NCBI RefSeq assembly: GCF_900115165.1
Contig: NZ_FOVP01000006.1
Coordinates: 1 to 64,000 of the forward strand
Direction of reading: 5' to 3'
DNA: 64,000 nt
DNA from: Roseovarius lutimaris
Lineage (GTDB): Bacteria > Pseudomonadota > Alphaproteobacteria > Rhodobacterales > Rhodobacteraceae
The notes under the pieces are model-generated. The model searched no databases. It had not been told where the DNA came from and saw nothing but the letters and a program-made list of their open reading frames with translations. Both the position numbers and the translations under genes were made by a program. Below, one piece after another: positions 1 to 64,000 of the stretch. How positions within the stretch are numbered: position 1 is the stretch's first letter; each line of letters opens with the position of its first letter.

Positions 1-2
1 GG

Positions 3-194
3 CACCGAACGGTGCGCACCAAAGGCGCGCTGTCACAAAAAACCGCAAAGCTGATGGTTTTCACCCTCATTCAGGCCGCATCAAAGAAATGGCTGCGGCT
101 CAAGGGCAGAAACCAGTTGCCAAAAGTCATCGAAGGAAGCAAATTCAACGACGGTGTCGAAGTGACCGACGACACCGAAAACCGCGCCGCCTGA
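3..194 (+). mobile_element. IS256-family transposase, C-terminal end (cut by left window edge)
   Basis: The frame is open from the left edge and ends at 194. The translated tail carries the segments RTKGALSQKTA, LPKVIEG and FNDGVEV and ends ENRAA, which is how IS256/Mutator-type transposases finish. Only about 63 residues are visible, so the catalytic DDE domain lies outside the window and intactness cannot be judged. It runs toward a truncated IS21 transposase on the opposite strand, with about 30 bases between the two stops, so the two insertion sequences appear to be nested or abutting. Confidence 0.75.
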
Positions 195-224
195 TGATGC
201 GCATCACCCATATTCAAGCATAGC

Positions 225-722
225 TCAAGCGCGGACATAGCAGGCATCGCTGTGTGGCAGGTCAAAGGCAAAGAAGTACGCCTTCTGTTCAATCCCACCG
301 ATGACAACCAACGCTTCGCCAAAATCCGCCTGGCCATGGCCGGGTGGGTGGGATAGCGGGACAAACATCTCCTTGCTGCCGCGCTTCTTGGCACGCACAT
401 AGTCTTTTACAATCGTGTATCCGCCATCATACCAGCATTCATCGCGCAACCGTTCAAATATCCGCTTGGCTGTATGCCGCTGCTTGCGCGGGCGGGTATT
501 ATCCTCGGCCAGCCACTGATCTATCTGGCCGGTGTAAGGATCTAGCTTCGGTCGCCTGATCGGTGCGGTCCTGCGATATCCGGGCGGCTCGGAATAGGCC
601 AACATCTTCGCGACACTGTCCCGGCTGACCCCAAAATCCCGAGCAATCTGACGCCCACTCAAACCTTCTTCAAAGTGAGCGTGACGGACCTTCAAATACA
701 AATCCACGGTGAATATCCCCAA
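225..722 (-). mobile_element. istA: IS21-family transposase IstA, truncated after the N-terminal third
   Basis: The 165-residue frame starts with the IstA helix-turn-helix region (GLSGRQIARDFGVSRDSVAKML, read in two parts) followed by PPGYRR. It reaches the start of the catalytic domain (GHGQADFGEA, DLPHSDACYV) and then hits a stop. Family members are about 500 residues and are followed by istB; both the rest of istA and istB are missing. The most upstream start is a TTG at 722; a GTG six codons inside is equally possible. The truncation point abuts the IS256 remnant, so that insertion probably removed the right part. Not expected to be functional. Confidence 0.8.
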
Positions 723-741
723 GCCCTCCCAAAAATCGAAA

Positions 742-780
742 GGGCAAAAGTGGCCGACTTTTACGCCGCCCGCGACAACA
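742..780 (-). repeat. Left end of the IS21-type element
   Basis: Read on the minus strand this stretch begins TGTTGTCGCGGGCGGCGTAA and continues with AAAGTCGGCCACTTTTGCC. This type of terminal sequence, with TGT at the tip and internal GTCGGCCACTTTT, is usual for IS21-family ends just outside istA. It marks where the element meets the prpE fragment. No right end is visible. Confidence 0.5.
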
Positions 781-824
781 CAATGCCGCCGCTACCGTGG
801 CCGAGTATTGCTCCGCCGTTCACA

Positions 825-1028
825 GACGCAATGATCGGGCTTGTTGTCGGCCAGGTCTATCGCCTCGTCCAGGAGCGGTTTGTAAGCAATCACCCGCCCC
901 GGCTCAATGCCGCAGGACGCTGAAATCACCACCTTGGGCGCGGCATCGTCGATCCGTGTCGCGAGCTCCTGCCAGAAACCAACCGGGTCGTTTTGCCAGG
1001 CGGCGTAAGTTTCAGCGTATCGAGGCAT
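825..1028 (-). pseudogene. prpE: Propionyl-CoA synthetase remnant with internal deletion
   Basis: From an ATG at 1028 the translation gives MPRYAETYAAWQNDPVGFWQ, the usual PrpE amino terminus. It then passes directly into RIDDAAPKVVISASCGIEPG and YKPLLDEAIDLA, which in complete PrpE lies roughly 150 residues further in. The reading frame is kept across the junction. Homology stops near HCV (825), close to the IS21 end. The AMP-binding P-loop and everything after it are absent, so the gene is dead. The ATG lies 11 bases after the SDR stop at 1040, so prpE was probably the last gene of that operon, which hints at a propionyl-CoA or short-acyl product of the pathway (inference). Confidence 0.8.
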
Positions 1029-1039
1029 CTTGTATAACC

Positions 1040-1789
1040 TCAGCAGGTATAATTGAGGCCCAGACGGCCCCCGTCGACATAGATGGTTTCGCCGGTGATG
1101 TAGCTGGCCTTTTTCGAGCACAGGAACGCCACCACGTCGCCGATCTCACGCGCCTCGCCGGCGCGTCCCAATGGGGTGCGCGACATGGCGGCCTTGAACG
1201 CCTCGGGATTGGCATTGACGCCCGCCATCATCTCGGTGTCGATGGAACCGGGGCCGACCGCGTTGACGCGGATGTTGTTCTTGGCCAGCGCCAGTGCCGC
1301 CACCTTGGTCAGCTGCATCACGCCACCCTTGGAGGCGCAATAGGCCGGGATCGCGGGGATCGCGACCTGCGCATTGATCGAGGACATGTTGACAATCGCG
1401 CCGGCGATCTTGTGCTCGACCATGACCCGGGCCGCCAGTTGCGTGGCCACGAACACACCGCGCAGGTTGATGTCGATCACCCGCTCAAAGCTTTCCAGCT
1501 CATAGGTGAGAAAATCGCCGGGCATGGCGACGCCCGCGTTGTTGATCAGCGCATGCAGAGGGCCGTGATCGGCCGCGATCTGCGCGAACATCGCCTCGAT
1601 CTGGGCGATATCGCCCATGTCGCAGGCAATCGCGGCTTTGGCACCGAGCGCCTTGCCGGCGGCGGTAACACCTTCGTCGTTGATGTCGGACAGAATCACA
1701 TCATAGCCATCTTCAGACAGCGCCTCGGCGCAGGCATATCCGATGCCCTGGGCCGCGCCGGTGACAAGTGCGAGTGGTTTTTGTGTCAT
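1040..1789 (-). CDS. SDR-family NAD(P)-dependent oxidoreductase
   Basis: A classical short-chain dehydrogenase of about 249 residues. The cofactor motif TGAAQGIG is near the N-terminus, NNAG follows in the middle, and the catalytic set is seen as MSSIN and YCASKGG. The C-terminal half carries the VNAVGPGSIDTEMM segment that follows the YxxxK helix. ATG 1789 is preferred over ATG 1804 because it leaves 4 bases after the hyuB stop at 1794 and skips a non-conserved MRNNT leader. It is the last intact gene of a four-gene minus-strand run. The substrate cannot be read from sequence; oxidation of a hydroxyl intermediate of the same pathway is a fair guess. Confidence 0.85.
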   Translation of the reverse strand: MTQKPLALVTGAAQGIGYACAEALSEDGYDVILSDINDEGVTAAGKALGAKAAIACDMGDIAQIEAMFAQIAADHGPLHALINNAGVAMPGDFLTYELESFERVIDINLRGVFVATQLAARVMVEHKIAGAIVNMSSINAQVAIPAIPAYCASKGGVMQLTKVAALALAKNNIRVNAVGPGSIDTEMMAGVNANPEAFKAAMSRTPLGRAGEAREIGDVVAFLCSKKASYITGETIYVDGGRLGLNYTC

Positions 1790-1793
1790 GGTG

Positions 1794-3440
1794 TTATTCC
1801 TCAAATCCGTAATCCTGTTTCGCTTGTTCGGGCGTGATCAGCCCGGCACGTATGTCATTTTCGAGCTGGGCGCGGTCACGGTCGCCAGGCGCGCCATAAC
1901 CGCCCCCACCGGGCAAGCTCAGTTTCAGTCGCTGGCCGTTCTTGACCAGTTGGCGGCCCTTGCTGCGCAGCTTGGTCCCGTCGGCCAGTTCCACACGACC
2001 GGCTGCACCCGAAGCGCCTCCGTCGCGGCCTCGTGCGGGGTTTTCGACCCGGTCGAACATGGCGTTGAAGTAGAAATCATAGCCGTCGCGCGGTTCGATC
2101 TCGATGGTCTGGCCCAGACCGCCGCGCAAGGCGCCGGCCCCGCCCGAGCCGCTCCGCAGGTCCTTGCGCCAGACGGTGATCGGGCCGACGTGCTCGGTGG
2201 CTTCGACGCTCATGGTAGAGACGCCCGAGGGGAACGCCGTCGCCGACAAACCGTCGAATTCAGGCCGCGCGCCGGTGCCGCCCGAGTTGAACATCAGCAC
2301 CTCGCGGTTCGGCAAGCCGCTGTCGGGGTCGCAGGCGCGGGCGGAAATCTGGATGTTCCACAGCGCACTTGCGCCCTCCGCCGGAACGGTATTCGGCAGC
2401 GCCTGATGCAGAGCACCCAGCACGACATCCGGCACGAGGTGCCCCAGAACGTGGCGCACCGAGACCGGCGCAGGGCGTTTGGCCGCGAGAATACAGCCCT
2501 CGGGCGCAGTGATCTCGAACGGTTCCAGCGAGCCGGTATTGTTCGGCACCTGAGGCGCCACCGCGCATTTCAGACCGTAGCAGGCGTAGGCGCGGGTGTA
2601 GACCTCGGGGCAGTTGACACCAAACCGGCTCATGCCCGAGGTGCCATCGAAATCTGCCTTGATCTTGTCACCAGCCACATCGAGCCTGACCATCATCGTG
2701 ACCGGATCGTCATAGCCATCGACTTGCATGGTGTGGCGGAAGGTGCCGTCGGGAACCTTTGCGATGGCTTCATGGGTCGCCTTGCGGCTGGTCTCGATGA
2801 TGAAATCCGCCAGGCCGTCAAGGTCGGTAATCCCGAACTCGCCCATCATGACCTGCAAGCGCCGGTCGCCGGCCGCGTTGCAGGCGGCCAGCGAATACAT
2901 GTCGCCGACCACCTGATCGGGCTCGCGCACATTGGCGCGCACAAGACGGATCAGGTCGCGGGCAACTTCACCGCGCTCGGCGAACTTCATGATCGGGATC
3001 AGCAGGCCTTCTTCAAAGACCTCGTTCGCGTCAGGACCAAAGCCGCGCCCGCCGATATCGACCACATGCGCCGTGCAGGCGAAGAAGCCGATGTGCCGGT
3101 CGTCGCGAAAGGCGGGCGAGACGACGGTAATGTCGTGCAGGTGGCCCGTGCCCATCCATGGATCGTTGGTGATGAAAACATCGCCTTCAAAGATGTTCTG
3201 CGCACCGATTTCGCGCACGAAATGCGTCACACTTTCGGCCATTGCGTTCACATGGCCGGGCGTGCCAGTGACGGCCTGCGCCATCATCCGGCCCTTTCGG
3301 TCGAAGAGCCCGGCGGACAGGTCGCCCGCCTCACGCACCGAGGTGGAAAAAGCGGTGCGGATCAGCGTCGTTGCCTGTTCTTCCACAACCGCGATCAGGC
3401 GGTTCCACATGATCTGATAGTCAATTGCTGTCGGGGTCAT
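1794..3440 (-). CDS. Hydantoinase B/oxoprolinase family subunit
   Basis: This 548-residue protein matches HyuB-type subunits of ATP-dependent N-methylhydantoinases, 5-oxoprolinases and acetone or acetophenone carboxylases. The family start is visible as YQIMWNRLIAVVEE and TLIRTAFSTSVREAGD, followed by VFITNDPWMGTGHLHDI and a glycine-rich SLPGGGGYGAPGDRD near the C-terminus. Its start overlaps the hyuA stop by 4 bases, so translation is coupled and the two form one enzyme. The family acts on amide or ring C-N bonds or on carboxylations with ATP. The substrate is unknown; the neighbouring amine-oxidase-like flavoprotein suggests an N-containing compound. Confidence 0.85.
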   Translation of the reverse strand: MTPTAIDYQIMWNRLIAVVEEQATTLIRTAFSTSVREAGDLSAGLFDRKGRMMAQAVTGTPGHVNAMAESVTHFVREIGAQNIFEGDVFITNDPWMGTGHLHDITVVSPAFRDDRHIGFFACTAHVVDIGGRGFGPDANEVFEEGLLIPIMKFAERGEVARDLIRLVRANVREPDQVVGDMYSLAACNAAGDRRLQVMMGEFGITDLDGLADFIIETSRKATHEAIAKVPDGTFRHTMQVDGYDDPVTMMVRLDVAGDKIKADFDGTSGMSRFGVNCPEVYTRAYACYGLKCAVAPQVPNNTGSLEPFEITAPEGCILAAKRPAPVSVRHVLGHLVPDVVLGALHQALPNTVPAEGASALWNIQISARACDPDSGLPNREVLMFNSGGTGARPEFDGLSATAFPSGVSTMSVEATEHVGPITVWRKDLRSGSGGAGALRGGLGQTIEIEPRDGYDFYFNAMFDRVENPARGRDGGASGAAGRVELADGTKLRSKGRQLVKNGQRLKLSLPGGGGYGAPGDRDRAQLENDIRAGLITPEQAKQDYGFEE

Positions 3441-5524
3441 TGGCTGTCTCCCTTGCGGATCAGGCGCAGGCTTCCGTCGCCCTGGCCGACGGCCCGGAAG
3501 CCGGAGGTGACGATGGTTGTGGTTTCATTTTCGACGATGATGGCGGGGCCGTCCACGGACTGGCCCGGCGTCATGGCGCTGCGCTCGACCTCTTGCGCAT
3601 CGACCGATTTGCGCAGGGCGGCGTCAAAGAATTGACGGGTGCGGTTCGGTGTGACCGCCGCACCACTGGTATGGCGTGTGACCGGGGCGGTGTCGGGAAG
3701 AACCGACGCCACGACCAGTGACCAGTTGGTGATTTCGATGCCGAGGCCTTCGATCACCCGGCCAAACAGGGCGCGGTATGCAGCCTCGAAGGCGGCCAAT
3801 AACCCGGTGCGGTCGTCGTCTGCGAACGTCTTGTAGGGCAGCACGACGGGGATTTCCCAGCCTTGCCCGGAATAGCGCATGAAAGCTGTCAGACGGGTTG
3901 TTGTTTCGGCGTCCCCGGCACCGGCGCTGACAAAGGCTGTTGCCTCCTCTTCAAGCTCGACCAGTGCGGCGTTCACCGACGCCGCGTCAAACCCATCGAG
4001 CCGCTGGAACAGACCTCGCGTCGCCTCGTAGCTGAACGGAGCTTTCAGAAAGCCGATAGCCGACCCAACCCCGGCACCCGGCGGGATGATCAACTCCTTG
4101 ATGCCCAGCTTTTCGCACAGCCGACAGGCATGCAGAGGTGCGCCGCCACCAAAGCCGATCATGGTGAAATGCTCGATGTCGCGCCCATTCTCGACGGTGT
4201 GAACCCGCGCGGCATTGGCCATGTTTTCGTCGACCATCTCGGTGACGCCAAAGGCCGCATCGGAGGCGCTCATGTCGAGGTGCGAGGCCAGTTTTGCGGT
4301 GATGGCGGCTTCCGACGCTTCTGTCGACAGGGGAATGGCACCACCCGCGAAATTGTCGGGATCAAGCCGCCCCAGAAGCAGGTTGGCATCGGTCACGGTC
4401 GGCTCTTCGCCGCCTTTGCCATAGCACGCCGGGCCAGGCTCTGACCCGGCGGAGCGTGGGCCAACCTGAATGCGGCCCAACTGGTCAATCGAAGCGATCG
4501 AGCCACCACCCGCACCGATCTCGACCATTTCTACCACAGGGGTAGACACTGTCATGCCCGAACCCTTCTTGAACCGATAGGTGCGCGCCACCTCGAATGT
4601 GTTGGCAGTCTTGGGTTCGCCGTCCTCGATCAAACAGATCTTGGCCGTGGTGCCGCCCATGTCGAAGGACAGCACAGAGCCCAGCCTGTGCCCGCGCGCA
4701 AAGTCGGCAGCAAAAATCGCGCCGCCCGCCGGGCCGGATTCCAGCAGCCGGACGGGCTGTTCCGCCGCCACATCGACCGAGATCAGACCGCCGCCGGAAT
4801 GCAGCATGAACACCGGCGCATCGACGCCCGACTCGCTCAGCCGATCCACCAGACGGCCAAGGTAGTCGGCCACCTGCGGCTGAACATAGGCGTTGGCGAT
4901 CACCGTGTTGAAACGCGGCAGTTCGCGCATCTGCGGCGAAATCACCGACGAGATCGAGATTGACAGATCGGGTGCTGCGGCACGCAGCGCCTCGGCCATT
5001 TGTTTCTCGTGCGCGTCATTGGCATAGGAATGCATGAGACCGATGGCGACGGCCTCGAAATCACCAGCCAGCACGGTCTGCACCATCTGATCGACTTCCG
5101 CCTGATCCAGCGGCAGCAGCACTTCGCCGCTTGGGCCCATGCGCTCATTCAACGTAAAACGATGCTCGCGCGGCACCAGGGGCTTGGGCAGGGTCAGGTT
5201 CAGGTCATATTGTTCGAACCGGTTTTCCGACCGCATCTCGATGACATCGCGAAAGCCCTCGGTGGTGATGAACGCCAACCTGGCCCCGCGCCGCTCTATC
5301 AGCGCGTTGGTCACCAGCGTGGTGCCATGAATCACCTGGCCGATTTTCGAAAGCGGCAGCCCGGCCTTTTCTGCGGCAATTGCGATGCCGTCAAGGATGG
5401 CCTGCTCGGGCTGCGAATAATTGGTCAGGACCTTGCAGGTCGACAATCCGCCTGCGTGAGAAAGGGCTACATCAGTGAACGTGCCACCGATATCAACGCC
5501 GATGCGGTTCGTGGGAATGCTCAT
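3437..5524 (-). CDS. Hydantoinase/oxoprolinase subunit A (HyuA family)
   Basis: A 695-residue HyuA-type ATPase subunit, normal length for the family. The first residues contain VDIGGTFTDVAL, the phosphate-binding loop of the actin-like fold. Further in are GTTLVTNALIERRGA, SGPAGGAIFAA, LSFDMGGTTAKICLI and IGAGGGSIA, all hallmark segments. It follows the FAD oxidoreductase stop by 3 bases and overlaps hyuB by 4, so the cluster is a tight operon. The pair is cytosolic and ATP-dependent. Assignment to N-methylhydantoinase, 5-oxoprolinase or carboxylase is not possible from motifs alone. Confidence 0.88.
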   Translation of the reverse strand: MSIPTNRIGVDIGGTFTDVALSHAGGLSTCKVLTNYSQPEQAILDGIAIAAEKAGLPLSKIGQVIHGTTLVTNALIERRGARLAFITTEGFRDVIEMRSENRFEQYDLNLTLPKPLVPREHRFTLNERMGPSGEVLLPLDQAEVDQMVQTVLAGDFEAVAIGLMHSYANDAHEKQMAEALRAAAPDLSISISSVISPQMRELPRFNTVIANAYVQPQVADYLGRLVDRLSESGVDAPVFMLHSGGGLISVDVAAEQPVRLLESGPAGGAIFAADFARGHRLGSVLSFDMGGTTAKICLIEDGEPKTANTFEVARTYRFKKGSGMTVSTPVVEMVEIGAGGGSIASIDQLGRIQVGPRSAGSEPGPACYGKGGEEPTVTDANLLLGRLDPDNFAGGAIPLSTEASEAAITAKLASHLDMSASDAAFGVTEMVDENMANAARVHTVENGRDIEHFTMIGFGGGAPLHACRLCEKLGIKELIIPPGAGVGSAIGFLKAPFSYEATRGLFQRLDGFDAASVNAALVELEEEATAFVSAGAGDAETTTRLTAFMRYSGQGWEIPVVLPYKTFADDDRTGLLAAFEAAYRALFGRVIEGLGIEITNWSLVVASVLPDTAPVTRHTSGAAVTPNRTRQFFDAALRKSVDAQEVERSAMTPGQSVDGPAIIVENETTTIVTSGFRAVGQGDGSLRLIRKGDSQ

Positions 5525-5527
5525 GGG

Positions 5528-6802
5528 TCAGATCGCCTTTAATATTTGTTTGGCGGTAAACGCGGATTGATAGAGCCGCGACATTATGGGAGCCGAGGGA
5601 ACCGTTGCAAGATCGGTCATTGGCAACGGCAGATCAGCAGGGTCCGCGCCGGTCAAGAGCCCCGCCATCGCCTCGCCAAAGATGGTCCCGGTGGTGATAC
5701 CACGGCCGTTGTAGCCAATCGGCGTGAAGAGGTTCGCCTCCAGCTGGTGGATGCGCGGCAGGTGATCGGGCGTCATCGCGATCTGGCCGGTCCAGGCTTC
5801 GTCGAACGCGACCGGGCCAAGCTTTGGAAAAAGCCGCGCGATCTGCTTTTTTGCCCAGCGGTGCGACAACCCGTTGTCCTTGGTGCCGACCACCTTGCCC
5901 ATCGAGCCGATCAGCAAGCGGTCAAAGGCGTCGCGGCGGACGTTGAACATGATCTGTCCGGTATCCCAAAGCCCCTGCCTGCCTGGCAGGATGTAATCCG
6001 CCTCTGGCCCGAGCGGTTTCGTGGCCAACTGAAAGTAGTGAATCATCGTAAAGGTGCGGTTGAGGCCAGGCCAAAGCGCGTCGGTATAGGCGTTCGTTCC
6101 CAAGACCACGGCCTTGGCCGTCAGGGTGCCGTTGCCGGTTTCCACCTTCCATAAATTGCCGTCACGGTGCAGCTGTGTGGCCCGGACGCCTGTGCTGATC
6201 TTCGCCCCGGCGCCCAGTGCCGCGCGCGCCAGCCCCCGGCAATAGCCCATCGGGTTGATCGTGCCGCAGCGGTGATCAAGCAAGCCACCGTGGAAATGCC
6301 TGGTGCCGATCATCTCGGAGATTTCATCGCGGCCGAGCAGGTCCACCGGTTCGCCAAGACGCTGCCATTCCTTGTGGCGCCCCTGAAGATCGGCGTAACC
6401 GCTTGGCCCGTGGGCCGCGTGGATCGTACCGGTTCGCGTCACTTCACAGCGGATCTGGTGCTTTTCGATCAGCGAAAAGACATACTCCGGACCTTTGCCG
6501 AATTTCTTGATGAATCGTGGCCCATAGGTCGGGCCGAGCGACTCTCTCACTTTCTGCGGCGGTAACCAGAGGGCTGCGTTGACCAACCCGACATTGCGGC
6601 CCGATCCACCATAGCCAATCTGCTCTGCCTCGATGACATGCGCCGACAGACCCTTCTCTGCACAGTGCAATGCCGTCGAAAGGCCGGTGAACCCAGCCCC
6701 GACAATGGCAACGTCAACCTGCTCTTCCGTATTGAGCGGCGCGGTATAGTCGGTTTCCAGGGCCGAGGCGTCCCATAACGAAATGGCTTTGGATGCAGTC
6801 AT
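5528..6802 (-). CDS. FAD-dependent amine/amino-acid oxidoreductase (DAO family)
   Basis: From ATG 6802 the product is 424 residues. It contains the dinucleotide fold VDVAIVGAGFTGLSTALHC about 30 residues in and YGGSGRNVGLVN after it, as in gamma-glutamylputrescine oxidases and other DAO-family flavoproteins. The C-terminal part has the usual IGYNGRGITTGTIFGE flavin contact. A longer frame reaches 7159, but its extra 119 residues are low-complexity and run antisense through the rhodanese gene, so ATG 6802 is chosen. It is the first gene of the operon with hyuA, hyuB and the SDR. Likely role: oxidation of an amine or N-methyl group feeding the hydantoinase-type enzyme (inference). Confidence 0.85.
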   Translation of the reverse strand: MTASKAISLWDASALETDYTAPLNTEEQVDVAIVGAGFTGLSTALHCAEKGLSAHVIEAEQIGYGGSGRNVGLVNAALWLPPQKVRESLGPTYGPRFIKKFGKGPEYVFSLIEKHQIRCEVTRTGTIHAAHGPSGYADLQGRHKEWQRLGEPVDLLGRDEISEMIGTRHFHGGLLDHRCGTINPMGYCRGLARAALGAGAKISTGVRATQLHRDGNLWKVETGNGTLTAKAVVLGTNAYTDALWPGLNRTFTMIHYFQLATKPLGPEADYILPGRQGLWDTGQIMFNVRRDAFDRLLIGSMGKVVGTKDNGLSHRWAKKQIARLFPKLGPVAFDEAWTGQIAMTPDHLPRIHQLEANLFTPIGYNGRGITTGTIFGEAMAGLLTGADPADLPLPMTDLATVPSAPIMSRLYQSAFTAKQILKAI

Positions 6803-6884
6803 CTGGGGTGTCTCCAGTACGAATAGCTGCGACAGCTTCACCTGAACGGTTGCACGACTCAGGGGCGTGTGGCAACATGCGAAA

Positions 6885-6909
6885 TATGTGTTCCATATAC
6901 CAACACATA
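6885..6909. promoter_or_regulatory. Perfect 8-bp dyad, probable IclR-type operator
   Basis: TATGTGTT and AACACATA form a perfect inverted repeat around a 9-base spacer. It lies 83 bases upstream of the FAD oxidoreductase ATG (6802) and 8 bases before the rhodanese ATG (6917), in the divergent interval. An IclR regulator is encoded 290 bases away at 7201-7986, and IclR proteins bind palindromes of about this size, so autonomous control of the catabolic operon from here is likely (inference). Confidence 0.55.
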
Positions 6910-6916
6910 AGATCCT

Positions 6917-7195
6917 ATGAAACTGCTCAAAACTTCCGCTTCCAAAATGGTCGAGACCGCGCGTGCCCGTATCGAAGAGATCGAATTCTGGGTTGATCCC
7001 GACAGCCCCTGTTTCAAGGATATCTTCGCGCAGGAAGACAAGAAATTCGCCTTTCACTGTGCCTCGGGCTGGCGGTCGGCGATCACCATCGCCACGCTTC
7101 AGGACATGGGGTTTGACGCCGCGCACCTGAAAGAGGGCTTTTTCACATGGGAAAAGCACGGCGGCCCAATCGAATTTCCTGATAAAAACGCGTAA
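6917..7195 (+). pseudogene. Rhodanese-domain protein with internal deletion
   Basis: The frame encodes 92 residues: a leader (MVETARARIEEI), then FWVDPDSPCFKDIFAQ, then the sulfurtransferase loop FHCASGWRSA with the catalytic cysteine, and FFTWEKHGGPIEF at the end. In full single-domain rhodaneses of this type about 40-50 residues, carrying the first beta strands and the DVRE-like motif, separate the leader from the FW segment. Here they are missing and the frame is kept. The active-site loop is intact but half of the fold is gone, so a working enzyme is doubtful. The gene is not part of the minus-strand operon. Confidence 0.65.
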
Positions 7196-7200
7196 GCGGG

Positions 7201-7986
7201 TCAGCCGCGGCCCAGCTTCGCCGAGACGGAGCGGGCCGCGTGCGACACAAGCCCGCCATATCGGTCCACGCCCCCCTCGGGCAGGTTGATGTCGGGCAAG
7301 GAAATTCCAAGGGCGGCGACCGGTTCACCGCTTGGCAGGGTGATCGCTGCGCCGAAACTCAGAATGCGCTCGCGAAACTCGCCAGCGTCATAGGCATAGC
7401 CGCGCGCCAGCGTCGCCTTGAGATCGGTCTCAAGCGCTGCAAGGTCTGTAAGCGTCTTGTCGGTATGGCGGGTCAACGCGCCGCTTATCTTATCGCGCAA
7501 CCTGTCAAAATCCGCGGCCAGAATGGCCTTGCCGGTCCCGACACAATGCAAAGGTGCGGTTCCGCCGATGGCATTCCAAGACCGGATCGGTTTCTGACTG
7601 TCGATCTTGTCGATGTAGACCACCGAAAGGTTTTCCCGCACCGCCAGATATATTACCTCGCCGGTCTCTTGCGAAAGGAACGTCAGTTCGGGCGCGGCGA
7701 TGTCGCGCAGGTTCAGGTTTTCGACCGAGGCCAGCCCGACGCGCCACGTCTTCAGCGTCGCGGCATAGGTCTTGTCGGGCAGGTGTTGCACATAGCCCAG
7801 CGTCACCAATGTCTGCAAAAGCCGGAACGTGTTGGACTTGGTCAGGCCCAGCTCTTTTGACAACTCGGTCACACCCTTGCCCTGTAGCGATCCGGCAAGG
7901 TTTTCCAGGATGGTCAATCCCTTTGATAAGGTGGAATCGACCTTGGGTTCGCTCGGCGCATCTGAATCCATCTTGTACCCGTCCAT
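7201..7986 (-). CDS. IclR-family transcriptional regulator
   Basis: A 261-residue protein with an N-terminal winged helix (STLSKGLTILENLA, GVTELSKELGLTKSNTFRLL) and the C-terminal IclR effector domain (GEVIYLAVRENLSVVYIDKI, HCVGTGKAILA, YAYDAGEF). Two starts are possible, ATG 7986 and ATG 7971; the second removes only MDGYK. It lies upstream of the FAD oxidoreductase-hyuAB-SDR operon on the same strand, separated by the rhodanese fragment, and a perfect dyad at 6885-6909 is a good operator candidate. IclR members often repress catabolic operons until the substrate binds; the ligand here is unknown. Confidence 0.88.
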   Translation of the reverse strand: MDGYKMDSDAPSEPKVDSTLSKGLTILENLAGSLQGKGVTELSKELGLTKSNTFRLLQTLVTLGYVQHLPDKTYAATLKTWRVGLASVENLNLRDIAAPELTFLSQETGEVIYLAVRENLSVVYIDKIDSQKPIRSWNAIGGTAPLHCVGTGKAILAADFDRLRDKISGALTRHTDKTLTDLAALETDLKATLARGYAYDAGEFRERILSFGAAITLPSGEPVAALGISLPDINLPEGGVDRYGGLVSHAARSVSAKLGRG

Positions 7987-8004
7987 TTTATCCCTTGGTA
8001 TCAG

Positions 8005-8250
8005 CTATGGTTCAGCTTCGAAAGTCTGTGGTTCATGCGCCTTGACCGCTTCGAACTGGCCTTTCGGGATGGCCTGATAACAGGCGAAGAACAGGGCGAA
8101 ACCAAAGATCACCCACCAGAACTTGTCGCCTTCCAGCCACGAGGGCAGGAACAGCAGCAGTACGACGGCGGCAGTGAACAGGGTGGTGACCAGAGGCAGC
8201 GAGCGAAACATATCAATGATGATGATCGCGAACCAACGCACAATCGGCAT
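8005..8250 (-). pseudogene. Amino-acid ABC transporter permease fragment (AapM/BztC-like)
   Basis: The 81-residue frame from ATG 8250 holds two membrane stretches and permease landmarks: IIDMFRSLPLVTTLF, then LFLPSWLEG, then LFFACYQAIPKGQFEAVKA. The last segment is the cytoplasmic EAA loop that contacts the ATPase, normally about ten residues further downstream, so there appears to be a small in-frame deletion just before it. The first half of the protein and everything after the EAA loop are missing. The rest of the transporter is not in the window. It sits between the IclR gene and the glnT-like terminator and is probably debris. Confidence 0.6.
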
Positions 8251-8263
8251 TTCCGACCGGCGC

Positions 8264-8302
8264 ATAAAAAACTGCGCCGGTCGCATATGCGAAACCGGCG
8301 CA
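8264..8302 (-). terminator. Rho-independent terminator after the glnT-like gene
   Basis: On the minus strand the stem TGCGCCGGT/ACCGGCGCA (8302-8294 and 8281-8273) closes a loop that contains a small CGCATATGCG palindrome and is followed by GTTTTTTATG. The position 35 bases past the stop at 8337 and the T-run on the minus strand fit termination of the glutamine-synthetase-type operon. Confidence 0.85.
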
Positions 8303-8336
8303 AGGGTCCCGCCCTCGGGAAAAGGTGGCGGGGGGC

Positions 8337-9644
8337 TTAGATATCGAGGGTGTTTTCGCGCTCCCAGTGAGAGAAATGCGAGACGAAGGCATTCCATTCC
8401 TGATGTTTGAGCTTCATGAAGGCGGCCGAAAACTCATCCCCGAGGGCGGATTTCAGTGCGCTGTCCTTATCGAAAAAGCGCAGGGCATCCAGCATGTTGA
8501 GGGGCAGGGGGGGCGCGTCCTTGACGGTATGGCCGTCCTTGTACATGTCGATATCAAGCCGCTTGCCGGGGTCGGCCTTGGTGTTGATACCCGAGAGGCC
8601 GGCGGCGATGATCACCGCCTGCATCAGGTAGGGGTTGGCGGCGCCATCGGGCAGGCGAAGCTCGAACCGCCCGGCGCCGGGCACGCGCACCATATGGGTG
8701 CGGTTGTTGCCGGTCCATGTCACGGTGTTGGGCGCCCATGTGGCCCCCGACATGGTGCGCGGGGCATTGATGCGCTTATAGCTGTTGACCGTCGGATTGG
8801 TGATCGCGGCAAGCGCCGAGGCGTGTTTCATGATCCCGCCAAGAAAATGCCAGCCGGTGTCGGACATGCCAAGATCATGGGTGCCATCGGTAAAGAGGTT
8901 GGTCTTGCCCGTCTTGTCCCAGATCGAGATATGCGCATGACAGCCGTTGCCGGTCAGACCCTCTATCGGTTTGGGCATGAAGGTGGCACGCAACCCGTGT
9001 TTTTCGGCGACGGATTTGACCATGAACTTGAAAAAGGAATGCTTGTCGGCGGTGGCCAGCACATCGTCGAATTCCCAGTTCATCTCGAACTGGCCGTTGG
9101 CGTCTTCATGGTCGCTCTGATAGGGGCCCCAGCCCAGATCGAGCATGTAATCGCTGATCTCGGCAATCACGTCATAGCGGCGCATGATCGCCTGTTGATC
9201 GTAACAGGGCTTTTCGGCGCTATCGAACCTGTCCGACACCTCGACCCCGGTGGGATCAAGCAGGAAAAACTCGGCCTCAATGCCGGTCTTGATGGTCAGC
9301 CCCTTCTCGGCGGCGGCCTCGATCTGGCGCAAAAGCACGTTGCGCGGCGCTTGCGACAGCTTGGCATCATTCATCACGCAATTGGCGGGCACCCAGGCGA
9401 CCTCGGGCTTCCAGGGGAGCTGGATAACCGCCTCGGGGTCGGGTAGGCCAAGCATATCGGGATGTGCCGGGGTCAGGTCAAGCCATGTGGCAAACCCGGC
9501 AAATCCGGCGCCGTCCTTTTGCATGTCGGCAATGGCCTGGGCGGGAACCATCTTGGCACGCTGCGCCCCGAACAGATCGGTATAGGATATCATGAAATAT
9601 TTCACACCGTTCTCGACGGCGAATTGCGCAAGATCTTTGGCCAT
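8337..9644 (-). CDS. glnT: Type III glutamine synthetase-like ligase (GlnT/gamma-glutamylmethylamide synthetase family)
   Basis: A 435-residue enzyme of the glutamine synthetase fold. Metal-site and substrate segments are visible: TGIEAEFFLLDP, QFEMNWEFDD, GNGCHAHISIWD, and RVPGAGRFELRLPDGAANPYL with the catalytic arginines. The family ligates ammonia or methylamine to glutamate with ATP. The preceding genes encode three glutamate-synthase-like subunits, an arrangement shared by the rhizobial glxBCD-glnT group and by the methylamine pathway gmaS-mgsABC. No N-methylglutamate dehydrogenase genes (mgdABCD) are in the window, so I cannot say whether the substrate is methylamine or ammonia. It is the last gene of the operon and is followed by a strong terminator. 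Confidence 0.85.
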   Translation of the reverse strand: MAKDLAQFAVENGVKYFMISYTDLFGAQRAKMVPAQAIADMQKDGAGFAGFATWLDLTPAHPDMLGLPDPEAVIQLPWKPEVAWVPANCVMNDAKLSQAPRNVLLRQIEAAAEKGLTIKTGIEAEFFLLDPTGVEVSDRFDSAEKPCYDQQAIMRRYDVIAEISDYMLDLGWGPYQSDHEDANGQFEMNWEFDDVLATADKHSFFKFMVKSVAEKHGLRATFMPKPIEGLTGNGCHAHISIWDKTGKTNLFTDGTHDLGMSDTGWHFLGGIMKHASALAAITNPTVNSYKRINAPRTMSGATWAPNTVTWTGNNRTHMVRVPGAGRFELRLPDGAANPYLMQAVIIAAGLSGINTKADPGKRLDIDMYKDGHTVKDAPPLPLNMLDALRFFDKDSALKSALGDEFSAAFMKLKHQEWNAFVSHFSHWERENTLDI

Positions 9645-9677
9645 GTATTTGCTGTTCCCTGTTGTCGTAAATTGATT

Positions 9678-9704
9678 GGCCCCCGGTCATTGATGCCGGG
9701 GGCC
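9678..9704. other. Intra-operon stem-loop between the FMN subunit and the GlnT-like gene
   Basis: GGCCCCCGG and CCGGGGGCC form a perfect 9-bp stem with a 9-base loop in the 67-base gap between the stop at 9712 and the start at 9644. No T-run follows on the minus strand, so it is not a full terminator. It may set the ratio of the upstream subunits to the ligase by partial termination or by protecting the upstream mRNA. Confidence 0.55.
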
Positions 9705-9711
9705 GGTGTGT

Positions 9712-11049
9712 TCAGAACCCGCCTTGGCCGGGGATCCATGTGGTGCCGGCAAGCGGGACGCGGGCCATTGCGGCGGCTTCCATTGTCAGTGCGCAGAGAT
9801 CTTCGGGTTCAAGGTTGTGCAGGTTGTTGTGACCACAGGCGCGCGCGATGGTCTGGGCCTCAAGCGTGAGCACCGCCAGATAATTGCGCAGACGCCGCCC
9901 CGCCGCAACCGGATCAAGCCGCGCCGCAAGGGCCGGGTCCTGGGTGGTGATGCCGGCCGGGTCGCGGCCCTCGTGCCAGTCGTCATAAGCGCCAAAGGTG
10001 GTGCCAAGCGCGTTATATTCGGATTCCCATCGCGGATCGTTGTCGCCAAGCGCGACCATGGCGGCGGTGCCGATGGCAACCGCATCCGCGCCAAGCGCAA
10101 GCGCCTTGGCGACATCGGCCCCGGTGCGGATGCCCCCCGAGACCACAAGCTGTACCTCGCGGTGCAGGCCCATGTCCTGAAGCGCCTGAACGGCGGGGCG
10201 GATACAGGCCAGCGTTGGCAGGCCGACATGCTCGATGAACACATCCTGCGTCGCCGCCGTGCCGCCCTGCATGCCGTCAAGGACCACCACATCGGCGCCC
10301 GCCTTGACCGCCAGTGTGGTGTCATAATAAGGCCGCGTGCCGCCAATTTTCACATAGATCGGCTTTTCCCAGCCGGTGATTTCTCGCAGTTCCAGAATTT
10401 TGATCTCAAGATCATCGGGACCGGTCCAATCGGGGTGACGACAGGCGCTGCGTTGGTCGATGCCCTTGGGCAGGGTGCGCATTTCTGCAACCCGGTCGGT
10501 AATTTTCTGGCCCAGAAGCATGCCGCCGCCGCCGGGTTTGGCGCCCTGGCCGATCACCACCTCGATGGCATCGGCGCGGCGCAGGTCATCGGGGTTCATG
10601 CCATAGCGCGAGGGCAGCACCTGATAGACCAGCGTCTTGGAATGGCCGCGTTCCTCTTCGGTCATGCCGCCGTCGCCGGTGGTGGTCGAGGTGCCCGCAA
10701 GGGATGCGCCACGGCCAAGCGCCTCTTTGGCGTTGCCCGAGAGCGCGCCAAAGCTCATCCCGGCGATGGTGACGGGGATATCAAGCTCGATCGGCTTTTT
10801 GGCAAAGCGGGTGCCGAGGGTGACGTTGGTGCTGCATTTCTCGCGGTAACCTTCGAGGGGATAGCGGCTGATCGAGGCACCAAGAAACAAGAGGTCATCG
10901 AAATGCGGCACTTTGCGTTTGGCGCCGGCACCGCGGATATCATAGATGCCGGTGGCCGCCGCGCGGCGGATTTCCGAGTTGATTTCATTGGTAAAAGTGG
11001 CGGATTGGCGCGGCACGGTTTGCGGGATTTTCGGCGATTGATCAGTCAT
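9712..11049 (-). CDS. FMN-binding glutamate synthase-like large subunit (GlxD/MgsC family)
   Basis: A 445-residue protein corresponding to the FMN/2-oxoglutarate synthase domain of glutamate synthase. Motifs include TIAGMSFGALSGNAKEALG, KPGGGGMLLGQKI, VKIGGTRPYYDT, ADVVVLDGMQGGTAA and VVSGGIRTGADVAKALALGA. ATG 11049 is chosen; the frame runs to 11214 but overlaps the GXGXG gene and its extra residues are not conserved. It follows that gene by 11 bases. With the amidotransferase and GXGXG subunits it makes up the three domains that are fused in GltB. In the methylamine pathway the homologue makes N-methylglutamate; in the Glx group the exact reaction is unsettled. Confidence 0.85.
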   Translation of the reverse strand: MTDQSPKIPQTVPRQSATFTNEINSEIRRAAATGIYDIRGAGAKRKVPHFDDLLFLGASISRYPLEGYREKCSTNVTLGTRFAKKPIELDIPVTIAGMSFGALSGNAKEALGRGASLAGTSTTTGDGGMTEEERGHSKTLVYQVLPSRYGMNPDDLRRADAIEVVIGQGAKPGGGGMLLGQKITDRVAEMRTLPKGIDQRSACRHPDWTGPDDLEIKILELREITGWEKPIYVKIGGTRPYYDTTLAVKAGADVVVLDGMQGGTAATQDVFIEHVGLPTLACIRPAVQALQDMGLHREVQLVVSGGIRTGADVAKALALGADAVAIGTAAMVALGDNDPRWESEYNALGTTFGAYDDWHEGRDPAGITTQDPALAARLDPVAAGRRLRNYLAVLTLEAQTIARACGHNNLHNLEPEDLCALTMEAAAMARVPLAGTTWIPGQGGF

Positions 11050-11060
11050 CTGAATGTGCC

Positions 11061-11744
11061 TCAGTAGGCCGACGCGTTGTCGACGTTGAAATTGTAGAGA
11101 TTGCGGGCCGAGCCGTAGCGGCGAAACTCTGACGGATCGGCATCGCATTCGCCGCGCGCCAGAAGATCGCGCAGGATCTCGATATGTTCGGGGCGCATTT
11201 CCTTTTCGACGCAATCCGCGCCGAGGCTCTTGACCGAACCGCGCACAAAAAGCCGCGCTTCATAGAGGCTGTCGCCAAGCGCGTCGCCGGCATCGCCGCA
11301 GACCACAAGATTGCCCGATTGCGCCATGAAGGCCGACATATGACCGATATTGCCATGCACGATGATGTCGATGCCCTTCATCGAGATACCACAGCGCGAG
11401 GCGGCATTGCCCTTGATCACAAGGGTGCCACCCCGGCCCGTGGCCCCGGCATATTGGCTTGCGTCGCCGTCGATGATGACGCTGCCCGACATCATGTTTT
11501 CCGCAACCCCCGGCCCGGCATTGCCCTTGATGCGGATCGTGGCCAGCTTGTTCATGCCCGCGCAGTAATAGCCGGTCGAGCCGCGCACGGTGATATCAAG
11601 CGGCGCATCGACCCCCACGGCAAGCGCGTGGCTGCCTTTGGGGTTGATGATTTCCCAGGCGGTGGCGTTGGTGTGTTCCTTTTGGGCGTGCAGCGTGGAA
11701 TTGAGCGCGCGCAGCCCGTCGGCCTCTAGATCGAATGTCTGCAT
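11061..11744 (-). CDS. GXGXG-domain glutamate synthase-like subunit (GlxC/MgsB family)
   Basis: About 227 residues from ATG 11744. The body is a beta-helix with repeated glycine spacing: ITVRGSTGYYCAG, ATIRIKGNAGPGVAENM, SVIIDGDASQYAGATGRGG, LVIKGNAASRCG, IIVHGNIGHMS, LVVCGDAGDALGDSL. This is the GXGXG domain that forms the structural C-terminal part of glutamate synthase and of formylmethanofuran dehydrogenase C. It starts 4 bases after the amidotransferase stop (11749). It has no catalytic residues of its own and should assemble with the other two subunits. Confidence 0.85.
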   Translation of the reverse strand: MQTFDLEADGLRALNSTLHAQKEHTNATAWEIINPKGSHALAVGVDAPLDITVRGSTGYYCAGMNKLATIRIKGNAGPGVAENMMSGSVIIDGDASQYAGATGRGGTLVIKGNAASRCGISMKGIDIIVHGNIGHMSAFMAQSGNLVVCGDAGDALGDSLYEARLFVRGSVKSLGADCVEKEMRPEHIEILRDLLARGECDADPSEFRRYGSARNLYNFNVDNASAY

Positions 11745-11748
11745 GGGT

Positions 11749-12645
11749 TCAGTGCTTCCAGAAATAAACGGTTGAGGGTTCGGGTTCCCAGACGCGGGCG
11801 GTTTCGATGCCCGGCAGGTTGACCATCGCGCGATATTCCGACCCGAACGCGACATATTGATCGGTTTCGGCCATCACGGCGGGTTTGCAAGCAATCGGAT
11901 CGCGCAGCACGCCAAAGCCGTCCTTGGTGCCGACAACGAAGGTGTAAAACCCGTCGAGATCGTCAAGCGAGGCCTCAAGTGCGTCGCCAAGATCCGCGCC
12001 TTCGGCCATTTTCCAGCTCAGGTAGGCGGCGGCGACTTCGCTGTCGTTTTCGGTCTCGAAGCTCATTCCTTCGCGGATCAGGCGGCGGCGCAGGCTATTG
12101 TGGTTGCTGAGCGAGCCGTTATGGACAAGGCATTGATCGGGCCCGGTGGAAAACGGATGCGCGCCCATCGTGGTGATCGCGGATTCGGTGGCCATGCGGG
12201 TATGGCCGATGCCATGGCTGCCGGACATCTTGGAGACCTCGAAGCGGGCGGCGACATCGGCGGGAAGGCCGACTTCTTTGAAAATCTCGATGCTTTCGCC
12301 TGCGCTCATGATGCGCAGGTCGGGGCGCAGGGATTTGACGGCGCTGCGCGCCCCGGCGGCCTTGTCTGTATCAAGCTCAAGCACGGCGTGGGTGTCCTTG
12401 GCCGTCATCTTGACCGGCGCGCCAAGGGCGGCGGCAAGATCGGCCTCAAGAGTTGCGAAATCCGCGTCGGGATTGGCCGATTGCACGGTCATCACCCATT
12501 TGCCGGCCTCTGCGCCGCCATAAATGGCAATGCCGGCACTATCGGGGCCGCGGTCGGTCATGGTGACCAGCATGTCAGTCAGAAGGGCGCCAAGCTGCGG
12601 TTCCAGCGCGCGGTCCTTCAGGAATAAGCCCACAATGCCACACAT
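11749..12645 (-). CDS. Class II glutamine amidotransferase (GlxB/MgsA family)
   Basis: The 298-residue protein begins MCGIVGLFL, so Cys2 becomes the N-terminal nucleophile after methionine removal. Also present are the family segments MTDRGPDSAGIAIYG, GHTRMATESAITTMGAHPFS, VHNGSLSNHNSLRR and FETENDSEVAAAYL. It hydrolyses glutamine to release ammonia for the synthase subunits encoded directly downstream. It is the first gene of the four-gene operon; 150 AT-richer bases separate it from the XRE regulator and should hold the promoter. Confidence 0.87.
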   Translation of the reverse strand: MCGIVGLFLKDRALEPQLGALLTDMLVTMTDRGPDSAGIAIYGGAEAGKWVMTVQSANPDADFATLEADLAAALGAPVKMTAKDTHAVLELDTDKAAGARSAVKSLRPDLRIMSAGESIEIFKEVGLPADVAARFEVSKMSGSHGIGHTRMATESAITTMGAHPFSTGPDQCLVHNGSLSNHNSLRRRLIREGMSFETENDSEVAAAYLSWKMAEGADLGDALEASLDDLDGFYTFVVGTKDGFGVLRDPIACKPAVMAETDQYVAFGSEYRAMVNLPGIETARVWEPEPSTVYFWKH

Positions 12646-12796
12646 GAGTCGGTTCTCCTTGGTTCATGATCATGAAAGGTGTAGCACAAAAAAAAAGTTA
12701 TTCAACTGTCAGGAAATATTTTTGCTTTAAAAGCATAATGACGGGGGCGGCCGCCCTTGGGGCAGCCACGTCATGCTGGCGGCTGAGGTGAGGGGG

Positions 12797-13486
12797 TTAC
12801 TTGCCCTGCGGGTAGCAGATGATCGACAGATAGCGTGCGGGCAGCTGCACAAGCCCATCCGGGCCATGTGGGGCGTCGGCATCAAAGAACAGGCTATCGC
12901 CCGGTTCCAGCCGGTAATGATTATCGCCGTGCCGGTAATCGAGCACCCCTTCGAGCATGTAGAGCAGTTCAAGGCCGTCATGCTGAAACGTGGGGAATAC
13001 GTCAGAGGTTTCCGACAGGGTGATAAGGTATGGCTCTACCGTGACGCCCGAGGCGTTGCTGCCGATATGGCCAAGCAGGTTGTATTGATGCCCCGCGCGG
13101 GTGCCGTCACGGGTGATTTCAACCGCATCTCCGGCTTTGACGTGCATCGCCTCGCGGCGTTCTTCAAAGCGGCGAAAGAACGAGGTGATCGGCGTGCTGA
13201 GCGTATGCGCCAGAATTTGCAATGTGGTCAGCGATGGCGATGTGATGCCGTTTTCGATCTTCGACAGCATCCCGAGCGACAGACCCGTCGCATTGGCAAG
13301 ATCGGCCACGGTCATGCCTTTTTGATGGCGTAAGGCGCGGACTTCGCGGCCAATGGCGGCTTCGAGGTTGCGTTCATTGAGATCGCGCACGCGGTGCGGA
13401 TCCTGGGCGAATACGGGTGTTTCGTCGGCGTCTTTGGGTTTGGGCATGTTTTTGGGTTTGGTCATACGGGGGCCTTGATCATTCAT
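12797..13486 (-). CDS. XRE-family regulator with cupin sensor domain
   Basis: A 229-residue protein. The helix-turn-helix spans about residues 45-100 (GREVRALRHQKGMTVADLAN, LSLGMLSKIENGITSPSLTT) and a C-terminal cupin barrel follows (FQHDGLELLYMLEGVLDYRH, YRLEPGDSLFFDADAPHGP). This architecture is common beside polyamine, amino-acid and methylamine genes. It lies directly upstream of the glutamate-synthase-like operon on the same strand, so it is the obvious regulator of that operon; a nitrogenous ligand bound in the cupin is likely (inference). Confidence 0.87.
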   Translation of the reverse strand: MNDQGPRMTKPKNMPKPKDADETPVFAQDPHRVRDLNERNLEAAIGREVRALRHQKGMTVADLANATGLSLGMLSKIENGITSPSLTTLQILAHTLSTPITSFFRRFEERREAMHVKAGDAVEITRDGTRAGHQYNLLGHIGSNASGVTVEPYLITLSETSDVFPTFQHDGLELLYMLEGVLDYRHGDNHYRLEPGDSLFFDADAPHGPDGLVQLPARYLSIICYPQGK

Positions 13487-13770
13487 GTTTGCGGGATGCT
13501 ACGCACTCCTCACGGGTAACTCCAGTATTTGCTGTGCTTTGGGTGGACTAAGTCGCCGGATGTGGTCTTCCGCGAAAAAAGGGAGCTGGGGTGAGTTGTG
13601 TCGCAAGTTTTATGCAAATCTGCGTTTCAGAGCGGGCCCCCCCCCCCGAGATCCAGCGCAGCTTGAGATTGCCAAGCGCGGCGCGGAAGATGCCATTATC
13701 TTTTCGCGGGTAATGGCTTGGGGCCGCTGTTTGCGGTATTCCGGATGGCCCATGGCTTTGCGCGTCGGGG

Positions 13771-14355
13771 TTAGTTCTGCGGATTTACCTTGAAATTGAC
13801 GTTGGCATACCATTCGGCTACAGCGCGGATTTCGGCGTTTGTCATCTCGGCGGCGATGCTGGTCATGATGTCATGGGTGCGTTTGCCGGTGCGGAACGCC
13901 TTGAGCTGGGTGTCGATATACATGGTGGTTTCGCCCGCAAGATTGGGCGCATCCTCAATCCGGGCAATGCCGTCGGCGCCGTGACAGGCAACGCACCCTT
14001 CGGGCGCGTTTTCGGGCGTTTGACCGGCGGATAGCGCGGCGACCGGGGTCTGGCTGCTGTACCAGGCGGCAAGATCGGCGATGGCCGCGTCATCAAGATT
14101 TTTTGCCACCACACTCATCATTTCATGCGTGCGGGTGCCCTCGCGGAACGCGGTCAGCTGATGGGTGATATAGGCCGGGTTCTCGCCGCCGATATGCGGC
14201 GCGATCGGGATTTTGGCAAAGCCGTCGATGCCATGGCAGGTGCGGCACTGACCGGCGAGCTTGCGCCCCGCCTCAGGATCGCCATTAATATCCTCGGCGA
14301 GCGCCGTCTGGGCGAGGAAAACCCCGCCCAGACCCAAAACAAATGCCTTGAACAT
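13771..14355 (-). CDS. Periplasmic di-heme cytochrome c (c4/c553 type)
   Basis: A 194-residue protein with a signal peptide (VLGLGGVFLAQTALAE) and two heme-binding motifs, CRTCHG and CVACHG, each followed by a matching c-type domain (FREGTRTHEMM and FRTGKRTHDIM repeat the same pattern). The two halves are similar, as in cytochrome c4. Its start shares one base with the stop of the upstream sugar dehydrogenase (TGATG), so it is translationally coupled and is the natural electron acceptor of that enzyme. Confidence 0.88.
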   Translation of the reverse strand: MFKAFVLGLGGVFLAQTALAEDINGDPEAGRKLAGQCRTCHGIDGFAKIPIAPHIGGENPAYITHQLTAFREGTRTHEMMSVVAKNLDDAAIADLAAWYSSQTPVAALSAGQTPENAPEGCVACHGADGIARIEDAPNLAGETTMYIDTQLKAFRTGKRTHDIMTSIAAEMTNAEIRAVAEWYANVNFKVNPQN

Positions 14356-15611
14356 CAGTTGCCCTCGTACCAGATGCGATAGATCGCGCCGGCAAGGTCA
14401 TCCGAGACCAGAAGCGAGCCGTCGCGCAATTGCGCCACATCGACCGGGCGGCCAAGATATTCGCCGTTCTCGTCGATCCAGCCCTCGGCAAAGGGTTCCA
14501 TCGTGGCAGTGCCGTCTTCGGCGATATGGGTGACCATCACACGCGCGCCAACTGGCTCTGTGCGGTTCCACGATCCGTGCTGCGCCGAGAAGATGGCGTT
14601 CTTGTATTTCGCCGGGAACATCTTGCCGGTGTAGAAGGTCATGCCAAGATCGGCGGCATGGGCCACGGTTTCGACCGCAGGCATCACCACGTCAACGGGC
14701 ACTTCCTCGCCCTTGTACTCGTTCGTGCGCACCGAACCGCCGCCATACCACGGGTGGCCAAAGTGCTGGCCTGCCTCGGTCTGATGGTTGAGTTCGCCGG
14801 GGGGGATGTCATCGCCCATGCCGTCAACCTGATTGTCGGTCCACCACAGATCACCGGTTTCGGGGTGGAAATCCTGCCCGACCGAGTTGCGCACGCCGTA
14901 GGTATAAACCTCGCGACCGGTGCCATCGGTGTTCATGCGGATGATGCCGCCGATGCCCCATTTGGTGTTGGTTTCGAGGTTCTCTTTCGGGGCGACGTTG
15001 AACGGCTGACCGAGCGAGATATAGATCTTGCCATCCGGGCCGATATCGCAAACCCGTGCGGTGTGGTTGAAGCTTTCCTGTTCTTCAGGGATCAGATCAC
15101 CCTGGGCGACCAGGTTGAAGGCCGCCACATCGGGGCTTTCATAAAAGAATTCCGCCGCAGGGAACAGCAACACGCGGTTCTGTTCGGCGATGTAGAGAAA
15201 GCCATCCTTGGAAAAGCACGGGCCGTTCGGGATCGAGAACTTGAGCGAGGGCGCGAAATCCTTGACCTCATCGGCGATGCGATCCTTGTTGCGGTCGGTC
15301 ACCGACCAGACCTTGTCTTTGCGGGTGCCGACAAAGGTCACCACACCCTGCGGGCCGACGGCCATGTGGCGCGCATCGGGCACGACCGCGTAAAGGCCGA
15401 TCTTGAAGCCTGCCGGAAGGGTGATGCCCTCAAGCGTCTTTTTGATGCCATCGGCATAGGGGCCGCTTTGTTCGATAAAGGTAAAGTCGGTCACGCCGGT
15501 CGATTGGAAATTCGACAGCTTGTCGAGGTTATCGGGCACATTGGCGCCCTGCGCGTGGCCCAGACCGGCCGTGAGGGCGAGCGCGGCAATGGATGATAGC
15601 AGATGTTTCAT
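14355..15611 (-). CDS. Periplasmic PQQ-dependent sugar dehydrogenase-like protein
   Basis: A 418-residue protein from ATG 15611 with a clear signal peptide (MKHLLSSIAALALTAGLGHA). The body is a beta-propeller of the soluble glucose/sorbosone dehydrogenase type: YAVVPDARHMAVGPQG, FLYIAEQNRVLLFP, YGVRNSVGQDFHPETGDLWW, GHPWYGGGSVRTNE, LGRPVDVAQLRDGSLLVSDD. It oxidises a sugar or other alcohol in the periplasm and passes electrons to the coupled cytochrome c. PQQ synthesis genes are not in the window. An upstream ATG at 15653 adds only a non-signal leader and was not used. Confidence 0.85.
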   Translation of the reverse strand: MKHLLSSIAALALTAGLGHAQGANVPDNLDKLSNFQSTGVTDFTFIEQSGPYADGIKKTLEGITLPAGFKIGLYAVVPDARHMAVGPQGVVTFVGTRKDKVWSVTDRNKDRIADEVKDFAPSLKFSIPNGPCFSKDGFLYIAEQNRVLLFPAAEFFYESPDVAAFNLVAQGDLIPEEQESFNHTARVCDIGPDGKIYISLGQPFNVAPKENLETNTKWGIGGIIRMNTDGTGREVYTYGVRNSVGQDFHPETGDLWWTDNQVDGMGDDIPPGELNHQTEAGQHFGHPWYGGGSVRTNEYKGEEVPVDVVMPAVETVAHAADLGMTFYTGKMFPAKYKNAIFSAQHGSWNRTEPVGARVMVTHIAEDGTATMEPFAEGWIDENGEYLGRPVDVAQLRDGSLLVSDDLAGAIYRIWYEGN

Positions 15612-16085
15612 GTGGTTCCTCCCATTTGAAATTCTTCCATGTATGGCCGCCATGTCAGGGCGACAGTCGGGCCATCAGGTTTTGAAATCGAAACGTTGAA
15701 CCGGCGCGCGCTCTCCCCTTCGCAGGCCAGTGCAAATACCTCTTACGTTGCATTCACAAGGCGCGAGCCTAGCCTAGATTTAGCAAAGAGCAAGGCCTTG
15801 ATCGGGGTGATTTCTACGACCAAAGTAGGGGTCTCAGGCCTGTTGACGGCGCCTTGGCCCGCCCTTCGATAGTGTTGTTTTGATCGGTGAGGGCGATCAC
15901 CGCTCACCGATAAAAATGCAGAGGCGCCCGGCCATCGGCCCGAGAAAACGGTGGCTTTCATGGCCGGGCCCGCGCCAAATAAGCCGCGATGATCGCGAAG
16001 GGCATGTTCGTGCCCACTTGCATTCGCCCGTGTCGGTGGCGATACCTGCGCGTGCGGGTATCAAGAACGACTCTGAGGGATGAGA
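15612..16085. other. Intergenic region between the sugar dehydrogenase and bioM, with two dyads
   Basis: No gene is supported here. Two inverted repeats stand out. ATCGGTGAG/CTCACCGAT (15883-15891 and 15903-15911) is perfect and has T4 on the left and A4 on the right, so the pairing can be extended. GATACCTGC/GCGGGTATC (16041-16049 and 16054-16062) has a 4-base loop and one G-T pair, 23 bases before the bioM ATG. Promoters for both divergent transcription units must lie here. I found no clear BioR site (TTATAGATAA-like). Confidence 0.5.
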
Positions 16086-16844
16086 ATGCAAGGCGAGGCT
16101 GTCATTTCACAATCCGTCGATCCGTCCGTGACGTTTGAAATGGCCGGGGTGTCCTTTTTACGCGAGGGTCGGGCGCTTTTGACGGGGCTTGATCTTTGTG
16201 TGCCCGAACGGCGTGTGGGCATCGTCGGGCGCAACGGGTCGGGCAAGACCACCCTGGCGCGGGTTCTGTCCGGCCTTGTGGTGCCGGACCGGGGCAGTGT
16301 TAGGGTCTGTGGCGTGGATGTCGCCGAGGACCGCAAGGCGGCGATCCGTACCGTCGGCATTCTGTTTCAGAACCCCGATCATCAGATCATTTTCCCCACC
16401 GTGGAAGAAGAGCTTGGCTTTGGTTTGCTTCAGGCCGGCGCCTCAAAACCCGAGGCCGCGCGACAGGTTGCCGGTATTCTTGCGCACTTTGACAAATCCC
16501 ATTGGGCGAAGGCGGCGACGCATCAGCTCTCGCAGGGGCAAAAACAGCTGGTCTGTCTGATGGCGATCATCGCGATGGCGCCAAAGGTGGTCATCCTGGA
16601 CGAGCCGTTTTCGGGGCTCGATATTCCGACCCGCGCCCAGTTGACGCGATATTTCGACCGGATCAATGCGGCGCTGATCCACATTTCGCATGATCCCGAG
16701 GCGCTGCGCGGGTATGAAAGGGTGATCTGGCTTGAAGACGGGCGGATCAGACAGGATGGCGCGGCGACGCCGGTGCTTGCGGAGTTTACCAAACATATGA
16801 CCGATCTGGGAGGACATGATGATATCTCTGACCTCGCCGGTTGA
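16086..16844 (+). CDS. bioM: Biotin ECF transporter ATPase (A component)
   Basis: About 252 residues with an ABC ATPase core: Walker A VGRNGSGKTT, Q-loop ILFQNPDHQIIFPTVEEELG (the ECF-type extension), signature LSQGQKQLV and Walker B VVILDEPFSGLD, with H-loop HISHD. ATG 16086 is chosen because the GAGGG element at 16075-16079 is correctly spaced from it; ATG 16080 sits directly against that element. It powers uptake of biotin together with BioN and BioY encoded next, and its 3' end overlaps bioN by 29 bases. Confidence 0.87.
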   Translation: MQGEAVISQSVDPSVTFEMAGVSFLREGRALLTGLDLCVPERRVGIVGRNGSGKTTLARVLSGLVVPDRGSVRVCGVDVAEDRKAAIRTVGILFQNPDHQIIFPTVEEELGFGLLQAGASKPEAARQVAGILAHFDKSHWAKAATHQLSQGQKQLVCLMAIIAMAPKVVILDEPFSGLDIPTRAQLTRYFDRINAALIHISHDPEALRGYERVIWLEDGRIRQDGAATPVLAEFTKHMTDLGGHDDISDLAG

Positions 16845-17421
16845 AACGCGGGCGCATCATTGGCCGGCGGGGGCAAAGCTTGCGGCGCTTTGCGCCGCGA
16901 CGGTTGTGTTGTTTGCCCAGGAAAGCCTTGGCTTTCATGCGGTGGTCTTTGCCGCCTGTGTGTGTGTCTATCGCCTGCCGGGGGTGCGGTTTTTTCGCGC
17001 CGGGATGAAGGGGTTGATGGTGCTCTGGCCGTTCATCGCGCTGGTGCTGGTCTGGCATCTGGTGATTGGCGCGCCGGTGGCGGGGCTGGTCGTGGGGCTG
17101 CGGCTGTTGTCCGCCGTGGCGCTTGCCAATCTGGTGACGATGACCACGAAACTCTCGGCGATGATCGAGGTGGTTCGCTGGCTTGCCACGCCGCTCCGGC
17201 GGGTGGGGGTGAACACCCGCGCGCTTGAAATCGGGATTGCGCTTGTGGTGCGCTTCACCCCGACGCTGGCCGACAAGGGCGCGCAGCTGGCGCAGTCATG
17301 GTCGGCCAGATCACGGAAGAAACCCGGATGGAAGATTGTCATGCCGTTTACCGTGCTGGCGCTCGATGATGCAGAATACGTGGCCGAGGCGCTCAAGGCG
17401 CGCGGCGGCCTGAACCAATAA
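16816..17421 (+). CDS. bioN: Biotin ECF transporter transmembrane T component
   Basis: A 201-residue membrane protein of the CbiQ/EcfT family with about five hydrophobic segments. The coupling motif for the ATPase is seen near the C-terminus (AQLAQSWSARSRKK; family form A-R-G plus an upstream copy in VEVVRWLATPLRR-like sequence). ATG 16816 has GGGAGG at 16808-16813. Overlap with bioM and 13 bases to bioY indicate one transcript. It links ATP hydrolysis to the BioY substrate-binding protein. Confidence 0.85.
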   Translation: MMISLTSPVETRAHHWPAGAKLAALCAATVVLFAQESLGFHAVVFAACVCVYRLPGVRFFRAGMKGLMVLWPFIALVLVWHLVIGAPVAGLVVGLRLLSAVALANLVTMTTKLSAMIEVVRWLATPLRRVGVNTRALEIGIALVVRFTPTLADKGAQLAQSWSARSRKKPGWKIVMPFTVLALDDAEYVAEALKARGGLNQ

Positions 17422-17434
17422 AGGACCCTGACCC

Positions 17435-17980
17435 ATGGAACGTAACCTTGCCCTTGTGGCGCTTTTTGCCGCCTTGATCGCGGCGCTTGGTCTTATCCCG
17501 AAATTCACCCTTGGATTTGGCGTGCCGATCACCGCGCAAAGCCTAGGGATCATGCTCTGTGGGACGGTGCTTGGGGCGCGGCGCGGGGCCTTGGCGGTGT
17601 TGTTGTTCTTGCTGCTGGTCGCGCTTGGCCTGCCGCTTTTGGCGGGTGGGCGTGGTGGGCTTGGCGTGTTTGTGTCGCCCACGGCGGGCTTTCTGGTTGG
17701 TTGGCCGGTGGCGGCCTTTGTCACCGGTCTTGTGGTCGAGAAATGGCGCCGCGCACCGCTTGCGTTTGTGGCCGGGGTGGCCTCGGTGATCGGGGGCATT
17801 CTTGTGCTTTATATGTTTGGCGTCGCTGGTCTTGCCATCACCCTGAAAAAGTCAGGGGCGGAGGCCGCGCTGTTGGTGACGGCCTTTGTGCCCGGCGATA
17901 TTGTCAAGGCGGTGCTTGCCGGCATGATCACCGCCGCCCTTGCCAAGGCCCGGCCAGAGAGTGTTCTGTCGCGGGCATGA
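17435..17980 (+). CDS. bioY: Biotin transporter substrate-binding S component
   Basis: A 181-residue integral membrane protein with six hydrophobic segments. BioY family features are GFGVPITAQSLGIMLCGTVL near the start, GAGAR-like GARRGALAVLLFLLLVALGL, LPLLAGGRGGLGVFVSPTAG in the biotin-binding region and FVPGDIVKAVLAG near the end. It is last in bioMNY and converges on a thiolase gene 32 bases away. No biotin synthesis genes are seen in the window, so import may be important to the cell (inference). Confidence 0.9.
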   Translation: MERNLALVALFAALIAALGLIPKFTLGFGVPITAQSLGIMLCGTVLGARRGALAVLLFLLLVALGLPLLAGGRGGLGVFVSPTAGFLVGWPVAAFVTGLVVEKWRRAPLAFVAGVASVIGGILVLYMFGVAGLAITLKKSGAEAALLVTAFVPGDIVKAVLAGMITAALAKARPESVLSRA

Positions 17981-18012
17981 CTATAGATCGCGCGGATTGA
18001 GGGTTTTGAGGG

Positions 18013-19119
18013 TTAAGAACGCAGCAAAAGCGCTGTACCGATCCCGCCGGCGGCGGCAATGGCCGCAATCCCTGTGCCGCCCCGCGCGGTAAGCTCGTGA
18101 TAGAGCCGCACGGCATTGATCGCGCCCGATGCGCCAATCGGATGGCCGCGCGCGAGCGATCCACCGCCGGGATTGACGATCTCGGGATCAAGGCCGCTTT
18201 CGCTGACGCAGGCAATGGCCTGTGCGGCGTAGGCCTCCATTATTTCGGCGACGGCAAGGTGATCAGGGGCGATCCCGGCGTTGCAGAGCAGTTTGCGGAT
18301 CGCCGCGACAGGCGCAAGACCGGGAAGGTCGGGGCGCCCACCGAGGGTACAGCCGCCGATGATCGCGACGGCAGGCGCGTCAAGGCGGCGCGCGACCTTT
18401 TCCGACACCACAGTGCAGAACGCCGCGCCATCGGCGGCGACCGAGGTATTGGCGGGGGTGATGGTGCCCGCAATCGCGCGGCTTCGGGCACAAAGGCGGG
18501 CCGAGAGGGCGCGGGTGAACGGGTCTTGCGTTATGCCCTCGACCCCGATCAATTCGTGCGCCAGCCGGTGACGTGCCCGGAGCGCGCGATCGTGGCTTTG
18601 CACCGCCCAGGCATCCTGCGCGGCGCGGGTGATGCCAAGAGTGACGGCGAGGGCATCGGCGGCAACATGCATATCTGGGTCGCGGTCCGGCCAGGGCGTG
18701 AACCGGGCCTGATCATAGGGCAGGGCAGGGCGACCATCGGCAAAGGTCCGGGCGCGAACGGGGCGGCGCGAATAGCTCTCGGCGCCGCCGGCCAGGACGA
18801 TATCCGCCTGACCGGAACGGACCATCGCATCGGCCAGGGCAAGCGCGTCCAGCCCGCTGGCGCATTGCCGGTCAATCGAAAGCCCCGCCACATGTTCGGG
18901 CAGGCCCGCCGCGAGGGCGCACAGCCGCGCCGGATTGCCGCCCGCGCCAAGGGCATTGCCGGTGATCAACTCGCCGACCTCTTCGGGGGCCAAACCGCAG
19001 GCCGCAAGACAGGCGCGGATCACCGGGACGGCGATTTCATGAAGCTCCAGATGCGCAAAGGCGCCGTTCAGGGGCACGACGGCGGATCGCTTGGCCGCGA
19101 TGATATAGCTTTGACTCAT
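18013..19119 (-). CDS. Thiolase-family protein lacking two canonical catalytic residues
   Basis: A 368-residue thiolase from ATG 19119. The acyl-accepting cysteine is present in RQCASGLDAL (Cys86) and the histidine in GHPIGASGA (His326). The usual NEAF motif reads MEAYA (Met294 replaces Asn), and the usual C-terminal CxGGG motif reads AAAGGIG, with Ala355 where the second catalytic cysteine should be. A standard Claisen condensation is therefore uncertain. The start overlaps the acyl-CoA ligase stop by 4 bases. Thiolase plus ligase beside a bioY gene recalls Bacillus subtilis yhfS-yhfT-bioYB (yhfU), so a link to biotin or pimeloyl precursor metabolism is possible. Confidence 0.8.
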   Translation of the reverse strand: MSQSYIIAAKRSAVVPLNGAFAHLELHEIAVPVIRACLAACGLAPEEVGELITGNALGAGGNPARLCALAAGLPEHVAGLSIDRQCASGLDALALADAMVRSGQADIVLAGGAESYSRRPVRARTFADGRPALPYDQARFTPWPDRDPDMHVAADALAVTLGITRAAQDAWAVQSHDRALRARHRLAHELIGVEGITQDPFTRALSARLCARSRAIAGTITPANTSVAADGAAFCTVVSEKVARRLDAPAVAIIGGCTLGGRPDLPGLAPVAAIRKLLCNAGIAPDHLAVAEIMEAYAAQAIACVSESGLDPEIVNPGGGSLARGHPIGASGAINAVRLYHELTARGGTGIAAIAAAGGIGTALLLRS

Positions 19120-20399
19120 GTGTTGCCCTCGGCCCATCGGGTGATCGCGCAATAGTCGGGCTTGCCCGCCGGCAGCATCGGAAGGGCGGGGACAAAATGC
19201 ACCCGGCGCGGGGCGCACAGCGGGCCAAGGCGTTGACGGCAGAGAACCAGCAGGTCGTGTTCTGTTGTCGTGGTACAGGGCCCGGCGACAAATGCAACAA
19301 GGCGGTGACCGCGCTTTGCGTCGGGCAGGGGGATCACCGCGACAGTGTCGGTGCCAAGGGTGGTGGCCAGAAACCTCTCGACCTCTTCGGGAAAGACATT
19401 GGTGTCGGATATCGTCACCATCCGGCTTTTGCGCCCCGCCACAAAGAGGTTGCCGTGGTCATCCAGCCGCCCCAATTCGCCGATCGAAAGACAGTCGCCA
19501 TCCCAGCGGGTATCGGCGCTCTGGCCGCTGGCGTAGCCGTCAAAGAGATAGGGGCTCTTGACCCAGATTTCACCGATCCCGGTGGTACTGGCGCCCTGAT
19601 CACCACGGATCGAAATCGTGACGCCGGGATAGGCGGCCCCGACCGAACCGGGCGGCGTGGTTTCGTCTGACCAGGCGACAAAGCTGGTCTCGGCGGCGCC
19701 ATAAAAGTGGATAAGCTTGGCGTTGGGAAAGGTTCGGGCGGCGGCGGTTGCGACCCGTTCACTGAGCTGGCCCCCGCCGACAAGAATATGGCGCATTGAT
19801 TCAGTGGCGCGGGCGGGGCCGCCGCAGAGCAGGCCAAGCTGGGTTGGTGTGATATAGAGGATCGTCGCCTGTTCCCGCGCAAGCGCGGCAAGCTGGCGGT
19901 CGGGGCGCAGGCCATGCAGGCCAAGAATGCGCGCGCCGTGATGGGCGGCCTCAAGCGTGCCGTAAAGCACCAGCGAATGCGCCAGCGTGCCAAACACCGC
20001 GACGCAATCAAACGAGGAGAGCCCAAGCACTCGCCCGTTGACCGCGAAACTTTTCATCCAGGAGGAGTGCGCGCGACGGATCACCTTGGGCTCGCCGCCA
20101 GAGCCGGAGGTTGCACAGTGCAGATAACGCTCGGGCTTTGTCGGGGTGCTGCCAAGCGGCGCAACACCCGAGGCCGAAACCGCAATCGAGGCGCGCGCGC
20201 GCACCAGGGCGCGCAGGCGCGTCATCGCCGCGTCCGAACGAAGCACCGTCGCGGATGCCTGCCATTCAAATGATCTCTGGTTCAAACGATAAGCCCCGAC
20301 CTGCGCCATCCCTGCCCCAAGCATATAGTATCGCGCCAGGAGGTCATCGTTAATCGGCGCCTTCGATTGAGACCTCAAGATATTTACCCGCATTCGCAA
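19116..20399 (-). CDS. Acyl-CoA ligase (AMP-binding family), short N-terminus
   Basis: A 427-residue adenylate-forming enzyme. The P-loop motif is CATSGSGGEPKV at about residue 95, followed by HFYGAAETSFVAW, GELGRLDDHGNLFVAGR and the C-terminal lysine motif LPAGKPDY. The region before the P-loop is about 80 residues shorter than in most ligases, and several in-frame ATGs (20399, 20393, 20324) make the start uncertain. It is coupled to the thiolase by a 4-base overlap. Context with bioMNY suggests an acid related to biotin synthesis, but no substrate can be read from sequence. Confidence 0.78.
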   Translation of the reverse strand: MRMRVNILRSQSKAPINDDLLARYYMLGAGMAQVGAYRLNQRSFEWQASATVLRSDAAMTRLRALVRARASIAVSASGVAPLGSTPTKPERYLHCATSGSGGEPKVIRRAHSSWMKSFAVNGRVLGLSSFDCVAVFGTLAHSLVLYGTLEAAHHGARILGLHGLRPDRQLAALAREQATILYITPTQLGLLCGGPARATESMRHILVGGGQLSERVATAAARTFPNAKLIHFYGAAETSFVAWSDETTPPGSVGAAYPGVTISIRGDQGASTTGIGEIWVKSPYLFDGYASGQSADTRWDGDCLSIGELGRLDDHGNLFVAGRKSRMVTISDTNVFPEEVERFLATTLGTDTVAVIPLPDAKRGHRLVAFVAGPCTTTTEHDLLVLCRQRLGPLCAPRRVHFVPALPMLPAGKPDYCAITRWAEGNT

Positions 20400-20527
20400 T
20401 GGTTCGCAAAAGATGCATGGTAAACAACGTCACCCGCGATAAGTTTGCACAATGCGGCATGAGCGGAGGTGTGAGCAGGCTTCACGTGCAAATGAACAGC
20501 AGAGTTTACGTGTGTTTGCTTGTCTTT

Positions 20528-20568
20528 GAGTTATAGAATTGACTTCTATAACTCAGGAACGTTATATT
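20528..20568 (+). promoter_or_regulatory. fic promoter with an 11-bp operator dyad over the -35 box
   Basis: GAGTTATAGAA and TTCTATAACTC (20528-20538, 20544-20554) are a perfect inverted repeat whose 5-base spacer begins the -35 box TTGACT (20539-20544). A -10 box TATATT (20563-20568) follows after 18 bases. A protein bound to this dyad would block the promoter. The same half-site recurs at 20572. Confidence 0.65.
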
Positions 20569-20571
20569 TAT

Positions 20572-20598
20572 GAGTTATAGGAGGGTTCTCTATAGCTC
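20572..20598 (+). promoter_or_regulatory. Second operator-like dyad directly before the fic start codon
   Basis: GAGTTATAG (20572-20580) and CTATAGCTC (20590-20598) pair with one mismatch and abut the ATG at 20599. The Shine-Dalgarno AGGAGG (20579-20584) overlaps the left arm and loop. It repeats the GAGTTATAG half-site of the upstream operator, so it may be a second binding site. As RNA the same sequence could form a hairpin that affects ribosome access. Confidence 0.55.
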
Positions 20599-21708
20599 AT
20601 GGCATGGAACTGGCAGATATCCGGCTGGCCGGACTTTCGGTATGACGCGGCAGTATTGGCACCGTTTGAGCAGCGATTCTTGTTGTCGTCGGGCGAAATT
20701 CTAGGTGCCGTCCATCATGTGAGCCCGTCCGAGCGCGATCAACTCCGCATTGATCTGCTGAGCGAAGAGGCGATGAAAACCAGCGCCATCGAAGGCGAGA
20801 TGCTGGATCGCCAAAGTGTGCAGTCATCGCTGCGTCGTCAGCTTGGATTGTCTCCCGACAGCTATCCAACCAAGCCGAGAGAGCAGGGCGTGGCTGAGAT
20901 GATGGTCGATGTCTATTCAACATACGCTGAGCCGCTCACGCATGAGACGTTGTTCCGATGGCATAGCATGCTGTTGTCCCATGATCGGCGGTTGGGCACG
21001 ATCGGGGCTTATCGCCAGCATGAAGACGCAATGCAGATCGTCTCTGGCCGGATTGACCGGCCGGTCGTACATTTTGAAGCGCCGCCCTCCGCGCAAGTTC
21101 CCGATGAAATGGACCGGTATGTAGACTGGTTCAACGTGACGGCGCCGGGTGCCGAAACGCCACTGCCGCCGCTGACGCGGGCAGGCCTCAGCCATCTATA
21201 CTTTGAAAGCATCCATCCTTTTGAAGACGGGAATGGGCGATTGGGTCGCGCCCTGGCCGAGAAATCACTCGCGCAAAACACGGGCCAACCGAGCCTGATC
21301 GCGCTGGCCTACTCGATCGAGCGGGAGCGGAAGGCCTACTACGATCAGCTTGAGCGACACCAGAAGACGTTGGATGTCACGCCATGGCTGGAATGGTTCG
21401 CAAAGAGCGTCCTGACGGCGCAGCAGGTCACTCTGGATCGGGTTGGGTTCTTCATCGCGAAGGCACGTTTCTATGACCGGCACCGAACACAGCTGAACGC
21501 GCGGCAGGCCAAGGCAATCGAACGGATGTTTCGCGAGGGGCCGGACGGGTTCAAAGGCGGCTTGAGTGCCGAGAATTACCTTTCGATCACAGGGACATCG
21601 CGGGCGACAGCGACGCGAGACCTTCAGAACCTGGTTGAGATGGGCGCTGTCACCCGCACCGGCGAACGTCGATACACACGTTATTGGTTGACCTTACAGC
21701 ATTTGTAA
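20599..21708 (+). CDS. Fic-domain AMPylase-type protein with DUF4172-like N-terminus and winged helix
   Basis: A 369-residue protein. The N-terminal region carries the inhibitory motif KTSAIEGE (pattern S/T-xxx-E-G). The Fic active site HPFEDGNGRLGR with catalytic histidine is complete at about residue 205. The last 60 residues form a winged-helix-like domain (LSITGTSRATATRDLQNLVE, MGAVTRTGERRYTRYWL). Fic enzymes transfer AMP or similar groups from nucleotides to target hydroxyls; the inhibitory motif in the same chain implies self-restraint. The C-terminal DNA-binding domain and the operator dyads at its own promoter argue for autoregulation. It is a single gene without an antitoxin partner, and it lies against a truncated opgC, so it may be an insertion. 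Confidence 0.87.
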   Translation: MAWNWQISGWPDFRYDAAVLAPFEQRFLLSSGEILGAVHHVSPSERDQLRIDLLSEEAMKTSAIEGEMLDRQSVQSSLRRQLGLSPDSYPTKPREQGVAEMMVDVYSTYAEPLTHETLFRWHSMLLSHDRRLGTIGAYRQHEDAMQIVSGRIDRPVVHFEAPPSAQVPDEMDRYVDWFNVTAPGAETPLPPLTRAGLSHLYFESIHPFEDGNGRLGRALAEKSLAQNTGQPSLIALAYSIERERKAYYDQLERHQKTLDVTPWLEWFAKSVLTAQQVTLDRVGFFIAKARFYDRHRTQLNARQAKAIERMFREGPDGFKGGLSAENYLSITGTSRATATRDLQNLVEMGAVTRTGERRYTRYWLTLQHL

Positions 21709-21760
21709 ATGTGATCGTACGGTCGAAAGCATCTGGAAGTGCGTCTTGGAGCACGACGCG

Positions 21761-21926
21761 TACCAGCAGCAGGCCGACAACAAAAACAAATTGCCATGAA
21801 AACGGGCTGAAGAACCTGCCACCGGGATTTGGGTGATCTGGAAAGTTCAATTGCCAAAGGCCCGCGAAAAACATCAAGCCGCTGGTCGCGGGGGAACGAA
21901 CCACCCTCAGCCCCAACACGGCTCAT
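21761..21926 (-). pseudogene. opgC: OpgC acyltransferase remnant (deleted and frameshifted)
   Basis: An ATG at 21926 shares one base with the opgG stop (TAATG), and the first codons give MSRVGAEGG and PRDQRLDVFRG, the usual OpgC start. At about 21880 the homology moves to another frame and to a later part of the protein: GLWQLNFPDHPNPGGRFFSP and FSWQFVFVVGLLL. More than 100 internal residues and the C-terminal half are missing. The residue after the break is followed by sequence leading to the fic stop. OpgC adds succinyl groups to periplasmic glucans, so the glucans of this strain are probably unsubstituted unless another copy exists. Confidence 0.7.
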
Positions 21927-23518
21927 TAAGTGACGATCCATTGGTAAAGCCAGGTCTCCGATAGCCGCTGATCGTAGCCCTCGATATGGGCCATCAACTC
22001 TATCGGGCCGGGCGCTGTGGGCTTTACATCAAGCGCGAGACGCCAATGTCCGGTCTCCTCGACCTTGTAAAGAACCATTCCCGCGATCTCGCCACCGCCG
22101 ACGGATACTTGTGGAACAATTGCGGCCTCCGGCGGCAGATTCCGTAACAGAGCGCCGTCAAAATCCACGACGAACTTGCGCGTGTCAGTTGTCTGTTCAA
22201 CACCTGAAACACCACCCTTTCCGGCGCGTGTGCCGACCACAACCGCCACGTTGTTCTCGGTGTCGGGCGCCAGCATTCCCCAATGAAGACGATAGGAATA
22301 CTCCCTTGCCTCGCCTTTTAACGCCCCTCCTTCGGGCGACCAATAGGCCACGATATTGTCGTGAATTTCCAAATCTGTCGGCAGTTCCACCAACCGGACG
22401 TCGCCGGCGCCCCAGTCTCCTGACGTTTCGACCTGCACGGAGGGGCGGTCTTGATAGCGTGCCTCTGGATCCTGATAGTGTGAAAATGCCCGGTCGCGCT
22501 GATGTAGCCCAAATCCGCGAGGTGAGGTTTCAGCAAAATGTGAGGTAGATATGTGCGGCGGATTGGTCAGCGCGCGCCAGAGCGTGTCGCCGCTGCTTTG
22601 CTGGATCAGCAACCCGTCGCTGTCGTGCACCTGCGGGCGATAGTCATCGAACATGACGCGATCCGCGTCGGAATACAGATACATCGACGTAAGCGGTGCG
22701 ACACCGAAATGTGGCGTATCCTCGCGAAACCAAAGACGTGCGGTGACGTCAATCGTGGTATCTTGGCCGGGCGTGATGACAAACCGGTAAGCCCCCGAAA
22801 CGCTTGGGCTGTCGAGCATGGCGAACAGGGTGATCCGGGTATCGTCCACGCCGGGACGTTCCAAATAGAACTCGGTGAATGTCGGAAACTCTTCCGGGCT
22901 TTCGCCGGCTGTGGCAATCGCAAGTCCTCGCGCGCTAAGACCGTAAGCATTCCCCCGTCCCAAAGCGCGGAAATAGCTGGCCCCCTGAAACGCCAGCAAT
23001 TCGTCGAAAATATCGGCTCTGTTCAGCCGATAATGCAACCGAAAGCCCGCGACCCCTGGAAAGGTTTCGACATCGTCCATGATACCCTTGGCGTCATGGC
23101 GATAGTCGAAGTCACTGGGCTCGAATGCGAATGGTCGCGCGGTGCCATCCGTTACTTCGAACATGCCGACGGGCGTGGGGAACAGCCACCCCATGTGAAA
23201 TGCATGCATCTGAAATTGTGCGCCATTGTCGCGCCAGCGCGCGTGTTCGGGATTGAAAGCAATCTGACGGTAGAGATCATAAGTGAGGTTTTCGGGCAGG
23301 CCTGGCGCAGGGTCCGGCGCAACATAAGGCTTCCCCGCAGCCTGCTTTGCCCGCGCGCTCAGCACGTCGAAATCGAATGCAACAGGGTCACTTTCCGCCA
23401 GGGGACCCGTGTCCGCCGAGGCCGCGTGGGTAGAAAATGGCAACACCGCAAGCGCCACCGTCCCGAGAAGAAATGCCCGACGGCCGGGGCGTGAAAAGGT
23501 CGGTTGAAGAGGTCGCAT
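21926..23518 (-). CDS. opgG: Periplasmic glucan biosynthesis protein G
   Basis: A 530-residue protein from ATG 23518 with a twin-arginine type leader (SRPGRRAFLLGTVALAVL) and a cleavage-like AASA. OpgG/MdoG segments are YRQIAFNPEHARWRDN, FQMHAFHMGWLFPTPV, GASYFRALGRGNAYGLSARG, SPRGFGLHQRDRAFSHYQDP and AYWSPEGGALKGEAREYSYR. It acts in the periplasm on backbone or branching of osmoregulated glucans. The opgH glucosyltransferase is not next to it. The coupled downstream opgC is broken. An in-frame ATG at 23545 would add nine residues before the Tat leader. Confidence 0.88.
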   Translation of the reverse strand: MRPLQPTFSRPGRRAFLLGTVALAVLPFSTHAASADTGPLAESDPVAFDFDVLSARAKQAAGKPYVAPDPAPGLPENLTYDLYRQIAFNPEHARWRDNGAQFQMHAFHMGWLFPTPVGMFEVTDGTARPFAFEPSDFDYRHDAKGIMDDVETFPGVAGFRLHYRLNRADIFDELLAFQGASYFRALGRGNAYGLSARGLAIATAGESPEEFPTFTEFYLERPGVDDTRITLFAMLDSPSVSGAYRFVITPGQDTTIDVTARLWFREDTPHFGVAPLTSMYLYSDADRVMFDDYRPQVHDSDGLLIQQSSGDTLWRALTNPPHISTSHFAETSPRGFGLHQRDRAFSHYQDPEARYQDRPSVQVETSGDWGAGDVRLVELPTDLEIHDNIVAYWSPEGGALKGEAREYSYRLHWGMLAPDTENNVAVVVGTRAGKGGVSGVEQTTDTRKFVVDFDGALLRNLPPEAAIVPQVSVGGGEIAGMVLYKVEETGHWRLALDVKPTAPGPIELMAHIEGYDQRLSETWLYQWIVT

Positions 23519-23755
23519 CCCTGATCCTTTCGTGGAGTGTTGCAATGGTCTTAAACGTGCCGTTCAATCGAGACCAGTTCGCGACCGGTTCGTCGGCATG
23601 ATATAGCCAAACGCCGTGGAAAGGCCGCCAACCTCTGCGGCGCAGAGGTCGGCGTAAAAGACGAAAATTAGATCAGACGATTTGATTGGGGGGGGGGACG
23701 ACCCTGGCGTTATCTCACCACTTGGTCGGGGGATCATGTTTTGGTCTGTTGGTTT

Positions 23756-24658
23756 TCACATCTGAGCTAACCTTGCCCGGCACCGCTCAAGCAAGAAATC
23801 TATGAAAAGCCTGACCTTGCTATCCTGTAGCCGTCGGTGTGGATACAGACACCCAAAAAGTGCAGGCTCTGGAGGCGTTTCAGGGAGAATTTCAACAAGT
23901 GTGCCGCTCTTCAGATGCTCTGCGACGTCAAAGCGTGGCTTATTCACGATTCCACGTCCGGCAAGCGCCCAGCCTGTCAGCACATCGCCGTCATCGGAAT
24001 CGTAGCTGCCGGACACATCCATTCTCAACGGTCCGTCTGCGGTCGTCAGTGTCCAGAACCATTCAGGTGATCTGGGATAGCGCAGCAGCAGACAGTTATG
24101 CCTTCGAAGGTCGCCCGGGGTCTGCGGTACACCATGCTGTTCAAGATATTTGGGCGCGGCACACAGGATGCGCGGTGTGTCCATGATCTTGCGCAGCTTC
24201 AGGTTTGAATCCGGGGGCCGTCCGATGAAAAGGGCCACATCAAGGCCGTCGTCAAGCAGATCGACCTTTCGATCCGACAATCTTAACCGTACCGAGACTT
24301 CGGGATAAAGGTCAACAAACTCGGGGATCAAGGGCGCGACCAGCCGTTTGCCCACGCCAAGCGGTGCTGTCACTTGAACAGTACCGTGTGGATTTCGGGA
24401 AAAATCCGATATCACGGCTTCGGCGTCTTCCAGTGATCGCACGACCGTCAGGGCATGTTCGTAAAAGGCATGGCCGACCTCAGTCGGCGACAATTTGCGT
24501 GTCGTGCGATTGAACAGTCGCACATCCAGCCGGCGCTCAAGCTCCTTGATGCGATTGCTCGCGACCGCCGGCGTCAATCGCAGGTCACGTCCGCCGGCCG
24601 TAATACTGCCAAGTTCCACAACCCTGACAAACACCTTCAGACTTTCAAGATAGGGCAT
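23756..24658 (-). CDS. LysR-family transcriptional regulator
   Basis: A 300-residue regulator with an N-terminal winged helix (LKVFVRVVELGSITAGGRDL, LTPAVASNRIKELERRLDVR, LFNRTTRKLSPTEVG) and a type 2 periplasmic-binding-like effector domain. It is divergent from xdhA, whose start lies 123 bases away, the standard arrangement for a LysR regulator and its target. A perfect dyad at 24674-24688 is the likely autoregulatory site. It probably senses a purine or purine breakdown product (inference from the xdhABC-guaD operon). Confidence 0.87.
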   Translation of the reverse strand: MPYLESLKVFVRVVELGSITAGGRDLRLTPAVASNRIKELERRLDVRLFNRTTRKLSPTEVGHAFYEHALTVVRSLEDAEAVISDFSRNPHGTVQVTAPLGVGKRLVAPLIPEFVDLYPEVSVRLRLSDRKVDLLDDGLDVALFIGRPPDSNLKLRKIMDTPRILCAAPKYLEQHGVPQTPGDLRRHNCLLLRYPRSPEWFWTLTTADGPLRMDVSGSYDSDDGDVLTGWALAGRGIVNKPRFDVAEHLKSGTLVEILPETPPEPALFGCLYPHRRLQDSKVRLFIDFLLERCRARLAQM

Positions 24659-24673
24659 TTGCGCCTCCGATTA

Positions 24674-24688
24674 TCAACGATTCGTTGA
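24674..24688. promoter_or_regulatory. LysR operator-like dyad between lysR and xdhA
   Basis: TCAACGA-T-TCGTTGA is a perfect 15-base dyad with the T-N11-A spacing of LysR recognition sites, placed 16 bases upstream of the lysR start codon and 92 bases before xdhA. Confidence 0.55.
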
Positions 24689-24780
24689 AAGATCATACGC
24701 GACTGCATCGTAATTCGAGCGATCTAAATGTGTCATACTGGCAATGACCGCAGAGTCTTGACTGCGGCATGGGAGGTAAA

Positions 24781-26238
24781 ATGACGATCAGATCGGAAAT
24801 CCGCTTTGTTTTGAACGAGCGCGACATCACATTGGACAAAGTAGGTGCCGGCGACACTTTGCTGGACTTTCTGCGCATAGACCGCCGCCTGACGGGCAGC
24901 AAAGAAGGTTGCGCCGAGGGAGATTGTGGGGCTTGCACCGTTCTTGTCGGTCGTCTGCAGGATGGAAAGTTGCGCTATGAGCCGGTTAACTCCTGCATCC
25001 GACTGACCGCCTCACTTGATGCCTGTCATGTCGTGTCGATTGAATACCTCTCAGGCAATGGCGGCAAATTGCACCCGGTTCAGCAGGCCATGGTCGAACA
25101 CCACGGTAGCCAGTGCGGGTTTTGCACGCCCGGATTCGTGATGTCGTTATATGCCCTGTGGATGGAAAATCCTGATCCTACAGAAACCGAGATCGAGACG
25201 GCGTTACAGGGCAATCTTTGCCGATGCACCGGGTACGAGCCGATTATCAAGGCGGCCAAGGCCGCAACAACCTTCGGCAGCCCGGCAGAAGATGCGCTGA
25301 GCCGTGAACGCGAAGCGATAATGGCCAGGCTTTCCACTCTGCAAGACGGCCAGCGCGTCGAGGTGTCCAAAGGAAGCAGTCGCTGCATCCTGCCGGCCTC
25401 GGTCGATGACCTTGCCGAGGTTTTGGTGGAAACACCAACCGCGACAATGGTTGCAGGGGCCACGGATGTCGGGCTCTGGGTGACCAAATTTCTGCGCGAC
25501 ATTTCGCCAGTGGTCTTTCTGGGGCATCTGGACGAGTTGCGGCAACTGGATGTGACTGACGGTGTGATCCGGATTGGTGCAGGTGTCAGCTATACCGACA
25601 GCCGCGCCGCCATGGCGGCGGATTATCCGCATCTCGGTGCGTTCTGGGATCGCATCGCGGGTTGGCAAATCCGCAACATGGGCACCATCGGCGGCAACGT
25701 TGCCAACGGTTCGCCGATCGGGGATACGCCGCCCGTTCTGATCGCGCTTGGCGCCGTCATCACGCTGCGGAAGGGTAGCAATCGCCGCACCATGCCGATT
25801 GAGGAATTTTTCGTCGATTATGGCAAGCAAGACATTGGCGAGGGCGAGTTTCTCGAAAGCATCGACGTGCCGCGTCCCAAAAGCGGCGAATTGCAAGCGG
25901 CTTACAAGATTTCCAAGCGCCGGGACGAAGATATCTCGTCGGTCTGTGCCGCGTTCAATGTAACCGTTCAAGATGGCAAAATCACCGCCGCCCGTATCGC
26001 CTTTGGTGGTATGGCGGCCACCCCGAAGCGCGCGGCAAGCGTTGAGGCCGCCCTTGTTGGCGCGGATTGGAGTGAGGAAACCGTGATGAACGCCGCCGCG
26101 TGTCTCGGCGAAGATTTCAGCCCGCTCACGGATTGGCGGGCATCGTCGGAGTACCGCCTGCAAGTATCAAAGAACCTGTTCCGCAGATTCTGGCTGGAAC
26201 AGCAGGGCGGGGACGCACCTGTGCGACTGAGCGCATGA
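24781..26238 (+). CDS. xdhA: Xanthine dehydrogenase small subunit (FeS/FAD)
   Basis: A 485-residue subunit. The N-terminal plant-type [2Fe-2S] cluster is ligated in GCAEGDCGACTVLVG, and the second cluster uses CGFCTPGF and CRCTGY. The FAD-binding domain follows (VAGATDVGLWVTK, MGTIGGNVANGSPIGDTPPV). GGGAGG at 24771-24776 sets the start at ATG 24781 rather than at the earlier ATG 24769. It carries electrons from the molybdenum subunit to NAD+. First gene of xdhABC-permease-guaD. Confidence 0.9.
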   Translation: MTIRSEIRFVLNERDITLDKVGAGDTLLDFLRIDRRLTGSKEGCAEGDCGACTVLVGRLQDGKLRYEPVNSCIRLTASLDACHVVSIEYLSGNGGKLHPVQQAMVEHHGSQCGFCTPGFVMSLYALWMENPDPTETEIETALQGNLCRCTGYEPIIKAAKAATTFGSPAEDALSREREAIMARLSTLQDGQRVEVSKGSSRCILPASVDDLAEVLVETPTATMVAGATDVGLWVTKFLRDISPVVFLGHLDELRQLDVTDGVIRIGAGVSYTDSRAAMAADYPHLGAFWDRIAGWQIRNMGTIGGNVANGSPIGDTPPVLIALGAVITLRKGSNRRTMPIEEFFVDYGKQDIGEGEFLESIDVPRPKSGELQAAYKISKRRDEDISSVCAAFNVTVQDGKITAARIAFGGMAATPKRAASVEAALVGADWSEETVMNAAACLGEDFSPLTDWRASSEYRLQVSKNLFRRFWLEQQGGDAPVRLSA

Positions 26239-26252
26239 GGGAGGATAACACT

Positions 26253-28649
26253 ATGAGCACCGGAAGAACAGTTGAAGCACCCGTTGAGACGGACAAGCGG
26301 AAAGACCCGCCTGTGGCACAACATATGATGCGGGCCGACCAAAACCGCGACACCATCAAAGGCGAGGTCAGCAAGGATTTGCGTCATGACAGTGCGGCCA
26401 AACATGTCACAGGCAGCGCTGAATATTGCGATGACATCCCTGAACCCATGGGCACATTGCACGCCTATCTGGGCCTGTCGACCCGCGCGCACGCCCTGAT
26501 CCGCGAACTTGACCTGAGCGCCGTGCGCAGCGCGCCCGGTGTCATCGGCGTTCTGACCGCCGACGACCTGCCCGGTTCTAACGACGTCTCGCCCACCGGC
26601 CGCAACGATGAACCTATCTTTGCCACCGAAAAGGTCGAGTTCTGGGGCCAGCCCATGTTCGCCGTCGTGGCCGAAACCCGCGACGCCGCGCGCCGCGCCG
26701 CCAAGTTGGCGCAGGTGACCTATGAAGATTTGCCACATGCGCTTGACCCCGAAACGGCGCAAGAGGCCGACATGGGGTATGTCACGCCGCCGCTCACGCT
26801 TAGGCGGGGCGATGCTGGCGATGCGATGAGCAAGGCCGCGCATCGCATCAAAGGCAAATTGCGTGTGGGGGGGCAGGATCATCTCTATCTGGAAGGGCAT
26901 ATTGCCTTTGCCATACCCGGTGAAGACGACGATGTGCTGGTGCACTCCTCGACCCAGCACCCATCAGAGGCCCAACACATGGTGGCCCATGTGCTGGGCG
27001 TGCCTTCAAACGCTGTGACGATCAATGTGCGCCGGATGGGGGGCGGTTTCGGCGGCAAGGAAACGCAGATGAACCTGTTCTGCGCGGTGGCGGCAGTGGC
27101 GGCAAAAAAGTGGAACCGCGCGGTAAAAATCCGCCCTGACCGCGACGACGACATGTCGGCGACCGGCAAGCGGCATGATTTCGTGATCGACTACGAAGTG
27201 GGCTTTGATGATGAGGGTGTCATCGAGGCTGTCACCGGCGAGTTCGCGGCGCGCTGCGGCTTTTCTTCGGACCTTTCGGGCCCTGTGACCGACCGCGCGC
27301 TCTTTCATGCCGATAACGCCTATTACTATCCCAACGCTTTGCTGAATTCACATCCGTTAAAGACGAACACCGTCTCGAACACTGCCTTTCGTGGGTTTGG
27401 CGGGCCTCAGGGCGTTATCGTTGCCGAACGCATCATGGAGGAAATTGCCTATCATCGCGGGGTTGATAGCCTCGCAATACGCAAGCGTAATTTCTATGGC
27501 GACAACGGGCGCGATGTCACGCCGTACCACCAAACGGTCGAGGACAATATTGCGCCGCGCATTGTGCAAGAGCTTGAAGAGAGCGCCGACTATCAGGCCC
27601 GCCGTCAGGCCGTGCTGGACTGGAACGCCAAAGGCGGGACGATCCGCAAGGGCATTGCGCTGACGCCGGTAAAATTCGGCATTTCGTTTACGGCAACATG
27701 GTACAATCAGGCTGGTGCGCTGCTGCACATTTATTCGGATGGCTCGATCCATCTGAATCACGGTGGCACCGAAATGGGGCAGGGTCTCAACACCAAGGTC
27801 GCACAGGTGGTGGCGGATGCGCTTCAGGTTGATTTTGACAAGATCAAGATCACCAAAACGACAACTGAGAAAGTGCCAAACACCTCGGCCACGGCGGCCT
27901 CATCGGGGTCTGACCTCAACGGAATGGCCGCGCAAAATGCGGCGGATCAGATCAAGGAGCGGCTGATCGCCTTTGCCGCTGAACGCTGGCAGACCGACGC
28001 CGGGAATGTCCGTTTTGTTGCCAACGCAGTGCAAGTCGGCGGTGAAACCATCCCCTTTGCAGACTTCATCCGCGAGGCTTATCTGGCGCGTATCCATCTG
28101 TCGGCGGCAGGGTTTTACAAAACCCCGAAAATCCATTGGGACCGCGACACGGGCAAGGGGCGGCCTTTCTATTACTACGCCTACGGTGCCGCGTGTTCCG
28201 AGGTGTCCGTTGATACTCTGACCGGCGAGTACCGGGTCGAGCGGACGGATATTCTGCACGATGTCGGCAAGTCGCTGAACCCGATCCTTGACAAGGGTCA
28301 GATCGAGGGCGCCTTTATCCAGGGCATGGGCTGGCTGACCACCGAAGAGCTGTGGTGGGACAAGCAAGGCCAACTGCGCACCCACGCGCCATCGACCTAC
28401 AAGATCCCTCTCGCCTCGGATCGCCCGCGCGTTTTCAATGTTGAACTGGCCAAATGGTCCGAGAACCGCGAAAACACGATCAAGCGGTCCAAGGCCGTGG
28501 GTGAGCCGCCGTTCATGCTGGGTATTTCCGTGTTTGAGGCGTTGTCGCATGCTGTTGCAAGTGTCGCTGATTACAAAACCTGCCCGCGTCTCGATGCGCC
28601 CGCGACGCCGGAGTGTGTCTTGATGGCGATCGAACGGTTGCGTGGGTGA
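26253..28649 (+). CDS. xdhB: Xanthine dehydrogenase molybdopterin-binding large subunit
   Basis: A 798-residue protein from ATG 26253 (GAGGGAGG upstream). Molybdenum-cofactor contacts include RRMGGGFGGKE, AFRGFGGPQGV, GGTEMGQGLNTKVAQ and the active-site glutamate region AVGEPPFMLG near the C-terminus. It hydroxylates hypoxanthine and xanthine. The first 35 residues are charged and variable. It follows xdhA by 14 bases and its stop leads into xdhC after 4 bases. Confidence 0.92.
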   Translation: MSTGRTVEAPVETDKRKDPPVAQHMMRADQNRDTIKGEVSKDLRHDSAAKHVTGSAEYCDDIPEPMGTLHAYLGLSTRAHALIRELDLSAVRSAPGVIGVLTADDLPGSNDVSPTGRNDEPIFATEKVEFWGQPMFAVVAETRDAARRAAKLAQVTYEDLPHALDPETAQEADMGYVTPPLTLRRGDAGDAMSKAAHRIKGKLRVGGQDHLYLEGHIAFAIPGEDDDVLVHSSTQHPSEAQHMVAHVLGVPSNAVTINVRRMGGGFGGKETQMNLFCAVAAVAAKKWNRAVKIRPDRDDDMSATGKRHDFVIDYEVGFDDEGVIEAVTGEFAARCGFSSDLSGPVTDRALFHADNAYYYPNALLNSHPLKTNTVSNTAFRGFGGPQGVIVAERIMEEIAYHRGVDSLAIRKRNFYGDNGRDVTPYHQTVEDNIAPRIVQELEESADYQARRQAVLDWNAKGGTIRKGIALTPVKFGISFTATWYNQAGALLHIYSDGSIHLNHGGTEMGQGLNTKVAQVVADALQVDFDKIKITKTTTEKVPNTSATAASSGSDLNGMAAQNAADQIKERLIAFAAERWQTDAGNVRFVANAVQVGGETIPFADFIREAYLARIHLSAAGFYKTPKIHWDRDTGKGRPFYYYAYGAACSEVSVDTLTGEYRVERTDILHDVGKSLNPILDKGQIEGAFIQGMGWLTTEELWWDKQGQLRTHAPSTYKIPLASDRPRVFNVELAKWSENRENTIKRSKAVGEPPFMLGISVFEALSHAVASVADYKTCPRLDAPATPECVLMAIERLRG

Positions 28650-28653
28650 TCTG

Positions 28654-29469
28654 ATGAAACTTGCCAGCTTCTTTGAAAGCCACCTGAACGTCATACAGGT
28701 CCGTCTGACGCAGGTGCGTGGATCATCCCCGCGAGAGGTCGGGGCAGAGATGTTTGTTGCTGAAACCGCACTGCACGGCACCATTGGGGGCGGGCAGCTT
28801 GAATACATGGCCATTGACAAAGCGCGGGCAATGCTGCGGACGGATGCTGATTTTGCGGGTATGGATGTGCCGTTGGGTCCGGAAATCGGACAGTGCTGCG
28901 GTGGACGTGTCACGCTTGACCTTGACCGGATGACGGATGCGGATCGTGCGACCGCATTGGTTTCTGATGCGCAAGACCACGCGGCGCGGCCGCATGTCTA
29001 TATTCTGGGGGCGGGGCATGTCGGACGGGCGCTTGCCAGATTTTTTCAATTCCTCCCGGTGCGCTGTGTGTTGATCGACATTCGCACGGAAGAATTGTCG
29101 TTGGTTGATGCGACTGTCGAAAAACGCCTTTCGGTGATGCCAGAGGCGGACATTCGGGCCGCCCCGCCCGCCAGTGCGTTTATTGTACTCACCCATGACC
29201 ACGCACTCGATTTTCTTTTGACGTCCGAAGCGCTGGACCGGGGGGATGCGGCCTATGTTGGCATGATCGGGTCTGCCACCAAGCGCGCAAAATTCAAGCG
29301 ATTTCACAAGACACAACCGAGCCCGTCAGACAGCGCCGGTCTGGTTTGCCCGATGGGCGCAACCGCCAGCACCGATAAACGGCCAGAAATTATTGCGGCC
29401 CTCATCGTGGCCGAGGTGATGACCGCGCTGACGGTTACCACACATCAAATCACAGAATCCGTCGGTTGA
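28654..29469 (+). CDS. xdhC: Xanthine dehydrogenase accessory protein (cofactor sulfuration)
   Basis: A 271-residue XdhC. Recognisable are VRGSSPREVGAEM at the start, GGGQLEYMAID, GPEIGQCCGGRVTLDLD with the paired cysteines that bind the cofactor, VYILGAGHVGRALARFF (Rossmann) and YVGMIGSATKRAKF. XdhC sulfurates the molybdenum cofactor and inserts it in XdhB. ATG 28654 is preferred; a GTG at 28642 overlaps the xdhB stop. Third gene of the operon. Confidence 0.9.
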   Translation: MKLASFFESHLNVIQVRLTQVRGSSPREVGAEMFVAETALHGTIGGGQLEYMAIDKARAMLRTDADFAGMDVPLGPEIGQCCGGRVTLDLDRMTDADRATALVSDAQDHAARPHVYILGAGHVGRALARFFQFLPVRCVLIDIRTEELSLVDATVEKRLSVMPEADIRAAPPASAFIVLTHDHALDFLLTSEALDRGDAAYVGMIGSATKRAKFKRFHKTQPSPSDSAGLVCPMGATASTDKRPEIIAALIVAEVMTALTVTTHQITESVG

Positions 29470-29540
29470 CGGCAAGCGCCCCGCGAAAAAGCCGAAACTC
29501 AGCGGCACGGGGGCAGATATTCCACGGGAGGGACACCGAA

Positions 29541-31145
29541 ATGACAGAAACTACCTATGACTATAAGTTATTCAGCAGGAATGATTTCAACGCTTTCTGG
29601 GCGCTTTTTACCGACAACCTTGTCAATCTTCTGATCCTGTCTGGCGTCTGCCAGTTTGTATTTCAAATGCCGGCCGAAATCGTCTTTGGCCGTATTGTAC
29701 CGGGTGCTGCTGTTGCAATCCTTGCCGGGGTCGCGGTTTACACGCTGCTTGCCAAATGGGCCGCGAACAGGCAGGGCAAAGACGTCACCGCGCTGCCTTA
29801 TGGCATCTCGACACCTGTGATGTTTGTTTATCTTTTTGGTGTGATCGGCCCGATCTACTGGGCGACCAGTGATCCGCTTTTGGCTTGGCAAGTCGGTATC
29901 GGGGCGGGCTTTATGGGCGGTATTGTTGCCGCATTCGGTGCCATCATCGGCCCGTTTCTCAAGCGTATCACGCCGCGCGCGGGGATGTTGGGCACATTGT
30001 GCGGTATCGCGCTGGTGTTTATCGGCTCGGTGCCGCTGGCAGAGATATTCGAGCATCCGATCATCGGCTTCACATCGCTGTTGTTCATCCTTTGGGGGTT
30101 GATCGGTCGCTTTCGCCTGCCGGGGAATGTGCCGGCAGGTCTGGTTGCCATCGCTGCGGGCACGATCATCGCGATCTTTCTTGGACAGTCCTCTTTTAAC
30201 ACTGATGGCATCGGCTTTTACCCGCCGGTCCCTTACTTCGGCGACATGATCGCGGGCATTCAATACCTCTTTGTCAATCCCGAACTGTTCTTGGTGCTCA
30301 TCCCGGTACAAATCTACAACTTCATCGAAACCATGAACAACGTGGAATCGGCAGAAGCGGCAGGCGACAGCTATCCGGTGGCAGTGTGTCAGCTCACGGA
30401 TGGGGCCGGTACGATGATCGGCGCGCTCTTCGGCTCGCCCTTTCCCACGACGGTCTATATCGGCCATCCCGCCTATAAACGTCTTGATGCGCGCGCAGGC
30501 TATATCATCGGTGTGGCGCTTGTCATTGCAGCAGCAGCCTTCCTTGGCTTTCTGTCGTTTCTCGCAGGTCTGATCCCGATCGCCGCGGCGGCACCCGTGC
30601 TGGTGTTTGTTTCGGTCAGTCTGATCACAAACACGGCTTTTGCCGTCAAACCCGCCCATATGGCCGCCGTTGCCTTTGCAATCCTGCCGCATATTTCGGC
30701 ATTCCTGATGACCAAATGGGGGTCGATGATAAACGGCTTGCGCAATGTTGGCGTCGAAGGATTGCCGGCATTGGGTGACAGTGAACTGACAGCGGCCTTG
30801 CTGATGGAAGGCGCACATTACGAAGGCCACCTGGCATTGTCCCAAGGGGCCATTATCACTGGTCTTGTCTGGGGTGCGATCGTGGCGGATGTGATCGACG
30901 GTCGGTTCAAGTACGCTGGCGGCTTCGCCATCGCGGCGGCGGTCATGTCCTCTGTCGGCATCATTCACAGCTACACGCTGCAAATGCCGCAATTTGATGG
31001 GATCACCATCGGATATCTGATCGTCGGCCTCTTCATGATCGTTTATCCGATGCTCGCGCCTCGTGACGATCTGGAACACCGGATCATCGTGCCGGATGAG
31101 CCCGACTTTATGAATGACGACACACCCGCACGCGACCGCGCCTGA
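29541..31145 (+). CDS. NCS2/AzgA-type purine permease
   Basis: A 534-residue membrane protein with about 12-14 hydrophobic segments. Features of the xanthine/uracil permease superfamily are NLLILSGVCQFVFQMPAEIV, LPYGISTPVMFVYLFG, VQIYNFIETMNNVESAEAAG (substrate site) and GALFGSPFPTTVYIGHPAYK. GGGAGGG upstream fixes ATG 29541. It lies between xdhC and guaD, so it most likely brings xanthine, hypoxanthine or guanine into the cell. A 10-bp hairpin without a T-run follows. Confidence 0.82.
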   Translation: MTETTYDYKLFSRNDFNAFWALFTDNLVNLLILSGVCQFVFQMPAEIVFGRIVPGAAVAILAGVAVYTLLAKWAANRQGKDVTALPYGISTPVMFVYLFGVIGPIYWATSDPLLAWQVGIGAGFMGGIVAAFGAIIGPFLKRITPRAGMLGTLCGIALVFIGSVPLAEIFEHPIIGFTSLLFILWGLIGRFRLPGNVPAGLVAIAAGTIIAIFLGQSSFNTDGIGFYPPVPYFGDMIAGIQYLFVNPELFLVLIPVQIYNFIETMNNVESAEAAGDSYPVAVCQLTDGAGTMIGALFGSPFPTTVYIGHPAYKRLDARAGYIIGVALVIAAAAFLGFLSFLAGLIPIAAAAPVLVFVSVSLITNTAFAVKPAHMAAVAFAILPHISAFLMTKWGSMINGLRNVGVEGLPALGDSELTAALLMEGAHYEGHLALSQGAIITGLVWGAIVADVIDGRFKYAGGFAIAAAVMSSVGIIHSYTLQMPQFDGITIGYLIVGLFMIVYPMLAPRDDLEHRIIVPDEPDFMNDDTPARDRA

Positions 31146-31166
31146 AGCCAGTTGAATAAAACACCG

Positions 31167-31192
31167 GCGAGGCGGACACATATCCGCCTCGC
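31167..31192. other. Intercistronic hairpin between permease and guaD
   Basis: GCGAGGCGGA and TCCGCCTCGC form a perfect 10-bp stem with a 6-base loop, 21 bases after the permease stop. No T-run follows, so it is more likely an attenuator or mRNA-stabilising element than a full terminator. Confidence 0.5.
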
Positions 31193-31228
31193 AGTTCTCT
31201 GCTCTCAATTCTTCAAAGGAAATCATCA

Positions 31229-32530
31229 ATGACCGGCACCTTGCTGCGCGGACGTCTCTTTACGTTTCATCACGAACCTGCCGACGGGGAGGATACCGAT
31301 GCCTACAGCTATATTGCGGACGGTGCGATCCTGATGCGGGATGGGTTGATTGTGGCCTCTGGTGAATACACGGATGTGGCTGCGGTGTCTGACGGTGCCA
31401 AGGTCACCGATCACCGACCTCATCTTTTGATGGCCGGTTTCATCGACGCGCACATTCACTTTCCACAGATCCAGATCGTGGCAAGTTGGGGCAGCCAGCT
31501 TCTTGATTGGCTGAACGGTTACACATTTCCAGCAGAGGCCGAATATGCCAATGCCCAGCATGCACGCGCAATGGCGGGGCAATTCTGCACCCTGCTGACG
31601 GATCATGGCACCACAACGGCCGCGGCGTTCTGTGCGTCGCACAAGGCGTCCGCCGAGGCATTCTTTTCCGAGGCCGCAGACCGAAACATGCGTATGATCG
31701 GTGGTCAGACCATGATGGACCGCAACGCGCCAAAGACCGTTCTGGACACAGCGCAATCCAGCTATGACGACAGCAAGGCGCTGATCGGCAAGTGGCATGG
31801 CACGGGCCGCACGTCCTATGCCATCACGCCGCGTTTCGCGATCACATCGACCCCGGAACAGTTAGAGATGGCCGGTGCGCTCGCCGCTGAGCATCCAGAT
31901 TGCTACATTCAAACGCATCTGTCCGAGAACCACGACGAGATCGCTTTTACTGCCGAGCTATATCCAGACGCGCGGGATTATCTGGATATCTATGAAGGTT
32001 ACGGTCTTGTCGGTTCGCGCACGCTATTGGGTCATGCCATCCATCTGAAGAAGCGTGAAATAGACGCGATTTCACAGACCGGTGCGCACCCGGTCTTTTG
32101 CCCCACCTCGAACCTGTTTTTGGGCAGTGGGCTGTTTGACGATGCCGGGTTGCGCGCCTGCGGCATCACCAACGGGATCGCCACGGATATTGGCGCAGGA
32201 ACCAGCTATTGCATGCTTCAGACATTGAACGAGGGTTACAAGATCCTCCAGTTGCAGGATCAGAAACTGCACGCATTGCGCGCCTTTCACTGGATCACGC
32301 GTGGAAATGCCGAGGTTCTTGGACTCGTAGACAAAATCGGCACCCTTGACGCGGGAACCGAGGCTGACATCGTGGTTCTCAACCCCCGAGCCACACCCGC
32401 GATGGCCTTGCGTATGGACCGGGCAGAAACCTTGGCAGAAGAACTATTCGCGTTGCAGATGATGGGTGATGACCGTGCGATTGTTCAGACGTATGTTGCG
32501 GGTCAGCCACAAAAAGGGAAACCCATATGA
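31229..32530 (+). CDS. guaD: Guanine deaminase
   Basis: A 433-residue amidohydrolase. Zinc ligands appear as GFIDAHIHFPQ (HxH), QTHLSENHDEI, LLGHAIHL and DIGAGTSYCMLQT (Asp). The SWGSQLLDWLNGYTFPAE segment after the HxH motif is specific for GuaD. It converts guanine to xanthine, the substrate of XdhAB encoded upstream, so the cluster covers import and oxidation of guanine to urate. Urate-degrading genes are not in this window. Confidence 0.92.
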   Translation: MTGTLLRGRLFTFHHEPADGEDTDAYSYIADGAILMRDGLIVASGEYTDVAAVSDGAKVTDHRPHLLMAGFIDAHIHFPQIQIVASWGSQLLDWLNGYTFPAEAEYANAQHARAMAGQFCTLLTDHGTTTAAAFCASHKASAEAFFSEAADRNMRMIGGQTMMDRNAPKTVLDTAQSSYDDSKALIGKWHGTGRTSYAITPRFAITSTPEQLEMAGALAAEHPDCYIQTHLSENHDEIAFTAELYPDARDYLDIYEGYGLVGSRTLLGHAIHLKKREIDAISQTGAHPVFCPTSNLFLGSGLFDDAGLRACGITNGIATDIGAGTSYCMLQTLNEGYKILQLQDQKLHALRAFHWITRGNAEVLGLVDKIGTLDAGTEADIVVLNPRATPAMALRMDRAETLAEELFALQMMGDDRAIVQTYVAGQPQKGKPI

Positions 32531-32706
32531 TTGCGGACTTGCCTTATGGGTCACCATCAAGGGCCGCTGATCCAATCCGCGTCCCTGACCTTGCCCGCCG
32601 GAACCGATTGATCAGACTGTAGGTGGCTGGATCATTCGGTCACGGGTTGCAAGAGGGCGGGCCAAGTGGTCCCTTAGCTTCAGATGAAGTGCAAGTGATT
32701 GGGGCG

Positions 32707-34371
32707 ATGAGCAGTACGAAACGACAGGAAAGCCCGACGGCCTCGCGGCGCGCGAACGCACGCATTATTGCGCCCGTTTCCCGACCTTTGCGCGTTGCGG
32801 GGGCGCTTGCAGTCGTTGCAGGGTTGATCTGGCCCATTCAGGCCGCGGCGCTGGCATGGGCCATTTCGGGCTGGGTGTCTGGCGACACGAGCCGCACCGG
32901 CGCGGCGGTGCTGATTTTTGTGCTCGGCGGGGTATTGCGGGCGGGGCTTGAGCATTGGGCGGGTGGTTATCTGTTCGATGCGGCTGACCGGACGATTACG
33001 CGTGAGCGTGCCATCCTGATCGGGCGCGAGGCGCGCGCACGCGCGGGTGCCAGTTCCGCCGAGATCGCCGCCCTGATCGTGCAGAAACTGCCGCTGCTTC
33101 AGCCGTGGATCACGCGGTATTATGTGGCAATGGTACGGGTTGCGGTGCTGCCGCTGGTCCTGCTGGCGCTGACCTTCTGGCATTCGTGGGCGGCCGGGTT
33201 GGTCTTGTTGATCGCCGGGCCACTTATCCCGGTCTTCATGGCGCTGGTTGGCATGGCGGCCGAAGAGGCGTCGCGCCGACAGATGGACGAAATCGGGTCG
33301 ATGAATGCGATGCTGATGGATCGCTTGTCGGCGATGCTCGATATCCGGCTTCTGGGGGCGACGGACCGGACAGTGGCGGATTTTACCGACCGGGCCGAGA
33401 CGCTGCGCATCCGCACGATGGCTGTCCTGCGCGTCGCGTTTCTGTCCTCGACCGTGCTGGAATTGTTCAGCGCAATCGGCGTCGCGATGGTCGCGGTCTT
33501 TGTCGGCTTCACGCTTTTGGGCGCGATCCAGTTCGGAAGTTGGGGCACACCGCTCGGGCTTGGCGAGGGTGTGTTCCTTTTGCTGATTGCGCCAGAGTTC
33601 TTTCAACCCTTTCGCGATCTTGCCGCCGCCTGGCATGACCGGGCCGCAGGGCTGTCGGTGGTTACCGATCTGGACGCGCTGGACGCGGCCGAGCGGGTTG
33701 GGTTTCTTGGCGGCGCCGATGCCACGGCCCCCCTGGCTGGCCCCCTGGCCCTAACGCTCGCGGGCGCTGTGGCCGCACTTGCGGGGCGAAATGTGCCATT
33801 GCCAGATTTGCGCCTTTGTGCCGGAGAGGCATTGGCGCTTAGCGGACCCAGCGGTGCGGGGAAAAGCACCGCCCTTGGGGCAATTGCAGGGCTTGTTCCG
33901 CTTGCCTCGGGGCGCATTTCGGTTTGCGGTCAAACGCTGGACGATGACACCGCCGATGCATGGCGCGCGCGTATCGCGCTGATACCGCAGATGCCGCATT
34001 TTCCCGATCAGACATTGCGCGACTGGCTTGACCCCGACGAACGGGGCGCAAATCCTTGGCCGGCCTTGCACCAGGCCGAAGCGGAGGGGATTGTAAGGCG
34101 TTTGCCGGGCGGGCTTGATACGCGGCTTGGGGAGACTGGCGGCGGTGTGTCTGGCGGTGAGGCACGGCGGCTTATGATCGCGCGCGCGATCCTGAGCGGG
34201 CGCGAATTGATCCTCGCCGACGAGCCAACAGCGGATCTTGACCCGGACACGGCGGCACAGGTTATCCGCGCCTTGATCCGGCTGAAAGACGACGGACACA
34301 GCCTGATCGTCGCAACCCATGATCCGGCGCTGGTGGATGCGATGGAGCGTTCCATAGAGGTGCTGGCATGA
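32707..34371 (+). CDS. cydD: ABC exporter subunit for cytochrome bd assembly (CydD)
   Basis: A 554-residue half-transporter from ATG 32707: about six membrane helices then an ATPase with Walker A GPSGAGKST, signature VSGGEARRLMI and Walker B LILADEPTADLDPD. CydDC exports cysteine and glutathione and is required for bd oxidase assembly. A GTG at 32623 would add 28 non-conserved residues. Its stop overlaps the cydC start by 4 bases. First gene of a cydDCABX run. Confidence 0.87.
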   Translation: MSSTKRQESPTASRRANARIIAPVSRPLRVAGALAVVAGLIWPIQAAALAWAISGWVSGDTSRTGAAVLIFVLGGVLRAGLEHWAGGYLFDAADRTITRERAILIGREARARAGASSAEIAALIVQKLPLLQPWITRYYVAMVRVAVLPLVLLALTFWHSWAAGLVLLIAGPLIPVFMALVGMAAEEASRRQMDEIGSMNAMLMDRLSAMLDIRLLGATDRTVADFTDRAETLRIRTMAVLRVAFLSSTVLELFSAIGVAMVAVFVGFTLLGAIQFGSWGTPLGLGEGVFLLLIAPEFFQPFRDLAAAWHDRAAGLSVVTDLDALDAAERVGFLGGADATAPLAGPLALTLAGAVAALAGRNVPLPDLRLCAGEALALSGPSGAGKSTALGAIAGLVPLASGRISVCGQTLDDDTADAWRARIALIPQMPHFPDQTLRDWLDPDERGANPWPALHQAEAEGIVRRLPGGLDTRLGETGGGVSGGEARRLMIARAILSGRELILADEPTADLDPDTAAQVIRALIRLKDDGHSLIVATHDPALVDAMERSIEVLA

Positions 34372-35966
34372 GAGCGCTTTTGCCGATCATCCGCCTGCTT
34401 CTGACGGCAGCGCCTTGGGCAATGGCGCGGGGTGCCATATTGTCGGTCGTTGTCCTGCTGATGGGCGCGGCACTGTTGGGGCTGTCGGGCTGGTTCATCA
34501 CCGCGACAGGGATTGCAGGACTCGCCGGGATCGGGATCGCCTTTGATGTGTTCCGCCCGTCCGCCGGGGTGCGGTTTCTGGCACTTGGCCGCACAGCCGC
34601 GCGATACGGCGAGCGTGTCCTGACCCATGACGCGACGCTGCGGGCGCTGGCGGCGCTTCGGGTAAACCTGCTGCGCCGACAGGCCCGGCTGGGTGCACGT
34701 GACCTGACAAACCTGCGCAGCGAGGCGGTGCTGACGCGGATCGTGTCGGATGTGGATGCGCTTGACGGTGTTGTTCTGCGGCTGTTGTTGCCGGGCCTGG
34801 CGGCGATCGTCACCCACGGGCTGGTTTTTCTTGCGCTTGGCTGGCTGGCAGGCTGGCCGATCGCATGGGCCATTCTTGGCGGTTATGGCCCCTTGGCCAC
34901 ACTCATCTTCTGGCGTCTGGCTCGGCGCAGCATTCGGCCCTCGGATGCGGTCGAGGCGCAGGACCAGAAGCTTCGACGCGGTGTAATCGACATGATCCGG
35001 AACCGGCAGTCTCTGATCCTTGGCGCGACGCTTGGCAAGCGCGAGGCGGCACTGATGGCGCTGAACTCGGACGCCCGCAAGGCCGCGCGGGAACTGGATC
35101 TGGCCGACCGGAATGCCGGGGCCGCGCTGTCGGTGCTGGTGGCTGCGGTCACCGGGCTTGCGCTCTTGGCTGGCGGCTGGCTGGTTGCGCGTGGATTTGA
35201 AAGCCCGGCGGTCGGTGCCATCGGTGTCTTTGTCGCTTTGGCGCTAGCCGAAACCCTGTTGCAACTGAGGCGCGGGTTTTCCGACTATGGCAGAATGGTT
35301 GGTGCCGCCCGACGGATCGGCGCGCAAGCAAAGCCACGGGCCACTATTTCTGATAGACCTCAGGCGGATTTGATGTCGTCGCCGATCCTTGCAATTGAGA
35401 AACCCGGCCTGACACTCAAACCCGGCGACGCCATTGCCCTGACCGGCCCAAGCGGCAGCGGCAAAACAAGTTTGCTTATGCAAATTGCCGGGCTAGCCGA
35501 TAGCGATGGGATAAGCATCCTTGGGCGCGCGCCCGATCATTGGCCGGAGGCGGCGCTCCGCGAGATCGTCGCAATGGTGCCGCAACGCAGTGCATTGATT
35601 GCCGGAACCATCCGCGAAAATCTCTCTCTTGCGGTAAACGCCGGCGATGACGCGATGTGGCGCGCTCTGAATGCCGTGGCGCTGGATGATGTGATCCGTC
35701 AGCGCGGCGGGCTGGATGCCCGGCTGAATGAGGCCGGGGCGGGCCTTTCGGGCGGGCAGGCGCGGCGCCTCACCCTGGCGCGGGCAATTCTGAAATCACC
35801 TCGGCTTTTGCTGCTGGACGAGCCGACAGAGGGGCTGGATGCCGATACGGCCAATCGCGTGCTGGCGGGCATCCGCGAGGCATTGCCAGAGACCGCGATC
35901 CTTGCAGCTCTTCATCGCGGTGCCGATCATTCGGTGTTCGACATGCGAATGTCGATTGTTCTGTGA
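34368..35966 (+). CDS. cydC: ABC exporter subunit for cytochrome bd assembly (CydC)
   Basis: A 532-residue half-transporter. The membrane domain includes LGLSGWFITATGIAGLAGIG and FDVFRPSAGVRFLALGRTAA, both typical of CydC. The ATPase has GPSGSGKTS, LSGGQARRLTLARAI and LLLLDEPTEGLDADT. It forms a heterodimer with CydD (4-base overlap). The 105 bases to cydA may contain a separate promoter. Confidence 0.88.
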   Translation: MRALLPIIRLLLTAAPWAMARGAILSVVVLLMGAALLGLSGWFITATGIAGLAGIGIAFDVFRPSAGVRFLALGRTAARYGERVLTHDATLRALAALRVNLLRRQARLGARDLTNLRSEAVLTRIVSDVDALDGVVLRLLLPGLAAIVTHGLVFLALGWLAGWPIAWAILGGYGPLATLIFWRLARRSIRPSDAVEAQDQKLRRGVIDMIRNRQSLILGATLGKREAALMALNSDARKAARELDLADRNAGAALSVLVAAVTGLALLAGGWLVARGFESPAVGAIGVFVALALAETLLQLRRGFSDYGRMVGAARRIGAQAKPRATISDRPQADLMSSPILAIEKPGLTLKPGDAIALTGPSGSGKTSLLMQIAGLADSDGISILGRAPDHWPEAALREIVAMVPQRSALIAGTIRENLSLAVNAGDDAMWRALNAVALDDVIRQRGGLDARLNEAGAGLSGGQARRLTLARAILKSPRLLLLDEPTEGLDADTANRVLAGIREALPETAILAALHRGADHSVFDMRMSIVL

Positions 35967-36071
35967 TAATGTCACTGATCGAAATCGACATCTGAAATAT
36001 CTCCCTTAAGATGATTGCGAGTCGGTATTGCCTCGGTGACTGCTCGCCCCGAAAATATGGGAATCTAACTA

Positions 36072-37685
36072 ATGGACCTCGATATTGTTGAACTGTCGCG
36101 CCTGCAATTTGCAGCGACGGTCATGTACCACTTCCTTTTCGTGCCGTTGACTTTGGGCCTGTCGGTAATCGTCGCGATCATGGAAACGGTCTATGTCATG
36201 ACTGGCCGCCCGATCTGGCGCCAGATGACGAAATTCTGGGGCATGCTCTTTGGTATCAACTTTGCGCTTGGCGTGGCGACGGGCATCACGATGGAATTTC
36301 AGTTCGGCATGAACTGGTCCTATTTTAGTCACTACGTCGGTGATATATTCGGGGCACCCCTCGCGCTGGAAGGTCTGATGGCCTTCTTCCTTGAGGCGAC
36401 ATTTGTCGGGCTCTTCTTCTTCGGGTGGGACAAGCTGAGCAAGGTTGCCCACCTGACCGTCGCGTGGCTGGTGGCAATCGGGTCAAATTTTTCCGCTCTC
36501 TGGATCCTGATCGCCAACGGCTGGATGCAGAACCCGGTGGGGGCGGAGTTCAATCCTGATACGATGCGGATGGAATTGACCAGCTTTTACGAGGTAATGT
36601 TCAACTCGGTCGCGCAGGCCAAATTTGTCCATACGGTTTCGGCGGGCTATGTCACAGCGGCGGTTTTCGTGCTGGGCGTTTCGGCTTGGTACATGCTCAA
36701 GGGCCGTCATATCGAACTGGCCCGCCGGTCGATCACGGTGGCGGCATCCTTTGGTTTGGCATCGGCGCTATCGGTGGTCCTGTTGGGTGACGAATCCGGC
36801 TATGATGTCTCACATAACCAGAAAATGAAGATGGCCGCGATTGAGGGCATGTGGGAAACCGAGCCCGCACCTGCGCCCTTCAATCTGATCGGCTTTCCCG
36901 ACATGGAGGCGCGCGAGACGCATTATGCGGTCAAGATCCCGTGGCTGATGGGGCTGATCGGGACAAGATCCCTGACCACCGAAATCCCCGGTATCAACGA
37001 ACTTGTTGCAGAATCCGAGGATCGCATCCGGTCAGGTATCATCGCCTATGACGCCCTGATGGCGATCCGCGAGGCGCGCGACGCAACGCCGCCCGCAGTG
37101 CGCGCGGTGTTCGAGGATCACGGCGGTAACTTGGGTTATGCACTGCTACTCAAGCGTTATCTGGACGATCCGCGTGAAGCATCCGAGGAGCAGATCAAAC
37201 AGGCCGCCGATGATACGGTGCCGAATGTCTGGCCGCTGTTCTGGGCGTTCCGCATCATGGTCGGCCTCGGCTTTGGCTTTGTTGCCGTGATGGCCTACTT
37301 CTTCTGGCGCTCCAGCTTTCGCAAACAGGTCTATCCGCGTTGGGCGCTCTGGGGCGCGGTGGCGATCATTCCCGCGCCCTGGATCGCCGCCGAGCTGGGC
37401 TGGATCGTGGCGGAATACGGCCGCCAGCCGTGGACGGTGGACGGGGTGTTGCCGACGGCATTGTCGGTCAGCCATCTGTCCGTCGCCGACCTGTTGCTTA
37501 CACTGGCGGGCTTCATGATCTTTTACACGATCCTGTTCGTCGTCGAGATGAGTTTGATGCTCAAGTATATCCGCCGAGGGCCGGTCGAGGATGTCGAAGA
37601 GACTGAAATCTGGACCGCGCGGCACGAGCACCGGCTGCGCACTACCGATGGCAAAGACCCCTTTGCTGCAACGACAACGGAGTAA
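36072..37685 (+). CDS. cydA: Cytochrome bd ubiquinol oxidase subunit I
   Basis: A 537-residue membrane protein. Heme ligand regions are near the N-terminus ([11 protein letters not shown], conserved His) and at VEMSLMLKY (methionine ligand side). The quinol-loop landmark [12 protein letters not shown] is complete. About 130 residues lie between GDESGY and the next membrane helix, similar to the long-loop form of Escherichia coli. It oxidises quinol and reduces oxygen with high affinity in the cytoplasmic membrane. Five bases separate it from cydB. Confidence 0.93.
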
Positions 37686-37690
37686 ATGCC

Positions 37691-38851
37691 ATGATCCTGC
37701 ATGAATTGATCTCTTACGATGTTCTGCGCGTTATATGGTGGCTGTTGCTGGGCGTTTTGCTGATCGGCTTTGCGTTGACTGACGGGTTTGATATGGGCGT
37801 TGGCGTGCTGCTGCCCTTTGTGGCAAAGACCGATATCGAACGCCGCATCGCGATCAATACGATTGGTCCGGTCTGGGAAGGCAATCAGGTCTGGTTCATC
37901 CTTGGCGGCGGAGCGATCTTTGCCGCTTGGCCGCCGCTTTATGCGGTCAGCTTCTCGGGGTTCTATCTGGCGATGTTCGTGATCCTCGCCGCGCTTATCG
38001 TGCGTCCGGTGGCGTTCAAATACCGCTCCAAGCGCGACGACGCACGCTGGCGAAACACATGGGACTGGGCGCTTTTCGCTGGTGGCGCGGTGCCTGCGCT
38101 GATCTTTGGTGTCGCTGTGGGCAATGTTCTGCAAGGTGTCCCGTTCGAGCTGACGGATGACCTGTTCAGCCGCTATGAAGGCGCGTTTCATGCCAAGTTC
38201 GCAGGCCTTCTTAACCCCTTTGCGCTGTTGGCGGGGCTGGTGTCGCTGGCCATGCTCACCACCCACGGGGCCGCGTGGCTTTCTCTGAAGGCCGAAGGGC
38301 CGGTGGCGGCGCGCGCGCGCGTCTTCGGCACCTGGTGCGGCATTGCAACAATCGCGGGCTATGCGCTGGCAGGTCTTTGGCTCGCTGTCGGGATCGACGG
38401 CTATGCATTGGTCGGCGAGGCCGCCGTAAACGGTCCGTCAAACCCGCTTTACTCCGAGGTGCTGCGCACTGAAAGCTGGCTTGCCGCCTATGCGGTGCGC
38501 CCGTGGATCACGCTGGCACCCGCGTTGGGATTTCTCGGCATGGTGATGGCAGTGCTTGGCCTGCGCGCCGGGCGTGAAGGCACAACATTGCTTTGGTCCA
38601 AGCTGGGAATTTTCGGCGCGATCTCTTCGGTCGGGCTGACGATGTTTCCCTTCATCTTGCCCTCGTCGCTTGATCCGCGTTCTTCGCTGACGGTGTGGGA
38701 TGCCTCGTCCTCGCATCAGACATTGTTCGTGATGCTGATCGCGACGGTGATCTTCATGCCGATCATCCTTGCCTACACTGCCTGGGTCTACCGGGTGCTC
38801 TGGGGCAAGGTCACCGAGGCTGACGTTACCGACTCTGGCTCGGCCTATTAG
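37691..38851 (+). CDS. cydB: Cytochrome bd ubiquinol oxidase subunit II
   Basis: A 386-residue protein with eight to nine membrane segments. CydB landmarks are [18 protein letters not shown] with the conserved aspartate, [38 protein letters not shown] and [13 protein letters not shown]. It pairs with CydA and is followed after 15 bases by the small CydX subunit. Confidence 0.93.
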
Positions 38852-38866
38852 AAAAAGGAACGCAAA

Positions 38867-39016
38867 ATGTGGTATTTCGCCTGGATACTCGGCCTGCCTC
38901 TGGCCGCCGGATTTGCCGTCATAAACGCGATGTGGCTAGAAATGCAGGGCGACCGCGCGCTTTGGGACGATGCCGATGCCACCGCAGATGAGGATCGCGC
39001 AAGCCCCAAGACCTGA
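38867..39016 (+). CDS. cydX: Cytochrome bd small subunit CydX (YbgT-like)
   Basis: A 49-residue single-helix protein: MWYFAWILGLPLAAGFAVIN, then AMWLEMQ and an acidic tail (DDADATADEDR). The MWYFAWILG start and the glutamate after the helix are the CydX signature. GGAA precedes the ATG. It stabilises the hemes of the bd oxidase. The tail is somewhat longer and more acidic than in Escherichia coli CydX (37 residues). Confidence 0.9.
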   Translation: MWYFAWILGLPLAAGFAVINAMWLEMQGDRALWDDADATADEDRASPKT

Positions 39017-39056
39017 GAGTTTTTGGCCTTTAACCCCAACCAACCCGAGATAACGC

Positions 39057-40037
39057 ATGTTCAAGTTTAAATCGGCCGCGGCAGCCGCCGCAATCGCCCT
39101 TTTTTGCGTCGGCGCCGCCTTTGCCGGTGACGACGATCCGCTGTTCATCAACCTGACGTCGGATGATGGCCACCGTGTGAATATGGCGCTGGCATTTGGC
39201 GGCAAGCAGATGGAACGCGGCCACCCGCTGACCGTGTTTCTGAATGATCGCGGCGTCAAGGCAGCGGCCCAGGCCAATGCCGAACAGTTCGGCGATCAGC
39301 AAGCCACGCTGCAAAAATTGCTTGACGAGGGCGCGACCATCCTCGTCTGCCCGATGTGCATGAAACAGTACAATGTCGCCCAAGAGGATCTGCTGCCGGG
39401 TCTGGAAATGGGCAATCCCGAGCGCACTGGTGCCCAACTGTTTCAGGACGACATTGTGACGCTCACCTGGTGGCCACCCGTCCAACTATCCCCCGGCCGC
39501 ATCTTCCTCCACGACGACCCATTCATAGCCGGTCGTCATTGCCTTGACATAGGCAGTGGGCGTGTCGCCGGTGGTTGCCATATAGACATGGATCACCACG
39601 AAGATCGCCATCGCATAGGCCGAAACCACATGCAGCCAAGCGACTGTCTGGAGGTCGAGCCCGGTCAGGTTGACCGTGAGGTAGAGAATGCCGGTTGCCC
39701 AGATCGCCGGGTTGATCACCAGCTTGAGGAACAGATAGCTCAGCCGTTGCAAAGGGTTGTGCTTGCGGTGGATCGTCGGCTTGGCCGGGTGCGCCTCGCC
39801 GCGGAAAATACCGTAGGCATAGTAACGGATCACCGGCACCAGATTGCGCAGGGTCGGGATATAATGCTGCCAGGCGCCGGTCGTGAAATGCCAGAAGATT
39901 GCAAAGATCCACAGCAGGATGATCAGACCGGCGGCAATCAGATGCAGCCGAAAGGCCTGGCCCCAATACATGCCGCCGATCAACCCGTGCAGGCGCGCGC
40001 CGGTGAACAGAAGCGCCAGAACCAGCAAGGCCTGTGA
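39057..40037 (+). CDS. Secreted DsrE-family protein with lost stop codon and run-on tail
   Basis: Residues 1-138 (39057-39470) are a normal secreted DsrE-like protein: a signal peptide (AAAIALFCVGAAFAGDDD), the fold start LFINLTSDDGHRVNMALAFG and the cysteine pair LVCPMCMKQ, ending with FQDDIVTLTW, where relatives stop. Here no stop follows and the frame continues for another 188 codons antisense through the cytochrome b gene. That tail is rich in Arg, His and Asp and has no recognisable domain. The most likely cause is a deletion in the gap between the two convergent genes. Function of the core: sulfur-carrier or redox role in the periplasm. Activity of the run-on form is doubtful. Confidence 0.65.
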   Translation: MFKFKSAAAAAAIALFCVGAAFAGDDDPLFINLTSDDGHRVNMALAFGGKQMERGHPLTVFLNDRGVKAAAQANAEQFGDQQATLQKLLDEGATILVCPMCMKQYNVAQEDLLPGLEMGNPERTGAQLFQDDIVTLTWWPPVQLSPGRIFLHDDPFIAGRHCLDIGSGRVAGGCHIDMDHHEDRHRIGRNHMQPSDCLEVEPGQVDREVENAGCPDRRVDHQLEEQIAQPLQRVVLAVDRRLGRVRLAAENTVGIVTDHRHQIAQGRDIMLPGAGREMPEDCKDPQQDDQTGGNQMQPKGLAPIHAADQPVQARAGEQKRQNQQGL

Positions 40038-40094
40038 CCAGTGCCAGAACCGCTCGAACCGGGTGAATATCTTGACGTATTGCCGCTCCGCCAT
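39486..40094 (-). CDS. Membrane cytochrome b (thiosulfate/tetrathionate reductase type)
   Basis: A 202-residue protein with four membrane helices of the cytochrome b561/formate dehydrogenase gamma kind. Candidate heme histidines lie in RFWHWSQALLVLALL, RLHLIAAGLIILLWIF, FWHFTTGAW and HVVSAYAMAIFVVIHVYMA. It lies 3 bases after the octaheme cytochrome gene and would pass quinol electrons to that periplasmic protein. Its tail meets the DsrE-like gene within 15 bases. Confidence 0.8.
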   Translation of the reverse strand: MAERQYVKIFTRFERFWHWSQALLVLALLFTGARLHGLIGGMYWGQAFRLHLIAAGLIILLWIFAIFWHFTTGAWQHYIPTLRNLVPVIRYYAYGIFRGEAHPAKPTIHRKHNPLQRLSYLFLKLVINPAIWATGILYLTVNLTGLDLQTVAWLHVVSAYAMAIFVVIHVYMATTGDTPTAYVKAMTTGYEWVVVEEDAAGG

Positions 40095-40097
40095 GGC

Positions 40098-41467
40098 TTA
40101 GCCCTCCCTGTTGTCGCGGCGGCGCGACAGGATACGCAAACCGGCGTGAAGCGCCACGCCCGCCAGCGTCATTGCCAGAAGCCACAGCCCGATCCGGTCG
40201 GTCAGCGTAAAGCCGTCGCGCCCCGGCAGGTAGAACCCCGCCAGTTTCGCCAATCGGCCGTCCCTGGCATGACAGGCGCTGCATTTCAGCGCCTCATTCG
40301 CGGGGGCGACCATATGGGTGGTCGGCCACCACATCTCGGTCTCGACAAAGCCGAACTTGCCGGAATAAGGCAGGTCGCTGCCTGCCATCCCGGCGCTCAA
40401 CGCCTTGTCCCAATTGTAATTGCTCCACAGGGCGGTGTCGCCTTCGGGGCCGTAGACGTTACTCTGGATCAGGTATTGGTTGATCTCGTCATAGGCCTGC
40501 TTGCCCAGCATCCGCTTGAACGGAAAGATCAGCGATCCCGGCTGATCCGGGCCGCCGCCGATCCGGTTGATGCCGACAATGCCAGATGGGTCGATCTTGT
40601 CACCCAAAAGGGTGTATTCGACGATGCCATCCCAGAATTCATACTCGGGCACGACATCTTCGCCCCATCGGAAATCGCCCTTGATGGTCAGGTAGATGTC
40701 GCGCCCGTTTTCATCCACTTCCGAGTAGGGCTTGCCGTCCTTCAGCTTGCCGGCGGTCGACCAGTCCCACCAGGTCTTGGTCGCGACGCCTCCCTTTGCA
40801 AATTCGGGGATGTGGCAGGTTTGACAGGCAACGCGGTCGATATGATCGTTGAGCTTGCTGCCCTTGACCGACAACGCCTCGTGCGGGGCCGACGTATGGC
40901 ACGAGTTGCAGGCCAGGATATCAGTGTTGCGCATCCCGGGCCGTTGCCGCGAGGTGTCGCTGATCGTGCCGTGATAGCGCGAGCCGGGCCATTCGTGACG
41001 GTTGCCAACGTGGCAATCGACGCAGACCATGCCCGCGCCCTCGGGTGACATATGCACATCGACATGGCGGCTGGCATCAAGCAGCGCCGAGGACAGATCG
41101 CCGTGTTTCACGTTGTCGCCGCCACCGCCGTAGAAATGGCAATTGCCGCAATTGGCGAGGGTAGGGCGGCCGACGTTGGCGGCAACCTTGGCCAGTGGAT
41201 CGAGTGCGAGACCTGCTTGCCCGCCTCGGTATGGCAGCCGAGACAGACCCTGGTAACATCCGATCCGGTCGCGAACGGGCCTTTCAGGCTATCAAACTTT
41301 GCATGATCCGCCGTCAATTTCGGGACGGTCGCTCCTGATGCTTCCGTGGCCGATACGTCTGCCCCGGCACTCTCGCTTGCGGTCTCGTTGTCCGGAGCGT
41401 CACCTTGAGCGTTTCCGGCCGTGGCAAGCGCAAGACCAAACGCCGCATGTAACAGGATTCGCAGCAT
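40098..41467 (-). pseudogene. Octaheme tetrathionate reductase-like cytochrome c, deleted and frameshifted
   Basis: The 5' part (from ATG 41467) gives a signal peptide (LLHAAFGLALATAGNAQG) and heme motif CLGCH followed by EAGKQVSHSIHW. The 3' part is in another frame and continues LDPLAKVAANVGRPTLANCG, then CGNCH, CVDCH, CNSCH, CQTCH and CSACH, and ends in a membrane anchor (GLWLLAMTLAGVALHAGL). Six CxxCH motifs remain of the expected eight; the second and third hemes are lost. The frame change falls at GATCCACTGG (about 41191-41200), which reads as SIHW in one frame and DPLA in the other. The gene is therefore probably inactive. Confidence 0.78.
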
Positions 41468-41624
41468 GGCGTCTCACAGCAAGGGGCATGGAGTCGTGGT
41501 CTTGTTGGGTAATCAGGCCACGCGTCACCTCGGTCATGACGAACCTGATCTTCAATACCTGTCAGACTGTGTTTTCTGCTCCCGGGTCTCGCCTCGTCGG
41601 ATGTTCGTCGCATCGCAAGGCGTG

Positions 41625-42215
41625 TCATTCACCGCCGGTTACGGTCAGGCCCAGCAGGCGCCAGACCTGCATGCCGCCGCGGTAGTAGGAGATGCGTTCT
41701 GCAGGGTAACCGGCCTCGATCATGTTGCGTATCGCTGTAGGCGACTGGCCGCACCAGATACCATTGCAAAAGAGCGCAACAGGCTTTGCCTCTGAGCAAT
41801 CCCAGCCGTCGAAATCGGGTGCGCAGCCCAACTGACCCAACTCGTCCAGAACATAGGTGTAGGGAATGTTGGTCGCACCGGGGATCGTGCCGCCCTGAAA
41901 CCAATCGCTGGTGCGACTGTCCACCACGACCGCCTCGGGGTCTTGTAGCATCTCGATCAGTTCCAGTTCGCCGATGGTGGTCACCCCCGCCGCAGGTGTG
42001 TTCGGCTGGATGCAGAAATCGGGGCAGGGCCGAGAGGTCAGCGCCCATTCGCCGCCGATCTTGTGCGTCGTATCCTGAATTCTGCTTATTTCGACCGGGC
42101 CGTTGCGGGTTTCCACGGTGACTGTGGGCATGTTCTTGGTGATGTTCACCTCGGTTTCGGCCAGCGCGGCCCCCGCGGCCAGGGTCAGGGCGATAGCCAG
42201 AGCAAGGTTTTTCAT
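41625..42215 (-). CDS. Periplasmic rhodanese-domain protein
   Basis: A 196-residue protein with a signal peptide (MKNLALAIALTLAAGAALAE). The rhodanese domain covers about residues 90-190: AVVVDSRTSDWFQGGTIPGA, then the catalytic loop LFCNGIWCGQSPTA and YPAERISYYRGGMQVWRLLG. It heads the minus-strand run with the octaheme cytochrome and cytochrome b, which suggests periplasmic sulfane-sulfur chemistry. A perfect dyad lies 64 bases upstream (42279-42298). Confidence 0.83.
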   Translation of the reverse strand: MKNLALAIALTLAAGAALAETEVNITKNMPTVTVETRNGPVEISRIQDTTHKIGGEWALTSRPCPDFCIQPNTPAAGVTTIGELELIEMLQDPEAVVVDSRTSDWFQGGTIPGATNIPYTYVLDELGQLGCAPDFDGWDCSEAKPVALFCNGIWCGQSPTAIRNMIEAGYPAERISYYRGGMQVWRLLGLTVTGGE

Positions 42216-42574
42216 GATGTTGTCCTCTTTACACAGCCACATTTCAACACCGAGAATAGCCGCCGGATATCGCCGCGTCACCGCGACATATCGCGGTGCA
42301 GGCGCATGAACCCTGTGGCGTTGGTCGCGCCACAAATGCGGCAATTGCTCCAGACGTCACGGGAAATGACCTCTAGAGAGACATATCGTCATGGCCGCGC
42401 TTCGTTGTCGACAATGCGCCATCTGGCCACTCAAGTCTGGCTGCGGACCAGTCGTTTTGTTCTGACCTCTGCCGCCAGACATGCAGGTGCACAAGCGGCG
42501 GTTGGACCTCATTGGCGGTCCAACCGCTTCGAGTTGGGTTTGACGGGCCTTTCAAACGACCTCGACAAAGATCC
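42216..42574. other. Intergenic region with a perfect hairpin dyad
   Basis: No gene is supported. CACCGCGA-cata-TCGCGGTG at 42279-42298 is a perfect 8-bp inverted repeat 64 bases upstream of the rhodanese start, placed like an operator over or near its promoter. The rest shows no coding pattern. Confidence 0.45.
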
Positions 42575-43381
42575 TTAGCTGTTCGGGCGAACCCGTGCGG
42601 CACTTTTGTCCGCAAAGGCAGCGAGCCGAGCCCGTGCATCCGGCTGTGTGTTGACCACCCCGGCCACCACAGCCTCGGCATAGGCAGCATCGAAGGCCGA
42701 CATGTTCTGCATGTGACTGATAGCGGAGCAGATGGCGAAATTGGTCAGCGGCAGATTCTGTGCGGCCTTGCGGGCCAGCTCCATCGCCTTGTCAAAGCTG
42801 GACCCTTCGACAATATATTGTGCCAGACCCAGATCCACAGCTTCCTGGCCCTGATACACTCGCCCGGTCAGCATCATGTCGATCATCCGCGATTTACCAA
42901 CCAGATCCGCAACCCGGATCGTCGCGCCGCCGCCAGTGAACAAACCGCGCTGGCCCTCGGGCAGGGCGAAATAACAGGTCTGGTCCATCACCCGAACATG
43001 GGCCGAGCTGGCCAATTCAAGACCTCCGCCAACAACGGCACCTTGCAGCGCGGCGAAGATAGGCACCCCGCCATATTCCATCTTGTTAAACGCTTCATGC
43101 CAACGCAGGCAGACATGCATGAAATCCGCCGGCGAGCGGTCCGCGTCATGGTGCTCGATCAGGTCAAGCCCGGCACAAAAATGATCACCCGATCCGGCCA
43201 GAACAACGGCTTTGACGCCTGCGCGCGGGGCCAGCGAAAAGAAATCAACCAGTTCTTCGATGGTGTCGATGTCGAGCGCGTTGCGCTTTTTGGGCCGGTC
43301 TATGGTCACAACCCAGACGCCATCATCCTGGGTGTCAAGGGCAAGGTTTTTGAAACGAGAGATGTCGATTTGGGCGGCCAT
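42575..43381 (-). CDS. Enoyl-CoA hydratase/isomerase (crotonase family)
   Basis: About 268 residues from ATG 43381 (AAGGA at 43387-43391). The oxyanion hole segments are [11 protein letters not shown] and [20 protein letters not shown], and the catalytic-glutamate region reads [19 protein letters not shown]. It hydrates or isomerises an enoyl-CoA. It follows the acyl-CoA dehydrogenase on the same strand after about 96 bases, so the two probably act in sequence. In Roseobacters similar pairs (DmdC/DmdD) degrade methylmercaptopropionate; assignment here is only a possibility. Confidence 0.85.
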
Positions 43382-43477
43382 GAGTGGTCCTTTCACGAGG
43401 AGTCAAAGAAATTTCAGGTAGGCATTGCAAAGGACCAACAAGGGCAATTGCAGGGTCAGAGTATCAAAGCGCGGGGT

Positions 43478-45244
43478 CTATAGAGCCACAGACAAAAGGC
43501 TGTCGGCGCCTTCAAGAATGCGCGAACGTTGAGCATCGACATCACACAGGACGTGATCTGCATAGAACCGCGCCGAGCCAATCTTGGCAGTCATGAATTC
43601 TACATCTTTGCCCGCCGCGAGCGCCGTTTCGGCGGCAAGCAATGACCTGGCCAATTGCCAGCCTGACATCAGGTTTCCAGCAAGCATCAGATACGGCACC
43701 GCCCCGCCATAAGCGGCATTTGGTGTGTCCTTGGCCGTACTCACAAAGTGTTTCACCACCGATTGGAAGGCTTTGCGCGCGACGCTCAACCGGATCCCTA
43801 CGGCCTGTGCTACGGGCGAACCCGCCGCAAGCTGTCGTTCGGTTTCCTTGATGCGGTTGGCCATTTTCATCGCCGTGACACCGCCGTCGCGCAGGGTCTT
43901 GCGGCCTAAAAGGTCATTGGCCTGAATGGCGGTCGTACCCTCGTAGATCGGTAAAATCCGTGCGTCGCGGTAATGCTGTGCTGCACCGGTTTCCTCGATA
44001 AACCCCATGCCGCCATGCACCTGCACCCCGAGCGAGGCCACTTCAACCCCGTTTTCCGTGCAATACCCTTTGACCAGAGGGGTCAGGAATTCTGACGCTG
44101 CCGCAGCCTCATCCCGTTGTTCTGGTGATGCGGCGTAGCGCGCCAGATCCTGCCAGCCAGCCGCATAAGCCGCCAAGGCGCGGCCGCCTTCGGTCAATAC
44201 TTGCATCCGCGCCAGCAACCGTCGCACATCAGGGTGGTTCACGATTGCAACCGCATCACGCGTGGACCCGTCAACAGGGGCGCTTTGCACCCGCTCCTTT
44301 GCGAATGACAGGGCCTGTTGATAGGCACGTTCGGCGATGGCGACCCCTTGTAACCCCACCGCAAAACGGGCGGCGTTCATCATGTCGAACATATAGCTCA
44401 GGCCGGAATTTTCATCGCCAATGAGAAAGCCGGTGGCGCCTTCAAATTCGAGAACGGCAGTCGGGCTCGCCTTGACCCCAAGTTTGTGTTCGATGCTGAC
44501 GCAGGTCACGGCGTTGCGATTTCCCAGAGAGCCATCGCCGTTCACCATAAATTTGGGAACAAGAAACAAGCTGATCCCTTTGACCCCGGCGGGCGCATCG
44601 GGGGTGCGTGCCAGTACAAGGTGGATCGTGTTTTTCGACATGTCATGTTCACCATAGGTGATGAAGATTTTCGTGCCGGTAATCTGATAAGTCCCGTCGT
44701 TCTGACGCACTGCCTTGGAATTTACGCGGGCCAGATCACTGCCCGCCTGAGGTTCTGTAAGGTTCATCGTGCCGGACCATTCGCCAGAAACCAGTTTGGC
44801 AAGATAGGTGTCTTTCTGTGTGTCCGAGCCCGCTTTTGACAGGGCCTCGATCGCGCCATCTGTCAACAATGGGCACAGGGCAAAGCTCATATTGGCAGAA
44901 TTCAACATTTCGGTGGCCGCTGCCCCAACGGAACGCGGCAAGCCCTGACCGCCATAATCCTCTGGGTGATGCAGGCTTTGCCAACCCATTTCAACAAAGC
45001 TGGTGTAAGCGTCGTCAAAGCCATCCGGCATGGTGACCCGGCCCTTGTCGTAACGCGCTCCGGTTATGTCGCCGCTGACGTTCAGGGGGGCAATCACTTC
45101 GGCGCAAAACCGCCCAAATTCCTCCAGAACGGCCGTCGCATCTTCCAGATCAAACGCGCTGTAGGCCGGTAGGGCAACAATATCGGACCAACCTGAAATA
45201 TGTTCGATATTAAAGAGCATGTCTTTGCTGGGGGCTATGAACAT
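43478..45244 (-). CDS. Acyl-CoA dehydrogenase, long form (DmdC/AcdA-like)
   Basis: A 588-residue flavoprotein. Typical parts are MNLTEPQAGSDLARVNSKAV (flavin site), ITGTKIFITYGEHDM, YMFDMMNAARFAVGLQGVAI and the catalytic glutamate region LPIYEGTTAIQANDLLGRK, followed by an extra C-terminal alpha-helical extension seen in the 580-600 residue subfamily that includes DmdC. It introduces a 2,3 double bond in an acyl-CoA. Divergent from the AraC regulator. ATG 45244 is chosen over 45286. Confidence 0.85.
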   Translation of the reverse strand: MFIAPSKDMLFNIEHISGWSDIVALPAYSAFDLEDATAVLEEFGRFCAEVIAPLNVSGDITGARYDKGRVTMPDGFDDAYTSFVEMGWQSLHHPEDYGGQGLPRSVGAAATEMLNSANMSFALCPLLTDGAIEALSKAGSDTQKDTYLAKLVSGEWSGTMNLTEPQAGSDLARVNSKAVRQNDGTYQITGTKIFITYGEHDMSKNTIHLVLARTPDAPAGVKGISLFLVPKFMVNGDGSLGNRNAVTCVSIEHKLGVKASPTAVLEFEGATGFLIGDENSGLSYMFDMMNAARFAVGLQGVAIAERAYQQALSFAKERVQSAPVDGSTRDAVAIVNHPDVRRLLARMQVLTEGGRALAAYAAGWQDLARYAASPEQRDEAAAASEFLTPLVKGYCTENGVEVASLGVQVHGGMGFIEETGAAQHYRDARILPIYEGTTAIQANDLLGRKTLRDGGVTAMKMANRIKETERQLAAGSPVAQAVGIRLSVARKAFQSVVKHFVSTAKDTPNAAYGGAVPYLMLAGNLMSGWQLARSLLAAETALAAGKDVEFMTAKIGSARFYADHVLCDVDAQRSRILEGADSLLSVAL

Positions 45245-45362
45245 CTTGCTGTCTCCGCTCGGGTGCCGTTGATGCACTACATACAAGGCTGCGTCGTTGG
45301 TGCTATCTCTGCAACGGACGGAAAACTTGCAAAAAGTGACAAATGTCGAGACAAGTATACGG

Positions 45363-46412
45363 ATGATTACGCCAACCGCCTCTCAAATGTTGCCGACAGT
45401 GTCGCGCGCCTTTCTTGAGGACTGGCTTGCAGTGCTGCGCACAAACTGCCCGCCGCAACAATTGGCAATCCTGTTGGAACAGGCCGGATTATCGGCAGAG
45501 AGCCAATCAAGGGCCCGGGTGACCCACGATCAGATTGTGCATCTCTATCAGGCGGCGGTGGCCGACACCGGCGACGAGATGATGGGGCTGTGGAGCCGCC
45601 CGATCCGCCTCGGCGCATTGAAGCATCTGTGCGCTTCGGTGCGAGGGGCGTCGTCCTTGTCAGCGGCGTTGTTCCGCTTTACCTCATTCTGGAACCTGAT
45701 CCTGGATGATTTCAGCCTGACCCTGGACCATCAGGCAGAGGTCTTGCGTATTTCGCTGGTCGCGCGCGGCAAAGCCGCACCAAACAGGTTTGGGCATATG
45801 CTGTTGCTCAAGTTGACACATGGCGTTGCATCCTGGCTTGTCGGCTCCGAATTGCCATTGCGCGACGTCAGTTTCGGCTTTGATAGGCCTGATTTTGCCG
45901 AAGACTATCCCGTTCTGTTCCCAGCCCCAATTCGGTTTGGTCGGGCACATTCATCAATTTCTTTTGACTCTCATCAAAGCAATCTGCCCGTAACACGCAG
46001 CGAAACCGAAATGCACGAATTTCTGTTGCGCGCACCACGGGATTGGATTTTTACCAGCTTGCGCGAACACACGCTGCCATTGCGCGTGCGGGAATTGTTG
46101 TTGCGTTCGGATCAGTTGGATAGCGGCCTGAAAGAAACGGCAAGACTGCTGAACCTGACCCCGCGCACGTTGATGCGGCGGCTGGATGCCGATGCCACAT
46201 CATTTCAAAGCATCAAGGATGGTTTGCGGCGCGATATCGCCATTCGTGATCTGACGCAAACCGGCAAAAGTATCGAAGCGATTTCACAGGATATCGGATT
46301 TGCCTCTGCCGCCAATTTTCATCGTGCCTTCAAAAGATGGACCGATGTGACGCCGGGGACTTATCGCAGATTATCGCGTGCAAATGCCCTCAAGAGGGTC
46401 GCGTCCGCTTAA
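45363..46412 (+). CDS. AraC-family transcriptional regulator
   Basis: A 349-residue protein with an N-terminal ligand domain of the OruR/ArgR-like type (about residues 15-200) and a C-terminal AraC double helix-turn-helix (ETARLLNLTPRTLMRRLDAD, IEAISQDIGFASAANFHRAF, KRWTDVTPGTYRR). ATG 45363 is used; the frame extends to 45297 without conserved residues. It faces the acyl-CoA dehydrogenase across 118 bases and likely activates that operon. Confidence 0.85.
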   Translation: MITPTASQMLPTVSRAFLEDWLAVLRTNCPPQQLAILLEQAGLSAESQSRARVTHDQIVHLYQAAVADTGDEMMGLWSRPIRLGALKHLCASVRGASSLSAALFRFTSFWNLILDDFSLTLDHQAEVLRISLVARGKAAPNRFGHMLLLKLTHGVASWLVGSELPLRDVSFGFDRPDFAEDYPVLFPAPIRFGRAHSSISFDSHQSNLPVTRSETEMHEFLLRAPRDWIFTSLREHTLPLRVRELLLRSDQLDSGLKETARLLNLTPRTLMRRLDADATSFQSIKDGLRRDIAIRDLTQTGKSIEAISQDIGFASAANFHRAFKRWTDVTPGTYRRLSRANALKRVASA

Positions 46413-46714
46413 CGGGAAACTCGATGCAAAACTTTGCGTCGGTTGTCAGATGATCGTCGATCACCTGATCGAAAGGTGATCAGGTGGATGTTCAGCCCGA
46501 AAGTCAGGGGCTGGCGAAAGCAATTCCACCCGGAAATAGAGGATTGGCTGCCATATAAAACCGGCGCGTTGCCTATGCCTCAAAGCGCGGGCTGGATATG
46601 GCATCCCGAAGATTAACATAATCAAGATTATGAGCATAACATTTGTAGCCGGGGTGGATTCACAATCGAAGTGCAGATTTTGTACCAAGCTACTGAATTA
46701 CATGGAGTAAAACT
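46413..46714. other. Intergenic region with a terminator-like hairpin
   Basis: CACCTGATC/GATCAGGTG (46462-46470, 46478-46486) is a perfect 9-bp stem about 50 bases after the AraC gene; no T-run follows, so termination would be weak. A 60-codon frame at 46434-46616 has no recognisable feature and is not called. Confidence 0.45.
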
Positions 46715-46837
46715 ATGGGCCGATGTTACCCTCACCTGAGCTTGGACGAACGCCGCGAGATTGCCGAGTGGCGTTACCCGCCGATGCACGCCAGTCGATC
46801 TCCTTTGATCGCGGAACTGAGTTCACAACCGTGGTAA
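46715..46837 (+). mobile_element. IS30-family transposase scrap with internal deletion
   Basis: The ATG at 46715 opens MGRCYPHLSLDERREIAEW, the N-terminus of IS30-type transposases. Only a few codons later another frame reads RQSISFDRGTEFTT, which is the DDE catalytic segment normally more than 150 residues away. So the two ends of one gene piece are joined by a deletion. No terminal repeats are visible. Confidence 0.65.
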
Positions 46838-46870
46838 GGTCAAGGGCAGGTAAAAATCATCTCGACCCCA

Positions 46871-46901
46871 TTGACCTTCCAGCAGGTGGAACCCCTATCT
46901 A
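46871..46901 (+). promoter_or_regulatory. CueR-type copA promoter with 19-bp spacer
   Basis: TTGACC (46871-46876) and TATCTA (46896-46901) are 19 bases apart, the over-long spacing used by MerR-family activators. The spacer holds the dyad ACCTTCC-N7-GGAACCC, close to the CueR consensus ACCTTCC-N7-GGAAGGT. It is 28 bases upstream of copA and cueR is the next gene, so copper induction by CueR is well supported. Confidence 0.8.
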
Positions 46902-46928
46902 GGGGGTAATCAAACTCAGGAGTCGACC

Positions 46929-49436
46929 ATGCCAGACCCGCAAACCCTTCGGCTTTCCGTGCAAAACATGTCCTGCGCGTCCTGCGTGGGGCGCGTTGAA
47001 CGGGCGCTATCTGCACGACCGGGTGTCACTGACATTCGCGTGAATCTTGCCAGCGAAACCGTTCAGGCGCAGGTCGACGCGCCTGAACGCATCTTCAAAG
47101 TCATGGAGGCACTTGACCAGGCAGGCTATCCCGCCCGGACACAAAGCGTGCGATTGAACGTGGCGTCTATGTCTTGCGCCTCCTGCGTGGGGCGCGTGGA
47201 CAAAGCCCTTGGCGCGGTGCCGGGTGTGCTGGATGTGAGCGTCAACCTCGCGTCGGAAACTGCGACAGTCACCTATGCCGAAGGTGCCGTGGAGCTTGCG
47301 GATTTGCTGAAGGCGGCGCAAGATGCCGGCTATCCAGCAGAGCCCGCGCAGGACGCCGCGCCTGAGGATCACAGCGCCCGCAAAGAGAGCGAGGCGCGGG
47401 TGCTGGCCCGAAAAACAGGGCTGGCCGCGGGGCTTGCCCTGCCGGTGTTCACGCTGGAAATGGGGGCACATCTTGTGCCCGGCATGCATGATCTGATCGG
47501 TCGCACGATCGGCCATGAGACCAGTTGGCTGGTCCAATTCGTGCTAACCACGGTCGTGTTGATTTGGCCCGGCCGTGCCTTTTATACCAAGGGCTTTCCG
47601 GCACTCGTCAAGGGCGCGCCAGACATGAACAGCCTTGTCGCGGTCGGCACCTCCGCCGCCTATCTCTATTCGCTCGTGGCGCTTTTCGCGCCAGCAGTGC
47701 TGCCCGAAGCCTCGCGCGCTGTCTATTTCGAGGCGGCGGCGGTGATCGTGGTTCTGATCCTTCTCGGTCGCTGGATGGAAGCGCGCGCGAAGGGGCGCAC
47801 TGGGGCTGCGATTCAGAAACTGCTGGGGCTTCAGGCGCGCACCGCGCGTGTCCTCGTAGACGGCGACACAAAGGACGTGGCAATCGAGCGGATCCGCACA
47901 GGTGATATCCTTGTTGTGCGCCCCGGCGAGCGGATCGCCGTGGATGGTGAGGTGACCAACGGCAGTGCCCGTGTTGACGAAAGCATGATCACGGGCGAGC
48001 CGGTGCCCGTGGCCAAGACGATCGGCGATCCGGTCACCGGCGGCACGGTCAACGGCTCCGGGGCTTTTCAGTTTCGGGCGACCCGCGTCGGCGCCGACAC
48101 AACCCTGGCACAGATCATTCGCATGGTCGAAGAGGCGCAGGGCACCAAGCTGCCCATTCAGGGCATGGTTGATCGGATTACGCTGTGGTTCGTGCCCACC
48201 GTCATGGCACTGGCCTTGTTGACCGTGATCGTTTGGCTACTTGTCGGACCATCGCCCGCTCTGTCCTTTGCGCTGGTGGCGGGTGTGTCGGTGCTGATCA
48301 TCGCCTGCCCCTGCGCAATGGGGCTGGCCACGCCGACCTCGATCATGGTCGGCACAGGCCGTGCCGCCGAGATGGGCGTGCTGTTTCGCAAGGGAGACGC
48401 GTTGCAACAGCTGACTGACGTCGATGTCGTGGCGCTCGACAAGACCGGAACGGTAACTGAAGGCCGTCCAGAGCTGACCGATTTGATTTTGTCCGACGGG
48501 TTTGAGCGGAGTGAGGTGCTGGCATTGATCGCGGCCGTCGAGGCGCAGTCGGAACATCCCATTGCCGAAGCCATCGTTCGGGCGGCGCGAACGGAAAACG
48601 TGGCGCGGCATGACGTCGAAAGCTTCGAGTCGATCACAGGGCATGGCGTCCGCGCCAGGATCGCAGGCCGTGATATTCTGGTCGGGGCTGATCGTCTGAT
48701 GACTCGCGAAGGACTGGAGATCGGCGCGTTGGCTGACTCTGAACGCCGTCTGGCCGAACAGGGCCGAACGGCGCTTTTTGCGGCTGTTGACGGACGCGTG
48801 GCCGCCGTGATCGCCGTGGCCGATCCGGTGAAACCCGCCAGCGCCGCAGCGATCCAGGCGCTGCATGATCTGGGACTGAAGGTCGCGATGATCACCGGGG
48901 ACAAGCGCGAGACGGCGCTTGCCATCGCGCGTGAAACCGGCATCGACCATGTGATTGCGGGTGTGCTTCCGGACGGCAAGGTCGCTGCGCTTGACGAATT
49001 GCGCGAGGGGTCGCGACAGATCGCCTTTGTCGGTGACGGCATCAATGACGCGCCCGCTCTGGCAAATGCCGACGTGGGTATCGCGATCGGTACCGGAACC
49101 GATGTGGCGATTGAATCCGCCGATGTTGTGCTGATGTCGGGCGATTTGCGCGGCGTCGTGAATGCATTCGAGGTTTCGACCCGCACCATGCGAAACATTC
49201 GTCAGAACCTGTTTTGGGCTTTTGGCTATAACGTTGCATTGATCCCTGTTGCGGCAGGTGTCCTGTACCCGGCCGTCGGCCTTATGCTCTCGCCTGTGCT
49301 GGCGGCGGGCGCCATGGCGCTCAGCTCTGTCTTTGTGCTGACCAATGCGTTGCGACTGCGCAGTGTTCGCCCTGCCATGGACGAGTCGAAACCTGTGCAA
49401 GCCGCGACAACCCTGTCGGCGTCGCCGGTCGGATAA
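46929..49436 (+). CDS. copA: Copper-exporting P1B-type ATPase
   Basis: An 835-residue pump. Two N-terminal heavy-metal domains carry [14 protein letters not shown] and [14 protein letters not shown]. Membrane CPC motif [14 protein letters not shown], phosphorylation site [14 protein letters not shown], the TGES-like [11 protein letters not shown], the HP motif [10 protein letters not shown] and [16 protein letters not shown] are all complete. It moves Cu(I) from cytosol to periplasm. The promoter is of CueR type and cueR follows after 14 bases. Confidence 0.93.
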
Positions 49437-49450
49437 AAAAGGAGAACACT

Positions 49451-49855
49451 ATGAACATCGGAGATGTGGCCAACTGTTCAGGCCTGCCTGCCAAGACGAT
49501 CCGCTACTACGAAGAGATTGGCCTTGTGCAACCCTTGCGCAGCGCCAACGGATACCGCACCTTTCGGGAAAGCGACGTGCACAGGCTCGCATTTTTGGGC
49601 CGGGCCCGCGCCCTCGGCTTTACCATCGAGGACTGTCGGAGCCTTTTGAAGCTTTACGCTGACACTGACCGAGCCAGTGCCGAGGTAAAACAGATTGCAG
49701 AAGAGCATCTTGAGCGGATCGACCGTAAAATCGCGGAACTGACCGAGATGCGGGCGACGCTCGCGCATCTGGTTGACGCCTGCGCCGGCGATCAACGCCC
49801 CGATTGCCCGATCCTGGCCGATCTGGCGACGGCGCAGGAAGAGGATTGCCATTAA
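49451..49855 (+). CDS. cueR: Copper-responsive MerR-family regulator CueR
   Basis: A 134-residue protein with the MerR helix-turn-helix (IGDVANCSGLPAKTIRYYEE, IGLVQPLRSANGYRTF) and a dimer helix. The metal loop has CAGDQRPDC, two cysteines separated by seven residues, as in CueR. It follows copA in the same transcript and should act on the 46871-46901 promoter, giving autoregulation through the operon. Confidence 0.9.
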   Translation: MNIGDVANCSGLPAKTIRYYEEIGLVQPLRSANGYRTFRESDVHRLAFLGRARALGFTIEDCRSLLKLYADTDRASAEVKQIAEEHLERIDRKIAELTEMRATLAHLVDACAGDQRPDCPILADLATAQEEDCH

Positions 49856-49868
49856 CGCCGTGATTTCG

Positions 49869-50831
49869 TCAGAGCGTTATCACTGATTTTATCGGGAAGT
49901 GATCCGACCCGAAGCTTTCCAGACGTTCGAACGACACCAGACCTATACCTCGGGTGAGATACATCTGATCAATCGGAACACGCAGAAACCAATAGTTTGC
50001 GTGAAAAGACGACAACATGCCGTGCCCGACGCGCGGATCAAGAAAGTTACCGTGATGCTTGAACCTCTGGCTGGTCCAGGACCACGCAACATCGTTGAAA
50101 TCCCCGATGGCGATTGTTGGCCAATCGGCGGCCTTTGTCGCAAGGGCGGCTCGCTTGATCTGTTTATCTCGTGTTTCGGTATCGTTTCCCGGAACAGGCG
50201 GTCTGGGATGCAGGCCGATATAGTTGAAGCCGGTCCCGTCAGGGCCTCGCAATTCGGCGCAGACCGCTGGCGTGTTGTCATCGGCGAGAAACACAATCTC
50301 GGCTGACACGACGGTTAGGCGGGTTGCGAAGATTAGGCCATAATAGTTGTCTAGCGGATGTGCCAGAACGGTTGGGTATTTCGCCAAGGTATCGGTCAGC
50401 GCCTCATGCCAAACCGCATCTGTTTCCATCAGCAAGAGCACGTCAGGGTCTTCGCGATCTATGATCCCGGCCAGATCGTCGTGGCGGTCATTTTCCATCA
50501 GGACATTTGCCGCCAGAAGCGTAATTTCGCGGTCCTTGGGTACATTCTGCGTCGGCGTGATCTCTTTGGTGGCGAATTTGGTATAGGGAAAGACCTTGGC
50601 AAGTTGAAAGAGACCGCAGGCCAGCAAGCATATCACCAGCGGGATCTTGAAGGCGAAGGAGCCCCAAACCAACGTCACGCCTGCAAGGCCAAGGGCGAGG
50701 ATGGCGATATGGAGGCGCGGAAACTCCCACATTCGCACCCACCAGCGTACACTATTGGTGAAAGGCAGGACCGTGGCCGCAACAACAGCCGCTGCGACGA
50801 GCCATATCAATATATCCATGACGTTTGACAT
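49869..50831 (-). CDS. Membrane-anchored endonuclease/exonuclease/phosphatase-family protein
   Basis: A 320-residue protein: three hydrophobic segments in the first 85 residues, then an EEP catalytic domain with ITLLAANVLMEN, VLLLMETDAVWHE, IGLHPRPPVPG, AIGDFNDVAWSW and SFGSDHFPI (catalytic E, H, D/N and final DH). Family members cleave phosphodiesters of nucleic acids, lipids or inositols, and the substrate here is unknown. The active domain should face the periplasm. A near-consensus EcfG promoter (50987-51012) may drive it. Confidence 0.8.
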   Translation of the reverse strand: MSNVMDILIWLVAAAVVAATVLPFTNSVRWWVRMWEFPRLHIAILALGLAGVTLVWGSFAFKIPLVICLLACGLFQLAKVFPYTKFATKEITPTQNVPKDREITLLAANVLMENDRHDDLAGIIDREDPDVLLLMETDAVWHEALTDTLAKYPTVLAHPLDNYYGLIFATRLTVVSAEIVFLADDNTPAVCAELRGPDGTGFNYIGLHPRPPVPGNDTETRDKQIKRAALATKAADWPTIAIGDFNDVAWSWTSQRFKHHGNFLDPRVGHGMLSSFHANYWFLRVPIDQMYLTRGIGLVSFERLESFGSDHFPIKSVITL

Positions 50832-51147
50832 TCTGCGCTCACCGTCCTTTTGTCACGGATCATCCTGGCATGTCCTGATCCCTTGCCGCTGGTGCACATG
50901 CATACCATATCCGGCGTTATACTCCATTTCGGCGCGGATTACGTTGCGCTAACCGGGGTGCCCGGTCCAGTCGGCCCTGACATCTCAACAGCCGTGATGC
51001 CGGGTTGGTTCCGACGACCGGATAAAGAAGGTTTTGCGGTCGGGTGCCGCATGCGGGCCCGAAGCGGCCAATCGAGGGAACCAATTGCCTGTTTGCGGCA
51101 TTGAGACATTGGAATGTATCAATTGCACACAGGAAAAAGAAAAGCAC
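50832..51147. other. Intergenic region upstream of EEP and PLDc_N genes
   Basis: About 316 bases between divergent genes. Apart from the candidate EcfG promoter at 50987-51012 on the minus strand, I see no gene, hairpin terminator or repeat. The PLDc_N gene promoter should lie in its right half; no consensus EcfG site was found there. Confidence 0.4.
50987..51012 (-). promoter_or_regulatory. Near-consensus EcfG promoter upstream of the EEP gene
   Basis: On the minus strand GGAAC (51012-51008), 17 bases, then TGTT (50990-50987). One base differs from the CGTT -10 core. The leader to ATG 50831 would be about 150 bases. Confidence 0.35.
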
Positions 51148-51330
51148 ATGTTGGAAATCAGTGGCCTTGGTGGCCTTATTCTTCTTGGTCTCGCGATCTG
51201 GGCCATCGTCTCGATTATCGGATCTTCAGTCAGCACTGGTAAAAAGGTGCTGTGGGTGTTGCTTGTCTTGCTGTTGCCGCTTCTGGGGTTCATCATCTGG
51301 TTGATCGCCGGGCCAAAATCCGCGCGATGA
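51148..51330 (+). CDS. Small PLDc_N-domain membrane protein
   Basis: A 60-residue protein with two hydrophobic helices: GLGGLILLGLAIWAIVSIIG and VLWVLLVLLLPLLGFIIWLI, ending AGPKSAR. This matches the cardiolipin-synthase N-terminal (PLDc_N) domain on its own; no phospholipase domain follows. Such short stand-alone copies are common in stress-gene surroundings; function unknown. Confidence 0.75.
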   Translation: MLEISGLGGLILLGLAIWAIVSIIGSSVSTGKKVLWVLLVLLLPLLGFIIWLIAGPKSAR

Positions 51331-51394
51331 GTACCAGGTCACAGGTGACGGCAGAGCACGCAAAGCGCCCCTCGCAATTAGGAACCGACGTGGG

Positions 51395-51419
51395 GGAACC
51401 ATCGCGCAGTATTTGCGTT
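51395..51419 (+). promoter_or_regulatory. Consensus EcfG promoter without a downstream gene
   Basis: GGAAC (51395-51399), 16 bases, CGTT (51416-51419): an exact match to the alphaproteobacterial general-stress sigma factor consensus. No open reading frame with a ribosome site follows before the terminator at 51529-51560, so it should make a short non-coding transcript. Confidence 0.7.
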
Positions 51420-51425
51420 GTCTAT

Positions 51426-51560
51426 ACGGATCACGCGTTCCTCGTTGGGTGATCCTGAAAGATCGTGGTTTCCGGCATCCTATATATCCGGGGCGATCCT
51501 TCAGCGTCCGTTTTGTCCCTCGGGCGCGCCGCCCCTGTCGATCTGGCAGGGGCGGTTTTT
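51426..51560 (+). ncRNA. Candidate stress-induced small RNA (about 135 nt)
   Basis: The transcript is bounded by an exact EcfG promoter and a strong terminator. Its 5' third is followed by a long stem: CTGAAAGATC (51455-51464) pairs with GATCCTTCAG (51495-51504) with one mismatch, enclosing about 30 bases with CCGG on each side of an AT-rich loop. A single-stranded C/U-rich stretch (TTTTGTCCCTCGG) precedes the terminator hairpin. No plausible start codon with Shine-Dalgarno is inside. The Caulobacter sRNA GsrN is a precedent for an EcfG-controlled RNA, but I see no basis to call this GsrN. It ends 22 bases short of the convergent AI-2E transporter stop. Start site inferred 6-7 bases after the -10. 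Confidence 0.55.
51529..51560 (+). terminator. Rho-independent terminator of the candidate sRNA
   Basis: CCGCCCCTG/CAGGGGCGG, a perfect 9-bp GC stem with 9-base loop, followed by TTTTTGTTT on the plus strand. No T-run on the minus strand, so it serves plus-strand transcripts (the sRNA and perhaps read-through from the PLDc_N gene). Confidence 0.85.
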
Positions 51561-51581
51561 GTTTGTCGTGACCCTGCGCGA

Positions 51582-52634
51582 TCACTGTTCGGTCGTGTCC
51601 GGAATTTGTTCGAACAGATCGAGCATCACCATGGCGATTACCAGAACCGGAATTGCAATAATGCCGCCCAACGGCCCCCAGAGCCAGAGCCAGAACAGAA
51701 GCGAGACGAAGATCAGCAACGGATTGACCGAGATATTGCGACCAATCAAGCCGGGGGTGACAAATTGCGCCTCAAACACATTCAGCATCAGAAAGGCAAC
51801 TGGCGGCAAAAGCGCCATCGGCCCGCTAAAGGCAATGAGACCCGCCAGAAACAGGCCGACCGTCACCGCCAGAGGCCCGAGATAGAGAACGAAGTTCAGC
51901 ACCGCCGCCACCGCCCCCCAGACGAAAGGCGACGGCAGGCCGATCAGCATGAGCACGATCGACAGCACCAGACCCAAGCCGGCATTGATGATCGAGATGG
52001 TCACGAAATACCGCGACACCAGATGTTCGGCAGTATGAAGCCGCTCGCGGATAACGTCCGGTTTATCCCTGGCGATGAAATGCGACAACCAGTTGTATAT
52101 GCCATTGCGGGTCAGCAGGAAGAAAAACAGAGATCCGGAAAAAATCAGGAAATGCGCAACAAGGACGGGCGCAAAGAAAAGCGCATCGGTCAGCGAGGGG
52201 ACGGCGGTATCACCGCCCTCGGCCTTGGCCGTGCTGTCGGCGCCGTCTGTGCCAAGAACCTCCTCGACGCCTTTGTTGACCTCATCAATCCCCTGAATGA
52301 TCGTGCGGAACTCCTCGACGATATTGCGGACTTCGTATTTGAGCTTTGGCAACTCGCCAACCACCTTCCAGATCAGGGGTTCGGCAAGGAAGACGACCGC
52401 CATCAGGAGCAACAAACCAAAGCTGAGAATAGCAAGGGCCGCAAGGGTGATCGGCATGCCAAGACGCCGCAGAAAATCGGTCAGCGGCGCCAGAATCACG
52501 CCGGTGACCAGGGCAAGCACAAGTGGTGAGAGAATATCCGCGCCCAGTTTCAGGGCGCCGAATGTCAAAATGGTCGCGATCAGGAATATCGCAAACCGCA
52601 AGGGCGGATCAATTGCAGGATTTGGCTGGTACAT
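51582..52634 (-). CDS. AI-2E family transporter (PerM-like)
   Basis: A 350-residue membrane protein with about eight hydrophobic segments, normal for the family. Typical parts are LGADILSPLVLALVTGVILA near the start, SRYFVTISIINAGLGLVLSI, LPSPFVWGAVAAVLNFVLYL, GPLAVTVGLFLAGLIAF and FVTPGLIGRNISVNPLLIFV. Substrates of most members are unknown; some act as sodium/proton antiporters or in quorum signal export. An exact EcfG promoter lies so close (52643-52667) that the mRNA would have almost no 5' leader. Confidence 0.83.
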   Translation of the reverse strand: MYQPNPAIDPPLRFAIFLIATILTFGALKLGADILSPLVLALVTGVILAPLTDFLRRLGMPITLAALAILSFGLLLLMAVVFLAEPLIWKVVGELPKLKYEVRNIVEEFRTIIQGIDEVNKGVEEVLGTDGADSTAKAEGGDTAVPSLTDALFFAPVLVAHFLIFSGSLFFFLLTRNGIYNWLSHFIARDKPDVIRERLHTAEHLVSRYFVTISIINAGLGLVLSIVLMLIGLPSPFVWGAVAAVLNFVLYLGPLAVTVGLFLAGLIAFSGPMALLPPVAFLMLNVFEAQFVTPGLIGRNISVNPLLIFVSLLFWLWLWGPLGGIIAIPVLVIAMVMLDLFEQIPDTTEQ

Positions 52635-52642
52635 CCTGTGCT

Positions 52643-52667
52643 AACGCCGCAGGATGCGTTTGGTTCC
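52643..52667 (-). promoter_or_regulatory. Consensus EcfG promoter of the AI-2E family transporter gene
   Basis: On the minus strand GGAAC (52667-52663), 16 bases, CGTT (52646-52643). With a start point about 6-7 bases downstream the RNA begins 2-3 bases before ATG 52634, so the message would be close to leaderless. Confidence 0.7.
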
Positions 52668-52693
52668 CTGCCGCAGGGCGGTGAACGAGGCCG

Positions 52694-53428
52694 TCATATC
52701 AATGGCCGAATGATCGGATCGCGCGTCGGATCAAGCTGCGCGATCTCGCACAGACGCGTGTACGACATGACCTCAAGCTTGCCATTGGCCCATTTGGCGA
52801 TGGATTGGTCGCGCAGTTTTTTCAGCGTCTTGTTGGTATGGACAAGCGACAGCCCCAGGGCATCTGCCAGATCCTGCTGTTTAAAGGGCAATGGCACGCC
52901 CGCTCCATGTTTGAGATCCAGCGCCTCGCACCTGTCGTGCAACCGCACAAATGCGCGCGCCACCCGCTCTATTCCGCTCATCTGCCCCAGAATGGCAAGG
53001 CTTTCGCCCAAAAGATGCTCTTCCACCGCGGCGACCCATGTAAGATCAAAGGCGCGTTCGGGATGGTTTTGAAACAGATCCCATAGCGTTTTGCGGTCGA
53101 AAACACATAAAATCATGTCTGTGCTGGCCTCAACCGAATGCTGCATTTCCCGCATGACGCCGGCCTGTAGGCCAATGAAATCACCGGGCAGGACAAAGTT
53201 GATCACCTGCCGGTCACCGTCAATCAAGGTCTTGTATCTCAGGCCCATACCTTCAAGTGCGGTATAAAGCTGCGGCGCGTTCGAGCCTTCCATCATCAAC
53301 GTGGTGCCCGCCTTGACCTTCATTTCGCCGACTTTAAATTCTTGCATGAAGCGGACAATGTCATCATCCATCTCGGCAAAGAGCGGTTTCTTGCGCAATG
53401 GGCAGATTTCACATTTGACCGGCATCAT
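52694..53428 (-). CDS. Crp/Fnr-family transcriptional regulator
   Basis: About 244 residues: a short cysteine-bearing leader (VKCEICPLRKKPLF), a cyclic-nucleotide-binding-type barrel (VGEMKVKAGTTLMMEGSNAP, INFVLPGDFIGLQAGVM) and a C-terminal winged helix (PFKQQDLADALGLSLVHTNK). Only the CxxC of the leader is present, so a full Fnr iron-sulfur cluster is unlikely. The start may be ATG 53428 or 53425. A near-consensus EcfG promoter overlaps its upstream region. Confidence 0.82.
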   Translation of the reverse strand: MMPVKCEICPLRKKPLFAEMDDDIVRFMQEFKVGEMKVKAGTTLMMEGSNAPQLYTALEGMGLRYKTLIDGDRQVINFVLPGDFIGLQAGVMREMQHSVEASTDMILCVFDRKTLWDLFQNHPERAFDLTWVAAVEEHLLGESLAILGQMSGIERVARAFVRLHDRCEALDLKHGAGVPLPFKQQDLADALGLSLVHTNKTLKKLRDQSIAKWANGKLEVMSYTRLCEIAQLDPTRDPIIRPLI

Positions 53429-53454
53429 TTGCCCTCCTGGACATGTCACAGTTT

Positions 53455-53479
53455 AATGCCGGGCATCTCGATTTGTTCC
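53455..53479 (-). promoter_or_regulatory. Near-consensus EcfG promoter of the Crp-family gene
   Basis: GGAAC (53479-53475), 16 bases, CATT (53458-53455) on the minus strand; one mismatch in the -10 core. Distance to the start codon is 26 bases. Confidence 0.4.
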
Positions 53480-53509
53480 ATGCTCTGCCTTGCTTTGGAG
53501 CATGACATC

Positions 53510-53932
53510 ATGGAAACAGATTTGAAAACACCAAATAGTGAAACGCGCCGGGGTATCGTGTGCCCGGTTTTTCTGGTGCTGGAAAAGAACCCACTGGTGG
53601 CGGCCGATATGATTGGCACGCTGACAGCCGAAGGGCCCTGTCACATCATCCACGAGACCAGCCCCAATGACGTCAGAGGCGCGTTGAGGGATGTCACACG
53701 GCTGGACGTGGCCTTTCTTGAGTTGGATGTCGATGGATTGAGGCAGAGCACCCTTGCCGCAGAGATAAACCGGCGCGGGGCTCATATCGTGCTGACGCGG
53801 GGCGAAGATGGATATCAGGCCGCGCAGTCCGCCGGCTGGGGCATGTTGATCCGACCCTTTACCGACCAGATGCTGCGCAGTTGTTTACCTGACGCGCGAC
53901 AGCGCCCGGCACTACACTGTTCGGAGTGTTAA
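53510..53932 (+). CDS. Degenerate response-regulator receiver protein
   Basis: A 140-residue protein whose residues 18-125 follow the receiver fold: VFLVLEKNPLVAADMIGTL, LDVAFLELDVDGL, AHIVLTRGEDG and GMLIRPFTDQML. In this alignment the phosphorylated aspartate is replaced by Glu71, the acidic pocket keeps one glutamate (Glu25) and the conserved lysine is Arg115; the threonine is kept. No output domain is attached. It may be a fixed-state partner for a stress-response kinase or regulator. It diverges from the Crp-family gene. Confidence 0.6.
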   Translation: METDLKTPNSETRRGIVCPVFLVLEKNPLVAADMIGTLTAEGPCHIIHETSPNDVRGALRDVTRLDVAFLELDVDGLRQSTLAAEINRRGAHIVLTRGEDGYQAAQSAGWGMLIRPFTDQMLRSCLPDARQRPALHCSEC

Positions 53933-53943
53933 AAACGGGCAGA

Positions 53944-54321
53944 TCAGGGTTTTTCCGACCGCGCCGAACGTCCGGCCTGAAGCCCGATGGCAAAGCCCTC
54001 GGCTAGTTGAAGAAACGGGTCACGGGATGGCGGCGCGTCAGCGTCCGACAGACCTCTTTTGGCCCCTGAGGACCGATGCCTTTTGTCACCTGTGCCTCGC
54101 GACCCGAGGGCCAGAAAACCGAAACCGAACGCACAGTAGAGCGCGCCGATCACGGTCGCCGCAAAAAGCGCGCTTTCATGGCTGGCAAGCAACATCCACA
54201 ACGCTGCGGTCAGAAAACCAAGACCGGTCAGCGCAAATGTCGTGCCCAGGGCCGAACAAGCCGCAGCGCGCGCTGTCGCGCGCGCGCTGTCTTTCACATC
54301 TGAAACGAACTCAGTCAGCAT
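53944..54321 (-). CDS. Phage-holin-like membrane protein (YqjE family)
   Basis: A 125-residue protein with two hydrophobic helices in the middle (FALTGLGFLTAALWMLLA, ALFAATVIGALYCAFGFGFL) and an amphipathic C-terminus. The pair of a DUF883 protein followed directly by this gene mirrors Escherichia coli yqjD-yqjE. Start and upstream stop are adjacent (no gap), so the two are co-translated. Function unknown. Confidence 0.7.
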   Translation of the reverse strand: MLTEFVSDVKDSARATARAAACSALGTTFALTGLGFLTAALWMLLASHESALFAATVIGALYCAFGFGFLALGSRGTGDKRHRSSGAKRGLSDADAPPSRDPFLQLAEGFAIGLQAGRSARSEKP

Positions 54322-54651
54322 TTATTTGCGCCCGCTGAGAAAGCCCAGCAGAAAGCCGATCCCGACAGCGATGCCAACGGCGGCGGCAGGCTGATTGCGC
54401 ACGGCATCGGTCGTCTGGCTGGTCAGATCTTCGACTTTGGCCTGAGCGTGCTGCAAGTGTTGCTCGCCCTGCTCGCGCAGTTCACTGGCCTTCTTTGTGG
54501 CAGAATTCACCGCCGCCTCGCGCCGCGTTTCGCCCATATCGACCAGTGTTTGCGAAATCTGCGCAAGATCGGCCTTCAGCGCGGCAATCTGGTCGGACAG
54601 TTCGCGTGTCTCTGCGTCACTGGGTGTTGCTGCTGACTTCGATTGTGCCAT
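54322..54651 (-). CDS. DUF883 (YqjD/ElaB) family membrane-anchored protein
   Basis: A 109-residue protein from ATG 54651 (AAGGAGG upstream). Residues 15-75 form a long amphipathic helix (LSDQIAALKADLAQISQTLV) and the C-terminus has the glycine-rich membrane anchor QPAAAVGIAVGIGFLLGFLS ending GRK. YqjD and ElaB bind ribosomes at the membrane in stationary phase. An exact EcfG promoter (54685-54709) precedes it. Confidence 0.85.
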   Translation of the reverse strand: MAQSKSAATPSDAETRELSDQIAALKADLAQISQTLVDMGETRREAAVNSATKKASELREQGEQHLQHAQAKVEDLTSQTTDAVRNQPAAAVGIAVGIGFLLGFLSGRK

Positions 54652-54684
54652 GTCGGTCCTCCTTGAGTGATGGTTCGCATAGGC

Positions 54685-54709
54685 AACGCACACCTGCCTG
54701 AAATGTTCC
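54685..54709 (-). promoter_or_regulatory. Consensus EcfG promoter of the yqjD-yqjE-like operon
   Basis: Minus strand GGAAC (54709-54705), 16 bases, CGTT (54688-54685), 34 bases upstream of ATG 54651. Exact match in both boxes. Confidence 0.75.
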
Positions 54710-54752
54710 GCAGTCTTTCTAAAAAGCCTATTTCCGAACAAAAAACGTTTTG

Positions 54753-54777
54753 GGAACCATTGAGCCGATAAGGCGTT
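54753..54777 (+). promoter_or_regulatory. Consensus EcfG promoter of the DUF1328 gene
   Basis: GGAAC (54753-54757), 16 bases, CGTT (54774-54777), 37 bases upstream of ATG 54814. Exact match in both boxes; divergent to the yqjD-type promoter 44 bases away. Confidence 0.75.
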
Positions 54778-54813
54778 GGACAAGCACAAACGCAGGAGAA
54801 AAGGAGCATAATC

Positions 54814-54984
54814 ATGCTGTACTGGGCTGTCGTATTTTTCATCGTCGCGATCATCGCGGGCGTGTTTGGATTTGGCGGAATTGCCTCGGCTTCGGCCGGG
54901 ATTGCCCAAATTCTGTTCTTTGTCTTTATTGTTCTGTTCGTATTGGCGCTTGTCATGCGGGCGATCAACGGGCGCGCGCCCTGA
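54814..54984 (+). CDS. DUF1328 (YtjA) family small membrane protein
   Basis: A 56-residue protein with two helices: [40 protein letters not shown] and [16 protein letters not shown]. This is the standard DUF1328 sequence pattern. AGGAG precedes the ATG. Under an exact EcfG promoter and followed by a strong terminator, it forms its own stress-induced unit. Function unknown. Confidence 0.87.
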
Positions 54985-55021
54985 GTCGGGACAAGGGTCG
55001 TGACCCATTGACCCTGCCCGT

Positions 55022-55058
55022 AAAAAGGGCTCCGTTCTGATCGAGCGGAGCCCTTTTT
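55022..55058. terminator. Bidirectional terminator between the DUF1328 gene and phyR
   Basis: GGGCTCCG (55027-55034) and CGGAGCCC (55046-55053) form a perfect 8-bp stem with T5 on the right and A5 on the left, so it can end both the plus-strand DUF1328 transcript and the minus-strand phyR transcript. Confidence 0.88.
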
Positions 55059-55079
55059 CTCATGTAGCGGATGGCGTGA

Positions 55080-55898
55080 TCAACCTGTCAGTGTTTCGGT
55101 GCTGGCAAAGAACATCGCCTGACTGACGGCGGATTGCACCTGATCTTCGGTATAAGGTTTGGTGATCAGGAATGCGGGCTCGGGCCGCTCGCCGGTCAGC
55201 AAACGCTCGGGGAATGCGGTGATAAAGACCACAGGGATTTCACCCATTTCGGAAAAGATTTGGTTCACCGCATCGATGCCCGATGATTTATCGGCCAGCT
55301 GAATATCTGCAAGGATCATATCCGGTGGTTGCCTGTGGGCCAGATCGACGGCGCCATCGCGGGTTCTGGCGATTCCGGTAACCTCGTGACCCATGTGTTG
55401 GACAATTGAAGAAATATCCATGGCGATAATCGCCTCATCCTCGACCACCATGATACGGCCCTGGATGTTGCGCTGCATTTCAGTGCGGGCAATTGCCAGA
55501 AGATCCTCCGCTTCGGTCGCGCGAATGCCCATGATTTGCCCGATCTGATCAGCCGGAAACTGTTCGATACTGTTCAGCAACAGCGCCTCACGGCTGTTTC
55601 TGGTCAGATCGGCAAGGCGCCATTGCGCGCGCGCCTCGGGCGAGCCATCCTTGGGGGTCCGATCCACAGGCGAGCCCGATGATGCCCAGATTGCGTGAAA
55701 GGCCTTGAAAAGCGACAGTTTTACCGAAAGCTTGGGGTCCATTGTGTCTGGGTCGGCAAGGATGGCCTCCAAGGTTGCTAGGGCATATCTGTCGCCGGTG
55801 TCCTGGTTGCCCGTAAGGGCCCGTGCATAGCGCCGCAGATAAGGCAATTCATTGCCAATAGACGCCGAAATCCCGCTTTGATCCTGCTTGTCCGTCAT
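55080..55898 (-). CDS. phyR: General stress response anti-anti-sigma regulator PhyR
   Basis: A 272-residue protein from ATG 55898. Residues 10-145 are the sigma-factor-like domain (YLRRYARALTGNQDTGDRYA, LLLNSIEQFPADQIGQIMGI, EAEDLLAIA) and residues 148-265 a receiver with VVEDEAIIAMD, Asp198 in ILADIQL, FITAFPE and LITKPYT (the FATGUY-type loop). When phosphorylated the sigma-like part captures NepR and frees EcfG. It is divergent from nepR-ecfG-kinase with its own EcfG promoter, giving positive feedback. Confidence 0.93.
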   Translation of the reverse strand: MTDKQDQSGISASIGNELPYLRRYARALTGNQDTGDRYALATLEAILADPDTMDPKLSVKLSLFKAFHAIWASSGSPVDRTPKDGSPEARAQWRLADLTRNSREALLLNSIEQFPADQIGQIMGIRATEAEDLLAIARTEMQRNIQGRIMVVEDEAIIAMDISSIVQHMGHEVTGIARTRDGAVDLAHRQPPDMILADIQLADKSSGIDAVNQIFSEMGEIPVVFITAFPERLLTGERPEPAFLITKPYTEDQVQSAVSQAMFFASTETLTG

Positions 55899-55927
55899 GG
55901 TTTCCCTCAAAAAAAACGCTACATGAT

Positions 55928-55953
55928 GGAACCAAACGCCGCGCAAGCGTGTT
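55928..55953 (+). promoter_or_regulatory. Near-consensus EcfG promoter of nepR-ecfG-kinase
   Basis: GGAAC (55928-55932), 17 bases, TGTT (55950-55953); the first base of the -10 differs from CGTT. It overlaps the opposite-facing phyR promoter almost fully, so one 33-base segment serves both directions. Confidence 0.55.
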
Positions 55954-55960
55954 AGGTTCC
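55935..55960 (-). promoter_or_regulatory. EcfG promoter of phyR
   Basis: Minus strand GGAAC (55960-55956), 17 bases, CGTT (55938-55935), 37 bases upstream of ATG 55898. Exact boxes. Confidence 0.75.
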
Positions 55961-56015
55961 CTGATAGATGCGATATTTTCGCTTAGTACAGTCATATAAC
56001 AAAACCACGAGCGCC

Positions 56016-56198
56016 ATGACAAAACAACGCAGGACATCCAGAGTGACCCAGCAAATCGACGAAAACCTTCGCCGTGTCTACTCCGAGACGGCGCAAGAGC
56101 CGGTGCCGGATCGGTTTACCGACTTGCTGGAGAAATTGCGACAGCAGGAAAAGCCAGAAGACACGGCCGACAACGAAACGGACGGGACCAAGTCGTGA
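56016..56198 (+). CDS. nepR: Anti-sigma factor NepR
   Basis: A 60-residue protein from ATG 56016. The NepR core is IDENLRRVYSETAQEPVPDR followed by FTDLLEKLRQQ, the two helices that clamp the sigma factor; the charged tail is disordered. Its stop overlaps the ecfG GTG start by 4 bases. It holds EcfG inactive until phosphorylated PhyR binds it. Confidence 0.92.
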   Translation: MTKQRRTSRVTQQIDENLRRVYSETAQEPVPDRFTDLLEKLRQQEKPEDTADNETDGTKS

Positions 56199-56749
56199 GC
56201 CAATCCAGAGATCCAAAAGACGAACTGGTGAACCACTTGCCAGCGATGCGCGCCTTTGCCATGAGCCTGACCCGCAACAGCGCTGCGGCGGATGATCTGG
56301 TGCAGGATACGGTTGTCAAGGCATGGAGCAATTTCGACAAGTTCAAGGTCGGGACGAACCTGCGCGCCTGGCTTTTCACGATCTTGCGCAACACGTTTTA
56401 CTCCAACCACCGCAAGCGCCGCCGCGAGGTCGAAGACCCCGAGGGAACCATGTCGGACAAGCTGTCGGAAAAACCGCATCATGACGGGCGTCTCGCGATG
56501 GGTGACTTCAGGAAAGCCTTTGCACAATTGAACGATGAACAGCGCGAGGCGCTGGTTCTGGTCGGCGCCGAAGGGTTTTCATACGAGGAAGCTGCCGAAA
56601 TGTGCGGGTGTGCGACAGGTACGATCAAAAGCCGGACAAACCGGGCCCGCAAGAGACTGGCCGAGTTGATGCATCTGGAGGACGAAGACGAGCTTGAACT
56701 GACCGACGCGGCGACCCTGGCGGTTGTCTCAGACAGTACGGCGGCATGA
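56195..56749 (+). CDS. ecfG: ECF sigma factor EcfG (general stress response)
   Basis: A 184-residue sigma factor starting at GTG 56195. Region 2 is seen in MRAFAMSLTRNSAAADDLVQ, DTVVKAWSNFDKF and LRAWLFTILRNTFYS; region 4 in LNDEQREALVLVGAEGFSYE and GCATGTIKSRTNRARKRLAE. It directs transcription from GGAAC/CGTT promoters, several of which lie within 5 kb. It overlaps the next gene by 4 bases. Confidence 0.92.
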   Translation: MSQSRDPKDELVNHLPAMRAFAMSLTRNSAAADDLVQDTVVKAWSNFDKFKVGTNLRAWLFTILRNTFYSNHRKRRREVEDPEGTMSDKLSEKPHHDGRLAMGDFRKAFAQLNDEQREALVLVGAEGFSYEEAAEMCGCATGTIKSRTNRARKRLAELMHLEDEDELELTDAATLAVVSDSTAA

Positions 56750-58491
56750 GAAAAACTTTATTGACGGCGGTTCGTGACGCAAGATCAGGGCTTGCGTTGC
56801 GGTTGATTGCCATTCTGTCGATTGCAATCCTACCTTTGGGTCTGATCTCTAGCTATCAAACCTCAAAGGTGCTGGAGAAAAACGGGGCGCTTTCGGAAAT
56901 CGCACTTTTGGATCGCACACGCCAGGCCGCTGCCGAAGAACGTGCATTGATCCAATCGGCCTTTGGGGCTGTCGAGGCCATCAGCGCCGCAGCCAGCATT
57001 TTCGACTCTGCTGATATTGACTGCGATGCCGTGCTGTCCCGGCTGATCACCATGGAACCGAAGTATATTTTCGCAGGATTCGTTGACACCCGCGGGATAA
57101 TGACTTGTGCGTCAAACAAGGAGCGCGCCAATCTAAGTGAAACGCCGTTTTTTCAGGACCAGTTTGCAAATCCGGGGGGGCTTGTGAGCGTGCGGCCAAT
57201 GGATGCAACCACGGGCGGGATTGCATTGAATGTAAGTGTTCCAGTCGTCGTAAACGATGATCTGATCGGGCGTTTCTGGATTTCTATTCCGCTGACACTG
57301 GCGAACGATTTGTTGGGGGAGAGCAGCGATACGGCCAATCTACTGATCTTCGACAGTGAAGGAGAAATCCTGGCAACGGAAAATTTTGGCGATGATCGCC
57401 GCACGATCCTGCCGCAAGACCGCAGCCTGCAAGAGATAGTGCGCGGCCAACAGCGGACCTTTCGCACGCACAACCGGCGTGGCGATCTGCGCGACTTTGC
57501 GGTTGTGTCTATCGTCGATGACACGGTTTATGTGCTGGGCAGTTGGGAACCGCGCAACACTGGCGCCCTCACCGGTCCTAGTGAAAGGATCTCGCTCTAT
57601 TTTCCGGTGTTGATGTGGATCGTGGGCATGGCGGTTGCCTATATCGGCACCAACCGCCTTGTCATTCGCCACATCAAACGTCTTCGCCAGTGGATGCGGC
57701 TCTATTCGGTCGGTCAGATTGATTTTAGCCAGGCTCGATTGCAAAGCGCCCCTGAAGAGCTTGAAGCCGTGGCAGACGCATTTCGTGCCATGGCGCAAAG
57801 ACTGTCAGAGCAAGAGCGCAGGCGCGAAGAAGATATCGAGGAAAAAACCACATTGCTGCGCGAGGTTCATCACCGAGTCAAGAACAACCTTCAGTTGATT
57901 TCCAGCATCATGAACATCCTGATCAGAAACACCGACAGCGAAGAGGCCAAACATCTTTTGCGCCGGGTGCAGGACCGGGTGATGGCCCTGTCGGCGATCC
58001 ACCGATACGTTTACATGTCACCCAAGCTGTCGATGGTCCGCGCGGATCAATTGCTGGAGGATATCATCAGGCAACTGGTGGTCGTTGGCAGCGCCGACGA
58101 ACCCGAGAACAAGGTCAGTATGTCCACCCGGTTCGACCCTGTCGAACTCTCGCCGGACCAATCCGTCCCTCTTATGCTTCTGGCAACTGAGGCGGCGATA
58201 AACGCGGTAAAATATTGCGCGGCGGCAAATGGGGGCAAACCCTGGATCACTCTGACGTTGCAAGATCTGGGTGAGGATCACGTCAAGCTAAGCGTGGAGA
58301 ATTCACGCAGCGGTCTTGCCGAAGAACAGGATAGCGACACCGATCACACCGGGACTGGCCTTGGCTCTCGTCTGATTGAATCCTTTGTCTCGCAACTTGA
58401 CGGGACGCTTGAGATCAACGCCCTACCCGACAGGTTTGAGCTGCACGTGAGTTTTGTGTTGGTGAAGGACGAGGGCGACGACGCTCTCTAG
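56746..58491 (+). CDS. HWE/HisKA_2-type sensor histidine kinase (PhyK-like)
   Basis: A 581-residue membrane kinase. One helix near residues 17-36 and another near 285-305 enclose a periplasmic sensor domain of about 245 residues; a HAMP-like linker follows (RLRQWMRLYSVGQIDFSQAR). The kinase box LLREVHHRVKNNLQLISSIM contains the phospho-acceptor (His375) and is of the HisKA_2 kind that pairs with PhyR. The ATPase part has EAAINAVKYCAA and TGTGLGSRLIESFVSQL. Being co-transcribed with nepR and ecfG, it is the obvious kinase for PhyR. The signal is unknown. Confidence 0.88.
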   Translation: MRKTLLTAVRDARSGLALRLIAILSIAILPLGLISSYQTSKVLEKNGALSEIALLDRTRQAAAEERALIQSAFGAVEAISAAASIFDSADIDCDAVLSRLITMEPKYIFAGFVDTRGIMTCASNKERANLSETPFFQDQFANPGGLVSVRPMDATTGGIALNVSVPVVVNDDLIGRFWISIPLTLANDLLGESSDTANLLIFDSEGEILATENFGDDRRTILPQDRSLQEIVRGQQRTFRTHNRRGDLRDFAVVSIVDDTVYVLGSWEPRNTGALTGPSERISLYFPVLMWIVGMAVAYIGTNRLVIRHIKRLRQWMRLYSVGQIDFSQARLQSAPEELEAVADAFRAMAQRLSEQERRREEDIEEKTTLLREVHHRVKNNLQLISSIMNILIRNTDSEEAKHLLRRVQDRVMALSAIHRYVYMSPKLSMVRADQLLEDIIRQLVVVGSADEPENKVSMSTRFDPVELSPDQSVPLMLLATEAAINAVKYCAAANGGKPWITLTLQDLGEDHVKLSVENSRSGLAEEQDSDTDHTGTGLGSRLIESFVSQLDGTLEINALPDRFELHVSFVLVKDEGDDAL

Positions 58492-58545
58492 GCGGGTCTT
58501 CGTGATGCCGACCCTTGATTGCCGCTTTAAGCACGCCCCGATGCA

Positions 58546-58579
58546 AAGAGCCGACCAAGGAAAACCCTGGTCGGCTCTT
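58546..58579. terminator. Hairpin between convergent kinase and CsbD genes
   Basis: AAGAGCCGACCA (58546-58557) and TGGTCGGCTCTT (58568-58579) form a perfect 12-bp stem with a 10-base loop. T-runs are short on both sides, but the position between two convergent stops (58491 and 58594) supports a shared terminator. Confidence 0.7.
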
Positions 58580-58593
58580 ACAAAAGTGTTGGA

Positions 58594-58791
58594 TCAGTGG
58601 TTATTCAAAAACTCGTCGACTTCGGCCTTGGCTTCCTCTTTCGACTTGCCGTACTTGGCTTGAATTTTGCCTTCAAGAGCTTCGCGGTTGCCATTGATTT
58701 CGGCAATCTCGTCGTCTGTCAGATCGCCCCACTTGGCCTTGACCGAGCCGGACATTTCTTTCCATTTACCTTCGATTTGATCCCAGTTCAT
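58594..58791 (-). CDS. CsbD family stress protein
   Basis: A 65-residue soluble protein from ATG 58791: MNWDQIEGKWKEMSGSVKAK, WGDLTDDEIAEINGNREALE and GKIQAKYGKSKEEAKAEVDE. This is a full CsbD-like domain. Members are among the most strongly stress-induced proteins in many bacteria; the function is unknown. No EcfG box was found directly upstream, so it may be read from the PRC-barrel gene 121 bases before it. Confidence 0.9.
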   Translation of the reverse strand: MNWDQIEGKWKEMSGSVKAKWGDLTDDEIAEINGNREALEGKIQAKYGKSKEEAKAEVDEFLNNH

Positions 58792-58880
58792 TGTGGTATC
58801 CTTTCTGTTTGTTTTTGAGCCTGCCATCGCCATTGGACGGCCTGATGCCAGTGATGCGTTTTATGCATTTGGCGAAGGGA

Positions 58881-58905
58881 TGGGCCGAGGGAAACCCCCG
58901 GCCCA
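58881..58905. other. Hairpin after the PRC-barrel gene
   Basis: TGGGCCG/CGGCCCA (58881-58887, 58899-58905), with GGG/CCC inside, 8 bases past the PRC-barrel stop on the minus strand. There is only a weak T-run, so termination is probably partial, allowing some read-through to csbD. Confidence 0.5.
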
Positions 58906-58912
58906 AATAGGA

Positions 58913-59746
58913 TTAGCCTTTATACTCAGGCTGTTGTTCAAGTGTCTCTTCCGTGCTGTCGATGTAGACCCGCACATCGCTGCCGTCTTCGGTGCGCACG
59001 ATCTGCAATTTGTCAAAGGCCACGTCTACGGGGTGTTCGCCCATGCCCAGAAAGCCGCCGACATCAATCACGGCACGATCCATCTTGCCGTCGTTGGTCA
59101 ATAGCACTTCACTGATTTCACCGACGTCTTCGTCGTCAGGCCCGTAAACCCGAGTGCCGGTCAAATCTTCGACAGTCAGATCTTTGACATCTGCGTTGAA
59201 AAAACCATCGCGCTCGACCTCGGGGCGCATCAGCGTTGGTCGGTTATCTGTTGAACCCGCCGAAGCATTCGCCTCCGTGGAAGCGTCGGTACCGACCGCC
59301 GCCGCATCGTGTGTTTCCTTCTCAGACTGGAATTCCGGGGCGTCTTCAACACCCGTTGCACTGGCGTTTACAACGAGGAAAAAATCGTCGCTGTCGTCTT
59401 CGCTGACGAACTTAAGCTGCGACATATCAATCGCTACATCTTTTTCGCCAACACCGATAAAGCCCCCAACACCAACGATCACGGATGTCACACTACCATC
59501 GCGGGTTAGAATGATGTCATTGATTTCACCAATGTCATCCCACTCGGTTTCGCCGTCGGCATTGATGGATGCGTCGTTTTCGAGCTCGGATTCAGTTGCA
59601 TACACACGCATCCCGATCAACTCCGACGCATGTACATTTACGGCTTCGTCAAAAGTCATATCGGAGAATGCCGCAGTGTGTCCGTCGGCATAAGCGGCTG
59701 TTCCGAGGGCCAGTGCCGTTGCGGCAGTTGCAAAAAAGCGTTTCAT
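58913..59746 (-). CDS. Secreted double PRC-barrel protein
   Basis: A 277-residue protein with a signal peptide (MKRFFATAATALALGTAAYA). Two PRC-barrel units occur at about residues 40-125 (ASELIGMRVYATE, IGEINDIILTRDGSVTSVIV, GVGGFIGVGEKDVAIDM) and 190-270 (LTGTRVYGPDDEDVGEISEV, DVGGFLGMGEHPVDVAFD), separated by an acidic, Ala/Thr-rich linker. The composition is strongly acidic. Function unknown; probably a periplasmic stress protein under an EcfG-like promoter. Confidence 0.85.
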   Translation of the reverse strand: MKRFFATAATALALGTAAYADGHTAAFSDMTFDEAVNVHASELIGMRVYATESELENDASINADGETEWDDIGEINDIILTRDGSVTSVIVGVGGFIGVGEKDVAIDMSQLKFVSEDDSDDFFLVVNASATGVEDAPEFQSEKETHDAAAVGTDASTEANASAGSTDNRPTLMRPEVERDGFFNADVKDLTVEDLTGTRVYGPDDEDVGEISEVLLTNDGKMDRAVIDVGGFLGMGEHPVDVAFDKLQIVRTEDGSDVRVYIDSTEETLEQQPEYKG

Positions 59747-59799
59747 ATTGTTTCTCCTCTTGGTTGTGCGCCAGGTTTCCCCGGCGCCGATATGACAAC

Positions 59800-59824
59800 A
59801 ACCAATCGACGCGGATTTTGTTCC
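59800..59824 (-). promoter_or_regulatory. Near-consensus EcfG promoter of the PRC-barrel gene
   Basis: Minus strand GGAAC (59824-59820), 16 bases, GGTT (59803-59800); one mismatch in the -10 core. 54 bases from ATG 59746. Confidence 0.5.
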
Positions 59825-59941
59825 ATGAGGTTGTAGCGCGCCATCGGCAGAACCTACCTGGCGGGTGCTAGCGTCGCCCTGATGGGCATTGTCTATCATG
59901 GTGCGGACGACGCCGCCTGATCTGTCTCATATTTTTTTATC

Positions 59942-59966
59942 GGAACCTGTTTTCGACCTTTGCGTT
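59942..59966 (+). promoter_or_regulatory. Consensus EcfG promoter of the entericidin-like gene
   Basis: GGAAC (59942-59946), 16 bases, CGTT (59963-59966), 38 bases before ATG 60004. Exact match. Confidence 0.75.
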
Positions 59967-60003
59967 ATGGTCTTGCACGTATGAACGGAAATAGGAGGAT
60001 GAC

Positions 60004-60144
60004 ATGAAAAGACTAGCACTTGCTGGCGTAGCCTTGATCGCATTTGTGGGGTTGACTGCCTGTGAAACCGTCAAGGGTGCCGGGCGCGATATCGGAAATA
60101 CCGGTGACGCCGTGACGGAAACCGCTGAAGAGGTTCAGAGCTAA
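60004..60144 (+). CDS. Entericidin-type small lipoprotein
   Basis: A 46-residue protein: MKRLALAGVALIAFVGLTAC with a lipobox (LTAC, Cys20), then ETVKGAGRDIGNTGDAVTET. The mature 27-residue peptide has the GxGxDI pattern of entericidin A/B. AGGAGGA precedes the ATG and an exact EcfG promoter lies upstream. In enterics these are sigma-S-dependent lipoproteins; here EcfG takes that role. Confidence 0.87.
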   Translation: MKRLALAGVALIAFVGLTACETVKGAGRDIGNTGDAVTETAEEVQS

Positions 60145-60237
60145 CCTTCGGTCGGTACAAGCAAAGCAAAATCCAGAATAACCAAGTCGATGCATGTTTG
60201 AAGTGTATCGAGGCAAATGAGATGTGAGGATATAATC

Positions 60238-60762
60238 ATGAAACTTCTTCGAACTGCGGTTCTTACCGCTACAACAGCCTTGGTGTCGCTTCCCGCTTTA
60301 GCGGAGACCAAGGTGCTATCCAGCGTTGAGGTTGAAGCCGATCTATCCGCCTATTCTGACAGCAACGCGCTTGAGTTCTGGCCAACTCTGGACAAGGACC
60401 TGAGCCAGGCCATTGCGCAGAGGGTCGAATTTGACGATAGTTCCGAGGCGCCCCGCGTGCGCGTCGAGATCAACAGGATCGCGATCGACGGCGACACCAT
60501 TTTGCCCGACACAGGTGAATTCAACCAGCTTGAAGGCGCCGTCCGGGTTTATGAGGGGCTGAACGCCGGCAACGCCAACTCAGAAGTGGGCTTGTCGAAC
60601 GATGAAGCCGTCCAGAGCTTTCCATTTCGCCTAAAAGCAGAAACGGCGGACGGGGAAGCGCCCGAAGGATGGATACTTGTTGCCCCGTCGAAAGATGATT
60701 TCTATTCGGCTTTGGTAAATGCCTATGCGGATGGCGTGCTCGACCGTATCAAAGTCAAATAG
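60238..60762 (+). CDS. Periplasmic protein of unknown function
   Basis: A 174-residue protein from ATG 60238 with a signal peptide (LRTAVLTATTALVSLPALAE). The mature part is acidic and mixed alpha/beta (VEVEADLSAYSDSNALEFWP, RVRVEINRIAIDGDTILPDT). I do not recognise a family. It follows the entericidin-like gene by 93 bases and could share its promoter. A GTG or ATG start further up (60217) would add seven residues before the signal peptide. Confidence 0.65.
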   Translation: MKLLRTAVLTATTALVSLPALAETKVLSSVEVEADLSAYSDSNALEFWPTLDKDLSQAIAQRVEFDDSSEAPRVRVEINRIAIDGDTILPDTGEFNQLEGAVRVYEGLNAGNANSEVGLSNDEAVQSFPFRLKAETADGEAPEGWILVAPSKDDFYSALVNAYADGVLDRIKVK

Positions 60763-60794
60763 CTGCTGGCTATTCTCACAATCGTGAGTATGGG

Positions 60795-60876
60795 CAGGTC
60801 TGTTGCATTTATCGAGTTTCGATCCGAAGTCTTGCGCTCTGCACACTCGGTTGAGGCCCATCTTGCAACAGACCTG
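60795..60876. repeat. 82-bp element with perfect 13-bp terminal inverted repeats
   Basis: CAGGTCTGTTGCA at 60795-60807 and TGCAACAGACCTG at 60864-60876 are perfect inverted repeats around 56 bases without a gene. The ends resemble IS6-family termini (GGxxCTGTTGCA). No flanking target duplication of 8 bases was found. A miniature or solo remnant of an insertion sequence is the best guess. Confidence 0.5.
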
Positions 60877-60931
60877 TTTGCGTTTTGTCGATGACGATTG
60901 TCATCGGATTGAAGCAGGGGTCACGATGCCC

Positions 60932-61031
60932 CTAGAGTATGTTGCTCAAAAGTGGGAACCGGTTTTGAGCTTCTCGAACATGCGAAATCAAGAAGTTAGA
61001 ACGCGCCGCGTTCATCCGAATTCACGCGACA
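60932..61031. repeat. Degenerate alphaproteobacterial extragenic palindromic repeat
   Basis: It starts CTAGAGTATGTTGC, then GCTCAAAA-N11-TTTTGAGC (60944-60951, 60963-60970) with GTGGGAACCGG in the loop, and continues CGAACATGCG ... AGTTAGAACGCG and TTCATCCGAATTCACGCGAC. This order (CTAGAGCATG, AAAAGTGGGAACCGGTTTTG, TTAGAGCG, TCAATCCG-like tail) is shared by a common intergenic repeat family of alphaproteobacteria. Recognition is from memory of that pattern. Confidence 0.55.
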
Positions 61032-61397
61032 TTTGCTTGCGTCAGAGCGGTCGTTGGAAATACCCTGCCCGGTGGTTTCAGGCACCGCGCCGCCCCGACC
61101 CATAGCCAGTTGGTCGGCAAACAGCCGTTTCAGCGGGTCTGCGGTTAACACGCCTGTCACGCTCCAATACTGCGTGCTGCGTTTGTGCGGGGCCGGGTCG
61201 GTCATGGCAATATGTGGCACGATCTGCTCCGGCGTGAGGATCAGAATATTGAACCGCCCCGGTTTTACCGGAGACTGTTTAGCTTTGTTTATGCGACTTC
61301 ATGACTATGTTCATGTTTGCATGAATGCCTCGTCTGCTTCGGCGGGCGTGATGTTTCGACGTCGCGGGGCCTGACGCAAGCGACACCGCGGCGATGC

Positions 61398-62522
61398 TCA
61401 ACCTGACAGGCTCATCGAGCGGCGAAACAGCAACAGGCTCGCGATGAAGAAAGCCAGCCCAAGCCCCGCCATGAGCGACAGTTCGAACCAGACCGCACTC
61501 AGACTCGCGCCACGGAACACCACCGCCTTGGCGAAAGCCAGAAAATGCCGCGACGGCAGCACCATTGTAAGCCGCTGTACGATGTCGGGCTGGCTTTCGA
61601 TGGCGCCCATGCCGCCCGAGAGCATGATGATGGGGATGATGACCATAATCACCAGCAGCGCAAACTGTGCCATGCTGCGCGCCATGGTGCCCAGAAACAT
61701 GCCGATGGCGGCAGCGGCGGCCAGATAAACCGTGGTTCCGGTCAACAGCAGCGTTAGCGATCCGGTCACGGGCACCTGTAGCAATCCCTGAACCACTAAC
61801 ATCAGCGACAGGGTGAAGGCCGCCAGCACCACGACCACATTGGCGAGCACCTTGGACAGCGCGATTTCCAGCGGTGTGAGCGGCATCACCATCAGGTGTT
61901 CGATGGTGCCCTGCTCACGCTCGCGCAGCATTGCCGCCCCGGTCAGCGCGATGGTCAAAAGCGACAGCTGATTGAGAAGCGAAGAGACCGATTTGAACCA
62001 GACCGGATTGCCGTTGGGGTTGAAGGCGCGACGCAACTCCAGCCGCAGTGCCGGGTCGGGCGCCTCCGGGTTGCCCGACAGAAATGCGCGGGTTTCCGAG
62101 GTCAGGATATTGCTGATGTAATCGGTGCCAAGCTGGGCCTGTGACACGGCTGTGGCATCGACCTCAAGCTGGGCGGAGGGGATCAGACCCGCGATCACGT
62201 CAGCCTCGAAGCCGGGGGGAAAGGCGAGGACAAACATGATCCGGCCGGCGTCCATTTCGGGCGCCACCTGATCGGGGGCGATCATCACCGGCGGCTGGAA
62301 CCACGGCGGGCCAAGCGCGTGCGAGATCTGTCGGGTCAGCATGGATCTGTCCTCGTCCAGAATGGCGATGGCGGCGTTATAGACCGTGTCGCCCGCGCCG
62401 CTTGCCTCGAGGATCACGGCGATGATGAAGGACCACAGGATCAGGATCACCATCACCGGATCGCCAAGAACGCTTTTCAGCTCCTTTCCCGCAAGCCAGA
62501 AGATGTTGGCAAACTGGCGCAT
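61398..62522 (-). CDS. ABC-2 type transporter permease
   Basis: A 374-residue protein from ATG 62522 with one N-terminal helix (VMVILILWSFIIAVILEAS), a large extracytoplasmic domain (about residues 45-180) and five C-terminal helices (LLTIALTGAAMLREREQGTI, EHLMVMPLTPLEIALSKVLA). This is the ABC2_membrane_3 (YhhJ/YbhR) pattern. Two bases separate it from the preceding ATPase-permease fusion, so both form one exporter, probably with an HlyD-type adaptor outside the window. Confidence 0.85.
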   Translation of the reverse strand: MRQFANIFWLAGKELKSVLGDPVMVILILWSFIIAVILEASGAGDTVYNAAIAILDEDRSMLTRQISHALGPPWFQPPVMIAPDQVAPEMDAGRIMFVLAFPPGFEADVIAGLIPSAQLEVDATAVSQAQLGTDYISNILTSETRAFLSGNPEAPDPALRLELRRAFNPNGNPVWFKSVSSLLNQLSLLTIALTGAAMLREREQGTIEHLMVMPLTPLEIALSKVLANVVVVLAAFTLSLMLVVQGLLQVPVTGSLTLLLTGTTVYLAAAAAIGMFLGTMARSMAQFALLVIMVIIPIIMLSGGMGAIESQPDIVQRLTMVLPSRHFLAFAKAVVFRGASLSAVWFELSLMAGLGLAFFIASLLLFRRSMSLSG

Positions 62523-62524
62523 CC

Positions 62525-64000
62525 CTAGCGTTCCTGCTTGCGCAGCGCTAGAACGGCCAGCGCGGTCAGGACCGGGCCGAAGGCGGCGAGGCGCATCAGG
62601 TGTCCCGACAGTTCCGAAAGCCCCAGCCCCTTGGTGAAGGCGCCAACGCTCAGCCCCATATACCAGGTTGTCGGCCAAAGCGTTCCGACGATCCGTGCGG
62701 GCCCTTCCAGCGACGACACCGGCGTGATCATGCCCGAGAATTGCAGCGTCGGCATCACCGACAGGATCGCAGCGGCAAAGACCGCCGTGACCTGGGTGCG
62801 GGCCATCATCGACACCAGCAGGCCATAGCCGGTGGCCGCCACCGCATAGAGCAGCGCGCCCAAAACCAGGGCTGCCGGGCTACCCCTGAGCGGCACGTCC
62901 AGCACCGTAACCACCAGCACGGTCAGGATCACGAAATTCAACAGCGTGATCGCGATATAGACCAGTTGTTTGCCGATGAGGAATTCAGCGCGCCCCGTGG
63001 GTGTGACGTAGAAATTGGTGATCGTGCCGATTTCCTTTTCGCGCGCCACGCTGACCGCCATCAGGATCGCCGGAAACAGCAGCAGCAAGAGCGGCGGGAT
63101 CGAGGGGCCGATGGCGGGCAGGCTTTCCATCGCCGGGTTGTAGTGAAAGCGCGGTTCGAGGCTTGCAAGCGGCAGCTGATCCGCGCCGCGCGCGGCGATC
63201 AGGCCAGAGAGCGCAAGCGCCGATTGAGCGTCTTGGGCCAGCACATGGGCATGTGCGCCCGCGACATAGCTTTCCACAGTACCGGCGCGGTTGGTGTCGG
63301 TCCCGTCAATCAGGGCGGCAACCTCGGCCACCTCACCCCGGCGAACAGAGACGCCGAAATCCGGCGGAATTTGCAACGCAAGCGCCAGTTCCCCGTTGGC
63401 CATGCGCCGCTCAAGTTCAACCGCGTCACCGATGGGGGGCCGTTCAAGAAACCAGCCGGATTCTTCAAATCCAGAGAGGTAGGCACGGCTTTCCGGGCTC
63501 TGATCCTGATCGAAGGTGGCGAAGGGGATTTCGCGCACTTCCTGGGAAATGCCAAACGACATGATCAGCAGCAGGATCGCGCTGCCGATGAAGGAAAACA
63601 CCAGCCTGACCGGATCGCGGCGCACCTGCATCGCCTCGCGGGTGGTGAAGGCCAGCAACCGCCTGAGGCTGAAGCGAGGCGGGGCGGCAGGGGTTTCCTG
63701 GGTATCAGTGACGGCCAATTCCGTATCGCCCACGGGTGCCGCTTGTGGCATCGCATCCAGCATATGGGCGATGAAGGCATCCTCCAGCGTCGTCATGCCG
63801 CGTGCTTTGATGATTGCCTGCGGTGCGTCGGTCACCAGAACCTTGCCTGCGTGCATCAGCGAGATACGGTCACAGCGCAGGCCTTCGTCCATGAAATGCG
63901 TGGAGATGAAAATCGTCACGCGCTCTCGACGGGCCAGATCGGTGAGCATATCCCAGAACGCATCACGTGCCTGCGGATCGACCCCCGAGGTTGGTTCGTC
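62525..64000 (-). CDS. ABC transporter ATPase-permease fusion (RbbA/YhiH-like), cut by right window edge
   Basis: The visible part is the C-terminal 491 residues of a longer protein that continues past 64000. It opens with the end of an ATPase domain: Walker B continuation DEPTSGVDPQARDAFW and H-loop IFISTHFMDEGLRCDRI. After a linker follows an ABC-2 permease domain with one helix (LVFSFIGSAILLLIMSFGIS), an extracytoplasmic domain and five helices (VSVAREKEIGTITNFYVTPT). Fusion of ATPase and permease is typical of the RbbA/YhiH group, usually about 900 residues. The first ATG at 63949 is internal, not the real start. Confidence 0.85.
   Translation of the reverse strand, partial: DEPTSGVDPQARDAFWDMLTDLARRERVTIFISTHFMDEGLRCDRISLMHAGKVLVTDAPQAIIKARGMTTLEDAFIAHMLDAMPQAAPVGDTELAVTDTQETPAAPPRFSLRRLLAFTTREAMQVRRDPVRLVFSFIGSAILLLIMSFGISQEVREIPFATFDQDQSPESRAYLSGFEESGWFLERPPIGDAVELERRMANGELALALQIPPDFGVSVRRGEVAEVAALIDGTDTNRAGTVESYVAGAHAHVLAQDAQSALALSGLIAARGADQLPLASLEPRFHYNPAMESLPAIGPSIPPLLLLLFPAILMAVSVAREKEIGTITNFYVTPTGRAEFLIGKQLVYIAITLLNFVILTVLVVTVLDVPLRGSPAALVLGALLYAVAATGYGLLVSMMARTQVTAVFAAAILSVMPTLQFSGMITPVSSLEGPARIVGTLWPTTWYMGLSVGAFTKGLGLSELSGHLMRLAAFGPVLTALAVLALRKQER

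Follow-up and report, generated by a model that had tools for sequence, protein, structure and literature searches.

The window analyzed here, a 64,000-nucleotide stretch at the start of Roseovarius lutimaris contig NZ_FOVP01000006.1, carries the general stress regulators phyR (minus strand), nepR and ecfG (both plus strand), placed by Pfam at 55080–56749. Phosphorylated PhyR removes NepR from EcfG, and EcfG polymerase uses promoters of the form GGAAC-N16/17-CGTT. An exact GGAAC-N16-CGTT promoter lies on the plus strand at 51395–51419, in the same place as in relatives, and is followed by a predicted small RNA at 51426–51560 (plus strand), its 5' end set from the promoter and its body from the predicted fold. 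The RNA closes with an intrinsic terminator (hairpin plus T-run, 51528–51560, plus strand), identified by a terminator scan and by alignment A2, described below. Immediately upstream is a small-protein open reading frame of the PLDc_N family (51148–51330, plus strand, Pfam), itself preceded by a near-consensus EcfG promoter (GGAACC..CATT, with CATT for CGTT) at 51077–51102 on the plus strand; in relatives, the full consensus is frequent before PLDc_N. Downstream, an AI-2E family transporter gene (51582–52634, minus strand, Pfam) is convergent with the predicted RNA and has its own EcfG-type promoter at 52643–52667, found by motif scan. Other neighboring proteins were assigned by Pfam as Crp-type, Holin-X-like, and DUF883.

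A sequence-only reading of this DNA had proposed a small RNA gene here, citing the exact promoter, a terminator at 51529–51560, a distance of about 3.5–5 kb to phyR-nepR-ecfG, the same promoter on neighboring genes, and the lack of a minus-strand terminator for AI-2E. The promoter is present as described, the terminator stem spans 51528–51556 and is followed by T's, and the distance agrees with the Pfam placement. The motif scan found the promoters of the neighboring genes, and no minus-strand terminator-like site is listed from the promoter up to the stop codon of AI-2E. The GGAAC/CGTT pattern with a spacer of 15–18 occurs six times in the window, a count reached by none of 100 shuffles, with 1.9 occurrences expected, so that a single promoter site alone is weak evidence. 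Elsewhere in the stress locus, a plus-strand EcfG-type promoter at 54753–54777 precedes the gene of a 56-amino-acid DUF1328 membrane protein (54814–54984), which has a ribosome-binding stretch and is kept in more than 30 loci among the matches listed. Between phyR and nepR, two divergent, overlapping EcfG-type promoters at 55928–55960 suggest that the stress regulators control their own genes.

The predicted transcript folds at −66.8 kcal/mol, whereas shuffles average −49.0 (z −4.69) and none of 200 folds as well, and its approximately 135 bases are predicted to form four plus-strand hairpins, namely SL1 (51428–51455), SL2 (51456–51503), SL3 with a C-rich loop (51504–51527), and the terminator. 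The long stem previously drawn at 51455–51504 reappears as SL2, while the hairpins at 51428–51455 and 51504–51527 were absent from the earlier account, as was the motif UGUCCCU in the SL3 loop (51514–51520, plus strand), which is conserved, predicted to be unpaired, and proposed here as a pairing site.

A BLASTn search with a 191-base segment against 100 genomes, its own included, returned beyond the window's own match just 31–35-base matches in three of the 100. Relatives were therefore reached by synteny, by comparing loci around AI-2E and PLDc_N, and at the corresponding place these have an EcfG-type promoter and a terminator, together with a hairpin patterned as GCACCC..UGUCCCU..GGGUGC. 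From alignment A2 of 10 such RNAs in 10 genomes we built a covariance model, R1, of SL3 plus the terminator; because it includes no promoter, an upstream promoter can serve as an independent test of its matches. R1 matched in 33 of 84 congener (Roseovarius) genomes at E up to 0.01 and, with E limited to 0.001, in three of 394 genomes of the family (the window's own, G476, and G222), and it matched none of the 288 other genomes of the class, the sole match among 289 being the window's own.

We then sought GGAA[CT]-N15..17-NGTT upstream of 48 matches from the genus and two new ones from the family. Among these 50, a promoter lay at −90 to −105 in 27, one (L128) had a GGAAAC variant, and 22 had none. 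Promoter presence followed the score: at 39 bits or more it was found in 22 of 23 (10 being training genomes), the 23rd being the GGAAAC near-match of L128; at 30–37 bits it was found in five of 25; and below 30 bits in 0 of 28 loci, which came from searching 24 NepR-bearing genomes more loosely. Neither of two loci with cut flanks (L173 and L182) has a promoter. Among the 24 promoters whose spacer was counted, it was 16 in 22 and 17 in two. The sequence-only reading had staked its proposal on conservation of promoter and terminator in close relatives, and the two recur together with the hairpins in 24 of 83 congener genomes. The element is present in the cultured R. mucosus DSM 17069 (L038). 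Two genomes (G016 and G044) have two copies each (L183 and L184 with L128 and L129), one beside AI-2E and the other beside the stress regulators; the second copies, L183 and L184, have exact promoters and the four-hairpin fold.

Further comparisons used a set of 25 RNAs, from which L141 (G110) was omitted as a repeat of L140 (G111), in which L128 was kept, and in which L183 and L184 were not included. The four-hairpin fold is predicted in all 25. In A2, 97.9% of pairs are standard, and its covariation was reached by 0 of 500 shuffles. We additionally swapped hairpin arms among 11 of the 25 RNAs, all less than 70% identical, cutting the arms by position, since arms taken from each RNA's own fold would favor own arms. 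Own arms outpaired swapped ones, with only 0, 0, and 2 of 20,000 permutations matching them for SL1, SL2, and SL3, respectively; the hairpin arms covary. Taken alone, SL1 plus SL2 folded better than shuffles in nine of the 11 RNAs (at most six of 200 as good) and weakly in G019 (11 of 200), while in the window, where the cut clips SL2, they folded no better than shuffles (30 of 200).

The occurrence of the RNA follows that of the stress regulators within the genus. NepR was sought in 83 congeners, compared with 84 for R1 (G110 is missing from the 83), and was found in 48. A promoter-bearing RNA is present in 24 of the 48 NepR-bearing and in 0 of the 35 NepR-lacking congeners (Fisher 7.4e-8, not corrected for relatedness and therefore an overstatement of the association, as the species are related). 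It lies 3.4–8.6 kb from nepR in 21 of the 24 genomes and on another contig in three. The other 24 NepR-bearing congeners have no promoter-bearing R1 match, including G014, whose AI-2E matched best. In G476, from the family search, the RNA adjoins phyR. One genome without NepR (G009) carries a comparable double hairpin, along with UGUCCC and a terminator, at 1501–1561 (minus strand) of L138, matched at E 9.4e-4 and lacking an EcfG-type promoter; it is perhaps a relative under other control.

The C-rich motif is a constant part of these RNAs. UGUCCC occurs in 25 of 25, compared with 2.0 in shuffled bodies, a count that is partly selection since R1 favors UGUCCC in SL3. Upstream (5') of the R1 segment, which is free of this selection, GUCCC or UCCCC occurs in 22 of 25 RNAs, compared with 8.4 and a maximum of 14 in 500 shuffles. 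The C's of the motif have a mean predicted unpaired probability of 0.88, compared with 0.36 for other C's (0.62 vs 0.49 in shuffles), and all 25 RNAs have a centrally placed C-rich motif that is predicted to be unpaired. In the window it occurs in SL3 only, the SL2 loop having no C-rich motif; in G053 and G038, SL3 is without UGUCCC. The stems drift while the C-rich loops persist, which marks a loop that pairs or binds. Inspection of GGGACA, AGGGAC, and GGGGAT sites within 40000–62000 of the window gave no convincing target.

A second form was found at Salipiger, Alloyangia, and Citreicella loci. Downstream of an EcfG-type promoter, these have AAGGACG..GUCCUGUCCCU, then a hairpin whose loop contains CCCUGUCCCGACUUCCCUC, and then a terminator. 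Like the Roseovarius RNA, it has UGUCCC between and inside hairpins, and in five of nine cases (L041, L044, L046, L067, and L071) it converges on AI-2E immediately beyond the end of that gene; it differs in having three hairpins rather than four. In the nine RNAs of this form, 96.3% of pairs are standard and the covariation score is matched by 0 of 500 shuffles, although their "further pair types" measure is not beyond shuffles (97 of 500). The corresponding model, R2, gave one strong match in 394 family genomes (G211, with promoter). Against 27 sources it gave four noise-level matches (E 0.14–0.36), the best elsewhere in L099, two at Roseovarius RNAs, and one at the L042 candidate described below. 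Neither model recognizes the RNAs of the other above noise, so the kinship of the two forms rests on place and design.

Further scans covered 80 named loci. Of 566 loose EcfG sites, 28 have TGTCCC after them, compared with 1.45% of sampled positions; several of the 28 are coding by eye (e.g., L052, L057, L060, L066, L068, and L074) and were left uncounted. R1, run against 42 of the 80, gave its best match in L052 (E 0.0036), without a promoter. A terminator scan of the 80 gave four matches, missed known members, and was dropped, and of 31 matches in a motif scan of loci, many within genes, only those with an EcfG-type promoter were kept. In Maritimibacter, Yoonia, a Rhodobacteraceae MAG, and Silicimonas (L042, L061, L082, and L099), an EcfG-type promoter is followed by a short GUCCC-bearing stretch; these may be additional stress RNAs built differently. 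No Rfam 15 family matched at the RNA, either in the window (E up to 1) or in 16 related loci (E up to 0.5). Elsewhere in the window, 60925–61083 (plus strand) weakly matches the Brucella small RNA CI27 (BASRCI27; 27.9 bits, gathering score 59.8), probably by chance.

Short RNAs with C-rich loops, in some cases under stress sigma factor control, are known in Alphaproteobacteria as the Cuckoo or CcsR-type, whose motif is CCUCCUCCC. The Roseovarius RNA resembles them in size and loops and, for some of them, in its predicted control, but their motif occurs in 0 of the 25 RNAs. The nearest precedent is GsrN of Caulobacter, which is reported to pair with the leader of katG and thereby activate this gene; of 67 enriched RNAs, 32 interactions were predicted via its C-rich loop (PMC5869019). 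The same paper proposes GsrN-like RNAs in other families, including Rhizobiaceae and Brucella, from promoter, place, and transcript data, and gives sequence homologs by BLASTn in Caulobacteraceae only (PMC5869019). Two features used there to recognize a GsrN-like RNA recur here: a near-consensus EcfG promoter, exact in the window and present in 24 of 83 congeners, and proximity to ecfG-phyR, at the above distances from nepR in 21 of 24 genomes (PMC5869019). The likeness extends to an EcfG/SigT-type promoter, a place near phyR-nepR-ecfG in most genomes, and a C-rich loop predicted to be unpaired. Set beside the described GsrN, with its one 5' loop of six tandem C's (PMC5869019), the Roseovarius RNA differs in its four hairpins, in carrying C-rich motifs in the second and third, and in the motif itself, UGUCCC. 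In a crude test of pairing with the katG leader, loop energies were no better than with shuffled leaders, of which 207 and 166 of 300 did as well, so the targets may differ from those of GsrN. In the literature searched, we found no report of the Roseovarius RNA, including in the accessible portions of PMC5869019, PMC5830050, PMC8103513, PMC6599016, and PMC4809877, and no paper joining EcfG, a small RNA, and Rhodobacteraceae.

Several other explanations could account for parts of this evidence. Chance, that is, a stray promoter-like string ahead of a terminator, is the least credible of them: about 1.9 such loose promoter strings are expected per window, but fixed-spacing promoters stand before strong R1 matches and not before weak ones, and the arms covary. 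It is also very improbable that the stretch encodes a small protein. Although an ATG or GTG falls at the predicted 5' end in several relatives, the 25 RNAs have no start, frame, or length in common (L135 lacks any qualifying frame), ribosome-binding motifs are mostly absent, and conservation is in pairing and loops instead. We likewise consider it improbable that the stretch is just the 3' untranslated region and terminator of the PLDc_N mRNA with no separate gene. PLDc_N lies immediately upstream with its near-consensus EcfG promoter and, in the window, no terminator is seen between them; however, the RNA has its own promoter at a fixed distance in relatives, a hairpin with a T-run separates it from PLDc_N in L008, and the RNA of G476 stands beside phyR with no PLDc_N nearby. 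Read-through from PLDc_N could occur in addition to the RNA's own promoter.

A similarly improbable explanation is that the element is mainly cis-acting, an antisense or 3'-overlapping transcript limiting the AI-2E mRNA. The sequence-only reading had raised a 3' overlap of the two transcripts, which fits the window, where they converge and no minus-strand terminator-like site intervenes, and convergence recurs in the five second-form loci named above. As a family arrangement the overlap does not hold: in L012 and L037–L040, the RNA and AI-2E are separated by 0.85–1.66 kb with another open frame of 223–543 codons, so the conserved function is not this overlap, while in G476 the RNA is beside phyR, and an antisense would not need conserved loops. 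Somewhat less remote, but still unlikely, is a stress-controlled RNA whose repeated C-rich loops titrate a protein instead of pairing with mRNAs. Short, repeated, exposed C-rich motifs on freely drifting stems would suit such a sponge; nonetheless, no known C-loop-binding partner was identified in this analysis, and the nearest precedent, GsrN, is described as pairing with mRNA (PMC5869019).

On comparative evidence, then, 51395–51560 is a real, conserved gene for a predicted small RNA linked to EcfG. The promoter, the terminator, the covarying arms, the C-rich motif, and, among the congeners examined, the restriction to NepR-bearing genomes come from comparing sequences; we infer in addition transcription, its dependence on EcfG, a start near 51426, and action by base pairing, with ribosome-binding purine stretches as the most probable targets. 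We consider it likely, on balance, that these conserved signals mark a small RNA gene that would be transcribed by EcfG under stress and would pair its C-rich loops with G-rich mRNA stretches. As a new RNA family, it is best read as a new GsrN-like small RNA of the general stress response, predicted to act by base pairing. Under stress, PhyR would free EcfG from NepR, EcfG polymerase would transcribe the RNA, and as its level rose, the C-rich loop would pair with G-rich sites in mRNAs. The likeliest of these would be ribosome-binding purine stretches, where AGGGACA is the complement of UGUCCCU, and AGGGACA or UUGGGGAU at gene starts would be candidate target sites. The RNA would thereby act like GsrN in Caulobacter, giving the general stress response an RNA branch.

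More tentatively, the stress response of marine Rhodobacteraceae may include a dedicated RNA arm, a fast-evolving small RNA beside phyR-nepR-ecfG and AI-2E with an origin separate from GsrN, in which the stems are free to change and two constant, exposed C-rich loops form a twin set of sites for pairing with ribosome-binding purine stretches. A conserved small RNA tied to EcfG offers one short gene to delete and probe, and the covariance model finds this gene in places that annotation leaves empty. If the proposal is true, C-loop RNAs of one kind have been acquired repeatedly by the stress sigma factors of Alphaproteobacteria, and RNAs with C-rich loops would be a recurring partner of EcfG.
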